Assembly (NCBI RefSeq): GCF_024346315.1
Contig: NZ_JAGQCS010000002.1
Coordinates: 124,001 to 188,000 of the forward strand
Reading direction: 5' to 3'
DNA from: Cyanobium sp. ATX 6F1
GTDB lineage: Bacteria; Cyanobacteriota; Cyanobacteriia; PCC-6307; Cyanobiaceae
Length of the DNA stretch: 64,000 nucleotides
The notes beneath the pieces were generated by a model. That model was not told the origin of the DNA. It made no database searches and saw only the letters and a list, made by a program, of their open reading frames with translations. Below are positions 1 through 64,000 of this stretch, in pieces (positions within the stretch are counted from its first letter, which is position 1; every line of letters begins with the position of its first letter). A program made the position numbers and the translations under genes.

Positions 1-2153
1 GCGATGCCCCGAGAACCATCAAGCGCAGCCCGCTCTCCAACCCCAGCCGTGACCTGGCCCTGGCACGCCGAGAGGCCCTGAGCAAGAAAGGAAAACGCGC
101 CGACAGGAGCCTTGATCGCACCCGCAGCGAGCAGGCCAGGGCCGCCAAGCCCCCTGCGGCTGCCCCTGTCCAGCAGAAGGCCAGCGCGCCCCAGGACAGC
201 CTCTTCCAAGATCGCTCCGCGACGGTTCCAAGCCGCACCACCAGCCCCAGCCGTTCCTCGGGCAAGCGGGCCCTGTCCCAGCACAACCCCAGCCGAGCCC
301 TTGTGCTGGCACGACGGGACGCTCTCTCGAAACATGGCAAGTCAGCCAACACCGGCACGGTGAGCGGCGGGGCCGCCATGCGTCAGGCCAATCCCGAGAT
401 GAACAGCCGGGAACTGTCCCACCGCATCCGCGACCTCAGGAGCAAGACCGGCGCCTCGGCGATCGCCCGCAACACCGGTGGCAGTTGCCGTCCCTGCGGC
501 CCTCGCCGCGGCAAGAACCCCGAGGCAACGGCCGCCCCCGCCCAGGACGCCCCCTGGAAGGTGGGCGCGAGCGAAACCGGTCGCGGTCAGGTGGTGACCG
601 GCACCCAGGCCAACCGCTCCGAGAAGACCACCGGCAACGAAGCCAGCACCTGCCGCACGATCACCGGTACCGAATACCTCGGCGCCGAAATCTTCCGCAG
701 CTTCTGCCAGAGCGATCCAGCCCCCAACCAGCCCGCCAAGGTGCGCATCAGCGCCACCAGCCACGGCAACCGGGTCACCGGCAATGAGGTGGGGCGCTCG
801 GAAAAGGTCACCGGCGATGAGCCCGGCACCTGCAAGACCGTCACCGGCACCGAATACCTCTCCCCCAACCAGGCCGCCACCTGGTGCGGCAGCAAGACCG
901 CGAGCAACCCCTCCCCCCGGAAGGTGGGAGTGGCCCAGACCGTGGGAGGGCGCAAGGTCTCCGGCGTACTCGTCGGCCGATCCGAGCGGGTCACCGGTGA
1001 TGAGCACGGAGCCGGGATTCAACCCACAGGCACCCAGTACGTCAGCAACGACTCGCTCGCCACGCCGGGCCAGGCCCCTGCCAAGGTTGGCGAGGCCCTG
1101 ACCCTGAGAGGTACGGGTGTCACCGGCACCCTGGTCGGTCGCTCCGACAAGGTCACGGGGAATGAGCCCGGCACCTGCAAGCTCGTGACCGGCGACGAGT
1201 ACATCGGCAGCCAGCAGTACGACCACTACTGCGGCAGCCAGCCCGCACCGGAAGCCGCCAAGGTGGGCTTCAGCATCACCAACAAGGCCCAGGTGGTCTC
1301 GGGTACCCGCACCGGACGTTCCGCCAGCGTCACCGGCGATGAAGCCGGCACCTGCAAGTCGGTCACCGGCACCCCCTACGCCGGCCTGGATCAGGCGGGC
1401 GACTGGTGCAGCAGTGACGATCTGCGCGCCATCCGCCAACGCACCCCGGCCCGTGCCGGCACCCCCGGGGCCCGCATGAGCGGCATCCAGCCGGGGATCG
1501 GTGGGGTCATGACCGGCGCAGCCAAGGGAGCCTGTGAAAGCATCACCGGCACCCCCTACATCGGTGGCGACCAGTTCGCCTCAGCCTGCGGCACAGCTGC
1601 GGCCGCCCTGGCCGCCCAGGAACCGGATTTCCCCCAACCACTGGACACCCCGGCCGCCTGGCAGCGATTCAGCGTGCAGTCCCCCGCCCAGGCGGCCCAT
1701 CACAACCAGCAACGGAGCAGCTCCGTCACCGGCACCCGCTACGAAACCAGCGCGAAGATCACCGGCCCTTTTGATCTGGCCGGTGACACTGTCACCGGCA
1801 CCGAACAGTTCCGCTTTGATCGTCGCCCCAGCACCATCGAGGCCAGCCCAAGCCACGCCCCGGTGAGCGTCGATGAGGATGTGCGCCCTGTGTCGCGCGT
1901 CACCGGTGAAGGCATCTCGGCCGGCTTGAAGATCACCGGCGACGACTGGGATCGCGGTGAACGGGTCACGGGTACCGAAGGGGTCTCCGCACGCCGTCGC
2001 AACCCCACCCGCATCGGTTCGATGGCGGCGATGGCGCCCCATCAGCGCAAGCGCAACGAGGATCTGCCCCGCCCCACCAGCCCGGTCACCGGATCCAGCG
2101 GCAACTACGACCAGGGTTCGTTGATCACCGTCTCCGGAGGCGCCCGAGGTTGA
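1..2153 (+). CDS. csoS2: Carboxysome assembly scaffold CsoS2 (5' end missing)
   Basis: Intrinsically disordered scaffold that links Rubisco to the shell of alpha-carboxysomes. The frame is open from position 3, so the N-terminus lies before the window. Two N-terminal Rubisco-binding repeats are visible (NPSRDLALARREALSKKG and NPSRALVLARRDALSKHG). Six middle-region repeats follow, with the pattern KVG...VTG...GRS..VTG.E.GTC..VTGT.Y...C. The C-terminal region has further VTG motifs (SSSVTGTRY, VTGTEQF, VTGSSG) and ends in VSGGARG. In the family the N-repeats bind Rubisco and the middle/C regions bind shell hexamers. The third middle repeat lacks both cysteines. The stop overlaps the csoSCA start (TGATG). 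No programmed frameshift product, as in Halothiobacillus, is evident. Confidence 0.97.
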   Translation, partial: DAPRTIKRSPLSNPSRDLALARREALSKKGKRADRSLDRTRSEQARAAKPPAAAPVQQKASAPQDSLFQDRSATVPSRTTSPSRSSGKRALSQHNPSRALVLARRDALSKHGKSANTGTVSGGAAMRQANPEMNSRELSHRIRDLRSKTGASAIARNTGGSCRPCGPRRGKNPEATAAPAQDAPWKVGASETGRGQVVTGTQANRSEKTTGNEASTCRTITGTEYLGAEIFRSFCQSDPAPNQPAKVRISATSHGNRVTGNEVGRSEKVTGDEPGTCKTVTGTEYLSPNQAATWCGSKTASNPSPRKVGVAQTVGGRKVSGVLVGRSERVTGDEHGAGIQPTGTQYVSNDSLATPGQAPAKVGEALTLRGTGVTGTLVGRSDKVTGNEPGTCKLVTGDEYIGSQQYDHYCGSQPAPEAAKVGFSITNKAQVVSGTRTGRSASVTGDEAGTCKSVTGTPYAGLDQAGDWCSSDDLRAIRQRTPARAGTPGARMSGIQPGIGGVMTGAAKGACESITGTPYIGGDQFASACGTAAAALAAQEPDFPQPLDTPAAWQRFSVQSPAQAAHHNQQRSSSVTGTRYETSAKITGPFDLAGDTVTGTEQFRFDRRPSTIEASPSHAPVSVDEDVRPVSRVTGEGISAGLKITGDDWDRGERVTGTEGVSARRRNPTRIGSMAAMAPHQRKRNEDLPRPTSPVTGSSGNYDQGSLITVSGGARG

Positions 2154-3706
2154 TGCCACGTCGCCCTGCGACAGCCCCACGGCCCATGGCCCCCACGGCG
2201 CCCCGCCGCAGGCCCACGCCACTGGGGCCAGAGGCCCTCGCTCGAGAGTCGATCGTCGCCAAAGCGGTCAGCGACCCATCCTTCGCCGCCCCCGCCAGAG
2301 CCTGGCGGGGGAGCCTCCATCCGCTCAGCGACGGGCGGAGCAATGCCCTGCTGCAGTCCTACGAGGCACGGGTGCAGACCGCCTTTGAGCGCATCGTTCC
2401 AGTGCTCAAGGAGATCTCCGCCCTGCAGCACGAGAGCGATTTCGTCGCCCTGGCCCAGCGACTGGCCCAGGCGAGCCTCGGCTTTCCGTTGCCGGTCCAG
2501 ATTCTGGAGAAGGCCTGGGTCAGCCAGCTGGACATGCGCACCCTGTTCGCCTGGTGCGTGTTCGAGACCTACCGCTCCGTGAGCGATGGTTTCTTCGCTG
2601 ACGATCCCCTCCATGGCCGTGATGGCACGGCATTCAACGCCGAGCTGATCGCCGATGGCTTTCACCTGCTGGACATCACCCCCTGCTCCGACGGTCGCCT
2701 GGCCCACGCCATCGCCTACGTCCTGCGTCTGCCCTTCAGCTCCGTGCGGCGCCGTTCCCATGCCGGAGCGATGTTCGATGTGGAAAACACGGTGGACCGC
2801 TGGGTGAAGACCGAGCACCTGCGTTTCCGCGAAGCACGTCCCAATGGGGCCCACGAACCCACCCACTACCTGAAGGTGGTGCTCTATCACTTCAGTTCCC
2901 GCGACCCTCACCACGAGGGCTGTGCGGCCCACGGCAGCGACGACAGCGCCGCCGCCGCCTCGGGCCTGCGGCGCCTCAACGATTTCCGTGAGGCGGTCGA
3001 GAACAGTTTCTGCTGCGGGGCCTCGGTGGATCTGCTGCTGATCGGCCTGGACACCGACACCGATGCGATCCGGGTTCACGTGCCCAGCCTCGATGGCCAC
3101 ACCGATCTGACCAACTGGCTCGATGCCCGCAGCGTCTACGACGACACCGCAAAGCTCGGGGCCCAGGAGGGTCGTCAACGGATCCTCACGCTGGTGGAGC
3201 AGGCGGCAGCGGGTCCGAGTGATCCCGGCATGGTGCGGCTGATCGCCAGGTTGCTCGAGAACAACCTCTCCCAGATCGACTACGTGCGCCAGTACCACGG
3301 CGGCAGCTACGGCCAGGCGGGTCATGCCGAACGCTTCATCGGCGTGGGCATCGGTTTCAAGGAAATCCACCTGCGCAACCTCACCTACTTCGCCTACATG
3401 GACACCGTGGAGGAGGGGGCACCAGACCTGGATGTGGGGGTGAAGATCTTCCGCGGCCTCAACGTCTCGCGGGGGTTGCCGATCCCGGTGGTGATTCGCT
3501 TTGACTACCACGGCAGCGTGCCCGGGGCCCGGGATCGGGCCATCGGCCACTGCCAACGGGTGCGTTCCGCCATCGAGTCGCGCTACGAGACGCTCTGCCA
3601 CGACGGGCTGCTGCACACCCTGTTGACGGTGCGCGACCGGGACCGTCACAGCCCGGCGGAGACCGTCGGCTCATCGATCTCCTTCGACGCCGAGGAGGTC
3701 CACTGA
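2153..3706 (+). CDS. csoSCA: Carboxysomal carbonic anhydrase CsoSCA (CsoS3)
   Basis: Shell-associated, zinc-dependent beta-class-like carbonic anhydrase that dehydrates bicarbonate to CO2 inside the carboxysome. The protein has 517 residues, normal for the family. A disordered Arg/Pro-rich N-terminus is followed by a helical domain, the catalytic domain and a C-terminal half lacking a second active site. Expected zinc ligands and the catalytic Asp/Arg pair are visible in CSDGRL near residue 178 and in HFSSRDPHHEGC further on. I use the ATG overlapping the csoS2 stop rather than the TTG three bases upstream, because TGATG coupling recurs in this operon. The basic N-terminus is the part that in related proteins contacts Rubisco; here that is inference. 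Confidence 0.96.
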   Translation: MPRRPATAPRPMAPTAPRRRPTPLGPEALARESIVAKAVSDPSFAAPARAWRGSLHPLSDGRSNALLQSYEARVQTAFERIVPVLKEISALQHESDFVALAQRLAQASLGFPLPVQILEKAWVSQLDMRTLFAWCVFETYRSVSDGFFADDPLHGRDGTAFNAELIADGFHLLDITPCSDGRLAHAIAYVLRLPFSSVRRRSHAGAMFDVENTVDRWVKTEHLRFREARPNGAHEPTHYLKVVLYHFSSRDPHHEGCAAHGSDDSAAAASGLRRLNDFREAVENSFCCGASVDLLLIGLDTDTDAIRVHVPSLDGHTDLTNWLDARSVYDDTAKLGAQEGRQRILTLVEQAAAGPSDPGMVRLIARLLENNLSQIDYVRQYHGGSYGQAGHAERFIGVGIGFKEIHLRNLTYFAYMDTVEEGAPDLDVGVKIFRGLNVSRGLPIPVVIRFDYHGSVPGARDRAIGHCQRVRSAIESRYETLCHDGLLHTLLTVRDRDRHSPAETVGSSISFDAEEVH

Positions 3707-3707
3707 C

Positions 3708-4031
3708 ATGCTGATCTGCCAGGTTCTCAAACCGCTCGTCTCCACCAACCGCATCCCAGGCTTCGAGCACAAGCATCTGCAGGTGGTGCTCGATGGCAGC
3801 ACCCAGAAAGTGGCGGTCGACGCCGTGGGCTGCATCCCCGGCGACTGGGTCATCTGCGTGGGCAGCTCGGCGGCCAGGGAGGCAGCCGGCAGCAAGTCGT
3901 ACCCCAGTGATCTGACCATCGTCGGGATCATCGACCACTGGAATCCCGACGCCGGCAAAGCGGAGCCCAAGACCACCTCCACCGCTACCCCAACCTCCGT
4001 CGATGGGCCCGAGGGCGGGGGGGGGCGCTGA
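3708..4031 (+). CDS. csoS4A: Carboxysome pentameric vertex protein CsoS4A
   Basis: Bacterial microcompartment vertex (EutN/CcmL family) protein that closes the twelve corners of the alpha-carboxysome shell as a pentamer. The sequence starts MLICQVLKPLVSTNRIPG and contains GCIPGDWVICVGSSAAR and SDLTIVGIIDHW, typical of CsoS4A. At 107 residues it is about 20 longer than the core fold; the extra is a low-complexity C-terminal tail rich in Thr, Pro and Gly. It starts one base after the csoSCA stop, and its own stop overlaps the csoS4B ATG (TGATG), so the four genes are clearly co-transcribed. Confidence 0.97.
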   Translation: MLICQVLKPLVSTNRIPGFEHKHLQVVLDGSTQKVAVDAVGCIPGDWVICVGSSAAREAAGSKSYPSDLTIVGIIDHWNPDAGKAEPKTTSTATPTSVDGPEGGGGR

Positions 4032-4282
4032 TGGAAATCATGCAGGTCACCGGCTCGATCACGTGCACCCAGCGGGTCGACGGGCTTGGCCACATGAACC
4101 TGCGCGTCCTGCGCAACACCAAGGGCAAGGAAAGCGTGGCGGTGGACCAGGTGGGCGCCTCCCCCGGGAACTGGGTGTTCACCGCCAGTGGTTCCGCCGC
4201 CCGCTTTGCCTGCACCAATCCCGAGACCCTGACGGATCTCACCATCGCCGGCATCATCGACCACTGGACCCCGGACGGCTGA
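4031..4282 (+). CDS. csoS4B: Carboxysome pentameric vertex protein CsoS4B
   Basis: Second EutN/CcmL-type vertex protein, 83 residues, paralogous to csoS4A just upstream. It shares the NxKGKESVAVDQVGASPGNWVF-type core, the SGSAARFAC stretch and the terminal LTIAGIIDHW motif. Low-copy pentamers of CsoS4A and CsoS4B cap the shell icosahedron, and loss of both makes shells leaky in the family. The ATG overlaps the csoS4A stop. A 39-base gap separates it from the next shell gene. Confidence 0.97.
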   Translation: MEIMQVTGSITCTQRVDGLGHMNLRVLRNTKGKESVAVDQVGASPGNWVFTASGSAARFACTNPETLTDLTIAGIIDHWTPDG

Positions 4283-4321
4283 AGGCGTTTTCCCTGAATC
4301 ATTCCCCACCGCTTCACCGTC

Positions 4322-4963
4322 ATGGCCACCCCCCGCTCCCGCCCCAGCAGCTCCCGAAAAGCGATCACCCCCCCCGCCGGCGGCCCCAAAGCCCTGCCGG
4401 CGGCGGCCGAGCCAGCCCCTGCAAAAGCGGCTGCCGAGGCCAAGCCCGCTGTGCCCACCGTTGCCTTGGCCAAAGCCGTCCCCGTCGCAGCAGCGGCGGC
4501 AGCGGCCACCCCAGCGGCCCGGACCACCAGCGCCAAGGCCGCGCCCGCCCGCAGCACTCCTGCCCGGGCCTCCACCGCCCGCTCGGGCAGCGGCGCGGGC
4601 TCAGGCGGCAGCTCCACCCCCAACCGTCCCTCCTCCTCCCCCACCCCCCTTCCCATGGCTCCCTCCCATCAAGGCATCGCCCTCGGTCTGATCGAAACCC
4701 GCGGTCTGGTGCCTGCCATTGAGGCCGCCGACGCCATGACCAAGGCCGCCGAAGTCACCCTGGTGGCGCGAGAATTCGTGGGTGGTGGCTACGTCACCGT
4801 GATGGTGCGCGGTGAAACCGGTGCCGTGAACGCCGCCGTGCGGGCCGGGGCCGATGCCTGCGAGCGCGTGGGCGACGGCCTGGTGGCGGCCCACATCATT
4901 GCCCGGCCCCACAGTGAAGTCGAGCCCGTGCTCGTTCCTACCGACGCCATCCGCCGGCTTTGA
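4322..4963 (+). CDS. csoS1E: BMC-domain shell protein with long N-terminal extension (CsoS1E-like)
   Basis: The last ~100 residues are a single BMC domain, starting near MAPSHQGIALGLIETRG and containing AADAMTKAAEV and RAGADACERVGDGLVAAHIIARPH, which match hexameric CsoS1-type facet proteins. The first ~112 residues form a low-complexity tail rich in Ala, Pro, Ser, Lys and Arg. This architecture matches the rarer CsoS1E paralogue rather than CsoS1A, which would be expected upstream of rbcL outside this window. An internal ATG at 4655 could make an unextended form, but the extension is open from an ATG at 4322 and in register. The tail is probably disordered; its partner is unknown. Confidence 0.88.
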   Translation: MATPRSRPSSSRKAITPPAGGPKALPAAAEPAPAKAAAEAKPAVPTVALAKAVPVAAAAAAATPAARTTSAKAAPARSTPARASTARSGSGAGSGGSSTPNRPSSSPTPLPMAPSHQGIALGLIETRGLVPAIEAADAMTKAAEVTLVAREFVGGGYVTVMVRGETGAVNAAVRAGADACERVGDGLVAAHIIARPHSEVEPVLVPTDAIRRL

Positions 4964-4968
4964 TCACG

Positions 4969-5436
4969 ATGGTCGCCGTTCACGCCAGGGTCCTGGCCTT
5001 CCTCGGCCGGGCCCTCAGTCTCGAACTCAGCGCCGTCCAGCAATACATGACCCAATCCGCCCTGGCCGAGCGATGGGGCGACCAACAGGCGGCGGAGCGC
5101 TTCCGCCTCGAAACCGTGGAGGAACTTCGGCATGCGGAGCGCCTGGTGCAGCGCATGCTCTCCCTGGGGGTTGCCCCTGCCTCCTCCCAGCTGCGGCCGG
5201 TCACCACGGCAGGCGATCTGCTGGGACTGTTACGCCAGAACGCCCAGCTCGAGGCCGCCCAGGTGGATCACTACGCTGAAGCTGTGCGCTTCTGCCAGCT
5301 GATCGGCGATCACGACAACGGGGCCTTCTTCCGCGAGCTCTGGAACGACGAGCTGCAGCACGGAGAGGACCTGGCCCAGTGGCTCGGCGAACTCGGCGGC
5401 GGGCGAGCGGGCGCCATGGATCGCGCCACCTTCTGA
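4969..5436 (+). CDS. Ferritin-like (bacterioferritin-type) protein of the cso locus
   Basis: Helical ferritin-like protein of 155 residues. Carboxylate/His metal-ligand patterns can be seen in LSLELSAVQQYM, ETVEELRHAERL, EAAQVDHYAEA and LWNDELQHGEDL, giving the spacing of a four-helix di-iron bundle. Members of this family sit in cso operons of many alpha-cyanobacteria and proteobacteria; the role there is not settled (iron storage or redox protection have been suggested). A TTG at 4960 overlapping the csoS1E stop is an alternative start; the ATG at 4969 is preferred. It lies between the shell genes and ndhF4. Confidence 0.85.
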   Translation: MVAVHARVLAFLGRALSLELSAVQQYMTQSALAERWGDQQAAERFRLETVEELRHAERLVQRMLSLGVAPASSQLRPVTTAGDLLGLLRQNAQLEAAQVDHYAEAVRFCQLIGDHDNGAFFRELWNDELQHGEDLAQWLGELGGGRAGAMDRATF

Positions 5437-5464
5437 ACCCCATGCGGGTCACCTCCACCACCCC

Positions 5465-7321
5465 TTGCCCCCCTCCTTGCCCCTGCCGATCCAGCTGGTC
5501 TGGCTGATTCCCCTCTACGGATTCGGCGGCATGGCTCTGTCGCTGCCGTGGGCGGCGGGGTGGTTCAAGCGCAACGGCCCACGCCCTGCGGCGTATCTGA
5601 ACCTGCTGGTCACGCTGCTGGCTGTGATGCACGGCAGCTGGATCCTGCGGCAGGTGTGGCAGTACGGCCCCCAGCACCTGGAGTTCACCTGGTTCCAGGT
5701 CGCCGACCTCAACCTGCGCATCGGCTTCGACCTCTCGCTCACCAACCTGGCGGCGCTCGAGCTGGTGACGGGCATGAGCCTGCTGGGCCAGGTGTACGCC
5801 CTCGGCTACCTCGATAAGGAATGGTCGCTGGCGCGTTTCTACGCGCTGGTGGGTTTCTTTGAGGGAGCTCTGGCAGGCGTGGTGCTGAGCAGCAGCCTGT
5901 TCATGAGCTATTTCCTGCTGGAGATGCTCACCCTTTCCACCTACCTGCTGGTGGGTTTCTGGTATGCCCAGCCGCTGGTGGTCACGGCCGCTCGCGACGC
6001 CTTCCTCACCAAGCGGGTGGGTGATGTGCTGCTGCTGATGGGGATGGTGGCGCTGTCGGCCTGGGCGGGCTCGACGGAGTTCCAGGATCTCTACGTCTGG
6101 GCCGCCGAGGCTGATGCCAGCGGTGCGCTCTCACCCCTGGCCGGCACGCTGCTGGGCCTGGGGCTGATCGCCGGGCCGATGGGCAAGTGCGCCCAGTTCC
6201 CGATGCACCTCTGGCTCGATGAGGCGATGGAGGGGCCGAACCCGGCCTCGATCCTGCGCAACTCGGTGGTCGTCACCGCCGGCGCCCTGGTGCTGATGAA
6301 GGTGATGCCGCTGCTGCGCTTCTCCCCCCTGGCCACCACCGTTCTGCTGGTGGTGGGCACGATCAGCGCCGTGGCCGGCGCCCTGGTGGCGATCGCCCAG
6401 GTGGACATCAAACGGGCCTTCTCCTACTCGACGACCTCCTATCTGGGCCTGGTGTTCATCGCCATTGCCCTGCAGCAGCCGGCGATCGCGCTGCTGCTGC
6501 TGTTCACCCACGGCCTGGCCAAGGCGCTGATCTTCATGAGCGTGGGCAGCATCATCGCCACCACCAGCTGCCAGGACCTCACCGAACTGGGCGGCCTCGG
6601 CTCCCGCATGCCCGCCACCACCACCGCCTACCTGGTGGGCAGCGCCGGCCTGGTGGGCCTGCTGCCCCTGGGCTGCTTCTGGTGCTTTGGCCTGCTGGTG
6701 CAGAGCTTCGCGCAGCAGCAGCCCTTCTTCGCGGCCGTGTGCCTGCTCACCAATGGCCTCACCGCCTTCAACCTCACCCGTGTGTACCGGCACGTGTTCC
6801 TTGGCCCGCCGATGCCCAAAACCAAGCGCGCCCCGGAGGTGAACTGGCTGATGGCGTTGCCGATGGTGAGCCTCACGGTGCTGGTGGCGCTGATTCCGGC
6901 GCTGATGGCCCGCTTCGATCCGCTGCCCGGCATCGGCGCCATCCCCTGGACGGTGGCCGCCGCGGTGGCCGCCAGCGGCCTGGTGGGGATGGCCGGCGGC
7001 GCGGTGGCGCCGCTGAACAAGTTCTGGTCGAGCTCGATGATCCAGCCACTGCGGGTCCTGCAGGACCTGCTCGCCTCCGACTTCTACACCGATCGCATCT
7101 ACCGGGCCACGATCGTGGCGGCGGTGGCCGGCCTGGCCAGGCTCACCGACTGGCTCGACCGCAGCCTGGTCAACGGCCTGGTGAACGGCATCGGCCGCCT
7201 CACCCTGGCCAGCGCCGAGGGGTTCAAGCTGGGGGTGAGCGGCCAGCTGCAAACCTATGTGCTCACGGTGATGGTGGCGATCGTGTTGCTGCTCACCTCG
7301 CTCCAGTGGTGGCAGGGATGA
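5465..7321 (+). CDS. ndhF4: NDH-1 CO2-uptake complex subunit NdhF4
   Basis: Proton-translocating antiporter-like membrane subunit (NuoL/MrpA family) of the specialised NDH-1 complex that hydrates CO2 to bicarbonate in the cytoplasm. It has 618 residues with many hydrophobic helices and conserved antiporter signatures such as MHLWLDEAMEGPNPASILRN and ALVAIAQVDIKRAFSYST. Association with ndhD4 and chpX immediately downstream marks it as the F4 paralogue, not the respiratory NdhF1. No in-frame ATG exists upstream; the likely start is TTG at 5465, which gives the expected N-terminus before the first helix. An ATG at 5531 would remove part of that helix. Confidence 0.93.
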   Translation: MPPSLPLPIQLVWLIPLYGFGGMALSLPWAAGWFKRNGPRPAAYLNLLVTLLAVMHGSWILRQVWQYGPQHLEFTWFQVADLNLRIGFDLSLTNLAALELVTGMSLLGQVYALGYLDKEWSLARFYALVGFFEGALAGVVLSSSLFMSYFLLEMLTLSTYLLVGFWYAQPLVVTAARDAFLTKRVGDVLLLMGMVALSAWAGSTEFQDLYVWAAEADASGALSPLAGTLLGLGLIAGPMGKCAQFPMHLWLDEAMEGPNPASILRNSVVVTAGALVLMKVMPLLRFSPLATTVLLVVGTISAVAGALVAIAQVDIKRAFSYSTTSYLGLVFIAIALQQPAIALLLLFTHGLAKALIFMSVGSIIATTSCQDLTELGGLGSRMPATTTAYLVGSAGLVGLLPLGCFWCFGLLVQSFAQQQPFFAAVCLLTNGLTAFNLTRVYRHVFLGPPMPKTKRAPEVNWLMALPMVSLTVLVALIPALMARFDPLPGIGAIPWTVAAAVAASGLVGMAGGAVAPLNKFWSSSMIQPLRVLQDLLASDFYTDRIYRATIVAAVAGLARLTDWLDRSLVNGLVNGIGRLTLASAEGFKLGVSGQLQTYVLTVMVAIVLLLTSLQWWQG

Positions 7322-7331
7322 GGTGCACCCC

Positions 7332-8873
7332 ATGCTGAGCCTGCTGCTGCTGATTCCCTTCGGTGGGGCCCTGCTGCTGGCCCTCTGGCCAGGCAACCCG
7401 GCCAAGGGGCGCATGCGCACGATCACGCTGGTGGTGCTGGGCCTGCAGCTGGCCTGGAGCCTGGTAGTGCTGGCCCGGTTCGACCCCGGCAACAGCGCCA
7501 TGCAACTGCAGGAGTCGCTCCCGTGGGTGGGCAGCCTGGGGCTCAGCTACAAGCTTGGCATCGATGGCCTGTCGCTGCCGTTGGTGCTGATCAACTCCGC
7601 CCTCACGCTGGTCTCGGCGATCTGCACCCGCGACATCGACAAGCGGCCGCGTTTCTATTTCGCCCTCCTGATGGTGATCAGTGGGGCCGTGAACGGTGCC
7701 TTTCTGGCCGAGAACCTGCTGCTCTTCTTCCTCTTCTATGAGCTGGAGCTGATTCCGCTCTGGGCCCTGATCAGCATCTGGGGTGGCACCAACCGCGCCT
7801 ATGCCGCCACAAAGTTCCTGATCTTCACGGCGGTTTCAGGGATGCTGATCCTGGGCGCCTTCCTCGGTCTGGCTCTGTTCACCGGCACGGTGGATTTCAG
7901 CCTCACGCCGATCACCAGTGAACAATTGTCGATGGGCAGCCAGCTGCTGTTGCTGGGGGCGCTGCTGATCGGCTTCGGCATCAAGGTGCCGCTGTTTCCC
8001 TTCCACAACTGGTTGCCCGATGCCCACACCCAGGCGTCAACGCCGGTGTCGGTGCTGCTCGCCGGCGTGCTGCTGAAACTGGGCACCTATGGCCTGCTGC
8101 GCTTCTGCCTGGGGCTGTTCCCCGAGGCCTGGGCGCAACTGGCCCCGGCTCTGGCAATCTGGGCGGCGATCTCGGTGCTGTTCGGTTCGCTGGCGGCCAT
8201 CGCCCAGAAGGACATGAAACGGATGGTGGCCTATAGCTCCGTGGGCCACATGGGCTACATCCTGCTGGCCGCCGCCGCGGCGACACCCGTCGCCATGCTC
8301 GGGGCGGTGTTCCAGATGGTGAGTCACGGCCTGATCTCGGCGCTACTTTTTTTACTCGTTGGGATCGTGTACCGCAAGACCGGCACCCGGGATCTGGCGG
8401 TGCTCCATGGGCTGCTCAACCCCGAGCGGGGTTTGCCCTTCACCGGCACCTTGATGATTCTGGGGGTGATGGCCAGCGCCGGGATGCCGGGGATGGCTGG
8501 ATTCATCTCCGAGTTCATGGTGTTCCGCGGCAGCATCAGCGCCTTTCCCGTGGCCACCCTGCTCTCCATGGTGGGATCGGGTCTCACGGCTGTGTACTTC
8601 CTGTTGCTGGTCAACCGGGCCTTCTTCGGCCGTCTGGCCGTGACCGCGATCACCGATCCGGTGGTCCATGGCCGGCTGGATGTGAACCTCGCCGCGGTGG
8701 CCCCCCGCGAAACGATCCCCGCCATGGCCCTGGCGATCGGGGTGGTCGGCATCGGTCTGCTGCCGGCTGGGCTTGGACGGCTCAGTGAGGCCGCCACCAC
8801 GGCCATGGCGCAGTTGCCGGCCCTGGCGGCTGCCCTCCACGGTGTCGCCCTGACGAGCGGAGGCCTGGGCTGA
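7332..8873 (+). CDS. ndhD4: NDH-1 CO2-uptake complex subunit NdhD4
   Basis: NuoM-type membrane antiporter subunit paired with NdhF4, 513 residues. Typical motifs are the helix with FYELELIPLWALI, the segment FPFHNWLPDAHTQASTPVSVLLAGVLLKLGTYG, of which only the Pro/His/Lys pattern matters here, and AIAQKDMKRMVAYSSVGHMG. The charged residues in membrane helices (Glu in FYELELI, Lys in GVLLKLG) are those used for proton transfer in the family. Start is ATG at 7332, with GTG at 7323 as an alternative. The stop overlaps the chpX ATG (TGATG), implying translational coupling of the CO2-uptake module. Confidence 0.93.
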   Translation: MLSLLLLIPFGGALLLALWPGNPAKGRMRTITLVVLGLQLAWSLVVLARFDPGNSAMQLQESLPWVGSLGLSYKLGIDGLSLPLVLINSALTLVSAICTRDIDKRPRFYFALLMVISGAVNGAFLAENLLLFFLFYELELIPLWALISIWGGTNRAYAATKFLIFTAVSGMLILGAFLGLALFTGTVDFSLTPITSEQLSMGSQLLLLGALLIGFGIKVPLFPFHNWLPDAHTQASTPVSVLLAGVLLKLGTYGLLRFCLGLFPEAWAQLAPALAIWAAISVLFGSLAAIAQKDMKRMVAYSSVGHMGYILLAAAAATPVAMLGAVFQMVSHGLISALLFLLVGIVYRKTGTRDLAVLHGLLNPERGLPFTGTLMILGVMASAGMPGMAGFISEFMVFRGSISAFPVATLLSMVGSGLTAVYFLLLVNRAFFGRLAVTAITDPVVHGRLDVNLAAVAPRETIPAMALAIGVVGIGLLPAGLGRLSEAATTAMAQLPALAAALHGVALTSGGLG

Positions 8874-10012
8874 TGCCGATCATCTCGGCCGATCTGGTCC
8901 ACGCCGGCGGCATGCCCAGCGCCGAGGAGCTGCAGTCGAAACTGCTGGCCGGCGCCACGCTGCTGGCGGAGAGCGCCGATCACCTGATTGAAGTGGTGGA
9001 TGTGCTCAAGAGCTACGGCGAGGTGCTGGATGCCTACAGCACCAACCTGATCTTCCAGGCCGAGCAGCAGTTCCTGCTGCCGTTTCCGTTGTTCAAATAC
9101 CTCGATGGCGAGAGGAGCCCGGGGAAGATCTGGCGCCACCTCAACCACGACCGGATCAATTTCGAGTACGCCGAATACTGCATGAGGGCGATGCTCTGGC
9201 ACGGCACCGGCGGCCTCGATGCCTATCTCGATTCGGAGGCCTTCGCCGCAGGCTGCGCCGCGATCATCCGCCGCAAGACCCGCCGCGATCCGCTGCTGGC
9301 GCTGCTGCATCCGCTGTTTCCGGGCTTTCTGATCGAGCTGATCCGCACCGCCGCCACCACCCACGCCCTGGGCCAGTTCTGGCGGGTGATGAGCGATCTG
9401 TTCCTCGATCTGGCCCGCGCCGAAACAGACGGCCGCGTGGCCTCGATCGACGCGGTGGTGGAGTTCATCAAGGACGGCCTGGTGGCCGCCGCCGCGAACC
9501 CGATCAGCTACGGGGTGGAGGTGGCCGGAGAACAGCTGTGGGTGCTGCCGCCCGAGGCTGGCCTCACCTTCCTGGTGGATGTGGCCGTGCCCTATGTGGA
9601 GGCGGTGTTCCTGCGGGGCCTGCCGTTCCTGGGCACCGTGAGTTTCAACGCCCAGGCCCAGCAGATCTCCCCGGATCAGGCCCAGTTCGCCTATGGCGCC
9701 CTCTACGCCGATCCACTTCCCACGATGGGGGCCGGCATCCCGCCCAGCCTGCTGATGCAGGACATGTACCGCCACCTGCCGGAGCGTTTGCACGCCTGGT
9801 ACCTGGAGCGCACCCGGGGCGAGGGCGACGTGCGCGTCAAGATCTGCATGAGCTTCCAGAAGTCGATGTTCTGCGTCACCAACGCGGCCATTCGGGGCAC
9901 CTTCCCCCATCCGCTTACAAGCACGGCGCCGGAAGCCCAAGCCGCCAACCGGGCCTACGCCGCCGCCTGGGCCGGCCGCCTGGCGGTGGCCCGCACGGAT
10001 TGCCTGGCGTGA
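8873..10012 (+). CDS. chpX: CO2 hydration protein ChpX (CupB-type)
   Basis: Peripheral subunit of the constitutive NDH-1 CO2-uptake complex, where the CupA/CupB family carries the zinc site that converts CO2 to bicarbonate. The protein has 379 residues, starts [13 protein letters not shown] and contains the family stretches [31 protein letters not shown] and [16 protein letters not shown]. It follows ndhF4-ndhD4 in the known order for this complex. The class (CupB rather than the inducible CupA) is inferred from the F4/D4 partners. The short GC-rich gap to the next gene shows no terminator, so it likely continues into the acRAF gene. Confidence 0.92.
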
Positions 10013-10063
10013 CCGCTGGCCTTGGTTGAGGCAACGAACAGCCCCTCATTTAGTTTGTATCCC

Positions 10064-10321
10064 ATGGACCAGCCCTGGACGCCACGCCCCAAACCCGAGC
10101 AGGCCGTGCGCCTGGAGCGGCGCGTGGAATTCGCCGATTACGCCAGCAACCGCGCTTTCCTCGATCGCCTCAACGACTTCTGCGAGCAGCAGGGCCGCTA
10201 CCCGGACATCAGCTTCGGCCGCACCTACGTCAACATCACCCTGCGGGCGGATGGGGAGGGCGAAGCGCTCAGCGACGCCGACCATTCCTTCGCCGCCGCC
10301 ATCGATGGTCTCCTCAGCTGA
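10064..10321 (+). CDS. Alpha-carboxysome Rubisco assembly factor acRAF (PCD-like)
   Basis: Small protein of the pterin-4a-carbinolamine dehydratase fold, 85 residues from [15 protein letters not shown]. In alpha-carboxysome loci such proteins have lost the dehydratase role and act as Rubisco assembly factors. Visible core: [24 protein letters not shown] then [18 protein letters not shown] (PCD fold elements). The catalytic His-His motif expected of true dehydratases is not present, which supports the chaperone reading. I choose ATG 10064 over an upstream TTG at 10022 because the added residues are not family-like. Its end overlaps the cbbX start by 17 bases. Confidence 0.85.
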
Positions 10322-11279
10322 CCCCGGATCTGATTCCGCCCCTCAGGCGCCCAGCAGTGATGAACTTGATGACGCCACGCCGGTCAACCTCAAGGCGGCC
10401 TACGAAGGCTCCCAGGTGCATGAGGTGCTGGAGCAACTCGACAAGGAACTGATCGGCCTCAGGCCCGTGAAGACCCGCATCCGTGAAATTGCTGCCCTGC
10501 TGGTGGTGGAGCGGGCCCGCAAACAGGTGGGGCTGGCCACAGGTGCCCCTAGCCTGCACATGTCGTTCACCGGGCGGCCGGGCACCGGCAAGACCACGGT
10601 GGCCGAGCGCATGAGCCAGATCCTGCACCGCCTGGGTTACCTGCGCAAAGGCCATGTGGTCACGGCCACCCGCGATGATCTGGTCGGCCAGTACATCGGG
10701 CATACGGCTCCCAAGACCCGGGAGATGCTCAAAAAGGCGATGGGCGGCGTGCTGTTCATCGACGAGGCCTATTACCTCTACCGCCCCGAAAACGAACGCG
10801 ACTACGGCGCCGAGGCGATCGAGATCCTGCTGCAGGTGATGGAGAACAACCGCGACGATCTGGTGGTGATCTTCGCCGGTTACAAGGATCGCATGGATGT
10901 GTTCTACCAGAGCAATCCCGGGCTCTCCTCAAGGGTGGCCAACCACATCGACTTCCCCGACTACAGCGCTGAGGAGTTGTTATCAATTGCCAAGCTGATT
11001 CTGGCGGCCGAGAACTACCGCTTTAGCGACGAGGCCAACATCGCCTTTGCCGACTACATCCTGCGGCGGATGCAGCTGCCGTTCTTCGCCAATGCCCGCT
11101 CGATCCGCAACGCCATCGACCGGGCCCGCATGCGCCAGGCCAACCGTCTGTTCAACCACAGTGGCGGCGGATTGACCAAGCGCGATCTGATCACAATCGA
11201 AGCCAACGACATCATCTCCAGCCGGGTGTTCCAGGGGGAGGTGGAGGGCCTCGATCCGAGCCAGCCCCTCACCGGCTGA
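10305..11279 (+). CDS. cbbX: Rubisco activase CbbX (AAA+ ATPase)
   Basis: AAA+ ATPase that remodels inhibited Rubisco and releases tight-binding sugar phosphates. The protein has 324 residues. Walker A is GRPGTGKTT, Walker B is [10 protein letters not shown], and the pore loop region is near [15 protein letters not shown]. The N-terminal ~45 residues are variable and acidic. CbbX was first defined for red-type Rubisco, yet copies are common in cso loci of alpha-cyanobacteria. The ATG at 10305 lies inside the end of the acRAF gene (17-base overlap), consistent with coupling. A strong hairpin including its stop codon ends the block. Confidence 0.92.
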
Positions 11280-11314
11280 TCGGTTGGGCGGGATTGTTGC
11301 CCGCCCAACCGATC
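11278..11314. terminator. Bidirectional hairpin between cbbX and dnaA
   Basis: Perfect 15-bp inverted repeat with a 7-base loop: one arm at 11278-11292, the other at 11300-11314. It includes part of the stop codons of both convergent genes. There is no clear T-run on either side, so it may act as a factor-assisted terminator or a 3'-end stabiliser for both transcripts. Confidence 0.75.
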
Positions 11315-12743
11315 ACTTGCGCTTGCGCGAATCGATCTGGAGCAGGTCGCGCACCTGCTGCACCTGGCGGGCCACGGCCGGATCACTGGCGAGCTTTTTC
11401 TCCACCTGCTCGACGGCATACATCACCGTGCTGTGGTCCTTGCCGCCGAAGGCCTCACCGATGCGCGGCAGGCTCAAATTGGTGCCCTGGCGCATCAGAT
11501 ACATGCCCACCTGGCGCGCCTGGCTGACGGCCCGCTTGCGGCTGCTGCTCAGCATTTCATCGACCTTCACCCCATAGACCTCGGCCACCTTGTTGAGCAC
11601 CTGCTGGGGGGTGACATCCACCTCGTTGCCGGCCGGGTCGAGCATCGGCGCCACCGATTCCACCGTCATCGGCAGCCCCGTGATCGAGGCGAAGGCCACG
11701 GCGCGGGTGAGGGCCCCCTCCAGCTCGCGAATGTTGGAGGTGAAGCGACCGGCGATGTACTGGATCAGATCCCGCGGCAGGGCCATGCGCTCCTGCTCGG
11801 CCTTCTTGTGCAGAATCGCCATGCGGGTCTCCAGATCCGGCGCCTGGATGTCGGCGATCAGGCCCATGGAGAACCGTGAGATCAGTCGCTCCTGCAGCCG
11901 CGGAATCTGGCTGGGGGGCCGATCGGAGGCAATCACGATCTGGCGGCCGGCCTCGTGCAGGGCGTTGAAGGTGTGAAAGAACTCCTCCTGGGTGTACTCC
12001 TTGCCCTCGATGAATTGAATGTCGTCGACCAAAATCAGATCGGCGGCCCGGTAACGGTCGCGGAACTTCTGCATGGCGTCCTTGCGGATCGCCTGGATCA
12101 GATCGTTGGTGAAGGCCTCGGTGGAGACGTAAAAGACCTTGGCGCCTGGATCGATCTCCAGGCGGTAATGGCCGATGGCCTGCATCAGGTGCGTCTTGCC
12201 CAGCCCCACCCCGCCGCAGACGAACAGGGGATTGAATTCACGGCCGGGTGCTTCGGCCACCGCCAGGGCAGCGGCGTGGGCCATGCGGCTGTTGGGGCCG
12301 ACCACAAAGCGATTGAACACGTAGCGCCGGTTGAGGCCCGGGGCCGCCCGCCTCGCCGCCTCACCCGTGGCGGCCAGCAGCGCCGCCTCACGGCCTGCCT
12401 CGAAGGCGCTCTGGCCTGGGCCCGCCTGGGACATGGCGGCACCAACCCGCAACGGCACCGCGGCCACTGGGTCGGCCAGGTCGGCAGACTCCACGGCGGG
12501 CTCGGTCTCCACCTCCACCAGCACCGGCTCACCGGCCAGCTCGGAAGCCACCTCGCCGATCATCGACAGATAGTTCTTGCGCAGCCAGCCACTGGCGAAG
12601 CTGTTGGGCGCCAGCAGCTCCAGGCGGCCATTGGCAAAGGCGGCGCACCGGGCCGGGCGAATCCAGGTTTCGAAGGTGGGCTTGCTGAGATTCGCCTGGA
12701 GAGCCTGCTGAACCCGGTGCCACAGCTCCTGACCCTGCTGCAC
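11313..12743 (-). CDS. dnaA: Chromosomal replication initiator protein DnaA
   Basis: AAA+ initiator that binds DnaA boxes and opens the origin. It has 476 residues. Domain I begins [22 protein letters not shown]; a variable linker follows to about residue 125. Domain III has Walker [10 protein letters not shown] and Walker [10 protein letters not shown]. The C-terminal DNA-binding domain contains the signature [14 protein letters not shown]. It is divergent from an htrA gene and convergent with the CO2-fixation block. No dnaN neighbour and no cluster of TTATCCACA-like boxes is visible in the short upstream gap, fitting cyanobacterial genomes where dnaA is unlinked to an obvious origin. Confidence 0.97.
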
Positions 12744-12838
12744 CGTTCGCTCACCACCGAGGGCTGAATATAGGCAGAGTGGCTGGCCACGGGCGCCTTG
12801 AATGAGGCGCCTGACGACCTGACCACAAGCCCGCCTGC

Positions 12839-14020
12839 ATGACCCCTGAACACCGCCCCGCCCCCCGCCTTCCGCGCGCCTCTGCCCTGGTCACGGGGGT
12901 GGCCACAGGCACACTCGCCGGGCTGCTGCTGGGGGGCTGTGTGGCGGGATTTCCAGGCTTGCCCGGGTTTCCTGGCCTGCCGGGCGCGCGGCGGGGAGGT
13001 GACCCGGCCCAGGTGAGCGACGCGCCGCCGCCAGCGCCGCTGCAGGCGGGCAACAACTTCATCGTCAACGCCGTCGACAAGGTGGGGCCGGCGGTGGTGC
13101 GGATCGACACAGTCAAGCGCGTGCTCAACCCGCTCGGTGGCCTGTTCGGCGGTGGCCCCTCGATCCAGCAGCAGCAGGGTCAGGGCTCGGGCTTCATCAC
13201 CCGCTCCGATGGGGTGCTGCTCACCAATGCCCACGTGGTGGAGGGGGCGGGCGACGTGACGGTCACCCTGCCGGATGGCCGCAGCTTCCACGGCAAGGTG
13301 CTGGGCAGCGATCCGGTCACCGATGTGGCGGTGGTGAAGGTGGTGGCCTCGAAGTTGCCCGTGGCCCCCCTGGGGGACTCCGACAAGGTGCGACCTGGGG
13401 AGTGGGCGATCGCCATCGGCAACCCCCTGGGCCTCGACAACACGGTGACCGCCGGGATCATCAGCGCCATCGGCCGCTCCAATGCGGTGGGCGAGGGCCA
13501 GCGGGTGCCCTATCTGCAGACCGATGCGGCCGTCAACCCCGGCAACAGCGGCGGTCCACTGATCAACGACCGGGGCCAGGTGATCGGCATCAACACCGCC
13601 ATCCGCCAGGCCCCGGGCGCAGGTCTGAGCTTCGCGATCCCGATCCGTCTCGCCCGTCAGATCGCCGCCCAGATCCTCGAGCGCGGCCGTGCCTCCCACC
13701 CCTACATCGGCGTGCGCCTGCAGGCGCTCAACCCGCAGCTGGCGCGGGAAATCAACGCCACCTCGGCGGAATGCAAGCTGCCCGAGGTCTACGGGGTGGT
13801 GGTGGTGGAGGTGATGGGCGGAAGCCCCGCCGCCAAGGGCGGCCTCAAAAACTGTGACCTGATCGAGCAGGTGGGCAACGAGCGGGTCAAGAGCCCCTCC
13901 GAGGTGCAGGTGGCCGTGGACCAGGGCAAGGTGGGGGCTGCCTTACCCCTGAAGGTGCGCCGGGGGGAGCAACGGCTCGACCTGCAGCTCCAGCCCGCTG
14001 AACTTCCGCGCGAAGGCTGA
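12839..14020 (+). CDS. HtrA/Deg-family serine protease with PDZ domain
   Basis: Envelope serine protease for quality control of misfolded proteins, 393 residues. An N-terminal hydrophobic segment ends in LLLGGC, which could be a signal anchor or a lipobox. The chymotrypsin-like domain carries the triad His in NAHVVEG, Asp in DVAVVKV and Ser in GNSGGPL. One PDZ domain follows from about residue 300 ([18 protein letters not shown]). The length and single PDZ fit cyanobacterial HhoA/HhoB/HtrA paralogues, but I cannot tell which. It is divergent from dnaA across a 95-base gap. Confidence 0.93.
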
Positions 14021-14021
14021 A

Positions 14022-14669
14022 TTGCGCTCTGGTGAGCCCTGGAGCGCCGGCGGCAGGGCGCTGCAGCTGGTGGTGATGGCCCGCTGGCCGGCGCCGGGGC
14101 GTTGCAAGCGGCGGCTGGCGGCGGGGATCGGCGCCCAGGCCGCCGCCCGGATCCAGTGGGCGCTCACCCGCCACACCATGGCCACGGCCCATTCGGTGGC
14201 GGCGGGGGCCGGCGCCCAGCTGGTGCTGGCGGTCGACGGGCTCGGCCCGAAGGCCGCCGAGCGCTGGGGCGACGAGCTGGGGGCCGATCGGGTACGCCTG
14301 CAGGGGCCCGGCGGGCTTGGGTTGCGCCTGCAGCGCCAGCTACGCCACAGCTTCCGGGAGGGGGCCCAGGCGGTGGCCCTGATCGGCACCGACCTGCCCG
14401 GCCTCGATCGCCATGGCCTGGGGGCCGCCCTGGCCGCCCTGGCGCATCAGCCACTGGTGCTGGGGCCCGCGCTCGATGGCGGCTACTGGCTGATCGGCCT
14501 GGGGGCCCACAGCCCGAGCGTGCCGCTGCTGGCCGGCATCCCCTGGGGCACGGGCCGGGTGCTGGAGCTCACCTGCCAGGCGGCGGCGGACCAGGGGCTG
14601 GAGCCCCTGCTCCTGGGGGAACTCAGCGACCTCGATCGACCCGGGGATCTCTCGCCATGGCTGGGCTGA
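14022..14669 (+). CDS. TIGR04282-type glycosyltransferase (DUF2064)
   Basis: Small nucleotide-diphospho-sugar transferase-fold protein, about 215 residues, recognised from LVVMARWPAPGRCKRRLAAG, ALIGTDLPGL and GPALDGGYWLIGL. These are the hallmarks of the family placed beside TIGR04283 enzymes in rSAM/selenodomain or arsenosugar-associated loci. A TTG at 14022, one base after the htrA stop, opens the frame; GTG codons near 14070 are alternatives, so the start is uncertain. The 3' end overlaps the next transferase by 13 bases, implying joint function. The substrate is unknown here. Confidence 0.82.
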   Translation: MRSGEPWSAGGRALQLVVMARWPAPGRCKRRLAAGIGAQAAARIQWALTRHTMATAHSVAAGAGAQLVLAVDGLGPKAAERWGDELGADRVRLQGPGGLGLRLQRQLRHSFREGAQAVALIGTDLPGLDRHGLGAALAALAHQPLVLGPALDGGYWLIGLGAHSPSVPLLAGIPWGTGRVLELTCQAAADQGLEPLLLGELSDLDRPGDLSPWLG

Positions 14670-15430
14670 ACCGGGCGGCGTCCGTTCAGGTGGTGATCCC
14701 TGCCCTGAACGAAGCGCTGCGCTTGCCGCTGCTGCTGGCGGACCTGGCGGCCGCCCCAGATCTGCTCCGTCGCCCGCTCGTGGTGGATGGCGGCAGCGGC
14801 GATGGCACCCCGGCGATCGCGCGCCTGGCCGGGGCCCGGGTGATCAGCAGCCCCCCCGGTCGCGGGATCCAGCTGCAGCGCGGGGCCCAGCTCGCCCTGG
14901 CGGAGCTGGATCTGGAGGCCCGGGTGCACAGCGAACGGGAAGGGGAGAGCGGGGAGCGCAGCGCCAGGCAGGGGGGTTGCTGGCTGCTGCTGCTCCATGC
15001 CGACGGGCGCCTCGGCCCGCGCTGGCAGGAGGCGCTGCAGCGGGCCCTGGCCCAGCCCCCCGCACCCTGGTGTTTCCAGCTGCGCATCGAAGGGAGCGGT
15101 CTCGGCCTGCGGCTGGTGGAGGGGGCCGTGGCCCTGCGCACCCGCCTGCTCCATCGCCCCTACGGCGACCAGGGGTTGCTGATTCCAAGTGACCTCTACC
15201 GGCGGGTGGGGGGCTACCGGCCCTGGCCGCTGATGGAGGACCTGGATCTGGTGCAACGGCTCGCCGCCCAGGGGCCCGTGCGCTGCCTGGGGGCGGAGCT
15301 GCGGGTGGATGGGCGCCGCTGGCGGCGGCAGGGGGTGGCGCGCACCGCCTGGCGAAACTGGCAGCTGCGCCGGGCCTGGCGCGGCGGGGTGAGCCTGGAA
15401 CGGCTGGCGCAGAGCTACTACGGCAGCTGA
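14657..15430 (+). CDS. TIGR04283-type family 2 glycosyltransferase
   Basis: GT2 (GT-A fold) glycosyltransferase of 257 residues starting MAGLNRAASVQVVIPALNEA. The nucleotide-binding DGGSGDGT motif lies near residue 40, a DxD-like HADGRL near residue 115, and a late catalytic ED in PLMEDLDLVQRL. The trailing WQLRR...YY pattern is typical of the TIGR04283 family, which pairs with TIGR04282 proteins as here. A stretch of ~20 extra residues rich in Arg/Glu near residues 90-110 looks like a strain-specific insertion. ATG 14657 lies within the upstream gene. Confidence 0.88.
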   Translation: MAGLNRAASVQVVIPALNEALRLPLLLADLAAAPDLLRRPLVVDGGSGDGTPAIARLAGARVISSPPGRGIQLQRGAQLALAELDLEARVHSEREGESGERSARQGGCWLLLLHADGRLGPRWQEALQRALAQPPAPWCFQLRIEGSGLGLRLVEGAVALRTRLLHRPYGDQGLLIPSDLYRRVGGYRPWPLMEDLDLVQRLAAQGPVRCLGAELRVDGRRWRRQGVARTAWRNWQLRRAWRGGVSLERLAQSYYGS

Positions 15431-15440
15431 GCCTGGCTCG

Positions 15441-16022
15441 CTAGGGGGAATACCAGAAGGCGCAGCGGCGCTGCATCGGCTCCAGTTCCCAGCCCTGGTC
15501 GGCGTAGAACCCGACCACACCGGGATCGGCGAACAGGCTGACCCGCTCCACCTCCATGGCGCGCAACTGATCGAGCACGTAGACCATCAACTGCTTCCCC
15601 AGCCCTGCCCCCTGGTAGCGGGGGTGAACCGCCACATCCCAGACCGTGGCCTCGCTTACCCCATCGCCCGTGCAGCGGGCAAAGCCCACCAGGCGGGGCA
15701 CCCGGGCGTCGTGGCGCCAGAGGCCCACCCGCAGGAGGCTGTGCTCCAGGGCCTTGCGCACCCGGCGCAGGGGCCGGCGGCTCCAGCCCACCGCATCGCA
15801 GAGTTGCTCGAGTTCCACCAGATCGATCTCCCGGTCCAGGCTGAGCACGAGGGTCACCTGGGTGTTGGCCACCGGGCAGAGACGGTGTCCTTCGCCGTAG
15901 TGGGGGATCAGGGCGGGGTGGGAATCCAAACGGTCGGGGATCAGCGGTGAAGTGATGCAAGGAGACGATCCTGCCCGATCGCGCTGGTTTTGCTGCAGTG
16001 TGGAGATCCACGCCCCAGGCAC
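15441..16022 (-). CDS. GNAT acetyltransferase, plastid SNAT/NSI (Ycf52)-like
   Basis: GCN5-related N-acetyltransferase, 193 residues. The acetyl-CoA loop is the QGAGLG within VHPRYQGAGLGKQLM. The family-specific front LVLSLDREIDLVELEQLCDAVGW and the end FYADQGWELEP match the cyanobacterial/plastid group that includes Ycf52 and serotonin/lysine acetyltransferases of chloroplasts. The first ~50 residues are poorly conserved, so the true start may be internal. Its 5' end overlaps the divergent hydrolase by 25 bases. The natural substrate cannot be inferred from sequence. Confidence 0.85.
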   Translation of the reverse strand: MPGAWISTLQQNQRDRAGSSPCITSPLIPDRLDSHPALIPHYGEGHRLCPVANTQVTLVLSLDREIDLVELEQLCDAVGWSRRPLRRVRKALEHSLLRVGLWRHDARVPRLVGFARCTGDGVSEATVWDVAVHPRYQGAGLGKQLMVYVLDQLRAMEVERVSLFADPGVVGFYADQGWELEPMQRRCAFWYSP

Positions 16023-16822
16023 CCCTGAGCCCCACCCCCGCCCGTCCTGACCCGTCGGCGCCCCTGCTGGTCTGCCTGCACGGCTGGTTGCTCTCCGGGC
16101 GGCTGTGGGAGCCCCTGGAGCAGGCCCTGACCCCCCGCTGGCCGGTCTGGGCGCCCGATCTGCCGGGCTTCGGCCAGCGACCCCGGCCCCGGCAACTCCA
16201 GCCCACCCTGGCCAGCTATGGCCGCTGGGTGGCCGAGGCCAGCCGCGCCGAGGCCAACGGGCGCAAGATTGTTCTGGTGGGTCATTCCCTGGGCGGCAGC
16301 GTCGCCCTCCACGCCGCCGCTGCCCTGGGCGATCAGCTGCTGGCTCTGGTGCAGATCGCCGCCGGTGGCGGGGTCTACCAGCCGAGGCCGTTCGCGCGCC
16401 TGCGGCAGGGCGGATCCGCCTTCCTGCGGTTGCGCCCCCGCTGGCTGGCTGGCCTGCCCGGCACCGACGCCATCCGCAGCCCCCTGGTGGCCGATCTGCG
16501 GGCGGCCCGGGGGCTCCTGGCCTGCAGCACCAACCGCGGCGCCGTGCGCCAGCTGCCCGGGCTCACCGCCCGGCTGGGCGTGCCCAGTCTGTGGATCAGC
16601 GGCAGCCGAGATGGGGTGATGGAGCCCCGCTACGTGCGCCACCTGGCGGGCTATGCGCCCCTGCACTCGGTGGAGTTGCTCGAAGGGCTGGGCCATCTGC
16701 CCATGCGCCAGGATCCCCGCCAACTGGCCAGCCTGATCGAGCGCTGGCTGGAGTCTGTGCTGGACGAGCAAGCTCAGAGCCTGGCCAGTCCCCGCTCCTG
16801 GAGATCAGCCAACTGCGCGTAA
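15998..16822 (+). CDS. Alpha/beta hydrolase
   Basis: Soluble alpha/beta-fold hydrolase of 274 residues. Oxyanion HGW lies in LVCLHGWLLSG, the nucleophile elbow is GHSLGGS (Ser), the acid is Asp in SGSRDGVMEP and the catalytic His is in GLGHLPM. A lid region of about 60 residues, rich in Arg and Leu, sits between the elbow and the acid. GTG at 15998 is the start. It overlaps the divergent acetyltransferase at the 5' end and the convergent ABC gene by 49 bases at the 3' end. Substrate unknown. Confidence 0.87.
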   Translation: MWRSTPQAPLSPTPARPDPSAPLLVCLHGWLLSGRLWEPLEQALTPRWPVWAPDLPGFGQRPRPRQLQPTLASYGRWVAEASRAEANGRKIVLVGHSLGGSVALHAAAALGDQLLALVQIAAGGGVYQPRPFARLRQGGSAFLRLRPRWLAGLPGTDAIRSPLVADLRAARGLLACSTNRGAVRQLPGLTARLGVPSLWISGSRDGVMEPRYVRHLAGYAPLHSVELLEGLGHLPMRQDPRQLASLIERWLESVLDEQAQSLASPRSWRSANCA

Positions 16823-18573
16823 AGCCCCCCGGCGGCCCGCAGCTGACGATGGGTGCCCTGCTCGATCAGGCGGCCACGCCGCAGGACCAGGATGCGATCG
16901 GCGGCTTCCACCGTGGCCAGCCGGTGGGCGATCACGATCGCGGTGCGCTGGGACAGCAGCGTGTCGAGGTCGTGCTGGAGGGTTGCCTCGGTGGAGGGAT
17001 CCATGAAGGCCGTGGCCTCATCCATCACCAGCACCGAGGGGTTGCGGATCGCCACCCTTACGACTGAAAGCAACTGACGCTCGCCGGAGGAGAGGTTGCC
17101 TCCCCGCTCGCGCAGCTCCGTGGCCAGGCCGTCGGGCAGCCGTTCCAGCAGGCCCTCCAGCCCCAGTTCGTTGCAGAGCCGCAGCAGCTCGACGTCATCG
17201 ATCGGCGCATCGAGGCGCAGGTTGTCGGCCACGCTGCCGCTGAACAGGAAGGTGTCCTGGAGCACCACCCCCAACCGCTGGCGCAGGGTGGCGATCGGCA
17301 GCTGGCGGATGTCGATGCCATCGAGCAGGATCCGCCCCCGCTGGGGTTCATAGAGCCGGCAGAGCAACCGGATCACCGTGGTCTTGCCCGAACCCGTGGG
17401 CCCTACCAGGGCCACGTGCTCACCGGCGGCGATGCGGAAGCTGAGGTCAGTGAGGATCGGATCGTCACTGCGGTAGGCGAACGAGACGTTCTCGAACACC
17501 ACCTCCCCGGCGCTGGCGCGCTCGGCGCCTGAACGCACGGCGGCGGCACTGAGCTGGCCCACAGGAAGTTCAGCGATCTCGATCGGCTCCTCCATCAGCT
17601 CGTCGATGCGCTGGATCGCCGTGAGCCCCCCCTGGATCTGGGTGAAGCGTTCGGCCAACTGGCGCAGCGGGTCAAACAGCCGCTGGGAAAAAAGAATGAA
17701 GGTGGTGAGCGTGCCCAGGCCCATGGCCCCGCGATCCACCAGCAGGCCACCAAGGGCGAGCACCACGGCGATTGCCGCCAGGGCCACCCATTCGATCAGG
17801 GCCGAGATGGCGCTGTCATAAAAAATCGTGCCGTCCACCGCCTTGCGATAGAGCTGGGCGGTGCTGGCGAAGCGGTGACTGTTGGTGGCCTCGCGGCGGA
17901 ACATCTGCACCACCTCCAGCCCCTGGAGGTTCTCCTGGAAGTCGGCGTTGAGCTGGCCGAGCTCCTCCCGCACCCGGTAGTTGGCCTTGCGGTAGCGGCC
18001 CTGCAGCCAGACGATCGCGAAGGTGACCGGCACCTGGATCGCCAGCAGCAAGGCCCCCAGGCGGTGCTCGATCGAGATCATCGTGAAGGCAATCACCAGC
18101 AGGGTCACCAGGTCGGCGAGCACGCCGATGGCGCCGCTGCCGAACACCTCCGCCAGGGCATCCACATCGCTGGTGAGCCGGGTGAGCAGCTTGCCCACCG
18201 GGGTGCGGTCGTGGAAGCGCAGCGAGAGGGCCAGGGCATGGGCGAACAGGTCATCGCGGATGCGGGCCGTAAGTCGCTGGCCTACCACCTGGATGTTGTA
18301 GGTCTGCACGCCCTGCAGGGCGAGGCGCACCATCACCGCCAGGAGCAGCAGCCCCACGAGGGTACGCAGGGCCTGGGGCACGCTCTGACCCGCCAGCCAG
18401 GCCATGGTGGGTTCATGGCGCAGGGCCGAGATCGCCTGACCCACCAGCAGGGGCTGGACGGCGGCCGCCAGGGCCACCGGAATCAGCAGCACCAGGGAAA
18501 GGGTGAGGCGGCGGCGCTCACGGCCGATGTAGGGGAGCAGCAGACGCAGCCGTTGGCGATCGCGGGAGGCCAT
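16774..18573 (-). CDS. ABC exporter, fused permease-ATPase
   Basis: Half-transporter of the multidrug/lipid exporter type, 599 residues. A six-helix membrane domain spans roughly residues 1-320 and includes the coupling stretch SLRFHDRTPVGKLLTRLTSD. The nucleotide-binding domain has Walker A GPTGSGKTT, signature LSSGERQLLS and Walker B VLVMDEATAFMD, followed by an H-loop in IVIAHRL. It would work as a homodimer or with a partner not seen nearby. The start lies only a few bases after the end of hisG on the same strand, suggesting co-transcription. Substrate unknown. Confidence 0.93.
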   Translation of the reverse strand: MASRDRQRLRLLLPYIGRERRRLTLSLVLLIPVALAAAVQPLLVGQAISALRHEPTMAWLAGQSVPQALRTLVGLLLLAVMVRLALQGVQTYNIQVVGQRLTARIRDDLFAHALALSLRFHDRTPVGKLLTRLTSDVDALAEVFGSGAIGVLADLVTLLVIAFTMISIEHRLGALLLAIQVPVTFAIVWLQGRYRKANYRVREELGQLNADFQENLQGLEVVQMFRREATNSHRFASTAQLYRKAVDGTIFYDSAISALIEWVALAAIAVVLALGGLLVDRGAMGLGTLTTFILFSQRLFDPLRQLAERFTQIQGGLTAIQRIDELMEEPIEIAELPVGQLSAAAVRSGAERASAGEVVFENVSFAYRSDDPILTDLSFRIAAGEHVALVGPTGSGKTTVIRLLCRLYEPQRGRILLDGIDIRQLPIATLRQRLGVVLQDTFLFSGSVADNLRLDAPIDDVELLRLCNELGLEGLLERLPDGLATELRERGGNLSSGERQLLSVVRVAIRNPSVLVMDEATAFMDPSTEATLQHDLDTLLSQRTAIVIAHRLATVEAADRILVLRRGRLIEQGTHRQLRAAGGLYAQLADLQERGLARL

Positions 18574-18578
18574 CAGCG

Positions 18579-19229
18579 CTACGGGCCAGAAGGGGGGGAG
18601 CCCGCCGCGGCGACCCGGTCCACCAGGGCCTGCAGCGGACCAGCATCGAGCCGCAGGGCCAGGGGGTGCCCGATCAGCCGCGCCGTGCTGTGAAACAGCT
18701 CATCGATCGCCACCAATCCGTTCTCCTGAAGGGTGCGGCCCGTGGCCACCAGATCGACGATGGCCTCGGACATCCCCGTGATCGGTCCCAGCTCCACCGA
18801 GCCGGTGAGATGGATGAGCTCCACCGGCAGGTCGAGGTCGGCGAAGAAGGCCTCCGCGCAACGGGTGAACTTGCTGGCGACGCGGCAGTGGGGTGGCAGA
18901 TCAGCCGCCCGGCTGTAGCCACTCGTGGCCTTGACCGCCACGGCCATGCGACAGCCACCGAAGCCCAGATCCACCAGCTGGGCCACGGGCAACGGATGCT
19001 CCTTGAGCACGTCGTAGCCCACCACGCCCAGCTGGGCCTGGCCATAGGCCACGTAGACGGCCACATCGGCGTTACGCACCAGCAGGGCGCGGGCACGGCC
19101 GCAGGTGCTGGGCACCCGCAGCTGGCGGTTGTCGGCATCGAGCAGGGCGCTGAAATCAAGACCGGCGGCGGCGAAACGCCGCACCGAATCCTTGAGAAGG
19201 GCGCCTTTGGCCAGGGCGACGGTGATCAT
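18579..19229 (-). CDS. hisG: ATP phosphoribosyltransferase, short form
   Basis: First enzyme of histidine synthesis: joins ATP and PRPP. The 216-residue length is that of the short HisG form, which needs the regulatory subunit HisZ encoded elsewhere. Visible family stretches are [45 protein letters not shown] and the PRPP-binding region near [11 protein letters not shown]. The upstream frame runs to 19271, but the conserved N-terminus begins at ATG 19229. It is divergent from gloB by about 30 bases. Confidence 0.94.
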
Positions 19230-19258
19230 GGTGTTGCACCGCAGCGTGGACTTTAACG

Positions 19259-20065
19259 ATGGCCGCGACAACGCCCCCCCGCGAGACCCTGCCAGAAGCC
19301 GCAGGCATGGCTGCCGCCGACACCGTGGACCTGATCCCCGTTCTCGACGACAACTACGTGTTCGTCTGGCACGGGGGATCGGGCTCGAAGGCGGTGGTGG
19401 TGGATCCTGCCGTTGCCGAACCCGTGATCGCCTGGCTGGAGCAACGCCAGCTGGAACTGGTGGCCATCCTCCAGACTCACCACCACAGCGACCACATCGG
19501 CGGCACCCCGGGCCTGCTGGCCCGCTGGCCCGGCGCCGAGGTGTTCGCCGCCGGCGCGGACCGCGCCCGCATTCCCATCCAGACCCGCTCGGTGGCGGGC
19601 GGCGAGCGGTTCACGCTTCTGGGCCGCCCGGTGCAGGTGCTGGATGTGCCGGGCCACACCAGGGCCCACATCGCCTACTACCTGCCAGCTGTTCCAGGAA
19701 CGGCGGCCCGGGGGGAGCTGTTCTGCGGCGACACCCTGTTCGTGGGGGGCTGCGGGCGCCTGTTTGAGGGCAGCCCGGCCCAGATGCAGCAGTCGTTGCA
19801 ATCCCTGGCGGCCCTGCCGGCGGACACCCGGGTGTGGTGCGCCCACGAGTACACCGAAGGAAATTTCGCCTGGGCCGCGGCCGAACGGCCCCACGATCCG
19901 GCGCTGGGCGAGCGGCTGGAGGAGGTGCGGAAGCTGCGGGCCGCCGGGCGCTTCACGGTGCCCAGCAGCATCGGAGCGGAGCTGGCCACCAACCTCTTCC
20001 TGCGCGCCGCCGATGCCGCTGAGCTGGGGGCCCTGCGGGAGAGCAAGAACAACTGGCGCGGTTAG
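19259..20065 (+). CDS. gloB: Hydroxyacylglutathione hydrolase (glyoxalase II)
   Basis: Metallo-beta-lactamase-fold enzyme that hydrolyses S-lactoylglutathione in methylglyoxal detoxification. The metal-binding motif THHHSDH lies near residue 81, followed by VPGHTRAHI and [16 protein letters not shown], and a C-terminal HEYTEGN for glutathione binding. The full frame gives 268 residues. The family usually begins with the VIPALxDNY motif, here [11 protein letters not shown], so ATG 19307 is a plausible shorter start. Divergent from hisG. Confidence 0.92.
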
Positions 20066-20175
20066 GGCCGAGGGGGCCCGGCAGGCCTCTGGCCACTCGG
20101 TGAGTGGATGCTTGCGCGGTTAAGATCTCAATAAGGCGGGATCCGAGCAAATCATAAGTTTTCAGACATCTAATC

Positions 20176-20209
20176 AGCTTCAATTACATCGAAGCTACTC
20201 TGTTAGAGT
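20176..20209 (+). promoter_or_regulatory. Two back-to-back hairpins upstream of ocp
   Basis: A perfect 6-bp inverted repeat (AGCTTC/GAAGCT, 9-base loop, 20176-20196) is directly followed by a perfect 5-bp one (ACTCT/AGAGT, 3-base loop, 20197-20209), about 30 bases before the ocp ATG. The surrounding 175-base gap is unusually AT-rich for this genome and must hold the ocp promoter. Role as mRNA leader structure or binding sites is inference. Confidence 0.45.
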
Positions 20210-20240
20210 AGGTACATCTTTCATCCACTAACTGGGAGCC

Positions 20241-21200
20241 ATGTCTTTCACCATCGATGCCGCCCGCAGCATTTTCCCGCAGACCCGCACGGCCGACATC
20301 GTTCCCAGTACCCTCGCGCGCTTCGACCAGCTCACGGTTGAAGATCAGCTTGCCCTGATCTGGTTTGCCTACAAGGAAATGGGCAAAACGATCACCGTGG
20401 CAGCCCTGGGGGCCGCAAGAATGCAGTTCGCCGAGCGCACCCTCAGCGAGCTTCGCGGGATGAGCTTTGCCGAGCAGACCAAGGTGATGTTTGACCTCGC
20501 CAATCACATCAACACGCCCATCAACCGAACCTACGCGCTCTGGTCCAACAACATCAAGCTGGGCTTCTGGTATGAGCTAGGGGTGTGGATGGAGCAGGGA
20601 ATCGTTGCGCCCATTCCCGTGGGCTACCAGCTCTCCGCCAACGCCGCCGCCGTTCTCAGCACCATCAAGGGAATGGAGGCTGGTCAGCAGATCACGGTTC
20701 TTCGGAACATGGTTGTGGACATGGGTTATGACCCCAAGAAGATGGAGGGTGCCGAAACGATCAGCGAGCCACTCGTGAGCCCCACCGCTGCTTCCGAGCG
20801 CACTCAGGTTTCGATCGAGAATGTGGATAATCCCACCGTGATCGAATACATGAATCTTCTGAACGCCAATGACTTCGACAACCTGATCGAGCTGTTTCTT
20901 CCCGATGGAGCGCTTCAGCCGCCGTTCCAGAAGCCGATCATCGGCAGGGAGGCGGTGCTCAAGTTCTTCAAGCAGGATTGCCAGAATCTGGTGCTGGTTC
21001 CCACCAAGGGCGTCAGCGAGCCCGCCGATGGCGGCTTCACGCAGATCAAGGTCACGGGGAAAGTCCAGACGCCCTGGTTCGGAGCGGGTGTGGGCATGGA
21101 TGTGGCCTGGAGATTCCTGCTGAATCCGGAGAACAAGATTTTCTTCGTGGCGATCGATCTGCTCGCTTCCCCCAAGGAACTGCTCAATCTGATCCGCTGA
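20241..21200 (+). CDS. ocp: Orange carotenoid protein
   Basis: Blue-light photoreceptor that binds a ketocarotenoid and quenches excess energy in the phycobilisome. It has 319 residues: an N-terminal helical carotenoid domain (about 1-165), a linker and a C-terminal NTF2-like domain. Functional residues known in Synechocystis are in place: Tyr44, Trp110, Arg155, and the keto-group partners Tyr203 and Trp290 (Tyr201 and Trp288 in Synechocystis). Conserved motifs include QITVLRNMVVDMG and TPWFGAG. The presence of frp downstream points to an OCP1-like form. First gene of an ocp-crtW-frp cassette. Confidence 0.97.
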   Translation: MSFTIDAARSIFPQTRTADIVPSTLARFDQLTVEDQLALIWFAYKEMGKTITVAALGAARMQFAERTLSELRGMSFAEQTKVMFDLANHINTPINRTYALWSNNIKLGFWYELGVWMEQGIVAPIPVGYQLSANAAAVLSTIKGMEAGQQITVLRNMVVDMGYDPKKMEGAETISEPLVSPTAASERTQVSIENVDNPTVIEYMNLLNANDFDNLIELFLPDGALQPPFQKPIIGREAVLKFFKQDCQNLVLVPTKGVSEPADGGFTQIKVTGKVQTPWFGAGVGMDVAWRFLLNPENKIFFVAIDLLASPKELLNLIR

Positions 21201-21208
21201 TTGCACGC

Positions 21209-22060
21209 ATGCCCTGTTCGAGCGCAACGCCGAGCCGAAGCGATCGATCGGGGCCCCTTCACCGGCAACAGAGCCCAGGCGGAGCCCTGTGTTCAGCGGG
21301 TGGGCCAGCTTCCACGGACCTGACCGGAGTCGTCCTGGCGGCTTTGATCATCGCCGGCTGGATCCTCAGTCTTGGCGGATGTCTGATCGAAGCCGAACAC
21401 CTCCCGGCCATCGGGGTCGTGATCGCCCTGCTGTGTCGCACCTTTCTGCACACAGGCCTGTTCATCGTTGCCCATGATGCGATGCACGGCAGCCTCTTCC
21501 CAGGCAACAGGCGACTCAACCACGGAATCGGGCGGGTCGCCCTTGGGCTCTATGGCTGCCTCGACTACGACCTCTGCCTCACCAACCATCAGCGCCATCA
21601 CGCCTCACCGGCAAGCCGCCAAGATCCCGACTATCACGATGGCCTTCGCTCCCATCCACTGAGCTGGTACATCAGATTCATGGGTGGGTATCTTTCCCCC
21701 CTGCAGATGACCCTCCTGGTCGGGCTCTGGGCGGGGGGCTGGATGACCCTCCGATCAACGGGCAGCGGATTGATCGCCTCCATCCTGCTGTTCTGGACCT
21801 TGCCCCTGCTGTTGAGCTCGGTTCAGCTCTTCCTGTTCGGAACCTACCTGCCCCACAGGGGAAGCTTGGGGACCACCTTGAAGACCCACGAGGTTCGGAG
21901 CTGGGCGCTTCCACCGCTGCTGTCGCTGCTGAGCTGTTATCACTTCGGCTATCACTGGGAGCACCATCGCTATCCACAGGTTCCCTGGCACCTGTTGCCA
22001 CGGGTCCATGCAATCGAAACCTGCTCGCGTAAACGCCACGCGCAGCGCTACGATGACTGA
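21209..22060 (+). CDS. crtW: Beta-carotene ketolase CrtW
   Basis: Membrane di-iron fatty-acid-desaturase-like enzyme that adds keto groups to beta-carotene, making echinenone or canthaxanthin, the pigment OCP needs. The 283-residue protein has the three histidine clusters HDAMH (89-93), NHQRHHASP and HWEHHRYP, and about four hydrophobic helices. It starts 8 bases after the ocp stop, so pigment and protein are made from one transcript. The first ~35 residues are unconserved. Assigned to CrtW rather than a hydroxylase by histidine spacing and context. Confidence 0.93.
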   Translation: MPCSSATPSRSDRSGPLHRQQSPGGALCSAGGPASTDLTGVVLAALIIAGWILSLGGCLIEAEHLPAIGVVIALLCRTFLHTGLFIVAHDAMHGSLFPGNRRLNHGIGRVALGLYGCLDYDLCLTNHQRHHASPASRQDPDYHDGLRSHPLSWYIRFMGGYLSPLQMTLLVGLWAGGWMTLRSTGSGLIASILLFWTLPLLLSSVQLFLFGTYLPHRGSLGTTLKTHEVRSWALPPLLSLLSCYHFGYHWEHHRYPQVPWHLLPRVHAIETCSRKRHAQRYDD

Positions 22061-22083
22061 TTGACCTTGAAGGCAGGTAGATC

Positions 22084-22401
22084 GTGGAGGATGACTGGAG
22101 CGATGATGAGCAGGAAACCGCCAGAGTGGCCTTTGCCTTGGCCTACGAACGGGATCTGGCCGATCTGACGCGGAGCGTGCAGGAGTTGAGCAGCTCCATC
22201 GTCACTCTCGATCAGGTCTGGGGACTCCACGATTATCTCAGCACCAGGAGATATGAATTCGATGGAAAGTATGATTTCAAGCCATCTTCCCTGCTGTTCA
22301 CATTCGCAGGCATGGTGAAAGATGGCCTGCTAGAGATCAGCGAACTGGAGGGTCTCGATCACAATAAGCTTGCCAAGATCACCGCTCTCTCGAGGATGTA
22401 G
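22084..22401 (+). CDS. frp: Fluorescence recovery protein
   Basis: Small helical protein that binds photoactivated OCP, detaches it from the phycobilisome and speeds its return to the resting form. It has 105 residues. The core LDQVWGLHDYLSTRR preserves Trp46, His49, Asp50 and Arg56, matching the functionally important Trp50, His53, Asp54 and Arg60 of Synechocystis FRP with a constant offset of four. GTG start at 22084. Third gene of the ocp cassette; convergent with an ABC ATPase gene. Confidence 0.92.
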   Translation: MEDDWSDDEQETARVAFALAYERDLADLTRSVQELSSSIVTLDQVWGLHDYLSTRRYEFDGKYDFKPSSLLFTFAGMVKDGLLEISELEGLDHNKLAKITALSRM

Positions 22402-22442
22402 CTCCCAGCCGAACGAGCACCACGAAATGTACGCCCTTGGCG

Positions 22443-23522
22443 TTACGGCACAGCCGCCGATTCTGCCACGGGCCTGACGGCCACTCGCTCGGGAAACAAC
22501 AGACCCAACGGCTCGCTTTTGAGCCGCAGCCGGCACCGCTGCCCCCGCTCCAGTTCGCTTTCCAGGGGTAGCCGCAGGCGCAGGCGCAGCGTGCCCACCT
22601 CCACCTGGTAGAGCCATTCGCGGCCCAGGAATTCCCGGCCCACCACCAGGGCTTCACCTGCGGGGTCGGCCGCCAGATCAAAGCCGCTGGGGCGAATCAG
22701 CACCTCCAGGGGCTCACCGGCCCTCGCCCGTTCGGCCCTGGGCTCGCCATCGGGCTCGAACACCCCAACGGCGGTGTGGATCCGCGTTCCCTCGCGCCGG
22801 GCCGGCACGAGGTTGCCCTGGAGGGCGAAGCCGCCCACGAAGGCGGTGGCGGGGTGCTCCACCAGCTCCCGGGGGCTGGCGCACTGCTGCAGCACTCCGG
22901 CCTGGAGCACGGCCACCCGGTCACAGATCGCCAGCGCCTCCTCCGGATCGTGGGTGACGATCAGGCCGCTGGCGCCGCAGCGGCTGAGCACCCCGGGCAG
23001 TTCGCCGCGCAGGCGCGTGCGCACCTCCACGTCCAGGTTCGAGAACGGTTCATCCAGCAGCACCAGGGACGGGGCCGGCGCCAGGGCCCGGGCGAGGGCC
23101 AGGCGCTGGCGCTGGCCGCCGGAGAGCTCATGGGGGTAACGGCGCTCGAGCCCCCTGAGCCCCAGCAACTCCAGCAGCCAGGCGGCACGGCTGCGGTCCT
23201 GATGGGGACGCAGGCCAAAGCAGGTGTTGCGCCAGGCATCGAGGTGGGGGAACAGGGCGTAGTCCTGGAAAACCATGCCCACACCGCGCCGCTCCGGCTC
23301 CAGCCAGCGGTGCGGTCCTGCCACTTCACGGCCCTCGATCCAGACGCTGCCGCGCTCTGGGCGCTCGAAGCCGGCGATCAGGCGCAAGAGCGTGGATTTG
23401 CCGCAACCGGAGGGGCCCAGCAGGCCCACCAGTTCGCCGGGCCGCAGCTGAAAATCGATCGCCGACAGGGTCCAGTCAGCGCCAGAGGCGCTGCTGCCGT
23501 AGCGGTGCCACAGATCCCGCAA
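22443..23522 (-). CDS. ABC transporter ATPase, iron(III)/spermidine type (FutC-like)
   Basis: Importer ATPase of 359 residues. Walker A is GPSGCGKST, Q-loop VFQDYALFPHLDA, signature LSGGQRQRLA, Walker B LVLLDEPFSNLD and the H-loop in VTHDPEEA. A C-terminal TOBE-like regulatory domain covers roughly residues 235-350. Sequence and layout fit the FutC/AfuC ferric-iron group. No permease or binding protein is adjacent, so partners must lie elsewhere. The start codon is TTG in this reading, and slightly upstream starts cannot be excluded. Confidence 0.86.
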   Translation of the reverse strand: MRDLWHRYGSSASGADWTLSAIDFQLRPGELVGLLGPSGCGKSTLLRLIAGFERPERGSVWIEGREVAGPHRWLEPERRGVGMVFQDYALFPHLDAWRNTCFGLRPHQDRSRAAWLLELLGLRGLERRYPHELSGGQRQRLALARALAPAPSLVLLDEPFSNLDVEVRTRLRGELPGVLSRCGASGLIVTHDPEEALAICDRVAVLQAGVLQQCASPRELVEHPATAFVGGFALQGNLVPARREGTRIHTAVGVFEPDGEPRAERARAGEPLEVLIRPSGFDLAADPAGEALVVGREFLGREWLYQVEVGTLRLRLRLPLESELERGQRCRLRLKSEPLGLLFPERVAVRPVAESAAVP

Positions 23523-23626
23523 CTCCAGCTGGGGCGTGGCCGGAGTGCCTGGGGGCGTCGATGGTGGGGAATCGGTGCCGACGATGGGCGTCCGGCCATA
23601 AGCTCAGCGCCCCATCTTCACCCCCC

Positions 23627-24028
23627 ATGGTTGCCGCCCCCGACCTCGAAGCGATCACCACGGCCCAGGCACCGGCCCCGGTGGGTCCCTACAACCAGGC
23701 GGTCAAGGCCGGGGGGTTGCTGTTCTGCTCCGGTCAGATCGCCCTCGATCCGCTCACCGGAGCGCTGGTTGGCGACGGCGATGTGGAAGCGGAAACGCGT
23801 CAGGTGCTGGCCAACCTGGCAGCGGTGCTGGCAGCGGCGGGCGCCTCGCCCCAGCAGGTGGTGCGCACCACCGTGTTCCTGGCGGATCTGGGGGACTTCG
23901 CCAAGGTGAACGCCCTCTACGCCGGCAGCTTTGGCGCGGGGGTGTCTCCGGCGCGGGCCTGCGTGCAGGTGGCCGCCCTGCCCAAGGGGGCGCGGGTGGA
24001 GATCGACGCCATCGCCGTGCTGGGCTGA
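23627..24028 (+). CDS. ridA: RidA-family reactive imine/enamine deaminase
   Basis: Trimeric Rid protein that hydrolyses reactive 2-aminoacrylate-type enamines to ketoacids. The 133-residue sequence shows APVGPYNQAVKAGGLLFCSGQI, TVFLADLGDFAKVN and the substrate Arg in SPARACVQVAALPKGARVEIDAIAVL-type ending (only key residues cited). ATG 23627 is used since residues encoded from 23561 are not family-like. Stands alone between two minus-strand genes. Confidence 0.93.
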   Translation: MVAAPDLEAITTAQAPAPVGPYNQAVKAGGLLFCSGQIALDPLTGALVGDGDVEAETRQVLANLAAVLAAAGASPQQVVRTTVFLADLGDFAKVNALYAGSFGAGVSPARACVQVAALPKGARVEIDAIAVLG

Positions 24029-24065
24029 TGGGCCGCCCACGGCGCCAGAACCCATCGCAGCCCAG

Positions 24066-24998
24066 CTAGGGCAACGGGCCAGGCTCCGGCAGGGTGCGCA
24101 CGGTGAGCAACTGATCGCCCGGATCCCAGCTCCAGCGCGGGGCTGTGGCCGTGCGCTCGCCACGGTTGGCCTGGGCCTTGCGCCAGGCGGCCAGATCCCG
24201 CTGCAAGGGGCCCTGGAGATAGGCCCTGGCGGCCGAAAGCCGGCGGCTGTAGCCGGGATGGGTTTCCAGGGGTGCCTCGGGGGCGTAGTCGGCGTCGAGC
24301 TGGGCACCGTTCTGCAGCTGCTGGACGCAGATCACCGGATCGTGGCCGGCGATGGCGGTCATCAGCATGGCGTTGCGATCGGCCGCCAGTTCCTGCTGCC
24401 GGGAGAGGCGGGCCAGGGCCCTGTGGCGCTGCTGCTCCGGCAGGTCCTTCCAGAGGCCATTGGCCGCCCGGGAGCTGAGGAACGCATGGCGGCGCAGGAA
24501 GTGGGTGAGTTCGTGGGCGACGACGCAGCGCAGGGCACCGGGGTCGTCTTCGTGGACCAGGAAGAACGATCGATCGAAGCTGATCAGACCGTGGGCGTAG
24601 GTGCGGGCACTGGCGGTGCCCAGCAGATAGGAGAGACGGTTGATCTGGCGATGGACCGGGGTTTCGGCCTCAGCGGGGGAGAGGTGGGCCCAGTGCTCGC
24701 AGGCGTCACCGCTCTCCTTCTCCTGCTTACTGGCCTTGCACAGGCCTGCCTTCTGGGCCCAGTAGGGGGCCGTCTCCCCGGCCTCAAGCGCGAAGCGGAT
24801 GGGGGTCGTGCGGATGGCATTGGCGCGCAGCAGCTGATCAGTGACCGCCTGCAGCTGGCTCAGCTCCCGGGGCGGCTTCGGTTCCCCGCAGCCCGCCAGG
24901 GCCAAGGCACAGCCCAGGGCCACCAGCAGGACCCCACGGCGGTGGCTGGGGCCCGCCTTGAGCGGGGGGCCGACAGAAGCGGGTGACTGCGAATCCAC
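24066..24998 (-). CDS. M48-type metalloprotease lipoprotein
   Basis: Predicted lipid-anchored zinc peptidase of 310 residues. The signal peptide ends in a lipobox LAGC near residue 37. Zinc ligands come from HELTH around residue 163 and a downstream QQELAADRNA, giving the HExxH...ExxxD arrangement of family M48. The region has several Cys (for example LCKASK and ACEHW) that may form disulfides. Soluble, without the membrane helices of HtpX, so it resembles BepA/LoiP-like periplasmic proteases. Single gene, minus strand, preceded by a methyltransferase-like gene. Confidence 0.82.
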   Translation of the reverse strand: MDSQSPASVGPPLKAGPSHRRGVLLVALGCALALAGCGEPKPPRELSQLQAVTDQLLRANAIRTTPIRFALEAGETAPYWAQKAGLCKASKQEKESGDACEHWAHLSPAEAETPVHRQINRLSYLLGTASARTYAHGLISFDRSFFLVHEDDPGALRCVVAHELTHFLRRHAFLSSRAANGLWKDLPEQQRHRALARLSRQQELAADRNAMLMTAIAGHDPVICVQQLQNGAQLDADYAPEAPLETHPGYSRRLSAARAYLQGPLQRDLAAWRKAQANRGERTATAPRWSWDPGDQLLTVRTLPEPGPLP

Positions 24999-25074
24999 AA
25001 GCTGTTCAACGGTCCATTGATTCTCCCCGCAACCAGGGCGATCCGTGCCGTGGACTGCCTGCAGCGGCCTCCGA

Positions 25075-25650
25075 TCACGATCGGGGCGGTGAAGGGGATG
25101 CGCCTCTGACGGCCCTTAGGGGCCAAAGGAGGCCGGTGTGGAGACTCCAATGACGGTGGGCCTCGGGGAAGCGCTCCGCCAGGTGTCGATCTTCCACCCG
25201 TGCCTGGAGCCCCAGCGCCACCAGACAGAGGCCATAGATGCCGAAGGCCAACCAAGTGCCCGCGAGCAGCGCAAAGCCCAGATCCATCAGCGCATCGCCC
25301 AGGTACATCGGATGGCGCACCACGGAAAACAGGCCGCCACGGGTGAGCAGCGCCTCAGGGTGATCGAATCGACCCCGCCGCCGTTTGAGCAGCCCGTAAT
25401 GCGTAAAGACCGTCCCTCCACCGATGAGCACCAGGATCTGGGCTGCGGGGATCGGAACGACTACGGCCGGCGGCACGTCCAGCAGGAACCGGGCAACACC
25501 ACAGGCGATCAAGGCCATGGCCCCCAGCACCTTCAGCTTCCACCAGAGGGTGCCATGGTGGCAATGATCCAGCGGGGTCCCACCAGGAACCAGCGGAGGT
25601 TCCACTGCAGAGGTCCCATCCCAGGGATCCGACTCAGCCGAAACGTTCAT
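25075..25650 (-). CDS. Isoprenylcysteine methyltransferase-family membrane protein
   Basis: Integral membrane protein of 191 residues with about four hydrophobic helices and the SAM-binding signature RHPMYLGD followed by a C-terminal VEDRHLAERFPEA stretch, as in the ICMT/PEMT-like (methyltransferase family) proteins of bacteria. It probably methylates a lipid or small hydrophobic substrate; the target is unknown. TTG at 25656 opens the frame but ATG 25650 is the more likely start. It is the last recognisably conserved gene before the accessory region. Confidence 0.8.
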   Translation of the reverse strand: MNVSAESDPWDGTSAVEPPLVPGGTPLDHCHHGTLWWKLKVLGAMALIACGVARFLLDVPPAVVVPIPAAQILVLIGGGTVFTHYGLLKRRRGRFDHPEALLTRGGLFSVVRHPMYLGDALMDLGFALLAGTWLAFGIYGLCLVALGLQARVEDRHLAERFPEAHRHWSLHTGLLWPLRAVRGASPSPPRS

Positions 25651-25741
25651 GGACAAGCGAAGGGAGGGAGCGGCCCCAGAGCGACCTGATCGAGCGAGCG
25701 TCCGTGAACTCCGTGGCTCAGACCAATCAACCTGGCGATGC

Positions 25742-26320
25742 TCAACGTATCGGCGCCATCAGGTGCTGATAGGGAGTTCCAGGCCACATCACATAGGGCT
25801 TCGATGGATCTGGTTTGGGGCTACTGGGATAGGAAGCGTAGAAGCTGGGATCGGCACCGACCACCATGATGTGTGGGCCGGTCTTGATCCAGTGATTCGA
25901 CGCCGTGGGTTTCTGGGCATGGGGATCGGTGTTACTGGCGTCGGTCCCGCCTGCGAGCATGTACATCAAGCCCACCTTCCCTCGAGCTGGTGCGGTCTGA
26001 CTCACCCATGCCTGGACCCAGTCCAATGAAGGGCGATCCATGCACATCGGATCGGGCCCTGGCGTTGCGGGGTTGTCGGGCATGCAGGTGAAGCCGTTGG
26101 TACCCGCTCGAAGGGTCCGCATCTCACCCCCTTTCTTCATCACAACAATCGTGGCTCCCTTGGCAACGGCAAGCGGTGCCGCCGACATGGCACTCATGAT
26201 CAAAGCCTTGTCCTGTTTTGATCCAACGTCTGCTGCTTTCCCAACAGCATGCTGAGTCGGCAGCAGAAGGGTTGCGACGAACAGAAGAAAAAGTCCGGTG
26301 ATCCTGGCGAACTTATTCAT
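25742..26320 (-). CDS. Secreted protein of unknown function
   Basis: I do not recognise this 192-residue protein. It begins MNKFARITGLFLLFVATLLL, a clean signal peptide with likely cleavage near TQHAVGKA. The mature part has MSAAPLAVAKGATIVVMKKG, the Cys pair in FTCMPDNPATPGPDPMCMD, and KVGLMYMLAGG with a PHIMVVGADPSFY segment near the end. This pattern suggests a compact extracytoplasmic domain with one disulfide. The open frame runs upstream to 26578, but the signal peptide fixes the start at 26320. GC content is lower than in neighbours, fitting transfer. Confidence 0.75.
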   Translation of the reverse strand: MNKFARITGLFLLFVATLLLPTQHAVGKAADVGSKQDKALIMSAMSAAPLAVAKGATIVVMKKGGEMRTLRAGTNGFTCMPDNPATPGPDPMCMDRPSLDWVQAWVSQTAPARGKVGLMYMLAGGTDASNTDPHAQKPTASNHWIKTGPHIMVVGADPSFYASYPSSPKPDPSKPYVMWPGTPYQHLMAPIR

Positions 26321-26390
26321 GGGGAAGACCTGCAGATGATCCGCCAAGAGCCTCAGAATCCAAGCCGCTGAAGGGTGAACTGAATCGCAA

Positions 26391-26651
26391 TCAGCCCGGC
26401 CAAGTGGGGAGGCCACCGCTGAGCAAGGTGCCGCGATGGCGCCAGAGCACTTCGGGCTTGATGCTGATCCCATGGGCCCCGGCGAGTTCAGCGGCCTCCT
26501 CGGTGGAATGGCTATGCCGAAGGGAGTTGGCAAAATCCCGGTTGCTGTGAGCCAACTCCCTGATCCGGTGCAGGGCATCCTGCGGATTGGTGAAGGCGTG
26601 CTCGGCGGTAGCGGAAGCAGAAGTGGAAACAGATGGCATGTGCGTGTTCAT
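26391..26651 (-). CDS. Nif11-type leader-containing small protein
   Basis: 86-residue protein resembling Nif11-like leader peptides of RiPP precursors: a helix (NPQDALHRIRELAHSNRDFANSL) then STEEAAELAGAHGISIKPEVLW, the classical end of the Nif11 fold. The tail after it is short (RHRGTLLSGGLPTWPG) and has no Cys, Ser/Thr-rich core or double-Gly cut site, so it may be a free-standing member and not a lantipeptide precursor. A GGAGAGGT ribosome site sits just before ATG 26651, which decides against the ATG five codons upstream. No modifying enzyme is nearby. Confidence 0.7.
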   Translation of the reverse strand: MNTHMPSVSTSASATAEHAFTNPQDALHRIRELAHSNRDFANSLRHSHSTEEAAELAGAHGISIKPEVLWRHRGTLLSGGLPTWPG

Positions 26652-27231
26652 GGTGTACCTCTCCATCTACCACCAACGCTAGTGGGGTTCACTGGGACGG
26701 ATCAGCCTTGGGTACGGACAATGAGTATTCATGCCCTCATAATTTTTATTTCCTCCGTCCGGATGGGTGACTCAACCAAGGATCAATCACAAAGAACCGT
26801 TGAGGTGAGAAGCCAGAGCGATGCGCTGGGCTGGCATCAAGGCTGGAACGAAATGTTCTTCGCAGACGAAGGCCTCTTGAAGCGAAGGGTGCTCCCGTCA
26901 GAGTTGCCAACCTGACGCTGGGTCATTCCATGGAGGCGACGCTGTAAGCCTCGCTCTGCCATCGGGCTCTCGCCCCAAGCAGCGTTGAGCCGGAGCAGCG
27001 GCTGCTCCGTATCGACCAGGACAGCCAGCACCGGGACACCTCCGTGGGCGATCTCCACTGGCTCGATGACGCGCAGCATGTCCTGGCTGCACCGCCACGC
27101 ACCCCAAAGAAGCCCTGATTGGTGCCCGCGAAATCGGAGGGACCCCACTCCACCGCCCCAGAGCCTCGACTGCAGCTGATCTCAAGCCAGGCCAAGGGGA
27201 GTGGGGCATCTGGGCCCTATGGTGGGCTGAT
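26652..27231. other. Intergenic stretch before tRNA-Pro, no supported gene
   Basis: About 580 bases. The first ~170 are AT-rich and likely hold the promoter of the Nif11-type gene. A minus-strand frame at 26837-27148 reads plausibly in part (VEIAHGGVPVLAVLVDTE) but matches no family I know and has no ribosome site; it could be a relic. Confidence 0.5.
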
Positions 27232-27305
27232 CGGGGCGTGGCGCAGCTTGGTAGCGCGGGTGCTTTGGGAGCACTAGGTCGCAGGTTCGAATCCTGTCGC
27301 CCCGA
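27232..27305 (+). tRNA. tRNA-Pro (anticodon UGG)
   Basis: Full cloverleaf: 7-bp acceptor stem CGGGGCG/CGCCCCG, D arm with AGCTTGGTAGCGC, anticodon stem GGTGC/GCACT (four Watson-Crick pairs then a weaker last position) around loop TTTGGGA with anticodon TGG, and T arm GCAGG-TTCGAAT-CCTGT. The discriminator is A, with no encoded CCA. It marks the left edge of the accessory block. Confidence 0.96.
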
Positions 27306-27318
27306 CTGCAGTCATAAC

Positions 27319-27347
27319 AAGGGCTCTCGGACATTCCGGGGGCCCTT
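27319..27347 (+). terminator. Hairpin downstream of tRNA-Pro
   Basis: A 12-bp stem (two G-T pairs) with loop ACATT, arms at 27319-27330 and 27336-27347, followed by CTTTAT. Fits an intrinsic terminator for the tRNA, and read on the other strand it could also end the minus-strand tail-protein cluster. Confidence 0.7.
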
Positions 27348-27412
27348 CTTTATCGCCATTTCCGGCAGCGTGAGCGCAAAATGAGCGCAAACTCACCGCA
27401 GGTCCTCTCGGT

Positions 27413-27619
27413 TCAGATCGGCTCCTCGATCACCTCCCAGCCCTGCTGCCGGTACCAACGCGCGATCTGGTTCGCCATCCCAGGCGGCACATCGAACACC
27501 CGGTGATCGGGGGCCGGCGCCTCGGCGTTCTTCCCCCTTGAGTCCAGCCAACGGCGCTCACAGCGAATCCGAATCAGTCCGCATGTCACCGCAGGGCCGC
27601 AGCTCTCAACCGTTGCCAC
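27413..27619 (-). CDS. Small protein at the end of the tail-protein cluster
   Basis: Unrecognised protein of 68 residues. GTG at 27619 lies within the 3' end of the upstream gene, so the two overlap by 14 bases, in keeping with the tight packing of this cluster. The C-terminal part FDVPPGMANQIARWYRQQGWEV resembles a compact helical tail with conserved aromatic residues. It is the last gene before tRNA-Pro on this strand. The reading is supported by overlap and composition only; a chance frame remains possible. Confidence 0.5.
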   Translation of the reverse strand: MATVESCGPAVTCGLIRIRCERRWLDSRGKNAEAPAPDHRVFDVPPGMANQIARWYRQQGWEVIEEPI

Positions 27620-28802
27620 GGGGCCACAGCACCCCAGTGGTAGGCCTACCGCCACCACCGCCCCCGCCACTGCCCTGCAGTTGCTTGGCATAGAAGGGGT
27701 GCTGGCGCACTCCAGCGGCGCCGATCGCCACCATGCTCCAGTCCGTCAGGAAGTCCGGTGCAGCAGCCGGCCCCATCGCCAGGGGCTGCAACGGTGCCAT
27801 CGGGCAAAAGCTCAACCGATCGGGCATCGTCGCCCACGGCAGCGAGCCCACCGTGCTCCAGCCCGCCAACGCCGCAGGCGTCCCGGTTGGCTGCAGGAAC
27901 CAGAGATCGGTGGCACCGCTGTACGCCGCCGCCAGCTGGTAGAAGGTACCGCCACCGGCAGGAGAGGCGGCCCGGCCCAGGCGGCGCGGATCACTGATCT
28001 GGTTGCTGCCCAGCCAGAGACAATCCGGCAGCGCAACCCGTGGCTGGATGGTGCCAGGAGCGAACACACCGCTGGTGGTGGTCGCATACAACCCGCAGCC
28101 ACGAATGAGTTGCTGTTCGCTGCCCGTTGGTGGCGGCGGAATCACAGACGACGCCACCATCGTGTTGTTGTTCCAGATGTAGCTGTTCTGCGAGTAGAAC
28201 ATGCCGACATAGGCGTTGGAGCGGTTGAAGAACACATTCCAGCCTGATGTTGCCGGTGACCTGAACAGAACCATCGTGTGGTTCTGCGTGTAGGTGTCCG
28301 CGCCGATCGGTGCGATCGAGTAGCAGAAGAACTCACGGCCTGGCGCCGTGTCCATCAGCACCAGCAGCATGGCGCCGTAATCAATCGCCGGCGATCCATC
28401 CGGCGCGTAATGGGACAGGCCCGCGTTGACGCTGAACAAGGTCGTCGCGAAGGTGCCGTAGCCGCCGTTGCTGCTGTCGTTGGTGTAGGCGCTCTCGAGG
28501 CCCAGTCTCAACAGAGCTGAGCTGGACGAGGCGCTATAGCCCTGGACTTTGCTGGTGTTGTAGAAGCTCAAGAGCACCGGATTGAGCGGATGGCCCAGGC
28601 GCCACACATACCCGTAGCTCGTTGCACCCGTTGCGGAGTTGTGATCCTTGACGATGGCCAGCGGGCAGTTGTTGCCGGCGTTGCCGTTCACCGCCGCCGC
28701 GAAGGCCGAGAAGGCCTCCGTCAGCTTCTGGCCTGGGTTGGCGGGCAGTGCGCTGGTCCAGTTCCAGGAGGCCCATTGCAGGGCTGAAGTGGCAAGGGCC
28801 AT
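27606..28802 (-). CDS. Phage-tail-like structural protein, unknown family
   Basis: 398-residue protein without signal peptide, rich in Ser, Gly, Asn and aromatic residues, as usual for beta-rich tail fibre or baseplate-attached proteins. The N-terminal segment LQWASWNWTSALPANPGQ and the VWRLGHPLNPVLLSFYN stretch show no enzyme motif. The end is a poly-Gly run before TTGVLWPRGNG. It follows three other genes of the same style on the minus strand, with a 33-base gap upstream and overlap downstream. The assignment rests on composition and on its collagen-like fibre neighbour; the exact role is unknown. Confidence 0.6.
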   Translation of the reverse strand: MALATSALQWASWNWTSALPANPGQKLTEAFSAFAAAVNGNAGNNCPLAIVKDHNSATGATSYGYVWRLGHPLNPVLLSFYNTSKVQGYSASSSSALLRLGLESAYTNDSSNGGYGTFATTLFSVNAGLSHYAPDGSPAIDYGAMLLVLMDTAPGREFFCYSIAPIGADTYTQNHTMVLFRSPATSGWNVFFNRSNAYVGMFYSQNSYIWNNNTMVASSVIPPPPTGSEQQLIRGCGLYATTTSGVFAPGTIQPRVALPDCLWLGSNQISDPRRLGRAASPAGGGTFYQLAAAYSGATDLWFLQPTGTPAALAGWSTVGSLPWATMPDRLSFCPMAPLQPLAMGPAAAPDFLTDWSMVAIGAAGVRQHPFYAKQLQGSGGGGGGGRPTTGVLWPRGNG

Positions 28803-28835
28803 GGGGAAGAACTGCGCTGGGAGCTGGTAGTGGGT

Positions 28836-29711
28836 TCAGGTGGTGGGATTAACGACCCGCACCGCCAGGCGCGAGGGGCCGAGTTGCAGCCATTCGCTGC
28901 CGTCAGCCGCCTTGAAATAGCCGAGGTTGGAGAAGGTGCGGTTGTAGATCGCCAGGTCCTCCGGCAACACCACCGGATCCCACCACTGCACCGGCGGCAG
29001 TGGCACCACGTAGCCCACACCAGGCGTGATCGGGATCCACTGCGCTGGCCGGCTGAGCACAAACGGCGGGCCACTGCTGAACCATTCCTGGCGGAAGCCC
29101 CCAGACAGCAGCAGCTGCGGCAGGTTGCGGCTCCAGGCCACCGTGTTGATCACAGCGGCCATGTCGGTGTTCGAGAGGTGCCAGTCGCCGGTGGTGACGT
29201 CCTTGGCGATCAGCAGCGGCAGGGCCTGACGGTTGGAGAAGCTGTGCTGAGAGAGGCTAAAAGCAAAGAACTCCTGGCCCGGTTTCAGGCTCCAGGCCGT
29301 CGCCGCCCCAATCGGGCAGGGCTGATTCAGCGTGGCCAGCGTGTTCGTTGTGCCCCGGCCACCAGAGAGCAGCCCGTGGCTGCCGAGGCCGCCAGCGGGG
29401 TTATGGCCCAAGGCCAGCCCCACATGCGTGCTCACCGCCGCCGTGGTCGTGTTCATCACCCACTGGCTCATCAGCTCCACCGGCGAGCCGAGGTTCTGAG
29501 CCGTGAGCCGTGCCCGGATCGTCCAGCCGAGGAACCCGGGCGCCCCCGCGCTGTTGGTGAGCAGGGTCAGCAGCTGGCCGAGGTTCTGAGAATTGGCCGC
29601 ACTGGTCCAGGTGGCCAGCTCCATGTCCACCTGCGCCGCCATCACGCTCAGCGCACCCAAGGCGTTTGGCTCGTCACCACGGCGCGAAAGATCGCGGATC
29701 GTTGCCGCCAT
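28836..29711 (-). CDS. Phage-tail-like structural protein, related style
   Basis: 291-residue protein starting MAATIRDLSRRGDEPNALG. It shares features with the next downstream gene: an N-terminal helix (NALGALSVMAAQVDMELATW), then Ser/Asn/Gly-rich beta segments, and phrases like SLKPGQEFFAFSLSQHSF that parallel APGREFFCYSIAP in the neighbour. This suggests the two are distant paralogues. ATG 29711 overlaps the stop of the preceding gene (TGATG). Upstream frame to 29864 is not used. No enzymatic motif. Confidence 0.62.
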   Translation of the reverse strand: MAATIRDLSRRGDEPNALGALSVMAAQVDMELATWTSAANSQNLGQLLTLLTNSAGAPGFLGWTIRARLTAQNLGSPVELMSQWVMNTTTAAVSTHVGLALGHNPAGGLGSHGLLSGGRGTTNTLATLNQPCPIGAATAWSLKPGQEFFAFSLSQHSFSNRQALPLLIAKDVTTGDWHLSNTDMAAVINTVAWSRNLPQLLLSGGFRQEWFSSGPPFVLSRPAQWIPITPGVGYVVPLPPVQWWDPVVLPEDLAIYNRTFSNLGYFKAADGSEWLQLGPSRLAVRVVNPTT

Positions 29712-30133
29712 CAGGACGGCACCGTGTCGTGCTCGATCAGGGCCCGCACCGTCACCGTCGCCGCATGGGCCACGTTCAGCGCAGTCCTGATCCGAGCGAA
29801 GAGCCGCGCCCGCAGCGGCGACTCGCCGTTGGAGTAGGTGGAGCCCGGTGCGGGCAGCAGCCACGGGATCACGCCATCGAAGCTCAGATCCAGCAGCACC
29901 CCCGCCGAGAGCGGCGGATCCTCCACGATCGGCCGCGCCGTATCAGCGTTCCGCGCTTGCGCGCTCGCATAGAAGGTGATCCAGGCGGCGATGTCACAGC
30001 CCACCGCCAGGAAACGGCCATCAGTGCCCAGCTCCACGAAGGTCAGATCCAGCACCGACGGGGCGGTGACAGTCGCCGTGACCCGCTGCTCCTCCACGCG
30101 CCGAGGCGTGTCGATCCTCGCCACCCAACCCAT
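29711..30133 (-). CDS. Small protein of the tail-like cluster
   Basis: 140-residue protein beginning MGWVARIDTPRRVEEQRVTATVTAP. The even spread of Val/Thr/Ala and the mention-worthy VLDLTFVELGTDGRFLAVG and GVIPWLLPAPGSTYSNGE segments suggest a small beta-sandwich, perhaps an adaptor or chaperone-like piece between fibre proteins. Both ends overlap neighbours by one base (TGATG), so it belongs to one transcript with the collagen-like gene. I do not recognise the family. Confidence 0.6.
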   Translation of the reverse strand: MGWVARIDTPRRVEEQRVTATVTAPSVLDLTFVELGTDGRFLAVGCDIAAWITFYASAQARNADTARPIVEDPPLSAGVLLDLSFDGVIPWLLPAPGSTYSNGESPLRARLFARIRTALNVAHAATVTVRALIEHDTVPS

Positions 30134-31392
30134 CAGGGCACCACAGGGATCTTGCGGATGGCGCGGGTGGTCTGGCTGAAGGTCTTGCTGATCGGCCCCC
30201 AGGAGCCGTAATACCAGTCCTGGCAGATCGCCGTGGTGGCTTGATCCTCAGTCGAGGTCCACATGTTCCCCTCGAAGAACGCCTGAGCACCACCGATCTG
30301 AAACAGCGGGAACGCACTCTGCGGCGGGATCGACAGGCTGTAGTTCGCCGTGGTCACCGGCACCGCGTAAGCATTGGCGCCGAACCCTCCAGTGTTGCCG
30401 TCGGTGTTGTCGGGTTTGAACTTGCGGTACAGGATCTCCAGCTCGTAGAGCGCCGGCACATACCAGTCGCTATAGCCGCCGATCGTGAGCGCCCGCGCCC
30501 ACTGGGCAGCAGGGTGGCCGGCATCGTTGGCAGCGTTGCTGTTGGCAAGGCCATCGAACGTGCTGCTCGCCCCGGCCGTGGCCGTGTTGGCGGTTTTGAG
30601 CACCTTGAGAGCCTGACCGGTGGCCTTGGGCGCAATGATCAGCGCATGGGTGGCCACCCCATTCGCCGTAGCCGAGATCAGCCCGCCGTAGTAGCCGCCC
30701 TCGAGGGCGCCGCCGATCGCCGGCAGGTTGGCCACTGGAGTGCCAGCCGTGACCGTCAGCTTGTAGACGGTCCCCGAGACCGTGTCGAGGTACATGTCCC
30801 CGTCGATCTGGCCGGGGATGTTGGCCGGCGGCGGCCCGCTGCCCACAAACCAGCCCGTGCCACGGGTGCCCACCGCGCCAGCGGCGCCAGCCGCGCCGGC
30901 CGGGCCCTGGAGGCCCGCTGCTCCAGCCGCGCCAGCCGGGCCCTGGGGTCCAACGGCGCCAGCCGGTCCCTGCGGGCCGGCGGCTCCAGCGGGCCCCGTC
31001 GCACCAGCCGGGCCCTGGATTGCGCCTGCATTGACCCAGACGTTGCCGGTGGCGTCCCAGGAGTAGAGGGTGTCGCCCTCGTCCTGAACGATGTAGGCGT
31101 CACCCTGCTGCCGGTTCGAGGTCGGCAGCGCCGAGTAGGTGGCAACCGTGCCCTTGAGGTTGATGCCAGTGCCGGCCGCGCCTTGCGGGCCGGCCGGGCC
31201 GGACGGGCCGACTGCGCCTGCCGTTCCAGCCGGCCCCTGCGGGCCGGTGCTGCCGGCTGCACCGGCGGTGCCGGGTGTGCCCTGCGGGCCTGATGGCCCT
31301 TGCGGGCCGGCTGACCCGGGTGCGCCGGCCGCTCCAGCTGGACCAGGGCTGCCCTGCGGGCCAAGCAGCGAGCCAGTTGAACTCCAGGGCAT
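30133..31392 (-). CDS. Collagen-like tail-fibre protein
   Basis: 419-residue fibre. Gly-X-Y collagen repeats run from about residue 11 to 76 and again from about 127 to 180, with a non-collagen insert of ~50 residues between (SRQQGDAYIVQDEGDTLYSW-like segment, as in many phage fibres). The C-terminal ~210 residues form a globular head with GGYSDWYVPALYELEILYR, NMWTSTEDQ and WYYGSWGP, resembling DUF1566-type receptor-binding tips. Trimeric triple helix is expected. ATG at 31392 reads MPWSSTGSLLGPQG. First gene of the minus-strand cluster. Confidence 0.82.
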   Translation of the reverse strand: MPWSSTGSLLGPQGSPGPAGAAGAPGSAGPQGPSGPQGTPGTAGAAGSTGPQGPAGTAGAVGPSGPAGPQGAAGTGINLKGTVATYSALPTSNRQQGDAYIVQDEGDTLYSWDATGNVWVNAGAIQGPAGATGPAGAAGPQGPAGAVGPQGPAGAAGAAGLQGPAGAAGAAGAVGTRGTGWFVGSGPPPANIPGQIDGDMYLDTVSGTVYKLTVTAGTPVANLPAIGGALEGGYYGGLISATANGVATHALIIAPKATGQALKVLKTANTATAGASSTFDGLANSNAANDAGHPAAQWARALTIGGYSDWYVPALYELEILYRKFKPDNTDGNTGGFGANAYAVPVTTANYSLSIPPQSAFPLFQIGGAQAFFEGNMWTSTEDQATTAICQDWYYGSWGPISKTFSQTTRAIRKIPVVP

Positions 31393-31527
31393 CGAGGGCG
31401 GGCCGAATCACGTCACCAGCTATTGCCATGGGCAAGCCTGGAGGGTGGTGAGTCAGTCGCGGGGATCGCTGATTCGAGAGCCGATTCGTCCACGAGCTGA
31501 ACGGTCCACATCAATCACTGAAACGCC

Positions 31528-31578
31528 TCAGGTCAAGATGCTGGCGTCGAGCACCAGGCGCTTGCGCACCTTGCTCAC
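31528..31578 (-). pseudogene. Truncated PIN-domain toxin remnant
   Basis: GTG at 31578 overlaps the antitoxin stop, as in intact Phd/PIN operons. The 16 encoded residues, VSKVRKRLVLDASILT, match the first beta-strand of a PIN nuclease (hydrophobic strand plus the first catalytic Asp in LDAS), after which a TGA ends the frame at 31528. No continuation is visible downstream, so the toxin appears cut off at the border of the tail-protein cluster. Confidence 0.65.
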
Positions 31579-31850
31579 GCCTTCTTCCTGGCGCCCCGGG
31601 TCTGCCGCTGACGCCACCCCTTGAAGTCAGTGGCCAAGTCTTCTTCAGAGAGGCCGAGGCGCAGAAGCTCAGCCTGCATCTGACGGCTGGCCTCGATCAG
31701 CTGCTCCCGTTCGCTGAGATCAGGGTGCTGCGGCAGTGGAACGTAGAGGCCGATCGTGCGGCCGTGGCGGGTCACCTCGATCGGCGTCGAGGTTTCCAGA
31801 TGAGAGGAGAGCTGTGCCCTGAGCTCCCGGATGCCCACACGGCTCGCCAT
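31575..31850 (-). CDS. Phd/YefM-family antitoxin
   Basis: 91-residue antitoxin. The DNA-binding N-terminus MASRVGIRELRAQLSSHLE followed by PIEVTRHGRTIGLYVPL is typical of Phd/YefM. The C-terminal helix with basic residues would neutralise the toxin. Start set at 31850 by a GGAGG ribosome site eleven bases upstream; the longer frame to 31922 is rejected. The promoter region has an AT-rich TATGTACACATTGA stretch. Its partner toxin is truncated directly downstream. Confidence 0.85.
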   Translation of the reverse strand: MASRVGIRELRAQLSSHLETSTPIEVTRHGRTIGLYVPLPQHPDLSEREQLIEASRQMQAELLRLGLSEEDLATDFKGWRQRQTRGARKKA

Positions 31851-32070
31851 CGCCAACCTCCAATTCAATGTGTACATACTCTGGAGGCTGATCGGCTTTC
31901 CTCCGTGTTCGCGGCGGTGCAAGGGAGATGGCAGGCCCAGCCGCTTGGCCTGGCTCTGCCAGTGACCAGAAGCAGCGCTCAGCTTCTGCCGTTTCGGGCT
32001 GATCTGGGTGGCCTTGGGCGGTGAAGCAGAAGCATGATGCCTGTCGATTTTGACTCAAGAGGGCTAGGTT

Positions 32071-32086
32071 TGATGCAAATGCATCA
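32071..32086 (+). promoter_or_regulatory. Palindromic operator before the Xre/RES pair
   Basis: TGATGCAAATGCATCA, a perfect 6-bp inverted repeat with 4-base spacer, ends six bases before the antitoxin ATG. A TTGACT (32050-32055) lies upstream as a possible -35. Autorepression by the Xre-type antitoxin would be the natural reading. Confidence 0.6.
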
Positions 32087-32091
32087 GATCT

Positions 32092-32478
32092 ATGCCCCTT
32101 GTTGATCGCTCGCCACCAGTCGCCGCCTCAGCGGATCCGCTCACCGACGCCCAGCTTCTGCTCCAGGCGGTGGTGCGGGCTGCGGAAGAACTGGATCTGA
32201 GCCGCTTCGCCCTGGCGCGGGTGCTGGGACGTGACCGTTCGCTCTTTGGCCGTGGCAAAGGGATTGACCCGCTCTCCAAGACCGGCGAGCTGGCGCTGTT
32301 AGTGGTGCGTCTTTATCGCAGCCTGGCGGTGCTGGTGGGCAACGACCCTGCTCAGATGCGCCACTGGTTTCATACCGCCAACCGCCACACCGGCGGCGTC
32401 CCGGCCGAGCAGGTGCAGCGCACCGAGGCGCTGGTGGAGATCGTGCAGTACCTCGATGCCATGCGCGCCAGGATCTGA
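32092..32478 (+). CDS. Xre/MbcA/ParS-type antitoxin (DUF2384)
   Basis: 128-residue protein: an N-terminal helix-turn-helix (LLQAVVRAAEELDLSRFALARVLG) and a C-terminal toxin-binding domain (LVVRLYRSLAVLVGNDPAQMRHWFHTANRHTGG, of which the RSL, WF and N-GG pattern are diagnostic). The domain order and its position five bases before a RES gene identify the antitoxin of an Xre/RES module. It likely represses its own promoter through the palindrome directly upstream. Confidence 0.87.
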   Translation: MPLVDRSPPVAASADPLTDAQLLLQAVVRAAEELDLSRFALARVLGRDRSLFGRGKGIDPLSKTGELALLVVRLYRSLAVLVGNDPAQMRHWFHTANRHTGGVPAEQVQRTEALVEIVQYLDAMRARI

Positions 32479-32483
32479 GCGCG

Positions 32484-33233
32484 ATGGATCTGCTCGCCAT
32501 CGCCCAGGCCGCCGCGGTTGTGCCCTTGAAGGGAACGGTGCTGCGGCTGGTGCAGCCGCAGGGCATCGACACGCTTGGCCCCCTGGTGGATGACCTCGAG
32601 CAGCTGGCGCGTCTGGAGGCCCTGGTGGAAACCAGCAAGCCCCCGTTGCCCTCCTTCTCACAGCGCACTCCCAGTCATCCACTGCTCACCACCCCGTTCC
32701 GCTATCCCCCCCTGCCCCATGGTTCGCGCTTTGGAGGGCGGGAGCACAGGGGGATGTTTTATGGCTCCCGCAGCCGCTCTGGATCGCTGGTGGAAGGGGC
32801 TTACTACGCCCTGCTGTTCTGGGAGGGCCAAGTGGAATCCCCCGCTGAACCGATTCGCCGCCGCCAAGCCCTGTTCTCGGTGGAGATCGACACCAGCCGC
32901 GGACTGCAGCTGCAGAAGCTTGCCGTCGCCGGCGCCCAGGCCGCACTGCGCGACCCGCGTCACTACGGAGCCAGCCAACGGCTGGGGGACTGGATGCGTG
33001 AGGCCGCCATCGAGGCGTTTGAGTACCTCAGCGCCCGCTCCAGAGAGCCGTTGGTCCAGGTGGGGGTGTTCACCCCGGCGGCCCTCGGCTCCCCGCCCTT
33101 TGATCAGGTGGAGATCACCTGCGAGATCTGCGCTGATCACGCCTCCTTCTTGAGCCATGACGATGGGCGGATCCATCGCTATGCCAGGGAGTTGTTTCTG
33201 GTCGATGGGGAGCTGCCGCAGGCGGCCAACTGA
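32484..33233 (+). CDS. RES-domain toxin
   Basis: 249-residue RES toxin; characterised members consume NAD+ and stop growth. The RES fold signature is seen in FRYPPLPHGSRF, REHRGMFYGSRS and GSLVEGAYYALLFW, with conserved Arg, Tyr, Glu and Ser residues in the expected order. The gene lies five bases after its antitoxin. It appears complete, so the antitoxin should be needed for viability. Confidence 0.87.
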   Translation: MDLLAIAQAAAVVPLKGTVLRLVQPQGIDTLGPLVDDLEQLARLEALVETSKPPLPSFSQRTPSHPLLTTPFRYPPLPHGSRFGGREHRGMFYGSRSRSGSLVEGAYYALLFWEGQVESPAEPIRRRQALFSVEIDTSRGLQLQKLAVAGAQAALRDPRHYGASQRLGDWMREAAIEAFEYLSARSREPLVQVGVFTPAALGSPPFDQVEITCEICADHASFLSHDDGRIHRYARELFLVDGELPQAAN

Positions 33234-33239
33234 ACCCGG

Positions 33240-33949
33240 CGCTCAAGCCGGTCCTGTTTAGGCCAGGAGGCCGTATGAAGGTAATCGGCCATACCCCAAT
33301 GTCACCGTCAATGGCCGCGACGTGAAACCCCTGGCCCAAAAGGGTTGGGGCTCAGGGGATCCGCAGTGTCCACGGCGGGGCAAGGGCGGCGCGAGTCGCT
33401 GACGCGACCCTTGCCCTCGCCGTGGTGGCCCTGCGTGTCCATCGACCACTCGGCATGTCCATCCATCTTCTGCTGATCTCCCGCGAGGAGCGTCCGAGCC
33501 ACGCCTTCTCGCGCATCCGCCTGGTCATCGCGCCCACGCCAGATCTCGATCACACCCTGCTGAGTTGCGTGGTCGGGTGTCCGCCAGAGGAGCTGGAATT
33601 CACGCGAGTGGGCCCTGTTGAAGTGGCCCATGGCGGCCAGTGGGCCAAGAAACGCCAGCTCGATTCCCTGCACTGGCCGTTCCTCGATCAGCCCGCATCG
33701 ATGGCACCCTCGCCGTCGCCCTGCAGCGGGGCTCATCCGGGGCCGGAAAGGCGCTACTCGATCTGCTGATCGAGGCCGGAGTCAAAACCACCGGGGAAGT
33801 TCCGCGCTGGCTGCTGCGCAATCGGGAGATCGTGCTGCGCATCCTGGCCTCCTGATCCAGCTCCCGCCAGGCTGCGGCCGGGCTTCTCTTGCTGACTCCT
33901 GCGGGACAAGCCACCCAGAGACAGACTCGCTGGAGATCCAGCCGGTTCG
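33240..33949. other. Region with gene relics between RES and VapB
   Basis: About 710 bases without a confident gene. A plus-strand fragment around 33265-33400 reads as protein (NVTVNGRDVKPLAQKGWG) but has no start. A frame ending at 33855 (LQRGSSGAGKALLDLLIEAG...REIVLRILAS) is plausible coding sequence whose beginning is missing or shifted. Both strands of 33420-33740 stay open, and I cannot choose. Most likely this is degraded mobile DNA. Confidence 0.4.
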
Positions 33950-34186
33950 ATGCGCTCTGTCACCAAGTTGTTCATGAGCCACCGCAGCCAGGCCGTCCGC
34001 CTCCCGGCCCATCTGCGGTTTCCCGACTCCGTCCAGGAGGTGGAGGTCCGTGCCTGCGGCCAGGAGCGGATCATTGCGCCGCTCGGCCGCAGCTGGGACA
34101 GCTTCTTCCTGGGTGGTCCGACAGTGACAGGCGACTTTCTGGCGGAGCGGGCTGCTCAGCATCAAGGCGAACGGGAGTTGTTCTGA
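33950..34186 (+). CDS. Orphan VapB-type antitoxin
   Basis: 78-residue AbrB/SpoVT-type antitoxin: KLFMSHRSQAVRLPAHLRFPD is the swapped-hairpin DNA-binding part, followed by VEVRACGQERIIAPLG and the toxin-binding tail with WDSFFLGG and ERAAQHQ. ATG 33950 is used; ATG 33974 is possible. VapC normally overlaps the VapB stop, but here the frame after the stop gives only ~19 unrelated residues. So the toxin has been lost. Confidence 0.82.
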   Translation: MRSVTKLFMSHRSQAVRLPAHLRFPDSVQEVEVRACGQERIIAPLGRSWDSFFLGGPTVTGDFLAERAAQHQGERELF

Positions 34187-34215
34187 TTCGTCGATGGCCT
34201 CAAGTGGCGGCCACC

Positions 34216-34560
34216 TCAGGGGAGTTCCAGCCAGCCCCGTAGGGCCAGATCCAGGTCAATCAGCAGCTGGGGCTCCAGTTGCCCCACCACCTTGCCGAGG
34301 GAGCTGATCGGCACGCTGAACAGCTTGTCGACCATCAGCTGGGATGGCTTTTGCAGGCCGTTGCGTGCTGTTGGCTGCACGGGAAGCCGGACGAGGGGCG
34401 CCTCCACCAGGGTGCTGGTGAGCGGGCAGAGGGTGACGCTGGGATGGGCCTGCAGCCAGCGGTCGGCCTGGACCACCACCGCTGGTCTGGGTTCGCCGGA
34501 GTACACCCCCGGACTGGCCACGGTCACAACGGTGCCGCGGCGGAGCTCAGGCAGGCTCAC
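34216..34560 (-). CDS. PemK/MazF-family mRNA interferase toxin
   Basis: 114-residue endoribonuclease toxin. The family start LRRGTVVTVASPGVYSGEPRPAVVVQ (RG...PG...G..RPAVV) and the later TLCPLTST, VRLPVQP and PSQLMVDKLFSV are clear. The toxin frame starts 4 bases inside the antitoxin gene, as is usual. It lies tail-to-tail with the VapB orphan. Confidence 0.9.
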   Translation of the reverse strand: MSLPELRRGTVVTVASPGVYSGEPRPAVVVQADRWLQAHPSVTLCPLTSTLVEAPLVRLPVQPTARNGLQKPSQLMVDKLFSVPISSLGKVVGQLEPQLLIDLDLALRGWLELP

Positions 34561-34784
34561 GCGGTCCAGTCGCTCCAGTCGGGCATCTGTTCGCTCCAGT
34601 GCTGTTGAGGTTCCCGTTCGGCCAGCCGCTCGGACTGCCGGCGGGCTTCCTCGCCATCGCCATGGCGCATCAGGTATTGGGCAATGGCGTCTCGCACGCA
34701 GGCGCTGCGGCTCTTGCCGAGCTGCCGGGCCAGCTGATCGAGCTGCCGCTCGAGTTCCGGCTCCACCCGCACCCCGATCGCCAT
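34557..34784 (-). CDS. CopG/RHH-type antitoxin of the PemK pair
   Basis: 75-residue ribbon-helix-helix protein: MAIGVRVEPELERQLDQLARQ gives the strand and first helix, KSRSACVRDAIAQYL the second. The C-terminal tail (HWSEQMPDWSDW) is acidic and aromatic and should wrap the toxin. ATG 34784 is chosen over the longer frame to 35006. A small GAAC/GTTC dyad lies in the upstream region. Pairing a MazF-type toxin with an RHH antitoxin is common. Confidence 0.87.
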   Translation of the reverse strand: MAIGVRVEPELERQLDQLARQLGKSRSACVRDAIAQYLMRHGDGEEARRQSERLAEREPQQHWSEQMPDWSDWTA

Positions 34785-34929
34785 GATCCCCTGCTGTTGA
34801 ACGATTTGTTCTACAGCGTAGGGGGGATGGCGGCTCCCGGGCCAGCAGGTTTCGATCGATCCGCAGCTGCTGGCGCTGCTGACCAGACAGGGCGTCTCCC
34901 GTCGTCGGCCCGGAGGCGTTGCTCGCCGT

Positions 34930-34966
34930 GGCAAAGATTGACAGTCTTTGCCAGGATCCTTAGGCT
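34930..34966 (+). promoter_or_regulatory. parDE promoter with overlapping palindrome
   Basis: TTGACA (34938-34943) and TAGGCT (34961-34966) are spaced by 17 bases. The -35 sits in the loop of a perfect 8-bp inverted repeat, GGCAAAGA/TCTTTGCC (34930-34937 and 34945-34952). This arrangement suits repression by the ParD RHH protein; 33 bases separate the -10 from the parD ATG. Confidence 0.65.
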
Positions 34967-34998
34967 CGAAATCTTGAGAGTGGTCCCTGGACGTCGTC

Positions 34999-35274
34999 AT
35001 GACCATGAATGTCAGCCTCTCGCCTCAGCTCGAAGCCATGGTGAAGTCCAAGGTCGCCTCTGGCCTCTACACCTCCGCCAGCGAGGTCGTCCGCGAAGCC
35101 CTCAGGCTCATGGAGCAACAGGACCAGCTGCATTCTCTCAAGCTCCAGCAACTGCGACACGACATCCAGGAAGGCTTCAGTAGCGGGAAGCCGACCTCCT
35201 GGAATGCGGAGGAGATCAAGCAGGACGGACGCAGGCGCAAGGCGTCCCGCAGCACCGTCGCCCAGGGCGCGTGA
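34999..35274 (+). CDS. parD: ParD-type antitoxin
   Basis: 91-residue antitoxin. MNVSLSPQLEAMVKSKVASG and YTSASEVVREALRLME are the RHH domain of ParD; the remaining tail with SSGKPTSWNAEEIKQDGRRR neutralises ParE. Second Met (35005) is an equally good start. It precedes parE by 9 bases and lies behind a well-formed promoter overlapped by a palindrome. Confidence 0.9.
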   Translation: MTMNVSLSPQLEAMVKSKVASGLYTSASEVVREALRLMEQQDQLHSLKLQQLRHDIQEGFSSGKPTSWNAEEIKQDGRRRKASRSTVAQGA

Positions 35275-35283
35275 TCCGTCCAG

Positions 35284-35583
35284 GTGATTGTTCTCCAACC
35301 CCGCGCCAGGGCTGATCTAGCTGAAATCTGGGAGTTCATCGCCGAGGACAGCGACGCCCATGCCGATGCGTTCATCGATGTGATCGACCAGAAGTTTCAG
35401 GTGCTGGCGCAACAGCCCGGCATCGGCCGACGAAGGGACGAGCTTGCCGATGGTCTGCGCAGCTTTCCGGTGGGCAGTTACGTCATCTTCTATCTCAACG
35501 TTCCCGATGGGGTGCAGATCGTGCGGGTTCTGCATGGGGCCCGTGACCTGGAAACCACCTTCTGTGAGACAGCACCGGAATGA
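35284..35583 (+). CDS. parE: ParE-type toxin
   Basis: 99-residue RelE/ParE-superfamily toxin. LQPRARADLAEIWEFIAE, QQPGIGRRRDELADGLRSFPVGSYVIFY and VRVLHGARDL are the classical ParE motifs. ParE proteins act on DNA gyrase. The GTG at 35284 is the start. It looks intact. Confidence 0.9.
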   Translation: MIVLQPRARADLAEIWEFIAEDSDAHADAFIDVIDQKFQVLAQQPGIGRRRDELADGLRSFPVGSYVIFYLNVPDGVQIVRVLHGARDLETTFCETAPE

Positions 35584-35628
35584 ATGACGGAGGAACCATT
35601 CCTGCAGGGACTTTGAACGGCTCCTGGA

Positions 35629-35871
35629 TCACCAGCCTGGCAGCTCGTGCAGGTCCGCCACTGGTGTGGCCAACCCATCGAGGATCGACTCGCGCATCCC
35701 CGGGATCGAAACCAGGTGCAGGGTTTCCTGGATGGCATTCCAGTCGGCCTCCGAGAGCAGCACGGCATTGCCGCGCTTGCCGGTGATCTGCACCGGCTCG
35801 TGTGTGTCGCCGACCTCATCGATGAGGGCATACAGCCGCTTGCGGGCTTCTGTCGCGGAAATGCTGGCCAC
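35629..35871 (-). CDS. Orphan Phd/YefM-type antitoxin
   Basis: 80-residue antitoxin beginning MASISATEARKRLYALIDEV, with EPVQITGKRGNAVLLSEADW and an amphipathic C-terminal helix ending in HELPGW. YefM genes are normally followed with overlap by YoeB, but the frame after the stop here has no YoeB-like sequence and runs into parE, which is convergent. So the toxin is missing. Confidence 0.83.
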   Translation of the reverse strand: MASISATEARKRLYALIDEVGDTHEPVQITGKRGNAVLLSEADWNAIQETLHLVSIPGMRESILDGLATPVADLHELPGW

Positions 35872-35954
35872 CAGAGCAGAGCGTCAGGCACGTATGTCGA
35901 ACCGTACCGCTGGCGGACCTGGCAATGGGTTGGACCCGAGACCCCCTTGCCGCC

Positions 35955-36515
35955 ATGGCCACCCCAATGACCCCAGAGCGGTTCCAGGACCGCTGGGAAG
36001 CCTTCAAGGATGAGCCCCAGCAGGTGTCCGGGGTCTGGGGCCTCTACGACGCGATCAAGCAAGCCGACACAGGCGGTGTGATTCTCAGTGAGCAAGCCCC
36101 CTGGGCGCTCAAGTTCAGCGAGAAGCCACCGGCTCCCCCAACTCCCAGCGGAGGTCTCGATCCCCGTGGTGATGAAGAGGCCGGACTCGCCGGACCCAAG
36201 ATCGCCGCACCGGTCAAACCAGGCGATTCCTATCTGCTCGTTAACGACCGGGACCAGGACATGGAGGCCTACGACCACTCCGGTGCCTTCCTGTGGAAGG
36301 TGCCGTGTCTGGCGCGGGGCCAGGGGGCTGACAACGACTGGAAACACACCAACACCGACACCCCGCCGGGGCTGTATCGGCTCGGCCAGCTCTATCCCGA
36401 CTACGAGCAAAACCCCAGCCCGGCCTGCAGCGATACCGCCATGTCCTACGGCTGGTACAGCTTCGATCTGATGGAGCTGGAAAACCAGGAGGTCAAGGTC
36501 TTCCAGGAGCCCTGA
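35955..36515 (+). CDS. Hypothetical protein, possible truncated YkuD-like domain
   Basis: 186-residue protein. The second half, SYLLVNDRDQDMEAYDHSGAFLW, then TPPGLYRLGQL and MSYGWYSFDLMELENQE, resembles the first strands of L,D-transpeptidase (YkuD) domains, where a strand with a K/D-x-Y residue leads to a TPxGxY motif. The catalytic HG...S.GC part is absent: the frame stops at 36515 before it could appear. The first 80 residues show no family. ATG 35955 chosen. Possibly a pseudogene of a larger protein. Confidence 0.5.
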   Translation: MATPMTPERFQDRWEAFKDEPQQVSGVWGLYDAIKQADTGGVILSEQAPWALKFSEKPPAPPTPSGGLDPRGDEEAGLAGPKIAAPVKPGDSYLLVNDRDQDMEAYDHSGAFLWKVPCLARGQGADNDWKHTNTDTPPGLYRLGQLYPDYEQNPSPACSDTAMSYGWYSFDLMELENQEVKVFQEP

Positions 36516-36848
36516 GCCCGTGGAGCAGCGGCCGATCAACCGCGAGCTGTCCGGCGACAATCAGGTTGACGGCGGCTAAGGGGCTCGACGCTAGACAGTC
36601 GACACCGGGGACATCCTCTGGGAGGGCTGCCTGTGTCGCTCCGCTGTGCTGCTCCATCCGAGCGTGGAGCTCTGGGACTGGCTGGCGGCCGGACTGCCCT
36701 GGCAGGGAGCTGCCGGGGTACCAGCCGCCGATGTGAGTGGCCCCGTGGCCGCTGCTGCTGACGGGGCTTGGGTCGGTGGGGACAGTGGGCGACAATCTCG
36801 ACCCGTTCGCCATCAAGCCGCTGAATCCATGTTGACAGGTGCTTTGCT

Positions 36849-37850
36849 CTAAACCAGGACGATTTGGTGCTCCAAACCACTGTTCTTAGCTTCCAACAAG
36901 GCCCGCTCTGCGCGATCCAACAACTCCTTGAACTTTCGGTCAGTCGGTGTCAGCTCGGCCAATCCACTGCTGGCTTGGGCGCCCAAATGGCTGACGCTGA
37001 AGATCCAGGGCAGGCGAGTGATGGCATACCGAATAATCTCAGACCGCTCTAATGCTTCGTCCTGTTCGCAGTCAACCATCAGGATTGCAAATTCATCAGC
37101 ATGAATGCGTCCGATCAGATCATTCTGACGCTGGTTTGAGAGGAAAACCTCTGCCACATCACACAACAGCTCGTCTCCAATCTGATGGCCCCAACTGTTG
37201 TTTATTCTGGCAAAGTGATCGATATCGATCAATAGCAAGGCCATTGGCTTGCCGCTTTCGAGTGAACGGTTCAACTCTCGCTGCCCCAGCTCCATGAAAC
37301 TCATCTTGTTGGCGAGTCCCGTGAGCGGGCACAGCATCGCCTGACGACGAAGATCCATTTCGCGAACCACCAAGTCGGCAAGATCTTGCAGGACACTCAC
37401 CTGGTCTGCGCTGAAGGTGCGCGGCACCCGGTCAATCACGCAAAGTGTGCCGAGGTTGTGCCCATCAGAGGACTCCAAAGGTGCGCCGGCATAAAAGCGA
37501 ATACCAGGCTCTCCGATCACCAAAGGGTTGTTGCAGAAACGGAGATCGCTTCTCGCATCATTCACCACCAACGGCTCACTACCAACGATGGCATGGGCAC
37601 AGAAAGCCATCTCACGCGGGGTTTCAGTCGCATCTAGACCATGACGCGCAAGGAACCACTGGCGTTGATGATCGATCAGAGAAATTAGTGCAATGGGCGC
37701 ATCCAGAACTGTGGAAGCCAGTCGAACCAAGCGGTCAAAGTTCTGGTCGCTCGGCTGATCAAGCACCCCGTAGCGCTCAAGATCACGCTGACGGTATGGC
37801 TCGTCTCGAGGCAGCGGATAATCAGGGTACAACTGGTTTCGCCCCAACAA
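36849..37850 (-). CDS. GAF-GGDEF protein with degenerate active site
   Basis: 333-residue regulator. Residues ~30-165 form a GAF domain (FDRLVRLASTVLDAPIALISL, FCAHAIVG, RFYAGAPL). The rest is a GGDEF domain: LTGLANKMSFMELG, LLLIDIDHFARINNSWGHQIGDELL. The active-site loop reads HADEF in place of GGDEF, so both Gly are lost, and cyclase activity is doubtful. It may work as a GTP- or partner-binding regulator. Its N-terminus YPLPRDEPYRQRDLERYGVLD is typical of cyanobacterial GAF-GGDEF proteins. GC content is lower than average. Confidence 0.85.
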   Translation of the reverse strand: MLGRNQLYPDYPLPRDEPYRQRDLERYGVLDQPSDQNFDRLVRLASTVLDAPIALISLIDHQRQWFLARHGLDATETPREMAFCAHAIVGSEPLVVNDARSDLRFCNNPLVIGEPGIRFYAGAPLESSDGHNLGTLCVIDRVPRTFSADQVSVLQDLADLVVREMDLRRQAMLCPLTGLANKMSFMELGQRELNRSLESGKPMALLLIDIDHFARINNSWGHQIGDELLCDVAEVFLSNQRQNDLIGRIHADEFAILMVDCEQDEALERSEIIRYAITRLPWIFSVSHLGAQASSGLAELTPTDRKFKELLDRAERALLEAKNSGLEHQIVLV

Positions 37851-38257
37851 TTCTCACCCTAGATCGACCGCACGAGCACTTCGCAGCTGTATCCCCCGTG
37901 TCTTGATTCTTAGCAGTGCCAGGCCAACACGTTGCACTGGCTGAACAAGAGGTGCGCACTCCCCCAGAGCTCGAGAGTCAACGCCTACCAAGCGCCCCCA
38001 GCCCCATGACTCGCCTTGCACGTATTCGCCCTACACCAAACTGCAGTGAACGACTCCACCTGATGGACCTGAGCCGTTATCGACGTGTGCAGTAAGGGGC
38101 CGACGAGGGCCCGCACGGCTTAGCGCCCATGGGATCTGGGGTACCTCGAAGCCCACCCTGATGGACTGGGACTTCAGACGTTGGCACGCGGGATGGGGGC
38201 TGCTGATGGCAGCAGGTGAAGCCCAGTGCCATTGCGGTCGAGCGGGAATAGCCATGA
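37851..38257. other. Non-coding stretch, nothing recognised
   Basis: About 400 bases with short frames only on both strands and no familiar domain, RNA or repeat. Probably degraded sequence plus the promoter of the minus-strand GGDEF gene. Confidence 0.4.
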
Positions 38258-38503
38258 CTGACCGTTCTTCGATCGACCTTGCGAACCGCTGCCCTGACTT
38301 TGATCGCACTCATCTGTGCGACCTCGGTGACGATGCCTGCCTCAGCGAAGGTGCTCGCTGAAGGCGCTTGACAGTGCTGGAGGCTTCTACTGGCAAAAGC
38401 TAAAGAAGGCGGATAAGTCGATCCAGTACACCTGCCGCAAAAGGGTGAATCAGCGATCCAGAAGGACGCGAAGTACAACTGTGCCAAGGCCGCCAAACCC
38501 TGA
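38258..38503 (+). pseudogene. Frameshifted small secreted protein
   Basis: Three frames together read as one small exported protein. First a signal peptide (TLRTAALTLIALICATSV then MPASA before KVLAEGA, 38258-38345). After a shift comes DSAGGFYWQKLKKADKSIQYTCRK, and after a second shift at an AAAAGGG run, GESAIQKDAKYNCAKAAKP and a stop. The two Cys would form a disulfide. The type is common in marine and freshwater Synechococcus. Two shifts in 250 bases point to decay. Confidence 0.5.
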
Positions 38504-38756
38504 GCCGGGGGAACGCCAGCTACCTGCGCTTGTGGTTCCGAGTAACTGTTGTCCTTCAATCCTTGTGCTATTCGATTCTGAACTGGCTGAGATAGGCGTT
38601 CCTCCAAACGTTCCAAACTGTTGGTTGCCCGTGACGAAGCGCTCAACCCATGTCTCTGGCAAGGAGCATGCTTCAGTGCGTAGCCCGTCTGAAGACGGCC
38701 TCTAACTGGACATCTCCGAACCTTTACCTATCCTTGCCGCAAGTCCAACCTGATCC

Positions 38757-39161
38757 GTGCCGATGGCACAACGAGCGTCCGGACGTTTGATTCCTCGGCG
38801 ATACCTGCGTTATCCAGTCCCATCCAGGCTGCACGTGGTCGCTCAATTCAATCTGCTTCCCAATCATGTGCATCTGGGCCGTCTCAGGGACATCAGCGTG
38901 ATCGGAGCCTGTCTGGCCCTGGCGGGGCGGCAGCGAATCCCCACCCACTCCGAGGGTCTGGTGGTGATCCACAGTCCAGAAGCCGAGGGATAACAACTCA
39001 GCATGCTCGCCCAGGTCTGCTGGTCAGCGCCGACCAATGACCTGACCCTTCTCGGTGTGGAGTTCACGGAGGGGCCACTGGCGGCGGGCAGCTTCCTCGA
39101 TACCTTCATCACCGGTGCCTGGGTGAATGGCCAGCAGGAGAGCCATGAGGAGTCGACTTGA
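38757..39161 (+). pseudogene. PilZ-domain protein interrupted by a stop codon
   Basis: The first part has the c-di-GMP-binding PilZ signatures RRYLRYPVPSRLHV (RxxxR) and RDISVIGACLAL (D/NxSxxG). A TAA at 38991-38993 breaks the frame after PEAEG. The same frame then continues with LSMLAQVCWSAPTNDLTLLGVEFTEG, the normal last strands of a PilZ domain, to the next stop at 39161. An ordinary single-base change could explain this. The truncated product would lack half the barrel. Confidence 0.75.
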
Positions 39162-39312
39162 GGATCGACTGCCCCTGGCTGAGTGGTGCCACCAGGTTGT
39201 TCATGCCTTCTGCCGGCTGGTTGAGCTGATCGGACATCACCTTTAGCGCTCCTGGATGGGCATGGACCCGCCGCCGTGGTGCCAGGGTGGAGTTTGATGC
39301 GAGGCAGTCCCC

Positions 39313-39711
39313 ATGGCCGATGCGCCCTATCTCGTCTGCCTCGCGCTCGTCGAGCAGGAAGGCCGCCGGCTGCTCCCCTTGGCCGGCAAATCCCAGAAGA
39401 ACGCCACCGCAGCTGGCGACGCCCCTGGCGCCGAAGCCAGAAGCCTTGTCCTGGAACTCCTGATCAGGCTGTGGCAGCGCAGCGATCAAGGGGCGATCGC
39501 CCGGGCCTGCGCAGAGGACAGCCTGTTGCTGCTGGAACTTCCCCTGGAGTGGATGAGCAGTGAACTGCCGTCCCTGAAAGCGGCCTGGATCAACGGCGGG
39601 TCCACGGAGTCCCTGCTGAACAGCCTTCAGGAACAAATGCTTCAGGGATGGCGCATTTCCATCGCAAAGTATGAGGAACCCCGCTTCAGCGCCTGGCCGC
39701 AGAAGATCTAG
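39313..39711 (+). CDS. Hypothetical protein
   Basis: 132-residue protein I do not recognise. It starts MADAPYLVCLALVEQEGRRLLPL, with a lysine-poor helical middle (ARSLVLELLIRLWQRSDQGAIARACAED) and LLLLELPLEWMSSELPSLKAAW. The predicted picture is a small helical soluble protein with no motif. It follows the broken PilZ gene by 150 bases and precedes a convergent glycosyltransferase. Codon use is close to that of the core genome, so it is probably real. Confidence 0.6.
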   Translation: MADAPYLVCLALVEQEGRRLLPLAGKSQKNATAAGDAPGAEARSLVLELLIRLWQRSDQGAIARACAEDSLLLLELPLEWMSSELPSLKAAWINGGSTESLLNSLQEQMLQGWRISIAKYEEPRFSAWPQKI

Positions 39712-39941
39712 CCAAGACCGTTGTTGGTGGCCATGTCTGAACATCTGCTCAACACCCCAAGGCCTTGACGACCTCATCGATTGGAGCGCTCAACCAAGCA
39801 GCGCAGACTCCGCTGTGGGCTGCGTCAATCGCGCGGACGGACAAGACGCGAGGAATGATCTTCATCCCTGTGCCAGGCGCATCAGCGGAACCTGCCATCG
39901 CATGGATCCAGCAATTCCATCCCTGGCAGGTCTGCGCAGAA

Positions 39942-40742
39942 TCACACAACAGCCAGACCGCTCATGATGGTCTGCTGACCTTGCTCAATCTGGCGCACAT
40001 CCATGGAGGCAAGAGCAGCCCATGGCGCACTGTCAATCTGGGCCTGGGAGAGAATTCGCTCACCCCGTTCCCAGGCGCTTCTGCGTGAGAGAAGTTCCAA
40101 GTCGTCAAACCAGGTCGTTTTTGTCATCTGCCCACCATGGAGCCGAATGTGATAAACATGGGCTTCAATCACAATGCCTGGTGCCATGCAGGTCACCGCC
40201 ATCATCATGCCAATATCTTCACCTTGAGGTAACCCCATCCAACCGCCGGCTCGCTTCAGGAGGTTGGCTTCCACGAGCAAGGTTGTTGGACCCAATGGGA
40301 TGCTGGCCTTCGGTGTTGGCCAGGCACGCCAGATATCCCCAGGGGAACTGGGGCCTGCGGGGACAATTCTAGGATCTGTCTTGTAATCGTCCGTACAATA
40401 CCCAGCGGACCAAAGTACCCCATGCCGACCCCGGATCGCATCCAATCGTTGGTCAATCGAGTGTGGATAGAGCCAGTCATCATCATCGGCACTGGTGATC
40501 CACTCACCCCGTGCCATGACCAAGCCTAGATTGCGCGCCGCGGCTTGGCCGATTGGACGTTCCGTCGCAACAACCGTGGCGCCCTCGCAAATCCCAGCAG
40601 GGAGTTTGTCCCGACTGGCGCCATCAATGACGATGACATGTTCAACCGAGCCATCATTGTTCTTCAGGCTCTGATTCAACTCCACCAACATGCTGAGTCG
40701 ATCTGGCAGCAGCCTGGTTGGAGTGATCACACTGACAGTCAT
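39942..40742 (-). CDS. Family 2 glycosyltransferase
   Basis: 266-residue GT-A fold enzyme: SVITPTRLLPDRLSML, VIDGASRDKL, GQAAARNLGLVMARGEW and DDDDWLYPHS (the DxD metal site) are clear. A later GEDIGMMMAV replaces the usual (E/D)D catalytic base pair. Its lower GC content and isolated position suggest transfer. The acceptor could be a cell-surface glycan or a protein; no polysaccharide operon surrounds it. Confidence 0.87.
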   Translation of the reverse strand: MTVSVITPTRLLPDRLSMLVELNQSLKNNDGSVEHVIVIDGASRDKLPAGICEGATVVATERPIGQAAARNLGLVMARGEWITSADDDDWLYPHSIDQRLDAIRGRHGVLWSAGYCTDDYKTDPRIVPAGPSSPGDIWRAWPTPKASIPLGPTTLLVEANLLKRAGGWMGLPQGEDIGMMMAVTCMAPGIVIEAHVYHIRLHGGQMTKTTWFDDLELLSRRSAWERGERILSQAQIDSAPWAALASMDVRQIEQGQQTIMSGLAVV

Positions 40743-41108
40743 CCAGTCACCTGAGATGCACTGCTTTGTGTTGAATGCAAATACCGTTTGCCTTGCTTAT
40801 CTCTGGACTTCACGGTTGACCCTTTCATCTGTTTCAGCAAACGTTCACAGGCGCAAATAGGATGAATGAGCTCGCCTGTATTAAAGAGTGCATAAATAGA
40901 CTAGCCGTACGCTGGCAGCCACGGGATCTCATCAAGAGATCCCCTCTCTATCTCGAGTTCCATGCTCCCTTGCCTGCTTGATTCGCAGGTATTGCCATAG
41001 AATCCCAGCCAGGCAAACGTAGCGTTTCCGTGCCGGTTCACAGGATCAATGGGCAACGCATCGGCACAGATCCGATCGAAGATCTTCCTTGGGGCTCCAC
41101 GGGAAGTT
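40743..41108. other. Intergenic, no supported gene
   Basis: About 365 bases, AT-rich compared with the rest. It includes a minus-strand frame ending at 40901 that starts inside the downstream Nif11 gene; it looks fairly protein-like but has no family or ribosome site. Otherwise only promoter-like sequence for the glycosyltransferase. Confidence 0.4.
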
Positions 41109-41324
41109 TCAGCTGTATTCGCCTGGGACATCCTGCTTGATGATCGTCACCCGCCCAATCTTCTGGCCTGAGGCGCGCAGCAGTTCATCGCCGGAGAACT
41201 GGTAACCCAAGGGGGCCGCGATCTGAGCCACATCGTCCGCGGTTGAGGCGGCCATCACCTGCTGGCGCAGGGCTGGATCGTCCTGCACAAGGGCCAGGAA
41301 GTCCTTCAGCTGCTGGTGGGCCAT
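41109..41324 (-). CDS. Nif11-type leader-containing protein
   Basis: 71-residue protein. MAHQQLKDFLALVQDDPALRQQV followed by ADDVAQIAAPLGYQFSGDELL is a complete Nif11 domain. The tail RASGQKIGRVTIIKQDVPGEYS is short and without a Cys-rich core or Gly-Gly cleavage motif. So it is either a free-standing Nif11 protein or a precursor with an unusual core. It is unlike the member at 26391 in sequence. No modifying enzyme lies nearby. The frame extends to 41387, but ATG 41324 fits the family start. Confidence 0.75.
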   Translation of the reverse strand: MAHQQLKDFLALVQDDPALRQQVMAASTADDVAQIAAPLGYQFSGDELLRASGQKIGRVTIIKQDVPGEYS

Positions 41325-41405
41325 GGCCCCTCGCCCGATCAAGTGGTTCAAGCATCGCGCAGCACAGGGACTCCTCCGGTCCTGCATCAGCTGCAGCGCT
41401 CAGGC

Positions 41406-41852
41406 TCACCGGTTCAGACGCTGCATGCGCCAGGTCACGAAGGTACCGATCGGGCTCCAGAGCAGATAGGGAACCAGCAGCCACCAACCTGGCCCGCTCA
41501 CATCAGCTACCGCAATCGTGAGCGCCACACCCCAAGCCCAGCCGGCCGCCGCCAGCAGCGTTCCGTTGCGCAGGCTGCGGGTTCTGACGATCACCAGGGT
41601 GTAGCTCTGCACCAGCACGAGCAGCAGCAGGTAGCCAACCATCAACGGGGCGCTGCCACTGGCGTTCCAGCTCAGCAGGGCCGAGGCATAAAAACAGCCA
41701 TAGATGCCGATCCAGATCAGCGGGATGAAGCGCTCAAAGGTCAGCCAGGCCGGCCGCCTGAGCCGGATGAACCACTGGAATTCATCGCGGCTGGGGTTGA
41801 GGCTGAAGGCCACACCCCCCATCACCACCAGGATCAGCAGGGCCGCCAGCAC
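41406..41852 (-). CDS. TspO/MBR-like membrane protein
   Basis: 148-residue integral membrane protein with about five helices and the Trp-rich loop typical of TspO/MBR proteins (PAWLTFERFIPLIWIGIYGCF). Bacterial TspO binds porphyrins and takes part in tetrapyrrole control under stress. The match is partial: the usual WxPP motif is not seen. GTG at 41852 is the start. It precedes the Nif11 gene on the same strand by 81 bases. Confidence 0.7.
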   Translation of the reverse strand: MLAALLILVVMGGVAFSLNPSRDEFQWFIRLRRPAWLTFERFIPLIWIGIYGCFYASALLSWNASGSAPLMVGYLLLLVLVQSYTLVIVRTRSLRNGTLLAAAGWAWGVALTIAVADVSGPGWWLLVPYLLWSPIGTFVTWRMQRLNR

Positions 41853-41908
41853 CGTTCAAGCGAAATCAAGACCCTCAGCCTGACGCACCCGGGGGCCCGT
41901 GGGTGTGC

Positions 41909-42451
41909 TCATGGCAGCCCGACATCAGAGATCTCCCTGCTGAAGCGGCCCCAGCGCACCTCCCAGGGCCGGGGAATGCCGCCGGGACGCTCCCACACCC
42001 CGAAGCGGTGTCGGCTCGCCCGGAACTCCGCCTCGAGGTAGTCCTGCTGGTTGCAGGCCGCGAGGTACCTCCGGTAGGTAAAGGCCTGGCCGTCCTCCAC
42101 CATCGCCAGGCCCAGATTGACCTCAGCGATCACCTCGGCCACGGTGCGGCCGTAGCGATCAACCGTCTGGGGAAGCAGGCGCACGCGGCTGCCGATCCGC
42201 AGCCGCGTGCGCAGGTATTGGCGAGAGCGCTCGCCGTAGGGATGCTGGGAGAGTTCGGGCGCATCAATGCAGGCCAGGCGCACGCTGATCGGCCGGCCGC
42301 CTTGGAGTACGCGGAGGCTGTCTCCATCACCGATCGAGAGCACGGTGGCGGGCACCTGCTCCTGAGCCTGCAGAGGCCATGACCCGCCCGGGCCCAGGAC
42401 CGGGGCCAGGGCCAGCGCAGCGAGCAGGGTGGGCAGACGAGGCAGCGCCAA
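41909..42451 (-). CDS. Secreted staphylococcal-nuclease-like protein
   Basis: 180-residue exported nuclease: signal peptide (LPTLLAALALAPVLG) then an SNase OB-fold domain. The residues matching the Staphylococcus active site are Arg in VRLACIDAPE, Glu in YGERSRQYL and Arg in DRYGRTVAEV, with the metal Asp in IGDGDSLRV. Such proteins degrade DNA and RNA outside or in the periplasm. It lies directly after a small membrane protein gene on the same strand. Confidence 0.9.
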   Translation of the reverse strand: MALPRLPTLLAALALAPVLGPGGSWPLQAQEQVPATVLSIGDGDSLRVLQGGRPISVRLACIDAPELSQHPYGERSRQYLRTRLRIGSRVRLLPQTVDRYGRTVAEVIAEVNLGLAMVEDGQAFTYRRYLAACNQQDYLEAEFRASRHRFGVWERPGGIPRPWEVRWGRFSREISDVGLP

Positions 42452-42457
42452 GGGGGC

Positions 42458-42694
42458 TCAGGCCAGGGCGCTCTTGCGGCGTTGCAGGGCAGCCAGGAGC
42501 GCCACCACACCAAGCGCCCCGCCGGCGGCCAGGAACACCAGGGTCTGGAGCAGCAGGAGGAACAATCCCAGGGCCGAGGCGGCCTTGATCTGGATCCTGG
42601 ACTTGAGCAACAGGGTGAGCAGCACCAGAACGGTGGCCTTCAGGCCGGCCACCTGGGCCGCGACCAGCGGGCAGAAGGGAGAGGGCAACACCAT
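42458..42694 (-). CDS. Small membrane protein
   Basis: 78-residue protein with two predicted helices: GLKATVLVLLTLLLKSRIQI near the start and ALGLFLLLLQTLVFLAAGGAL in the middle, and a basic end (QRRKSALA). No known family. The stop is six bases from the nuclease start, so the two are likely co-transcribed. Confidence 0.6.
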   Translation of the reverse strand: MVLPSPFCPLVAAQVAGLKATVLVLLTLLLKSRIQIKAASALGLFLLLLQTLVFLAAGGALGVVALLAALQRRKSALA

Positions 42695-42806
42695 GTCGTC
42701 GGAGCTTTAGGCCCATGCTGGCGGGCGAGGGCGCTGCCTGCGGTTTCAAGCGGGTTTAGGCGCAAAAGCCTCAAAGGGCGCTCCAGGGCGCTGCCAGCAA
42801 GCCTGG

Positions 42807-43244
42807 GTGGCGATCACCCATCCTGGAGATCCGACCACCGCAGCACGCTTGATCGATTCAGGGCCCCCAGGTGCAGCGCTTGTGCTGGCGGCCGACGATC
42901 CCGCCGCACTCGCCGGCTTCTACGGCGAGCTGCTGCTGGTGAAAGCGCTGCCGGGCTGGGGCCCTGGCCACTGGCGGCTGCCCTGGCCGCCGGGCGGCTG
43001 GCTGGAGATCTACGCCCCCTCGCGCTCGCGCCCCCAGCCCAGGCAACCCGGCCGCCTATCCCTTTGCCTGCAACGAACCGCCAGCCAAGACGATGCCCTC
43101 TCGGTGCTCACGGCCTGGATCGCAGCCGCGATCGCAGCCGGCGCCAGCGGGGCGGAACCACCCCGGCTTGAAGCCTTCGGCGCCGAGGCCTGGCTGCGGG
43201 ACCCCGAGGGCAACCGGCTGCTGCTGCTGGTGCGGGTGCCCTGA
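42807..43244 (+). CDS. VOC (glyoxalase-fold) family protein
   Basis: 145-residue protein with a single VOC-like unit: ALVLAADDPAALAGFYGELL at the front, HWRLPWPPGGWLEIY in the middle and AWLRDPEGNRLLLLV at the end, the typical first and last strands. The metal His/Glu ligands are only partly apparent, so enzymatic function (dioxygenase, bleomycin-resistance or glyoxalase) cannot be said. GTG start at 42807. Convergent with the solute-binding gene. Confidence 0.75.
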   Translation: MAITHPGDPTTAARLIDSGPPGAALVLAADDPAALAGFYGELLLVKALPGWGPGHWRLPWPPGGWLEIYAPSRSRPQPRQPGRLSLCLQRTASQDDALSVLTAWIAAAIAAGASGAEPPRLEAFGAEAWLRDPEGNRLLLLVRVP

Positions 43245-43274
43245 GCGCCCCCTGGCCGCCGCCGACTGATTGCC

Positions 43275-44264
43275 TCAGCCCGCCTGCTGCCAGAGCCGCA
43301 GCAGCTCATCGCGTTGGGCCGGCGTCGGTGGCGGCAGGCGCTTCGCCCGTTCGCCCAGGGCGCTGCCTCCCCGGCCGTTCGCCCGGCGAAAGCCGCGGGA
43401 AGCCAGCAGATCCTGGCCTTCCGCGCCGCCCAGGTAGGCCACAAAGCGTGCCCCATCGGCCTGGCGCCCCTGGCCCGCACCGCGCAGCACCGCCGCCGCC
43501 AGCACCGTCTCGATCGTGGGATCGGGCACCAGCACCTGGTAGCCACCGGGGCGCACTCGGGCGGCCTCCGGCTGCCGGGCCAGGGCCGAGGCCTCGTAGA
43601 CCATCGCCAGATCCCCCTCGTTGGGTCCGCCGCTGATGAACTCCTTGAGCAGGATGTCGGTGGAGCGGGCCGGCCGGTACAGGGCCCTCCGCAGGCTTTC
43701 GACGCAGCCGGGCCTCGCCTCGCCCTCGCACCAGAGCGCCAAAGTCAGCTGGCCGGAATTGGAGCGCAGCGGATCGGTGGCGCGCAGGTCGAAACTGCCC
43801 CAGGCTGGCGGAGCCCCGAGGGCCTTCCACTGGCCGGCGGCGACGGCCTGGCGCAGGCGGCTCCAGCTGAAGCGGCCAGCGGGGAACAGCCGCTGGGCCC
43901 GCTGGGGCCAGACCACGGCCACCAGCAGGGTGCGGGCCACGGTTCGAGGAACCTCTGCAAACGGGCTGGCTTCCCCGCGAGCCTGCGCCGCCTCGGCCAA
44001 CGCCGTCAGGTGGTCGCGGCTGGCGGGGATCAGCACCCGGGCCCGCTCCGGCCCGCCATCGAGCCAGCGGTTCACCATCTCCTGGGACCCCTGCACCTGC
44101 CATTCCAGGTCGATGTCGCTGTGTTGGCGCTCGAAGGCGGGCTCCAGCGCCTCCATGGCCGGCGCCAGTTCGGAGCCGATCGCCACCAGCAGGGGGCGCC
44201 TGAGCCCCGGCAGGGGTGCGGCCGCCAGCACCACGGCCACGGCGGCGAACGACAGCGAGATCAT
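43275..44264 (-). CDS. Extracytoplasmic solute-binding-type protein
   Basis: 329-residue exported protein; the start MISLSFAAVAVVLAAAPLPG is a signal peptide. The mature part reads like a periplasmic binding protein: PLLVAIGSELAPAMEALEPAFERQ, QGSQEMVNRWLDGG, ARVLIPASRDHL, and a late GGYQVLVPDPTIE with ARFVAYLGGAEGQDLL. This matches the type II binding fold (SBP_bac_11-like). The frame goes on to 44366 upstream. It is divergent from a VWA lipoprotein gene whose N-terminal half has the same fold, so the two are probably linked. Ligand unknown. Confidence 0.78.
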   Translation of the reverse strand: MISLSFAAVAVVLAAAPLPGLRRPLLVAIGSELAPAMEALEPAFERQHSDIDLEWQVQGSQEMVNRWLDGGPERARVLIPASRDHLTALAEAAQARGEASPFAEVPRTVARTLLVAVVWPQRAQRLFPAGRFSWSRLRQAVAAGQWKALGAPPAWGSFDLRATDPLRSNSGQLTLALWCEGEARPGCVESLRRALYRPARSTDILLKEFISGGPNEGDLAMVYEASALARQPEAARVRPGGYQVLVPDPTIETVLAAAVLRGAGQGRQADGARFVAYLGGAEGQDLLASRGFRRANGRGGSALGERAKRLPPPTPAQRDELLRLWQQAG

Positions 44265-44371
44265 GCGCCTGCGCCGGAGGGTCGCCTGCACAGCCACGGT
44301 CACAAGGTCGAACCAGTCTGACCGCTGGAGCGCGAATCGCCCCACAATGGGTCTGTCGATGGGCAACCTCC

Positions 44372-46090
44372 ATGGCCCGGCCCCTGCCGCAGGCCCTCTG
44401 CGCCTCCCTGCTGCTGAGCCTGGCGGGTTGCTCCTTCTGGTCTCCTCCCCCCCTGGAGTTGGAGATGCTGGTGGGCAGCGCCCTCAAGGGCTTCTGCCAG
44501 AGCGCAGCGGCGGCGATCGCCAAGGACCCACCCCAGCTCCCCGACCGCACCCCCGTGCTGCTGCGCTGCCGTTCCGCCGGCAGTGGCGATGTGGTGCAGC
44601 AGATCGAAGACCAGGCCCGGGGCGTGCTCCAGGGCGGCGGCGCGGCGGATGATCCGCGTATTCCCACCCTGCTCTCGGTGGACGGGGAGATCTACCTGGA
44701 GCTGCTGCGTCACCGGCTGCAGCGGCTGGCCCCGACCCGGGAGCTGATCCCCTTGCCCGCCGACGCCCCCGCTTTGGCGTCGAGCCCGATGGTGTTGATG
44801 ACCACGCCTGAGCTGGCGAAGGGTCTGAACCGCCCTGACCCCTTCACCGCCCTGGCCCGCAGCAGCGACCACCACCAGCTCGACCCCAGCGGCCCCTTCC
44901 AGCCGATCCGCTTTGTGCACACCGCCCCGACCCGCTCCAACTCCGGCCTGCAGACGGTGGTGGCGATGGTGGCCGAGGCGTCCGGCAAGCGGCCTGAACA
45001 GCTCACGGTTGCCGATGTGCGTGCCCACGCCGATCAGTTGGCGGCGATCGAGCGCCATGTCACCCGTTACGGCAGCTCCACCGATGAACTCGCCCGGGCG
45101 ATGCAGCGCAACGGGGTGTTCTGGGCCTCGGTGGGGGCGGTGTACGAATCCTCGGTGGTGGGGGTGAACAGCCGCCGCGGCCCCGACCAGGAGGCGATGA
45201 AGGCCGTCTACCCGCGTGCCATCTATGCCAGCACGATGCGGGTGATCCTGCCCAATGCCCCTTGGGTGTCGGCGAAGGAAAAACAGGCGGCCCTGTTGCT
45301 GATCGAACGGCTCCAACAACCGGCGATCCAGCAGTTGGCGGCCGCCGAGGGCCTCAGGCCCGCCAATCCCGCCGTGCCCGCCAGCCGCGTCACCCCCGCC
45401 CTGGGCGCCGATCCGGGCGCCGTCTACGACTCCCTGCGGGCACCGAAACCAGAGGTGGTCGAGGCGATCATCCAGGTGTGGCGGGATCTGGCCAAGAAGC
45501 CGTCGCGGGTGGCCCTGGTGGTGGACAGCTCCGGCTCGATGAAGGGGGAAAAACTGGCGGCCGCCCAGCGCAGCCTGCAGGCCTACCTGGCCCAGATCGG
45601 CCCCCGGGACACGGTTGGACTGTTTGATTTCGATGCCAGCCTGCGCCCTCCAGTAGTGGTGCGCGGGGGCGCAGCCGCCTCCGGCAGCGGTGCTGCGGGC
45701 AGCGTTACTGCAGGCAGTGGGTCACAGGGCAGCCAGTTCGTGAGCTCTCTGCAGGCCGAAGGTGGCACCCGCCTCTACGACGCCGTGAATCAGGGACGCG
45801 ACTGGCTGCTGAGTAGCCGTAAGCCCGGTGAAATCCTGGCGGTGGTGGTGCTCACCGATGGCCAGGACAACGGCTCAACTCTGCCCCTGGAGAACCTGAT
45901 CAGCGCGCTCAAACAAAGTGGCTTCGGCGCCGATGAACGCATCGCCGTGTTCACGATCGGCTACGGCAACACAGGTGATTTCGATGGCGACGTGCTCAAG
46001 CGCATCGCCCTGGGCAACGGCGGTGAATTTGCCACCGGCACGCCCGAAAGCATCCGCAAACGGATGGAAGACCTGCAGTTGGCCTTCTGA
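44372..46090 (+). CDS. Lipoprotein with solute-binding and VWA domains
   Basis: 572-residue exported lipoprotein (lipobox LAGC near residue 19). The first ~380 residues resemble the binding fold of its divergent neighbour (LEMLVGSALKGFCQSAAAA, TPELAKGLN, TAPTRSNSGLQT, EKQAALLLIERLQQPAIQQLA). The last ~180 are a von Willebrand A domain: VALVVDSSGSMKGEKL is an intact MIDAS DxSxS, with GGTRLYDAV (T) and VVLTDGQDNGS (D) completing the metal site. Such fused proteins occur in other bacteria without a firm role. ATG 44372. The stop overlaps the next gene. Confidence 0.85.
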   Translation: MARPLPQALCASLLLSLAGCSFWSPPPLELEMLVGSALKGFCQSAAAAIAKDPPQLPDRTPVLLRCRSAGSGDVVQQIEDQARGVLQGGGAADDPRIPTLLSVDGEIYLELLRHRLQRLAPTRELIPLPADAPALASSPMVLMTTPELAKGLNRPDPFTALARSSDHHQLDPSGPFQPIRFVHTAPTRSNSGLQTVVAMVAEASGKRPEQLTVADVRAHADQLAAIERHVTRYGSSTDELARAMQRNGVFWASVGAVYESSVVGVNSRRGPDQEAMKAVYPRAIYASTMRVILPNAPWVSAKEKQAALLLIERLQQPAIQQLAAAEGLRPANPAVPASRVTPALGADPGAVYDSLRAPKPEVVEAIIQVWRDLAKKPSRVALVVDSSGSMKGEKLAAAQRSLQAYLAQIGPRDTVGLFDFDASLRPPVVVRGGAAASGSGAAGSVTAGSGSQGSQFVSSLQAEGGTRLYDAVNQGRDWLLSSRKPGEILAVVVLTDGQDNGSTLPLENLISALKQSGFGADERIAVFTIGYGNTGDFDGDVLKRIALGNGGEFATGTPESIRKRMEDLQLAF

Positions 46091-46848
46091 TGGCACGCCT
46101 GCCGGCCTGGATCGATCCCCTCGATGAACCCCTGGCGGTCGCCGCCGCTGGCCTGCTGCTGGTGGCCGTGGTGAGGCTCGGCTGGCTGGCCCTGGGGCCG
46201 GGGTTGCTGCTGGGCCTGGGGGCCGCCCTGCTGCTGGCGGCCCTGGGCCGATCCCTGCGGCGGCGCCCCAGCCAGGGCCAGCGGCTGCACGATCGTCGGG
46301 TGGAGGCCGGCATCGATGCGGCCCTGCTGCGGGCCAGCGAGCTGGCGGCCCAGGCAGAGACCCTCAGGCTGCAGGCGATCGAGCGCTTCACCGCGACGGT
46401 TCAACTCGAGGGACTGGGCCGCGTGCAACTCTGCTGCGAGCGCCTCGCGGCCCTGCCCCAGAGGTTGGAGAGCCGCCGCCCGCTGCTCCAGTCCGGTGGC
46501 GGCGTGCTGCTCTCCACAGATGATCTCTCCCTGCGCCTGCGCAGCGAGCAACAGGCCTTGACGCGTGACGCCGACGGGCCCCTGCGCCAGGAACGCCGGC
46601 GCCTCGTGGATCAACTCAGCCGCAACCTCAGCGCCGCCCACCAGGGGATGGACGAGCGCGAGGCCCGGCTGCTGGCCCTTGCCACCCGCCTGGAGGCGAT
46701 CGACGGGGGGCTGCAACAGCTTCAGCGCCAGATCGATCGCGAGTGGAACTCCGAGGAAGCGAGCGGCGCGGCCCTGACTGCGGCGATCGATCCACTCGAC
46801 GAGGCCCTCGATCAGATCGAGCGGCTCCTGGAGGCGGGAAGGGCCTGA
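46090..46848 (+). CDS. Membrane-anchored coiled-coil protein
   Basis: 252-residue protein of unknown family. It has two hydrophobic helices near residues 15-55 (LAVAAAGLLLVAVVRLGWLAL, LLLGLGAALLLAALG), then a long cytoplasmic helical region rich in Leu/Arg/Glu. The heptad-like parts are DERLRQERRRLVDQLSRNL-type and LEAIDGGLQQLQRQIDREW. The ATG overlaps the VWA stop (TGATG), so its function is tied to the VWA lipoprotein, perhaps as the membrane or cytoplasmic partner. I cannot name it. Confidence 0.7.
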   Translation: MARLPAWIDPLDEPLAVAAAGLLLVAVVRLGWLALGPGLLLGLGAALLLAALGRSLRRRPSQGQRLHDRRVEAGIDAALLRASELAAQAETLRLQAIERFTATVQLEGLGRVQLCCERLAALPQRLESRRPLLQSGGGVLLSTDDLSLRLRSEQQALTRDADGPLRQERRRLVDQLSRNLSAAHQGMDEREARLLALATRLEAIDGGLQQLQRQIDREWNSEEASGAALTAAIDPLDEALDQIERLLEAGRA

Positions 46849-46980
46849 TCCTCCTGCAGGAAGGCGCATCGGCCCCTCATGCACGCCCAGGGGCACGTCG
46901 ACAACGAAGCCCTGGAATCGGACGCCCGAGGGGTCTCTGAATCCATGGCCCCTGCGCAGGGGCGACGTTCGCGTCCCCCC

Positions 46981-47012
46981 TTGACTCTCCACCTGACAGG
47001 AGACCATACGGT
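46981..47012 (+). promoter_or_regulatory. MerR-type promoter/operator of DUF305 gene
   Basis: TTGACT (46981-46986), a 20-base spacer and TACGGT (47007-47012). The spacer carries the dyad TCTCC-8-GGAGA (46986-46990, 46999-47003). Over-long spacers with a dyad are diagnostic for MerR-regulated promoters. The same site stands before 51259. It also shows that translation starts at ATG 47044 and not at GTG 47011, inside the -10. Confidence 0.8.
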
Positions 47013-47043
47013 GGACATCTCCACCTGTTCACTCCCTTTACCC

Positions 47044-47763
47044 ATGGCTGGACCAGTGTTCCGATTCGGGGTCTCCGCACTCACCCTTGCGGCGCTGCTC
47101 TCCTCCCCGGCCCTGGCCCAGATGGATCCCCACGCGGGCCATCGCGGCATGGAGGTCATGCCCGGCATGGCTGCACCGACCGGTGCGGATCCTGCCCATG
47201 CCGGCCACGCCCATGACGTGGGCCCAGCGGGCTCCACCTACGACCTGCGCTTCATCGACGGCATGGTGCAGCACCACACCGGGGCGCTGCGCATGAGCGA
47301 ATTCGTCTTCGACATCGGAGCGCCCGGTGTCGGGGCCCTGGGCAAGACGATCTGGCGGGATCAGGCGGGCGAGATCCGCGCCATGGGCCTATGGCGCAAG
47401 GCCTGGTACCCCCAGGCGCCGGTCTATCCGGTGGCCCTGGCCAGCGGCGGCGATCCCAACAGCCTCTCGGGGCTCACCCGCATGGGCCAGGCCCAGATCG
47501 ACGGCATGCGAATGATGGGTGAGCTTCCCACCAAAGAGAACCGGGTGGTGTGGTTCCTCGAGGGGATGCTCGATCACCACGGCGGGGCGCTGATCATGGC
47601 CCACGACGCCTTGGCCAAAAGCACCCATCCAACGATCCGTCGTTTTGCGCGCGGTGTGATCGTGGCCCAGCGGGCGGAGATCATGGAGCTGCGCCGGATG
47701 TTGGCGGTGGAGGGATTACGCAAACCGGAGTACCACAAGTACGACGCTCTGTTTGCGCTCTGA
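47044..47763 (+). CDS. Exported DUF305-family protein, copper-linked
   Basis: 239-residue secreted protein (signal peptide FRFGVSALTLAALLSSPALAQ). The mature part has a His/Met-rich start (MDPHAGHRGMEVMPGM, AHAGHAHD) and two DUF305 repeats containing FIDGMVQHHTGALRM and WFLEGMLDHHGGALIM. Family members cluster with copper-handling genes and probably bind copper with the HH and Met residues. The start is ATG 47044, fixed by the MerR-type promoter whose -10 covers 47007-47012. It lies convergent with the copA-cupredoxin operon. Confidence 0.85.
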   Translation: MAGPVFRFGVSALTLAALLSSPALAQMDPHAGHRGMEVMPGMAAPTGADPAHAGHAHDVGPAGSTYDLRFIDGMVQHHTGALRMSEFVFDIGAPGVGALGKTIWRDQAGEIRAMGLWRKAWYPQAPVYPVALASGGDPNSLSGLTRMGQAQIDGMRMMGELPTKENRVVWFLEGMLDHHGGALIMAHDALAKSTHPTIRRFARGVIVAQRAEIMELRRMLAVEGLRKPEYHKYDALFAL

Positions 47764-47776
47764 CGCGCTCAGAACG

Positions 47777-48259
47777 TCACTCCAGCTCGAGCACACCGCG
47801 CACCATGTTCATGCCGCAATGAAAGGGATAGATCCCCGGCGGGGAAGCCGGCAGCTCCAGGATGGTGGTGGCATCAAGGGGCAGATCGAGGGTTTTGTGG
47901 AAGTCGGGGAAGATCACCTGGGCCACACAGCCGCTGGGATCGAGGCGGTGAAAAGAGAGCCTGAGCGGGCGGCCGGCCATCGCCTTGATCCGGGCGGGGG
48001 CATAGCCGCCATCCACCGTGATCGTGATCTCCTGGAGGCCCTGCTCCCCCACCCGAGCCGCCACGCCGGCTCCATGGCGCCCCAGAAACCACCAGAGCTC
48101 CCAGACGATCAAAGCCAGGCCGACCACGACCACCAGCAGCTTGAGGCCCAGGGGCTGCTCGACCGTGCGCCAGAGGGGTTCGGCCGCAGCGCGGGCGGCA
48201 CCATGGGCCCCGCCATGGGTGGCGGCACCCCCCGCCATCAGGGCAGCAAGCACCATCAC
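47777..48259 (-). CDS. Membrane-anchored cupredoxin-domain protein
   Basis: 160-residue protein. A hydrophobic helix near residues 40-60 ([19 protein letters not shown]) anchors a C-terminal cupredoxin domain, with [34 protein letters not shown] and [10 protein letters not shown] at the end. His, Cys and Met are placed as copper ligands. The first 30 residues are His/Ala/Gly-rich. ATG 48259 overlaps the copA stop by 4 bases (ATGA), so it is made with the ATPase and may deliver or accept its copper. Confidence 0.85.
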
Positions 48260-50400
48260 GACGCCGCCACGGGGAGGGGAGTGGGCCTGAAACGGCGCAA
48301 GCGCAGGGCATTGCTCACCACCGACACAGAGCTGAACGCCATGGCGCCGCCGGCGATCATCGGGCTCAGCAGCCAGCCGGTGAACGGAAACAGCAGCCCT
48401 GCGGCGATCGGGATGCCGGCCACGTTGTAGGCGAAGGCGAAGACCAGGTTCTGGCGGATGTTGGCCATCGTGTGGCGGCTGAGCTCGATCGCCGCCGGCA
48501 CCCCGGCCAGGTGGCCGGAGATCAGGGTGATGTCGCTGGCGGCGATCGCCACATCGGTGCCGGTGCCCATGGCGAGGCCCACGTCGGCCTGGGCCAGGGC
48601 GGGGGCGTCGTTGATGCCATCGCCCACCATCGCCACCGGGCCCTCCCCCTGCTCCTGCAACCGGCGGATCACCGCAGCCTTATCGGCGGGACGCACCTCG
48701 GCGATCACCCGCTCGATCCCCACCTGGGCGGCCACCACTTCGGCGGTGACGCGGGCATCACCGCTGAGCATCACCACCGACAGCCCCAGGCGCCTGAGGG
48801 CGGCCACGGCAGCGGGGGCATCGACCTTGGGGGGGTCGGCGACGCCGAAGCAAGCCTCGATCCGGTTGTCCACCACCACGGCCGCCACGCTGCAGGCGGC
48901 GGCCTCGAGCCGTTGGACCAGCGGCAGAAGTGTGGCGGTGTCGAGGCCCAGCTCGGTGAGCCAGCGGGGGGTCCCCACCAGCACCTGCTGACCGGCCACA
49001 GCGCCCCGCACACCCCGTCCGGCGATGGCCTCGAAGCCCTCCACGCCGGGGAGGTCCGGATCCTGGATCTTGGAACGGGCATAGGTCACGATCGCCTCGG
49101 CCAGGGGGTGTTCCGAGCGGCTTTCCAAGGCCGCCGTCAGCGCCAGCACGCTGCCGGCGGGCAGCACACCGTCGCTCAGCCGTTCGAAATCGGTCACCTG
49201 CGGCTGGCCGAGGGTGAGGGTGCCGGTCTTGTCGAGCACGATCGTGCGCAGACCGCCGGCTGTTTCCAGCGCTTCGGCACTGCGAAAGATCAGCCCGCTC
49301 TCGGCCCCTTTGCCGGAGGCCACCATGATCGACGTCGGCGTGGCCAGGCCCAGGGCACAGGGGCAGGCGATCACCAGCACACTTACCAGGAACAGCATCG
49401 CCAGCACCGGGTTGCCGCTGACCAGGAACCAGCCCACGAAGGCGGCAATGGCGATGGCGATCACCACCGGCACGAACCAGCCCACCACCTGATCCGCCAG
49501 CTTCTGCACCCGGGTGCGGGAGCTCTGGGCCTGACGCACCAGCTCCACGATCTGGGCGAGCACCGTGTCGGCTCCCACGCGGCTGACGCGGAAGCTGAAG
49601 CTGCCACTGCGGTTCATCGAGGCGCCGATCACCGTGTCGCCGGGCCCCTTTTCAACCGCGGTGGGTTCACCGGTGAGCATCGATTCCTCCACCCAGGAGC
49701 GGCCCTCCACCACCACCCCATCCACAGGCAGCTTCTCGCCGGGGCGCACCTGCACCCGATCGCCCACCACCACCTGCGCCACCGGGATCTCCTGGGCCAC
49801 ACCGTCGCGCAGCACACGGGCCGTGGGGGGCTGCAGCTTCAGCAGCCGCCGGATCGCCTCTGATGTCTGGCCCCGGGCCCGGGCCTCCAGCAGGCGGCCC
49901 AGCAAAATCAGGCTGATGATCACCGCGGCCGTTTCGTAATAGACGTCCGCTGGCAACCCCTCCGCCGTGAGCAGCTGCGGAGCGACGGTGGCCACCAGCG
50001 ACGCAAGCCAGGCAATGCCGGTGCCGGCGGCCACCAGGGTGTTCATGTCGGCGCTGTGCTGCCGAAAAGCCGAGAAGGCGCCGCTGAAGAACTCCCGCCC
50101 GCACCAGAACAGCACCGGTGTGGAGAGCAGCAGTTGGGCCCAGGGGCTGGTGAACCAGTCCGGCAGAAAGGGGAGATGCATCCCGCCGAGCATGTGGGGC
50201 AGGCTGGAGAGCACCACCAGGCCGGTCAGCACAGCCGCCACGGAGAGCTTGCGGCGCAGGAGCGTGAGTTCGTGGGCCAGCTCCCGCTCCAGGTCCGGGG
50301 TCGAGGTGCCGCTGCTGTCGCCATGGCAGCAGGACGGGGCTGGGACTGGGGCGCTCATGGGGGGGCAGACATCAGGGGCCGGACCATCACCCGAAGGCAT
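48256..50400 (-). CDS. copA: Copper-exporting P1B-type ATPase without N-terminal HMA domain
   Basis: 714-residue P-type ATPase. Motifs: [10 protein letters not shown] (actuator), [11 protein letters not shown] (CPC in the membrane), [10 protein letters not shown] (phosphorylated Asp), SEHPLAEA and [13 protein letters not shown]. The YN in FAFAYNVAG and [12 protein letters not shown] (MxxSS) are the membrane Cu(I) signatures. The GMxCxxC HMA domain found in most CopA is absent; the short N-terminus carries SCCHGD instead. ATG 50358 is a second start. It is third from the front of a copper operon. Confidence 0.92.
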
Positions 50401-50446
50401 GACTTCAACCTATGGGGCTCGCAGCGGCATTCGAGGGCTGCTGGCG

Positions 50447-50761
50447 TTAGCTCGCGGCTGGGGTTGTCCTGCGGCGGCCGCTGAGCCACAGGCCGACACC
50501 GGTGATGGCAACGATCAACGTCAGAATCCCCATGATGGCGGAGTAATAGGGCTGCAGATTGATGATCCCGAAGTTGCCGGTATGGATTTTCATGAGCCAG
50601 AAGGCCTCGATGTTGTGGGCCAGCAGCAGGCCGTAGATCGAGCCTGAAAGGGCAGTGATGATCAGCGGCAGCGCGGCGATCGGCACCAGGGCGCGATGAA
50701 GGCGCCGCCGAACGTGTCGCCGTAGGTGTCGCTGGCGCAAGGTGCTGCTTGGGCCGGTCAT
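50447..50761 (-). CDS. PepSY-like small membrane protein
   Basis: 104-residue membrane protein. After an Arg-rich start (LRQRHLRRHVRRRLHRAL), two helices (VPIAALPLIITALSGSIYGLL and IMGILTLIVAITGVGLWL) flank FWLMKIHTGNFGI. This His-containing arrangement is like the membrane part of PepSY-associated proteins. The ATG overlaps the stop of the DUF3721 gene (TGATG). In copper loci these proteins are thought to support redox or metal uptake; this is inference. Confidence 0.65.
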   Translation of the reverse strand: MTGPSSTLRQRHLRRHVRRRLHRALVPIAALPLIITALSGSIYGLLLAHNIEAFWLMKIHTGNFGIINLQPYYSAIMGILTLIVAITGVGLWLSGRRRTTPAAS

Positions 50762-51006
50762 CAGTTCTTCTGCAGGGTCTCATGGAGAGCCCGTTCGTTG
50801 GCGCAGGGCATCCAGAGCGAACCCATGGCGAACACGCCCTTGCATTTGAGCTCAGCGGCCCGCTTCTCGGCCTCGGCTTTGGTCTTGAACATGCCCTGCA
50901 TGTGGGCCCCTGCGCCTGGCGGCATCAAGACCGCCAGGACGCCAGCCAGCACCAGGATCAGGGCAGCATGACCACCACGGTGGGGGCTCAAAGGAAGGGT
51001 TTTCAT
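50761..51006 (-). CDS. Exported DUF3721-type protein 2
   Basis: 81-residue exported protein (signal peptide HAALILVLAGVLAVLMPPGAGA). The mature 45 residues carry MFKTKAEAEKRAAELKCKGVFAMGSLWMPC, written here only to show the MF.T...AE..A.EL.C.G.FAMG..WMPC pattern, with two conserved Cys and two Met, likely metal ligands or a disulfide. It is a tandem paralogue of the preceding gene. ATG 51006, with the long frame to 51309 rejected. Confidence 0.8.
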   Translation of the reverse strand: MKTLPLSPHRGGHAALILVLAGVLAVLMPPGAGAHMQGMFKTKAEAEKRAAELKCKGVFAMGSLWMPCANERALHETLQKN

Positions 51007-51022
51007 GGGGGGAGCCAACGGC

Positions 51023-51259
51023 TCACTTTTCCTTCGACACGGCCTTCTGGTAGGCCTCGAAGCTGGCGCAGGGCATCCACTCACGGCCCATGGCGAAGCT
51101 GCCGCTGCACCTGAGCTCCCTGGCGTGCGTCTCAGCAGTGGACCTGGTGGGGAACATGTCATTGGCCTGGGCCTGAGCGCCGTTGGCACCGAGCAGCACC
51201 AGAGCCGCCACCGACAGGTTCCAGAAACGAGGCAGCTTTGGGGGCAGCAAGGGACGCAT
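51023..51259 (-). CDS. Exported DUF3721-type protein 1
   Basis: 78-residue exported protein, signal peptide FWNLSVAALVLLGANGAQA. Its mature part has the MF.T...AE..A.EL.C.G.FAMG..WMPC pattern and ends ASFEAYQKAVSKEK. It is the first gene behind the MerR-type promoter, 12-20 bases from the expected transcript start. Such proteins are almost always found near copper-handling genes in cyanobacteria; their biochemical role is not established. Confidence 0.82.
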   Translation of the reverse strand: MRPLLPPKLPRFWNLSVAALVLLGANGAQAQANDMFPTRSTAETHARELRCSGSFAMGREWMPCASFEAYQKAVSKEK

Positions 51260-51277
51260 GCATCAGCGAATCCGACC

Positions 51278-51309
51278 ACCTTAGATTCTCCTCTCAGGTG
51301 GAGAGTCAA
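51278..51309 (-). promoter_or_regulatory. MerR-type promoter/operator of copper operon
   Basis: Read on the minus strand: TTGACT (51309-51304), 20-base spacer with TCTCC...GGAGA dyad, and TAAGGT (51283-51278). It matches the site at 46981-47012 at nearly every base from the -35 through the dyad. It lies between the divergent DUF3721 gene and the MerR gene. Confidence 0.82.
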
Positions 51310-51314
51310 CCCCC

Positions 51315-51731
51315 GTGATCATCGCGTCCCCGCCTCAGGGCCTCAAGATCGGTGTGCTGGCGGCCCGCAGTGGCCTGCCCGTCAAGACGCTTCGCTACTA
51401 CGAAGAGCTCGGCCTGCTGCCTGCCGTGGGCCGAAGCCCCGGTGGTTACCGGCTCTTCAGTGAGGAAAGCCTGAGGCGCCTGGCCTTCATCCGCCGCCTC
51501 AAGGCCCTGGGTCTGAGCCTGGAGGAGATTCAGGAGTGCCTCGCACCCCACGACGCCGGGCTACTGCCTTGCCACGACATCCAGCAGCAACTCAGCCGCC
51601 AGATCGGGCGCATCGACGAACGCATCAAGGAGCTGGGCCTGCTGCGGGTGGAGCTGCAAACGCTGCTCGGGAACTGGCAGAGCGATCCGCTTCAGGATGA
51701 CGCGGTGATCTGCCCCAACCTTCAGGTGTGA
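51315..51731 (+). CDS. MerR-family metal-responsive regulator
   Basis: 138-residue activator: winged helix-turn-helix LKIGVLAARSGLPVKTLRYYEELGLL (key residues RYYE), then a dimerisation helix and a C-terminal metal-binding region. Cys occur in ECLAPH, LPCHD and VICPN. The Cys pattern differs from CueR (C-X7-C) so the metal is not certain, but copper is likely from context. GTG at 51315. It is divergent from its probable operon and overlaps the frame of the following DUF305 gene. Confidence 0.87.
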   Translation: MIIASPPQGLKIGVLAARSGLPVKTLRYYEELGLLPAVGRSPGGYRLFSEESLRRLAFIRRLKALGLSLEEIQECLAPHDAGLLPCHDIQQQLSRQIGRIDERIKELGLLRVELQTLLGNWQSDPLQDDAVICPNLQV

Positions 51732-51835
51732 CCAACCTGCGCGTTGTCACAGCCGCCCAGGCTGAACGGCGCGCTTCACATTCTCCAAGCGTGACCAGCC
51801 TGGAAGCAGAAACTCAAAGGAAACGAGAGGCTCAG

Positions 51836-52528
51836 ATGGCCAGCAATCACAAGCACCCCAAAGCCTGGGGAGCGACAGTCCTGGCCCTGGCCGCCGCAGG
51901 GGCGTTCAGCGCGGGCCTGGTCACAGGCTTCCCATCGCTGTCGCAGGGCTGGAGTGGTGGTTCAGGGAGGACAGGCGATGGCGGAGCCATGGGTGGCGGC
52001 GGTCCGATGGGGATGGCCTACTCCGATCGGCCATTCATCGTGATGATGATTCCCCACCACGAGGGGGCAATCGCCATGGCCGACCTCGCCCTCACCCGTG
52101 CCCGCAGGCCCGAGATCAAGGCCCTCGCGAGGAGCATCCAGGCGAGTCAGACGAGGGAGAACGCCCAGATGCGCGCCTGGTACAGGCAATGGTTCGGAAA
52201 GGACGTTCCCTCCTGGGGGCCCGGTTCGCTCTGGGGCTGGCAGGGCGGGATGGGCCCCATGGGCATGGGGATGGGGATGGGCGGTGGCCGCATGGGCCAC
52301 GGGGGGACGAATCTGGCCGCGCTGCGCAGGGCCACGGATTTCGATCGGGCCTTCATCGAGCAGATGATTCCCCACCATCAGATGGGAGTGATGATGGCGT
52401 CGATGGCCCAGATCAATGCCCAGCACCCGGAGCTCAGAGAGCTCCAGCAGGGGATGGTGAAGGTGCAGAGCGATGAGATCAGGCAGATGGAGCAGTGGTA
52501 CCGCTCCTGGTACGCCGGCCAACCCTGA
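51836..52528 (+). CDS. DUF305-family membrane-anchored protein
   Basis: 230-residue protein with one N-terminal helix (WGATVLALAAAGAFSAGLV) and two DUF305 repeats, each with a MIPHH motif (IVMMIPHHEGAIAMAD; FIEQMIPHHQMGVMMAS). Between them a Met/Gly-rich stretch (GMGPMGMGMGMGGGRM) may bind copper as well. AAAGGA upstream supports ATG 51836; a GTG at 51728 that overlaps the merR stop is possible. Co-transcribed with merR by position. Confidence 0.85.
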   Translation: MASNHKHPKAWGATVLALAAAGAFSAGLVTGFPSLSQGWSGGSGRTGDGGAMGGGGPMGMAYSDRPFIVMMIPHHEGAIAMADLALTRARRPEIKALARSIQASQTRENAQMRAWYRQWFGKDVPSWGPGSLWGWQGGMGPMGMGMGMGGGRMGHGGTNLAALRRATDFDRAFIEQMIPHHQMGVMMASMAQINAQHPELRELQQGMVKVQSDEIRQMEQWYRSWYAGQP

Positions 52529-52531
52529 GGC

Positions 52532-52741
52532 TCAGCAGGCCACGGATTGTTCAGAGTTCACCCCAGCAGGCTTCGCCGGGGTCACCTGGCTCAGGGGAAC
52601 GCAAAAAGGAGGCGAACCATTGCGGGCCAGGGGCCAGCGGCGCACCCAGCAGGACTCTGAGGCGTCGTCGAGGCTGACCACCTGATAAGTGCCATCGGAC
52701 TTGCCGCTGACCTGAACGAAAGAACCTGATTCGAGGGTCAT
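52532..52741 (-). CDS. Small conserved cyanobacterial protein
   Basis: 69-residue protein. MTLESGSFVQVSGKSDGTYQVVSLD followed by SCWVRRWPLARNG and PLSQV (given as separate pieces) is a short beta-rich pattern that I recall in many picocyanobacteria; function unknown. The ATG is at 52741. It is convergent with the DUF305 gene; 3-base gap. Confidence 0.72.
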   Translation of the reverse strand: MTLESGSFVQVSGKSDGTYQVVSLDDASESCWVRRWPLARNGSPPFCVPLSQVTPAKPAGVNSEQSVAC

Positions 52742-53099
52742 GGTTACGTAGGCGAGGGGACAACCGGCACGAGAGCCTCCAGACGACGAAACCCCTTGGG
52801 GCGCCTGGAGAGCAGATCGATGTATGAAGAAACTAGTGCAACCGTAACGGTTGATTGCGGCCGTGCCAGCGGGAATCCGAACCCTGTGATGGCTCCCACA
52901 CGTTGAGGTGATTCCGGGGCCGTTGCAGCGGCACGCCTGGGAACCTTTCTCTAGTGGTGGCTCAGGTTGAACGCCTCAGTCGCGCACGCCCTTCGCTTCG
53001 GCGGGTTCAGCTCCCGCTCAGTGAAGGGCCCGCCTTGGCCGGCCTGCGGCTCCAGGGGCGCACCAGCGCCACGGAAGCCCAGGCCCTGGTGCTCCGGGT
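52742..53099. other. Intergenic, no supported gene
   Basis: About 360 bases. It probably holds the promoter of the small protein (AT-rich part near 52820) and the 3' region of the linker gene. A plus-strand frame starting near 52954 runs into the linker gene in antisense and is not supported. Confidence 0.5.
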
Positions 53100-53999
53100 T
53101 CAGCCCACGCTGACCTGGGTGATGCGGCCGCCGAGCCGGTTCGCCCGCTGCATCGCCTCGTTGAAGCGCGCGAACGGCACCCGCCAGACCACATCGGCGC
53201 AGCGCTCGGCGTCGAGGTTGACGATGCCCCTCACGTGCAGGGTCACGGTGCGGCCGGAGGCTCCCTGGAGACCATGGATCTTGTGGGCCTGGCCGGGGCC
53301 CCGGGCCGTGTGGGCACCGGCGACGCTGGCGTCGCTTGCCGCAGCTCCGGTGCTGACCACGGAGCGGAACGGCCCCTCACTGGCGCTCGGGCTCACCACC
53401 GGCACGGCCCGGTTCTGGTGCAGGGCGCCGCCCAAGCGGAAACGGGTGCCGGCGACATCCCCCTTGACCGAGGCGGCGGCACCGCGGGCGAGCTGCATCA
53501 GCCAGGAAAACTGGCGGCCCTCCAGTCCCGCGGAATAGTCCCAGCCGTGGATGTAGGGAACCACGTCCATGCCGAAACGCTCCTGGTACTCAGGGCTGTC
53601 GATGTAGGAGTCGATCTCGGCATCCACTCCCTGCTCCTGCAGGATCGTGAAGTGGTGGAGCATCTCGTCGCGGTTGTGGGGAGCGCGGCCCAGCAGGTGT
53701 TTGTGGTTGAGCTCGATGAAGCGGTAGGGATTGCAATTGTCAAAGAAGCGGCTGCGGTAGAGACCGCTCCTGGCCACGGCCCGCACCAGTTCACGCACGT
53801 TGAAAAAGCCGTTGCGGTAGAGGGATTCGACTCCTTCGAGCCGCTCGTTCTGCATCACGTATTGCTGACCGAGCACCTGCTGGTAGACGGCCCGGATCGT
53901 GAGGCTCTTGTCGTTGTCGGAATCGGTGATCCAGCCTTCCTTGTTGCGGTCGTTGGCGAAGCGTTCGATACCCAGATAGGGGGCTCTGATCAGGGTCAT
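53100..53999 (-). CDS. Phycobilisome rod linker polypeptide
   Basis: 299-residue linker. The N-terminal PBS-linker domain (residues ~20-165) has LTIRAVYQQVLGQQYVMQNERL, ESLYRNGFFNVRELVRAVARSG and FDNCNPYRFIELNHKHLLGR. A Ser/Ala-rich linker and a C-terminal CpcD-type domain (GRTVTLHVRGIVNLDA, NRLGGRITQVSV) follow. It would place phycocyanin or phycoerythrin hexamers in rods. The usual CpcC beginning is not seen, so I cannot say whether it serves phycocyanin or phycoerythrin; no pigment gene is adjacent. ATG 53999. Confidence 0.9.
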   Translation of the reverse strand: MTLIRAPYLGIERFANDRNKEGWITDSDNDKSLTIRAVYQQVLGQQYVMQNERLEGVESLYRNGFFNVRELVRAVARSGLYRSRFFDNCNPYRFIELNHKHLLGRAPHNRDEMLHHFTILQEQGVDAEIDSYIDSPEYQERFGMDVVPYIHGWDYSAGLEGRQFSWLMQLARGAAASVKGDVAGTRFRLGGALHQNRAVPVVSPSASEGPFRSVVSTGAAASDASVAGAHTARGPGQAHKIHGLQGASGRTVTLHVRGIVNLDAERCADVVWRVPFARFNEAMQRANRLGGRITQVSVG

Positions 54000-54537
54000 C
54001 GGAGGAGGGGCGAAGGACGAGGGGTGGGGCGAAGGGAGGCGCCAGGCAGGACCGTAGGCCGATCGATGGGGGATCACTGACAACCGTCACCCGGGGCCAT
54101 GGTTTTCAAACAAGCAGCACAAGATTTCACATTTGTTCATGGGGCGCTCTCTCCGGCCAGTTACTCCAGCCCTTGCAAGCCCGAAGGGGTAAAAGGCTCA
54201 CCGCCCCACGCCCCATGGCCACCAGGTCACGCCAGGGGCAGCGCAGCAGAGCCGCTGCAGCCCTGCAAAGCCAATGCCCCACGGGCTTCAGGAGCAACGC
54301 CAGCAGCATCCCAGGGTCTACTTCGTCCCCAGCGGCGGGAGGAACGGTGGCGATGCGGAACGCCTGGGGGGCCGCTGAGTTATCGCCGATCGCAAGGAAG
54401 TCGGCACCGCCGGCGGAGGACCGAACCCTCGGGGCCACCCGCGGCCCTAGGGTGTGAATGGTTCCAAGATTTCTCTACGAAGTGGGCTCAACCTCTCTTC
54501 AGGGCCGTCGAGGAATCGATTCATAGTTCCTGAGTTC
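54000..54537. other. Intergenic, promoter region of rbp and linker
   Basis: About 540 bases between divergent genes. Short frames exist on both strands, none family-like. The stretch near 54100-54140 is AT-rich and probably the linker promoter; the rbp promoter and leader lie around 54440-54537. No RNA gene is recognised. Confidence 0.5.
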
Positions 54538-54879
54538 ATGACGATTTACGTGGGCAACCTTTCCTTCGATGCCGAAGTGGAAGACCTCCAACAGCTTTTC
54601 GCTACTTACGGTCAAGTCAAACAGTGCAGCCTGCCCCTCGATCGGGAAACCGGTCGCAAGCGCGGCTTCGCCTTCGTCGACATGGCTGTCGAGGCTGAAG
54701 AGGCCAAGGCCATCGACGACCTTCAAAACGTTGAATGGATGGGTCGCAACATCCGGGTCAACAAAGCTGAGCCACGCACCGGCGGCGGCGGCGGCGGCGG
54801 TAATCGTGGCGGTGGCGGCGGTTATGGCGGCGGCGGCGGCGGCGGTTACGGCGGCGGTGGCGGCGGCGGCCGCTACTGA
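54538..54879 (+). CDS. Cyanobacterial RNA-binding protein, RRM with Gly-rich tail
   Basis: 113-residue Rbp. The single RRM has RNP2 IYVGNL and RNP1 RGFAFVDM; the C-terminal ~35 residues are nearly all Gly with some Arg, Asn and Tyr. These proteins are cold- and light-regulated mRNA-binding factors. ATG 54538 begins MTIYVGNLSF. The upstream frame from 54454 is not used. A good terminator follows. Confidence 0.95.
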   Translation: MTIYVGNLSFDAEVEDLQQLFATYGQVKQCSLPLDRETGRKRGFAFVDMAVEAEEAKAIDDLQNVEWMGRNIRVNKAEPRTGGGGGGGNRGGGGGYGGGGGGGYGGGGGGGRY

Positions 54880-54928
54880 TTCACCGGGGACACAAGCGCC
54901 TGTCCCTTCGCCGCGTTCTGCGGCAGAT

Positions 54929-54961
54929 AACCCCGGAGAGCTTCGCTCCCCGGGGTTTTTT
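54929..54961 (+). terminator. Intrinsic terminator after rbp
   Basis: AACCCCGG (54929-54936) pairs with CCGGGGTT (54950-54957); the loop includes TTCG and a short extra pairing. TTTTTT follows. Good rho-independent terminator. Confidence 0.88.
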
Positions 54962-54972
54962 ATGGCCCGAGC

Positions 54973-57096
54973 TCACTTCGAGATCATCACATCCACCCCT
55001 GGAGTGCGCCGCCGCACCAGCACGCCGGTGTCGTGCTCGCTGCGGTGCAGGTGCAGATCGATCTCCTCCTCCCCCAGCCGCAGACCGGAGATCTCCATGC
55101 GGTCAATGCCCCTGGGCAGCACGGGGTTGCGGAAGAGCACCTGCACCCGGCCCGTGGTCGCCTCGCGGCCGATGCCCATCCCGGTGATCGCCTCCAGCAG
55201 ACCGAACACCGAGCCGCTGGCCCAGGCCTGGGGACTGCAGGCCACCGGATAGTGGGTGGGCTCCTCCCCCTCCTGGCGGGGGAAACCGCAGAACAGTTCC
55301 GGCAGGCGGTACTGGGGCATGGCACAGGCCGTATCGAACAGGCCGGTGAAGATCCGCATCGCTTCACTGCTGTGGCCATAACGGGCCAGCCCCAGGCCGA
55401 TCAAGGCGTTGTCGTGGGGCCAGACGGAACCGTTGTGATAGCTCATCGGGTTGTACCGGACCTCCCGTTCATCGAGGGTGCGTACGCCCCAACCGTTGAA
55501 GCTGGTGGGCGCCAACAACTGCCGGGCGATCGCCGCCGCCGCCGGCCGGCTGGCGATGCCGGTCCAGAGGCAGTGGCCCGCATTCGAGGTCCGCACCACA
55601 CAGGGCTCCCCCGCCCCGTCGATCGCCAGGGCATAGGTGCCGATCGCATCGCTCCAGAAGGCCGCGTGGAAGCGACGGCGCAGGTCGCGCGCCTCCTCCT
55701 GCAACCTCTCCGCCGCCTCAGGATGGCCGCAGCGCTGCTCAATCGCCGCCAACGCCCGCCGGGCCCCGTAGGCATAGGCCTGCACCTCACAGAGGGCGAT
55801 CGAACCCTCCGCCAGCCGGCCATCGGCATGGTGGACCGCATCGTCGCTGTCCTTCCAGCCCTGGTTGCGCAAGCCCCCCTGGGCGGCGCAGAGGTAACGC
55901 AGGAATCCATCCGGGCTCTGGGCCTCGGCGTTGCGGATCCAGGCCATGGCGCTGTCGAGGGCCGGGCGCAGGCTGTTGATGAAATCCCTGTCGTCGCTGC
56001 GCAGGAGGTAGTCGCCCGCCAGGAGCAAAAACAGGGGCGTGGCATCGACGCTGCCGTAGTAGCGGCCGAACGGCACCTCCCCCAGGGCCGCCATTTCCCC
56101 CAGGCGCGCCTCATGCAGGATCTTGCCCGGCTCGGCGTCGGAGGCGGAGTCGCAGTGACGCGCCTGCTGTTCGGCCAGGAATCCGAGCACTCCCCGGGCC
56201 AGGCGGGGCTCCACCAACAGCATCTGGCGGGCGGTGATCAGGCCATCACGTCCGAAGGGACAACTGAACCAGGGCACACCGGCATAGGGATAGAGGCCGT
56301 GGTCGAGTTGGGTGGAAAGCAGATGGACGTCGGAGGTGGAGCGGTCGATCCAGGCGTTGAAAGCGGGGTTGTCGGTGCTGATCGAGGCGTTGAGCAGACG
56401 GTTGAGCCGAAACCGCTCCACCGTGGCCTCCAGGGCCGCATCGAAGGCTTCCTGGGGGGAAGACCCGGAATCCGCTTGCGGATGGAAATCCAGCATCAGG
56501 GCCAGCTTGCGGGTGCAGCGGGGCTCCAGGTCGAAGGCGAAACGCAGCTCCGTTTCGGATACATCCAGCACCTCCGCCTCCAGCCGCAGGGCCGTGCTTC
56601 GGTCGGTCCCGTCGAGGCCCCGGTAGACCACCTCCAGGCTGTCGGCGGTGCAGCTGTAAACCCGGGTGCCGCGGTTGTCCCGGTGGATGCCGCGCACCTC
56701 GAAGATGTCGAGAAAATCGGCATTCACCAGCAGCACCAGTGGAATCGTGACGCTGGAGGCGGCGTAGCTGGTGAAGCTCAGTTGCTGCAGCAGACCCGTG
56801 GGAGTGAGCACGGTGCTGCGCTCCAGGTGCACCGTGCCCGCTGGCAGCGAGCCGGGCGCGAAGCCGTCGTTGCTGAGATGGCTGATGTGCAGCCCCATTT
56901 CCTCCCGTTCGGTGGAGGAGAGCACGGAGGGGGGACAGCCCCAGAGCAGCAGTTCCAGCTGGCTCACATGGCGCATGCCCCGGTGAAACACCCCGGAGTC
57001 GGGATGGGCCCCTGGGCTGATCTCGCCCCGGCGATCGAGCATGGCGAAGGTCTCGCCATCCTTGAGCACGAACGGGGGGAGCTGATCAAGCCGCAT
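54973..57096 (-). CDS. Amylo-alpha-1,6-glucosidase (glycogen debranching type)
   Basis: 707-residue glycosidase. The N-terminal ~220 residues are a debranching N-terminal domain (FAMLDRRGEISPGAHPDSGVFHRGMRHVSQLELLL). The rest is an (alpha/alpha)6 catalytic domain: YAGVPWFSCPFGRDGLITARQML, GRYYGSVDATPLFL, DSDDAVHHADGRL and YHNGSVWPHDNALIGLG. Acidic residues in GRDG and the downstream DEREV are likely catalytic. It acts on alpha-1,6 or related linkages of glycogen or a secreted glucan. ATG 57096 is preferred over 57126. It overlaps the GT4 gene by 11 bases. Confidence 0.9.
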   Translation of the reverse strand: MRLDQLPPFVLKDGETFAMLDRRGEISPGAHPDSGVFHRGMRHVSQLELLLWGCPPSVLSSTEREEMGLHISHLSNDGFAPGSLPAGTVHLERSTVLTPTGLLQQLSFTSYAASSVTIPLVLLVNADFLDIFEVRGIHRDNRGTRVYSCTADSLEVVYRGLDGTDRSTALRLEAEVLDVSETELRFAFDLEPRCTRKLALMLDFHPQADSGSSPQEAFDAALEATVERFRLNRLLNASISTDNPAFNAWIDRSTSDVHLLSTQLDHGLYPYAGVPWFSCPFGRDGLITARQMLLVEPRLARGVLGFLAEQQARHCDSASDAEPGKILHEARLGEMAALGEVPFGRYYGSVDATPLFLLLAGDYLLRSDDRDFINSLRPALDSAMAWIRNAEAQSPDGFLRYLCAAQGGLRNQGWKDSDDAVHHADGRLAEGSIALCEVQAYAYGARRALAAIEQRCGHPEAAERLQEEARDLRRRFHAAFWSDAIGTYALAIDGAGEPCVVRTSNAGHCLWTGIASRPAAAAIARQLLAPTSFNGWGVRTLDEREVRYNPMSYHNGSVWPHDNALIGLGLARYGHSSEAMRIFTGLFDTACAMPQYRLPELFCGFPRQEGEEPTHYPVACSPQAWASGSVFGLLEAITGMGIGREATTGRVQVLFRNPVLPRGIDRMEISGLRLGEEEIDLHLHRSEHDTGVLVRRRTPGVDVMISK

Positions 57097-58186
57097 GGCA
57101 CACCTGGTTGCGGTCGGCTCCATCACCGCCCAACCTGGCCTGCTCCGGGGGCGCGTTCGACTCCCCCATCAAGCGCCCGTAGAGCTGCTCGTAGGCGATC
57201 GCCTGACGTTCGACGCTGAAACGGCGCTCGAAATCGGCGCGGATGGCCGGGCGCGAGAGCTCCTTGATGCGGCCCACCGCCGCCACCGCCGCCGCGATCG
57301 ATTCCACCAGCACCCCGTTGAGGCCATCGATGATCACCTCGGGGGTGGAGCCGTTGCGCCAGGCGATCACAGGGGTACCACAGGCGTTGGCCTCGATCAT
57401 CACCAGTCCGAAGGGCTCCTGCCAGTCGATCGGGAACAGCAGCGCCAGGGCATGGCCGAGCAGCTCCTGCTTGCCGGCGTCGTCGACTTCACCGATGAAC
57501 TCCACGGCGGGATGGCGCTCCAGCAACGGCTCGATCACGGTGTGAAAGTAGTCGCGGTCCGCCGCATCGACCTTGGCCGCCACCTTGAGCGGCAACCCCG
57601 CCGCCGCCGCGATCTCGATGGCGCGATCAAGCCGCTTCTCCGGCGAGATGCGCCCGACGAAGGCCAGATAGGGCGACGGCGTGGGCTCGAAGCGGTAGAG
57701 ATCCGCGGGCAGACCGTGGTGAATCGTGCCGAGCCAGCGGGCCTGGGGCAACGGCCGGCGCTGGGACTCGGAAATCGACACCAACGGCACCTGATCAAAG
57801 TGGCGGTGCAGCTCGGCCATCGAGGCGGCCGACATCGGGCCGTGGATGGTGGTGAGATGGGGCACGTTCAGGCGCGCCGTCAGGGGGTAATGGCCGTGGC
57901 CGGTGTGGAAATGCAGCACATCGAAGCGGTGCAGCTGCTCGGCCACGCAATCGAGCTGGATCAACGCCGGCACGCTGCGATCACCCTGGTAGCCCGCCTG
58001 CCGCAGGGCCCGGGGCACGCAGGGATAGAGCTCGGCGCTGGTGGTGGAATCACCGCTGGCGAACAGCACCACCTCATGGCCGCGGCGCACCAGTTCCTCG
58101 GTGAGGTAGTGCACCACCCGCTCGGTGCCCCCGTAGCGCAGGGGCGGCACACATTCATCGAGCGGCGAGATCTGGGCGATGCGCAT
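57086..58186 (-). CDS. Family 4 glycosyltransferase
   Basis: 366-residue GT-B fold enzyme. IAQISPLDECVPPLRYGGTERVV is the family start with a Gly-rich loop; the E-x7-E motif is EPFGLVMIEANACGTPVI. HFHTGHGHYP lies in the acceptor domain. The pair with the downstream debranching-type enzyme is found in many cyanobacteria, and the two may work on the same glucose polymer or glycolipid, for example glucosylglycerate-type synthesis or glycogen-linked steps. ATG 58186. Confidence 0.92.
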   Translation of the reverse strand: MRIAQISPLDECVPPLRYGGTERVVHYLTEELVRRGHEVVLFASGDSTTSAELYPCVPRALRQAGYQGDRSVPALIQLDCVAEQLHRFDVLHFHTGHGHYPLTARLNVPHLTTIHGPMSAASMAELHRHFDQVPLVSISESQRRPLPQARWLGTIHHGLPADLYRFEPTPSPYLAFVGRISPEKRLDRAIEIAAAAGLPLKVAAKVDAADRDYFHTVIEPLLERHPAVEFIGEVDDAGKQELLGHALALLFPIDWQEPFGLVMIEANACGTPVIAWRNGSTPEVIIDGLNGVLVESIAAAVAAVGRIKELSRPAIRADFERRFSVERQAIAYEQLYGRLMGESNAPPEQARLGGDGADRNQVCHAA

Positions 58187-58668
58187 CGTTGAGGCTCCAA
58201 GACAGAACGATCACCGCGCTCCTGCCCCGCCACCAGCCATGGCAACAGCAGGCAGGGGAATCAGAACCGCGGGCGACCAGGTGACAGCTGATCACCAGGC
58301 AACGGCGATCGACCGCAGAAAAGCTGACCACCCCACAACGGCCCTGGGATGGAAGATCTTTTGTTCCACAAGGCTAGGGAGGTGATCCGGAGCCGACGTG
58401 CGGCAGATCGGCAGCACACGTTTCTCCGCCAGGGCCACACCACTGACGCAAGCGGAGGGACGTGCAACCAGCGCAACCCACAGCGATCGCACGCCCAGGA
58501 GCTGTGAGCGGTCTGGAGCTCGCCATGCCCATGCCGCTCGTCTACCCCCGCTTCCCCCCACCTGCTGGAGCGTCCAGCGCGACCTGGAACGGCGGGGCCG
58601 CAGGGTGCTGTTGCCGGTGGGCGGCCCCCTCCGGCGCCTTCTACTATCACGGGGGCGCTCCCTGGGGC
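58187..58668. other. Intergenic, no supported gene
   Basis: About 480 bases between divergent genes. Open frames that span it are extensions of neighbours or noise. It probably holds two promoters. Nothing else recognised. Confidence 0.5.
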
Positions 58669-59184
58669 ATGGCGAATCACAAACGGCTGCCGCCGCCGGA
58701 ATTTCTGCGTCAGCAGCTCAACTACGACCCCCGCACCGGCCACTGCAGCTGGAAGGGCGGCATGGCCCCCAGCGGACAGAGCCGCCAGGGCGAGCGGGCC
58801 GGCAGCAAGGGCCATGACGGTCGCTGGCAGGTGTCGATCGAGGGTCAGCGCTACGCCCTGACACGCATCATCTGGTGCCTGCACCACGGGGTGGATCCAA
58901 TCGGGCGGGAGATCACACCCATCAACGGCAACCGCGACGACCACCGCATCAACAACCTGAGGGCCACCCCCCAGGGCCAACCGCGGCGCCCCCGCCGAGT
59001 CACCCCAAGCGACCTGAGCACGGGCTTCAAGGGGGTCACCCAGGATCGCAGCACCGGCCGCTTTCGCGCCCGCATCCTGATCGATGGCACCCGCCAGTCC
59101 CTGGGGGAATTCGACAACAAATACGACGCCTTCCTGGCCTACGTGAGCGTCGCCAAGGCCCAACTGCGGCGAACCCTCCCCTGA
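58669..59184 (+). CDS. HNH endonuclease with AP2-like domain
   Basis: 171-residue protein starting MANHKRLPPPEFLRQQLNYD. The HNH part is RIIWCLHHGVDPIG, then INGNRDDHRINNLR (N and second H). The end, LSTGFKGVTQDRSTGRFRARI and SLGEFDNKYDAFLAY, is a short AP2/ERF-type DNA-binding domain. This fused type is typical of free-standing homing endonucleases of phages and genome islands. No intron border or inteins are seen nearby. ATG 58669; upstream Met residues exist. Confidence 0.85.
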   Translation: MANHKRLPPPEFLRQQLNYDPRTGHCSWKGGMAPSGQSRQGERAGSKGHDGRWQVSIEGQRYALTRIIWCLHHGVDPIGREITPINGNRDDHRINNLRATPQGQPRRPRRVTPSDLSTGFKGVTQDRSTGRFRARILIDGTRQSLGEFDNKYDAFLAYVSVAKAQLRRTLP

Positions 59185-59262
59185 GCCCATGTCGCCCCTG
59201 ATGCAGGCGAAGGTGACCCCGCTGGCCTGAGATGGCCATCAGCCGGATGAACTCCCTCCCCC

Positions 59263-60363
59263 TTGCTGCGACCCACCCCCGGCGCCCTCCGCTCCTATCG
59301 ACTGGAGGAACGTCCTGCCGCCATCCCCACCCAGCTCTATGTCCACGGCGGTCGTCAGCCCAGCCGCTTCAGTGTTGTGGTGTTCGAGAGCGAAGGCCCC
59401 AGGCTCCACTCCCTGCGGAACCCCGAAGAGCTCTCAGCCCTGAAGACTCGAGGAGTGCCCCTGTGGCTGCGGGTGATGGGTCTGAGCGACCCACGGCCGA
59501 TCACGGCCATGCTGCAGGCGCTGGAGGTGCCGGCAATGTTGCTGCCGCCGCTGCTGGAGGTGCCCCAACGGCCTCGGGTGGATTCCCTCGGCGAAGCGCT
59601 GCTGGTGGTGCTGCACCGCTTCAGCTTTGCCCATGACCCCGCCCATCTGCTCAGCTCCCAGGTGGGGGCCCTGCTGCTGCCGGGACTGCTGGTGAGCTTT
59701 GAAGAAGCGCCCGTGGGGGAGGCGTTCCCGGCGCTCACCGACTGGCTGGAGTCCCAGGTGGGGGCCACGGACTTGCGCGACCTCGACGACATCCTCCACT
59801 TCCTGGTGGATGAGATCCTCGATGAACTGTTCCCGATGCTGGAGCTGATCGCCAACCGGCTCTGCGATCTGGAGGAGGCGGCCCTGCGGGACCCCAGACC
59901 GAAACTGCTGAAGCGCACTTTCCAGCACCGCTCCAACCTGCTCACGATCCGCGGCCAGATCTGGCCCCTGCGCCACCAGATCCGCGTGCTGCTGCGTCAG
60001 CGCCAGGAGCTGCTGGGACGGGAGGCCACCGCCGGCTTCCAGGACATGGGCGAACTGGTGGATCTGCTGTTCGAGAACTGCGAACTGCTGCGCAACCAAT
60101 GCGATGCCATCACCCAGTCCTATGCGGCGAGCGTGGGCAACCGCATGAACCAGGTGATGAAGACGCTCACGATCCTCACCAGCATCTTTGCGCCGCTCAC
60201 CTTCATCGGCGGGGTCTATGGCATGAACTTCGAGCACATGCCCGAACTGCACTGGCGCTATGGCTATGCCTACGCCATGGCTCTGATGGCCCTGGTGGCC
60301 CTGATCCAGGTGTACTGGCTCTGGCGGCGCCAGTGGTTCGAAGACTGGACCACCCCCCGCTGA
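59263..60363 (+). CDS. corA: CorA-family magnesium/cobalt transporter
   Basis: 366-residue ion channel. The N-terminal ~270 residues are the cytoplasmic funnel, with a long stalk helix. Two C-terminal helices carry the YGMNFEHMPEL motif between them (GMN filter near residue 325). It ends QVYWLWRRQWF, the basic ring. A TTG at 59263 opens the frame; no good ATG in frame lies nearby. Confidence 0.93.
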   Translation: MLRPTPGALRSYRLEERPAAIPTQLYVHGGRQPSRFSVVVFESEGPRLHSLRNPEELSALKTRGVPLWLRVMGLSDPRPITAMLQALEVPAMLLPPLLEVPQRPRVDSLGEALLVVLHRFSFAHDPAHLLSSQVGALLLPGLLVSFEEAPVGEAFPALTDWLESQVGATDLRDLDDILHFLVDEILDELFPMLELIANRLCDLEEAALRDPRPKLLKRTFQHRSNLLTIRGQIWPLRHQIRVLLRQRQELLGREATAGFQDMGELVDLLFENCELLRNQCDAITQSYAASVGNRMNQVMKTLTILTSIFAPLTFIGGVYGMNFEHMPELHWRYGYAYAMALMALVALIQVYWLWRRQWFEDWTTPR

Positions 60364-60726
60364 GGGACCATCACCGCATCGGCGCTGCAGATGAGCCGTG
60401 CTCGGTGGATCATCTCTCGATGAGTTGAAAGGCTTTTACTTCTGTTTGCTGGCGATGCCGTCAGGCCCGAAGGAGCTGATTAGGTTTGGAAAGACGTTCC
60501 CTAATCGATGGCCATGGTCAAGGGTCTCGCCGTTGGCCTCCTGGTCGGCACCAGCTGAGCGCTGGGCTCACGCCCCCCGCCTCAACCCACGACCTGGGCC
60601 ACGACAGCCACAGAAACAGCCTGCGCTGAATCCCCCCTGCGCAGATGAGGCGCAACCCAGGAGCGTGGTGGGGGGCCTGCCGATTGATCAGCCTGTCCAT
60701 GATCTCCATGCCGATGCTGCCCGCCC
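60364..60726. other. Intergenic, no supported gene
   Basis: About 360 bases. Plus frame 60510-60660 begins like a signal peptide (AMVKGLAVGLLVG) and is stopped by TGA, and may be a decayed small exported protein. Promoter for the following small gene expected near 60700. Confidence 0.4.
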
Positions 60727-61002
60727 ATGGCGACGTCAAAACGAAGAGAGCTCTCCCAGCTCACTGAGCGCGACTTCAGCCTCTACCGGGCCATCTGCCG
60801 GGAACTGGAGGAACTGCAGCACACGATCAACGACCAGACGGTGGTGTTCTCCGATTTCGAGGAAATTTCCGTGGCCATGATGGATCGCCGCTTCCTCGTT
60901 GAATGGCTCAGGGAACTGAACTTTCCCACTGTCATGGCCTACGTCGACTGCGGTCTCGACGAGGCCGAGGAGGACCTGATCCTGCTCGATCCCCCCGATT
61001 GA
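60727..61002 (+). CDS. Small conserved cyanobacterial protein
   Basis: 91-residue acidic protein: ELSQLTERDFSLYRAICRELEELQH, TVVFSDFEEISVAMMDR and a C-terminal DEAEEDLILLDPP. Helical, soluble. I know this style from many Synechococcus genomes; function unknown. ATG at 60727. Confidence 0.75.
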   Translation: MATSKRRELSQLTERDFSLYRAICRELEELQHTINDQTVVFSDFEEISVAMMDRRFLVEWLRELNFPTVMAYVDCGLDEAEEDLILLDPPD

Positions 61003-61055
61003 GCCATGCAAAGTTGGCTTGCCGATCAGGAACCACCGGGTCGGCGGGGTTCGCC

Positions 61056-61214
61056 CTAGCGAGCCGGGCACGGTTTCTGGTTCTGCTGGGCTGGCGGGGC
61101 CGGCAGGGGCAAGCCCGAATCCCTCACGATCACGGACCAATCAGGCTTGAGCCAGCCCTTCTGCAAGGCCAGGAAAGCCCCCACGATCAGCAGGATCAAC
61201 AGGATCTTGCTCAT
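61056..61214 (-). CDS. 52-residue single-helix membrane protein
   Basis: ATG 61214 to TAG 61056. Starts MSKILLILLIVGAFLALQKG, a transmembrane helix flanked by Lys, then WLKPDWSVIV and a Pro/Gln-rich tail (LPLPAPPAQQNQ). It lies between two small plus-strand genes. Supported by the clear start and hydrophobic segment; there is no family name. Likely a small membrane or photosystem-associated protein, but that is only a guess. Confidence 0.55.
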   Translation of the reverse strand: MSKILLILLIVGAFLALQKGWLKPDWSVIVRDSGLPLPAPPAQQNQKPCPAR

Positions 61215-61269
61215 GGCTCCGCTGGCCCACGGGCGCTGAATCTGGCATGCGGATAACCTGAGCCCGACC

Positions 61270-61515
61270 TTGACTCAGGTCATGTTCATCAGGCGCTTCT
61301 CCAAGACGGTCAGCAAGGGCTCCGCCGCCGCCCGGCTGCGGCAGGTGAACCGGGAGGACGCGTTGCAGCAGTTTGAGCTCTCCGCCCTGGTTCAGTCCTA
61401 CCTGGCCCGGGAACCGCTCTACCTGGGCCGCGGCAACTTCTGGGACTGGGACGTGGACGGCATTCCCAACTGGCTGGTCCCCAGGTTTCAGGACCTGAAC
61501 CTGCTGGAGGGTTGA
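61270..61515 (+). CDS. Small conserved protein, basic then acidic
   Basis: 81-residue protein starting from TTG 61270, or 77 from ATG 61282 (MFIRRFSKTVSKGS). The middle VNREDALQQFELSALVQSYLAREPLYLGRGN and the end WDWDVDGIPNWLVP give a mainly helical form with Trp-rich end. It is probably a cyanobacterial conserved protein of unknown role. It precedes the stress protein by 31 bases and may be co-transcribed. Confidence 0.65.
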   Translation: MTQVMFIRRFSKTVSKGSAAARLRQVNREDALQQFELSALVQSYLAREPLYLGRGNFWDWDVDGIPNWLVPRFQDLNLLEG

Positions 61516-61546
61516 ACCTAGCCTGGGCTCCACAGCGAGAGCGCCC

Positions 61547-62017
61547 ATGTTCCGCCACCTGCTCGTGCCCACCGACGGCTCCAACCTCTCGCAACAGACC
61601 ATTGAGCGGGCCGTGAATTTTGCCCGTGAGGGCTCGTCGCGCCTCACCTTCCTCTACGTGCAACCTGAACTGTTCGGCCCCGACAACCTGGCGTTCTTCG
61701 GCGACGCCCTGGTGGTCAACCCAGGCTGGAACGAGGAGATGGCGCGCTCCAACGTGGCCTACGCCCAGCACGTGCTCCACCAGGCCCAGGAGCAGGCCAC
61801 GGCGGCGGGGGTCAGCAGTGAAGGGGTCACCCTTGTGAGCAGCGTGATCTACGAAGCGATCATTGATACGGCCAAACGCCACTCCTGCGATCTGATCTTC
61901 ATGGCGTCCCATGGGCGGCGGGGGTTGGCGGGCTTCCTGCTGGGCAGCGAAACCCAGCGGGTGCTCACCCACGGCACCCTTCCCGTGCTCGTCTACCGGG
62001 CTCCCGAAGCGTCGTGA
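61547..62017 (+). CDS. Universal stress protein (UspA family)
   Basis: 156-residue Usp fold. The start HLLVPTDGSNLSQQT (Asp for ATP) and the glycine loop MASHGRRGLAGFLLGSETQRVL, with GX2GX9G(S/T) spacing, indicate an ATP-binding type. Cys in HSCDL is the only Cys. Cytoplasmic stress protein of unclear function. ATG 61547. Confidence 0.93.
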   Translation: MFRHLLVPTDGSNLSQQTIERAVNFAREGSSRLTFLYVQPELFGPDNLAFFGDALVVNPGWNEEMARSNVAYAQHVLHQAQEQATAAGVSSEGVTLVSSVIYEAIIDTAKRHSCDLIFMASHGRRGLAGFLLGSETQRVLTHGTLPVLVYRAPEAS

Positions 62018-62307
62018 GTCCAGGGTTCGGCCGGCACCCGGCCCAGCTCCAGCCGGTGGGAGCGGGCCCGCTGACGCTGCTCGAAGGCCTGCAACTCCAG
62101 CTGCCTGCCGGGGTGGTCAGGATCGTCGATCAAGCTGCGCCAATGGGCGGTGGTGCTGGCGTGGATCCGCTCCACCGCCCGCTGGGCCTCCGGCGTGGGC
62201 GCGGAGCGGCCCCGATGCTGGTCACTGGAGCGATGGGGGGAGCGATGGCGGTGTCCCACGGCGGCCTCCGGTTGAGCTACCTCCGTTCTATTCACCCCCG
62301 GGGCCAT
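61993..62307 (-). CDS. Possible small basic protein antisense to the Usp-pfkB gap
   Basis: Reading frame of 104 residues, from ATG 62307: MAPGVNRTEVAQPEAAVGH, then QRAVERIHASTTAHWRSLIDD and RQLELQAFEQRQRARSHRLELG, an amphipathic helical pattern. It fills a gap that otherwise has no gene on the plus strand and overlaps uspA by 25 bases and the kinase start by one codon. No family is known; moderate support only. Confidence 0.42.
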   Translation of the reverse strand: MAPGVNRTEVAQPEAAVGHRHRSPHRSSDQHRGRSAPTPEAQRAVERIHASTTAHWRSLIDDPDHPGRQLELQAFEQRQRARSHRLELGRVPAEPWTHDASGAR

Positions 62308-63191
62308 TGAAACCACTCATTAAGGAGTTGCGACTGGCGGTGCTGGGCCACGTGGAGTGGGTCAGCTTCGTGCGGGTGCCGGCCCTGCCGCGATCGGGTG
62401 ATATCCAGCACGCCAGCGATCTGTTCGAGCAGGCGGCCGGCGGTGGGGCCGTGGTGGCCGCCCAGATGGCCCGTCTGGCGGGCGGCGCCCGCTTCTACAC
62501 CGCCCTCGGCCGCGATCCCCTCGGCGAGCGTTGCGCCGCCGAACTCAAGGCCCTGGGCCTGACTCTGCACATCGCCTGGCGGGACGCCCCCACCCGCCGG
62601 GCGATCACCTTCATCGAACCGGGGGGCGAGCGCACGATCACCGTCTTCGGCGAGCGGCTCAGCCCCTGCGCCAGTGACGATCTGCCCTGGGAGCAGCTCG
62701 AGCGTTGCGACGGTGTGTTCGCGACCGCTGGCGACGTCGAAGCGCTGCGACGGGCCCGTGGGGCGCGGGTGCTGGCGGCCACACCGCGGCTGGGGCTGCC
62801 CCTGATCCGTGCCGCCGGCATCTGCCTCGATGCCCTGGTGGGCAGCGCCAGCGATCCCGGTGAGGCCTATGCCCCCGGCGACCTGGAGCCTGCGCCAGGG
62901 GTCTACGTGGGAACGGAAGGGGCCCGGGGCGGTTTCACCCGGCCCGGGGGACGCTTCAGGGCGCCGCAGCCAAGCGCCGTGGCGCTGGAGGGCGGCGACG
63001 GGGACAGCTACGGGGCCGGCGATTCCTTCGCCGGTGGCTTGACCACGGCGTTGGCGGCCGGCTGGAGCCTGGAGGATGCCCTGGCCCTGGGCGCCCGCTG
63101 CGGCGCCGCCTGCATCGCGGGGCGCGGCGCCTACGCCGGCCAGATCGATGGGGCGGCGGCCGGGCAGCTGCACGGACGAACTCAGGCCTGA
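62307..63191 (+). CDS. PfkB-family sugar/nucleoside kinase
   Basis: 294-residue ribokinase-like kinase. AAGGGAVVAAQMARLAGGARFYTALGRDPLGERC is the substrate/first Gly motif (only the GG pair matters) and GDGDSYGAGDSFAGGL the second with catalytic Asp. Which sugar is used is unclear. The start is TTG 62307, or GTG 62340 with AAGGAG thirteen bases upstream. Followed by a gap and an efflux adaptor. Confidence 0.85.
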   Translation: MKPLIKELRLAVLGHVEWVSFVRVPALPRSGDIQHASDLFEQAAGGGAVVAAQMARLAGGARFYTALGRDPLGERCAAELKALGLTLHIAWRDAPTRRAITFIEPGGERTITVFGERLSPCASDDLPWEQLERCDGVFATAGDVEALRRARGARVLAATPRLGLPLIRAAGICLDALVGSASDPGEAYAPGDLEPAPGVYVGTEGARGGFTRPGGRFRAPQPSAVALEGGDGDSYGAGDSFAGGLTTALAAGWSLEDALALGARCGAACIAGRGAYAGQIDGAAAGQLHGRTQA

Positions 63192-63277
63192 GCCAAGGAC
63201 AGACCTGGTCACAGCTTGATCGCTTCCGGTGGTAGCCAGCACACGCAAGCCCCATATCCGGCTTCTACGGTGGCCCG

Positions 63278-64000
63278 GTGACGGATTCAGTCCCCTTGAC
63301 TCGGCCCCTGCGCGAGCGCTGGCAGCGGATGCCACGACCCACCCGCTGGCTGCTGGTCGCCGGTGGGCTCGCCCTGGGCCTCGTGCTGGTTCGAGGGCTG
63401 CTGCCGAAGGAGAGCGAGCAACGCAAACGCCCCCCTGTCCTGGTGGAAACCGCCCAGGTGCGCAGCGGCCAGCTCGATGTGGTCTTCCCGCTCACCGGCG
63501 AGGTCAAGGCGGTGGCCTCCGCCGCCATTCGCCCCGAGCTGTCGGGCATGCTGAAGAAGGTGCATTTCCGCGAGGGCCAGCAGGTGAGCGCCGGCCAGTT
63601 GCTGCTCAGCCTTGATCCCGCCGAGTTTCAGGCCGCCCTGAACCAGGCCCGTGCCAACAGCCAGAAGGCCGAGGCGGGGGTGCTCCAGGCCAGGGCCGAA
63701 GCCACGCGCACGGCCACGCAGGCACGCACCGCCCGGGTGCGGGCCGAGCGCTACCGCAACCTGGGACGCCAGGGCGCCGTGAGCAGCGACCAGCAGGATC
63801 AGTTTGTGAGTGAGGCCGACAGCGCCGAGGCCACCGCTTTGAGCAGCCGCAGCGCCGTGAGCAGCGCCCTGGCCAATCTGGCGGCGACCCGGGCCGCCGA
63901 GGCCACGGCGCGGTTGCAGCTCCAGCGCACCCAGATCCGCTCGCCGATCAGCGGCCGCGCCGGCCAACTGCGCGTCACCGTGGGCAACTACGTGCGCGAA
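63278..64000 (+). CDS. RND/HlyD-type efflux periplasmic adaptor (3' end missing)
   Basis: GTG 63278 starts VTDSVPLTRPLRERWQRM, then a single helix (WLLVAGGLALGLVLVRGLL) as membrane anchor. The next part PVLVETAQVRSGQLDVVFPLTGEV and the half-lipoyl ELSGMLKKVHFREGQQVSAGQLL are typical, followed by a long coiled-coil hairpin and the returning lipoyl TQIRSPISGRAG. The frame is open to the window end. It would link an RND pump to an outer-membrane channel. Confidence 0.92.
   Translation, partial: MTDSVPLTRPLRERWQRMPRPTRWLLVAGGLALGLVLVRGLLPKESEQRKRPPVLVETAQVRSGQLDVVFPLTGEVKAVASAAIRPELSGMLKKVHFREGQQVSAGQLLLSLDPAEFQAALNQARANSQKAEAGVLQARAEATRTATQARTARVRAERYRNLGRQGAVSSDQQDQFVSEADSAEATALSSRSAVSSALANLAATRAAEATARLQLQRTQIRSPISGRAGQLRVTVGNYVRE

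Follow-up and report, generated by a model that had tools for sequence, protein, structure and literature searches.

Fibre genes beside tRNA-Pro in Cyanobium sp. ATX 6F1 probably mark one end of a decayed phage-like element

How does a row of fibre-like genes come to lie behind a tRNA gene when no phage head genes accompany it? The locus in question lies in a 64,000-nucleotide stretch of Cyanobium sp. ATX 6F1 (G000:C2:124001-188000; hereafter the window), whose genome is a 2.96-Mb draft in 17 contigs. Four intact minus-strand genes, P1 to P4, form an operon-like row from 27606 to 31392, 300 bp from tRNA-Pro. No capsid, portal, terminase or integrase gene was found in the window, and the same search that detected no capsid gene here did detect one in relatives. 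The tRNA gene and the cluster comprise the following features:

27232-27306, plus strand: tRNA-Pro(TGG), whose 3' 43 nt (27263-27305) equal the core direct repeat (attL) of the element in Synechococcus SynAce01
27372-27391, plus strand: two GAGCGCAAA direct repeats, candidate arm-type integrase sites
27413-27691, minus strand: P5, a doubtful small ORF overlapping P4 out of frame
27606-28802, minus strand: P4, 398 aa, predicted to be beta-rich, a putative virion or fibre protein whose gene closes the late module
28836-29711, minus strand: P3, about 291 aa, a distant relative of P4
29711-30133, minus strand: P2, 140 aa, matching phrog_9627 (unknown function)
30133-31392, minus strand: P1, 419 aa, a collagen-like fibre with an Lcl_C/DUF1566-type tip

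The initial annotation had counted five minus-strand genes with phage-like overlaps. Four are intact, with 1-bp overlaps at P1/P2 and P2/P3 (a longer GTG start for P3 in the ORF list is an artefact), but the fifth, P5, is a weak ORF lying out of frame on P4; Cyanobium sp. Morenito 9A2 has it at 82% identity, but elsewhere it is conserved only in part, its C-terminus being kept in some copies adjacent to tRNA-Pro or att, and it is absent from a second copy of the cluster on contig C1. Homologues of P1 to P4 are intact in other genomes, and dN/dS against the closest relative, Morenito 9A2, was 0.17 for the P1 tip, 0.17 for P2, 0.27 for P3 and 0.19 for P4; these four are therefore real genes, and they are under purifying selection. 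The same comparison revealed no faster change in the fibre genes along the window branch. In Morenito 9A2 itself, P1 (L033 2377-3632) is split by a frame change within the collagen repeat, which is either true decay or an assembly error.

P1 had been described as a collagen-like fibre with a DUF1566-like tip, and both parts of that description held. The stalk matches Pfam Collagen (E=6e-14), and the tip resembles the C-terminal domain of Legionella Lcl, which was the sole PDB match of the tip profile (E=2e-4) and the best PDB match of its predicted fold (probability 0.97; model pLDDT 68); the corresponding family models matched below their cut-offs (Pfam Lcl_C, E=2e-4, 22 bits versus a curated 34.9; NCBIfam adhesin_Lcl, 44 bits versus 500). 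The remaining genes had been called related beta-rich proteins, in agreement with a distant domain shared by P3 and P4 (hhalign 95%, E=3e-8) and with the beta-rich structure predicted for P4 (pLDDT 74). A fold search with P4 produced no significant PDB match and only weak, unnamed viral matches, and no match to P4 was found in 50,697 phage records. P1 is probably a receptor-binding fibre, past or present, whose lectin-like tip would contact the host surface and may bind the receptor; judged from operon position, P2 to P4 would be virion proteins.

A second copy of the fibres lies in the same genome at C1:350765-354558, with 87% DNA identity to the window cluster. A headless tail locus elsewhere in the genome had been suggested as something to look for, and a second fibre locus does exist, but it stands directly behind a major capsid gene (C1:358849-359754) and further structural-type genes. 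On finding this capsid-bearing paralogue, we dropped a plain tail-fibre cassette or tailocin as an explanation. The capsid protein matches phrog_212 (E=4.5e-56), the NCBIfam epsilon15-gp7 type (175 bits versus a cut-off of 75), Pfam GP7, and capsid structure 3j4u, that of BPP-1; its nearest phage is P-SS2, at 41% identity. Past the capsid gene come a toxin-antitoxin pair and then a YkuD-type lysin. Portal, TerL, scaffold, primase and integrase genes occupy a packaging/replication module at C1:427863-456007 (TerL, portal and scaffold by phrog_38, phrog_145 and phrog_206), on the same strand and about 65 kb from the capsid module, with a BREX system in between. The ends of the C1 element are marked by a 47-bp tRNA-Gly repeat (342767 and 456135-456205), with an integrase; the 113 kb enclosed carry metabolic genes as well, and the events may therefore be nested. 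The BREX genes BrxC, PglX and PglZ (C1:368480-384307; L005) lie inside this interval and adjoin an ArdC-like gene.

To the right of P1, the window has these features:

31410-31427, minus strand: 18-bp repeat GGCAATAGCTGGTGACGT, the deletion junction, with a capsid-derived upstream flank and a P1-derived downstream flank
31467-31529, minus strand: 63-nt remnant of a PIN-toxin gene, from the toxin gene upstream of the C1 capsid gene
31575-31922, minus strand: orphan antitoxin, intact (core 31575-31851), 95% identical in DNA to the C1 copy
32092-33233, plus strand: Xre/MbcA antitoxin and RES toxin, present too at the Morenito 9A2 and SynAce01 loci
35925-36515, plus strand: truncated YkuD-type lysin, 185 of 246 aa

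The claim that the cluster stands without other phage genes was right for capsid, terminase and integrase but passed over this truncated phage-type lysin; the toxin-gene remnant and orphan antitoxin (31467-31922) and the att-like features beside the tRNA had likewise been overlooked. More small toxin-antitoxin-like ORFs lie at 33900-35900, between the remnant and the lysin.

In C1 and in Morenito 9A2, the 18-bp sequence GGCAATAGnTGGTGACGT stands just upstream of both the capsid gene and P1. The exact repeat occurs at three sites in the ATX 6F1 genome, two in the C1 copy and one in the window. Chance was rejected as the origin of these repeats, a reversed control pattern having given no match in the same genome. 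At the window site, the 40 nt upstream agree with the C1 capsid flank at 31/40 positions versus 10/40 for the P1 flank, and the 40 nt downstream agree with the P1 flank at 31/40 versus 11/40 for the capsid flank. The surviving repeat is a chimeric junction, the product expected of recombination between two repeats. We propose that recombination between direct copies of the repeat, the first ahead of the capsid gene and the second ahead of P1, removed the block reaching from the capsid gene to just before P1, and that the distal part (packaging genes and integrase) was lost from the window locus as well. Because the repeat lies ahead of both gene blocks, it may act as a late promoter, perhaps one read by the sigma factor that the element itself encodes.

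The window locus is orthologous to one in Morenito 9A2 (G001), where a capsid module and the same fibres occupy the same tRNA-Pro. The two align without a break between the tRNA and window position 31429, then once more at 31941-33724; the 6.8 kb of Morenito 9A2 skipped in between hold the capsid block.

The complete genome of Synechococcus SynAce01 supplies the attachment sites. One copy of a 44-bp repeat of the tRNA-Pro 3' end (11172-11215) lies 220 bp from P4, and the other (94878-94921) adjoins an integrase; the 84 kb enclosed by them include the capsid, portal and terminase genes as well as defence genes, and direct repeats similar to the window GAGCGCAAA pair stand at the equivalent position. 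Since the fibre end lies at the tRNA and a copy of the tRNA 3' end lies beside the integrase, the fibres mark attL of an element that has inserted into tRNA-Pro. Four more loci (L148, L150, L151 and L154) have the core, without the 5' half of the tRNA, between the fibre end and an integrase, as would be expected of tandem copies or an excised circle. Two contiguous Cyanobium elements (G434, G441) have a tRNA beside the integrase, and no second att copy was found in the stretch read. Within the 84-kb SynAce01 element, large DruE-like and DrmD-like helicase genes lie at NZ_CP018091 26125-47281.

Synteny with capsid-bearing relatives and the SynAce01 att repeats thus frame the cluster, and we put at about 0.9 the probability that it represents the fibre end, next to attL, of a phage-like element that integrated in tRNA-Pro and has since decayed, its capsid block having been lost by repeat recombination. 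A prophage remnant is well supported. The initial annotation had called the cluster the window's best candidate for an undescribed system, and had named adjoining intact morphogenesis genes as a finding that would speak against it. Both the C1 paralogue and the Morenito 9A2 tRNA-Pro locus have such genes beside these fibres, which leaves the undescribed system unsupported and bears out one of the annotation's three suggestions, the residue of a prophage. Several observations weigh against the remnant: the fibre ORFs are undecayed, the genome is a draft, and the window copy yielded neither attR, integrase nor empty site. The search for attR and integrase extended over the next ~115 kb to the right (to C2:268000), and there was no second 23-nt copy of the tRNA-Pro 3' end in the window or up to that point; the right-hand flank gene (TspO) does not adjoin tRNA-Pro in six relatives, and this flank is not syntenic.

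The lack of decay means that either the deletion was recent or the fibre genes are still in use. The latter would allow a receptor-binding cassette acting in trans: the block could be kept as an alternative receptor-binding set, built into particles of the C1 element or recombining with that element at the shared repeats, thereby changing host range. The intact ORFs, their low dN/dS and the unaccelerated window branch are consistent with this, the repeat upstream of both blocks would ease swapping, and in Synechococcus Tobar12-5m-g (G049) a P1-P4-like block is likewise close to tRNA-Pro and separate from the capsid module, whose fibres are different ones, which makes use in trans possible. Recent deletion accounts equally well for intact ORFs, however, and the Tobar12-5m-g P1 has no Lcl-type tip, while its contig ends near the block; we consider continued use of this kind unlikely.

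A comparison covered 80 capsid loci from named Cyanobium, Synechococcus, Vulcanococcus, Aphanothece and Aphanocapsa genomes, together with 34 close IMG/VR loci. Their genes recur in the order TerS-TerL-sigma-portal-H165-LysM-scaffold-H91-(holin, lysin)-capsid-D140-H239-H261-...-P1-P2-P3-P4; two or more of P2-P4 lie downstream of the capsid gene in 29 of the 80 and 7 of the 34, many loci being cut by contig ends. In all, some 110 capsid loci besides those of C1 and Morenito 9A2, from genomes of picocyanobacteria and from viral contigs, have a phage late module, and in many of them it ends in P1-P4. TerL, portal and scaffold are contiguous in Cyanobium FGCU6 and others, and FGCU6 and two others have contiguous elements with integrase, primase, helicase and ssDNA-binding protein. 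In intact relatives, an integrase and replication genes come first, and TerS, TerL, the sigma factor, portal and scaffold follow. Next is accessory DNA, in many cases with defence systems; after it stand the holin/YkuD lysin, the major capsid protein and decoration-like proteins, and fibres P1 to P4 with att in tRNA-Pro close the row. The gap between sigma factor and portal (C1 432744-435652; also G024, G036 and G434) is a recurring accessory spot with varied genes that resembles a defence hotspot; in C1 it holds a type IV restriction enzyme. Cyanobium sp. Cruz-8D1 (G435) has up to eleven portal matches and several capsid loci, an unusually large number of element copies.

The tail of these elements is elusive. 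The tape measure family PF10145 (PhageMin_Tail) was absent from 8 genomes, the control detecting it in S. elongatus, and PHROG tail matches among the unknown proteins outside the fibres were confined to a LysM-only match to a baseplate hub. The epsilon15/BPP-1 kind of capsid is a short-tailed one, so a short tail may well have escaped recognition, and because tail proteins may be divergent we speak of a phage-derived element rather than a proven tailed phage. It is conceivable, at somewhat less than even odds, that the cluster represents one terminus of an element from an undescribed family. Such Cyanobium/Synechococcus elements (about 30 to over 80 kb) would integrate at tRNA genes and encode a capsid; they would also have replication, packaging, lysis and lectin-tipped fibre genes and a large, defence-rich cargo, with no recognisable tail. 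They would be either temperate phages with a very short tail or none, or genomic islands that bear capsid genes, and recombination at their repeated late-promoter-like motif would trim them to fibre-only loci.

The separation of modules invites another explanation, in which capsid, packaging and fibre genes, maintained by purifying selection at separate chromosomal places, form a domesticated gene-transfer-agent-like system with the window as one locus. Capsid dN/dS is 0.07 within the genus (C1 versus Morenito 9A2), capsid and portal are 13-100 kb apart in several genomes, and no tape measure was matched. Set against this are the integrases, att repeats, replication and lysis genes, the several copies per genome at different sites and the sparse distribution, all prophage traits; moreover, the modules on either side of the gap are for the most part colinear, and in phage P-SS2, too, ~69 kb separate the portal from the capsid gene. 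Domestication of this sort is improbable. Least credible of all is a host adhesin or a contractile-injection/tailocin accessory cluster, as had also been proposed: P1 is like the Legionella adhesin Lcl in layout and tip, but synteny contradicts this origin, for homologues recur behind capsid genes in dozens of loci, the neighbours being capsid and packaging genes, and no neighbourhood read, in any relative, contained sheath, tube or baseplate genes; a tailocin would have these and no capsid, and the relatives have capsid genes. Lcl shares with P1 the collagen stalk and Lcl_C-type tip, but is a cell-surface adhesin, whereas P1 is encoded at the end of a phage late module.

Cyanophage P-SS2 is one of the closest known counterparts of the decayed element and its relatives. 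Its major capsid protein and TerL are each 41% identical, its portal is weakly similar, a sigma factor follows TerL, and it has an integrase and a tRNA-based att site. P-SS2 has a 325-nm tail and structural tail modules, and Synechococcus RS9917 carries P-SS2-like relic prophages whose parts are distributed over tRNA islands (Sullivan et al. 2009, PMC2784084), a scattering of modules shared with the present family; the tail modules set P-SS2 apart, as do the lack of P4 relatives among the phage records and the unmatched tape measure in host genomes. Of the traits of an HK97-fold, P-SS2-related prophage, the capsid is present in relatives and C1 and not in the window, with TerL, portal and scaffold in the same element; integrase and att repeats are present in SynAce01 (44-bp) and C1 (47-bp). 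The epsilon15/BPP-1 podoviruses are alike in capsid, but their tail and adsorption genes were not found in the element family.

Parts of the family have been seen before. phiSynAce1 of Synechococcus sp. SynAce01 was published as an 8.2-kb prophage at 65,524-73,790 (PMC6337551); this region covers the portal-to-TerL module of the same family, and the prediction left out the tRNA-Pro capsid/fibre module and the att repeats that bound the 84 kb. For Ca. Regnicoccus frigidus, short prophages of high coverage have been noted (PMC9716671), and unicellular picocyanobacteria are often said to lack prophages (e.g. PMC6157547). A search of the open-access literature gave no account of the family as a whole together with its att sites. 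An ordinary origin with a clear mechanism, a prophage remnant, has thus led from the window to a more interesting and poorly described element family, integrated, phage-like and widespread, with defined tRNA-Pro att sites and a second member in the same genome; repeat recombination offers a concrete route from full elements to puzzling headless fibre loci, and SynAce01, Morenito 9A2 and J7-Johnson are named culturable strains that could serve as induction targets.

Tycheposons and capsid-using satellites are tRNA-bounded, integrase-bearing picocyanobacterial islands with cargo; the present elements differ in encoding their own capsid, portal and terminase. The ATX 6F1 genome also holds a satellite-like island near tmRNA (G000:C9:5662-12349; L073), with no capsid genes nearby, in which integrase-like, primase-like (893 aa), TerS-like and TerL (41% to P-SS2) genes stand in a row.
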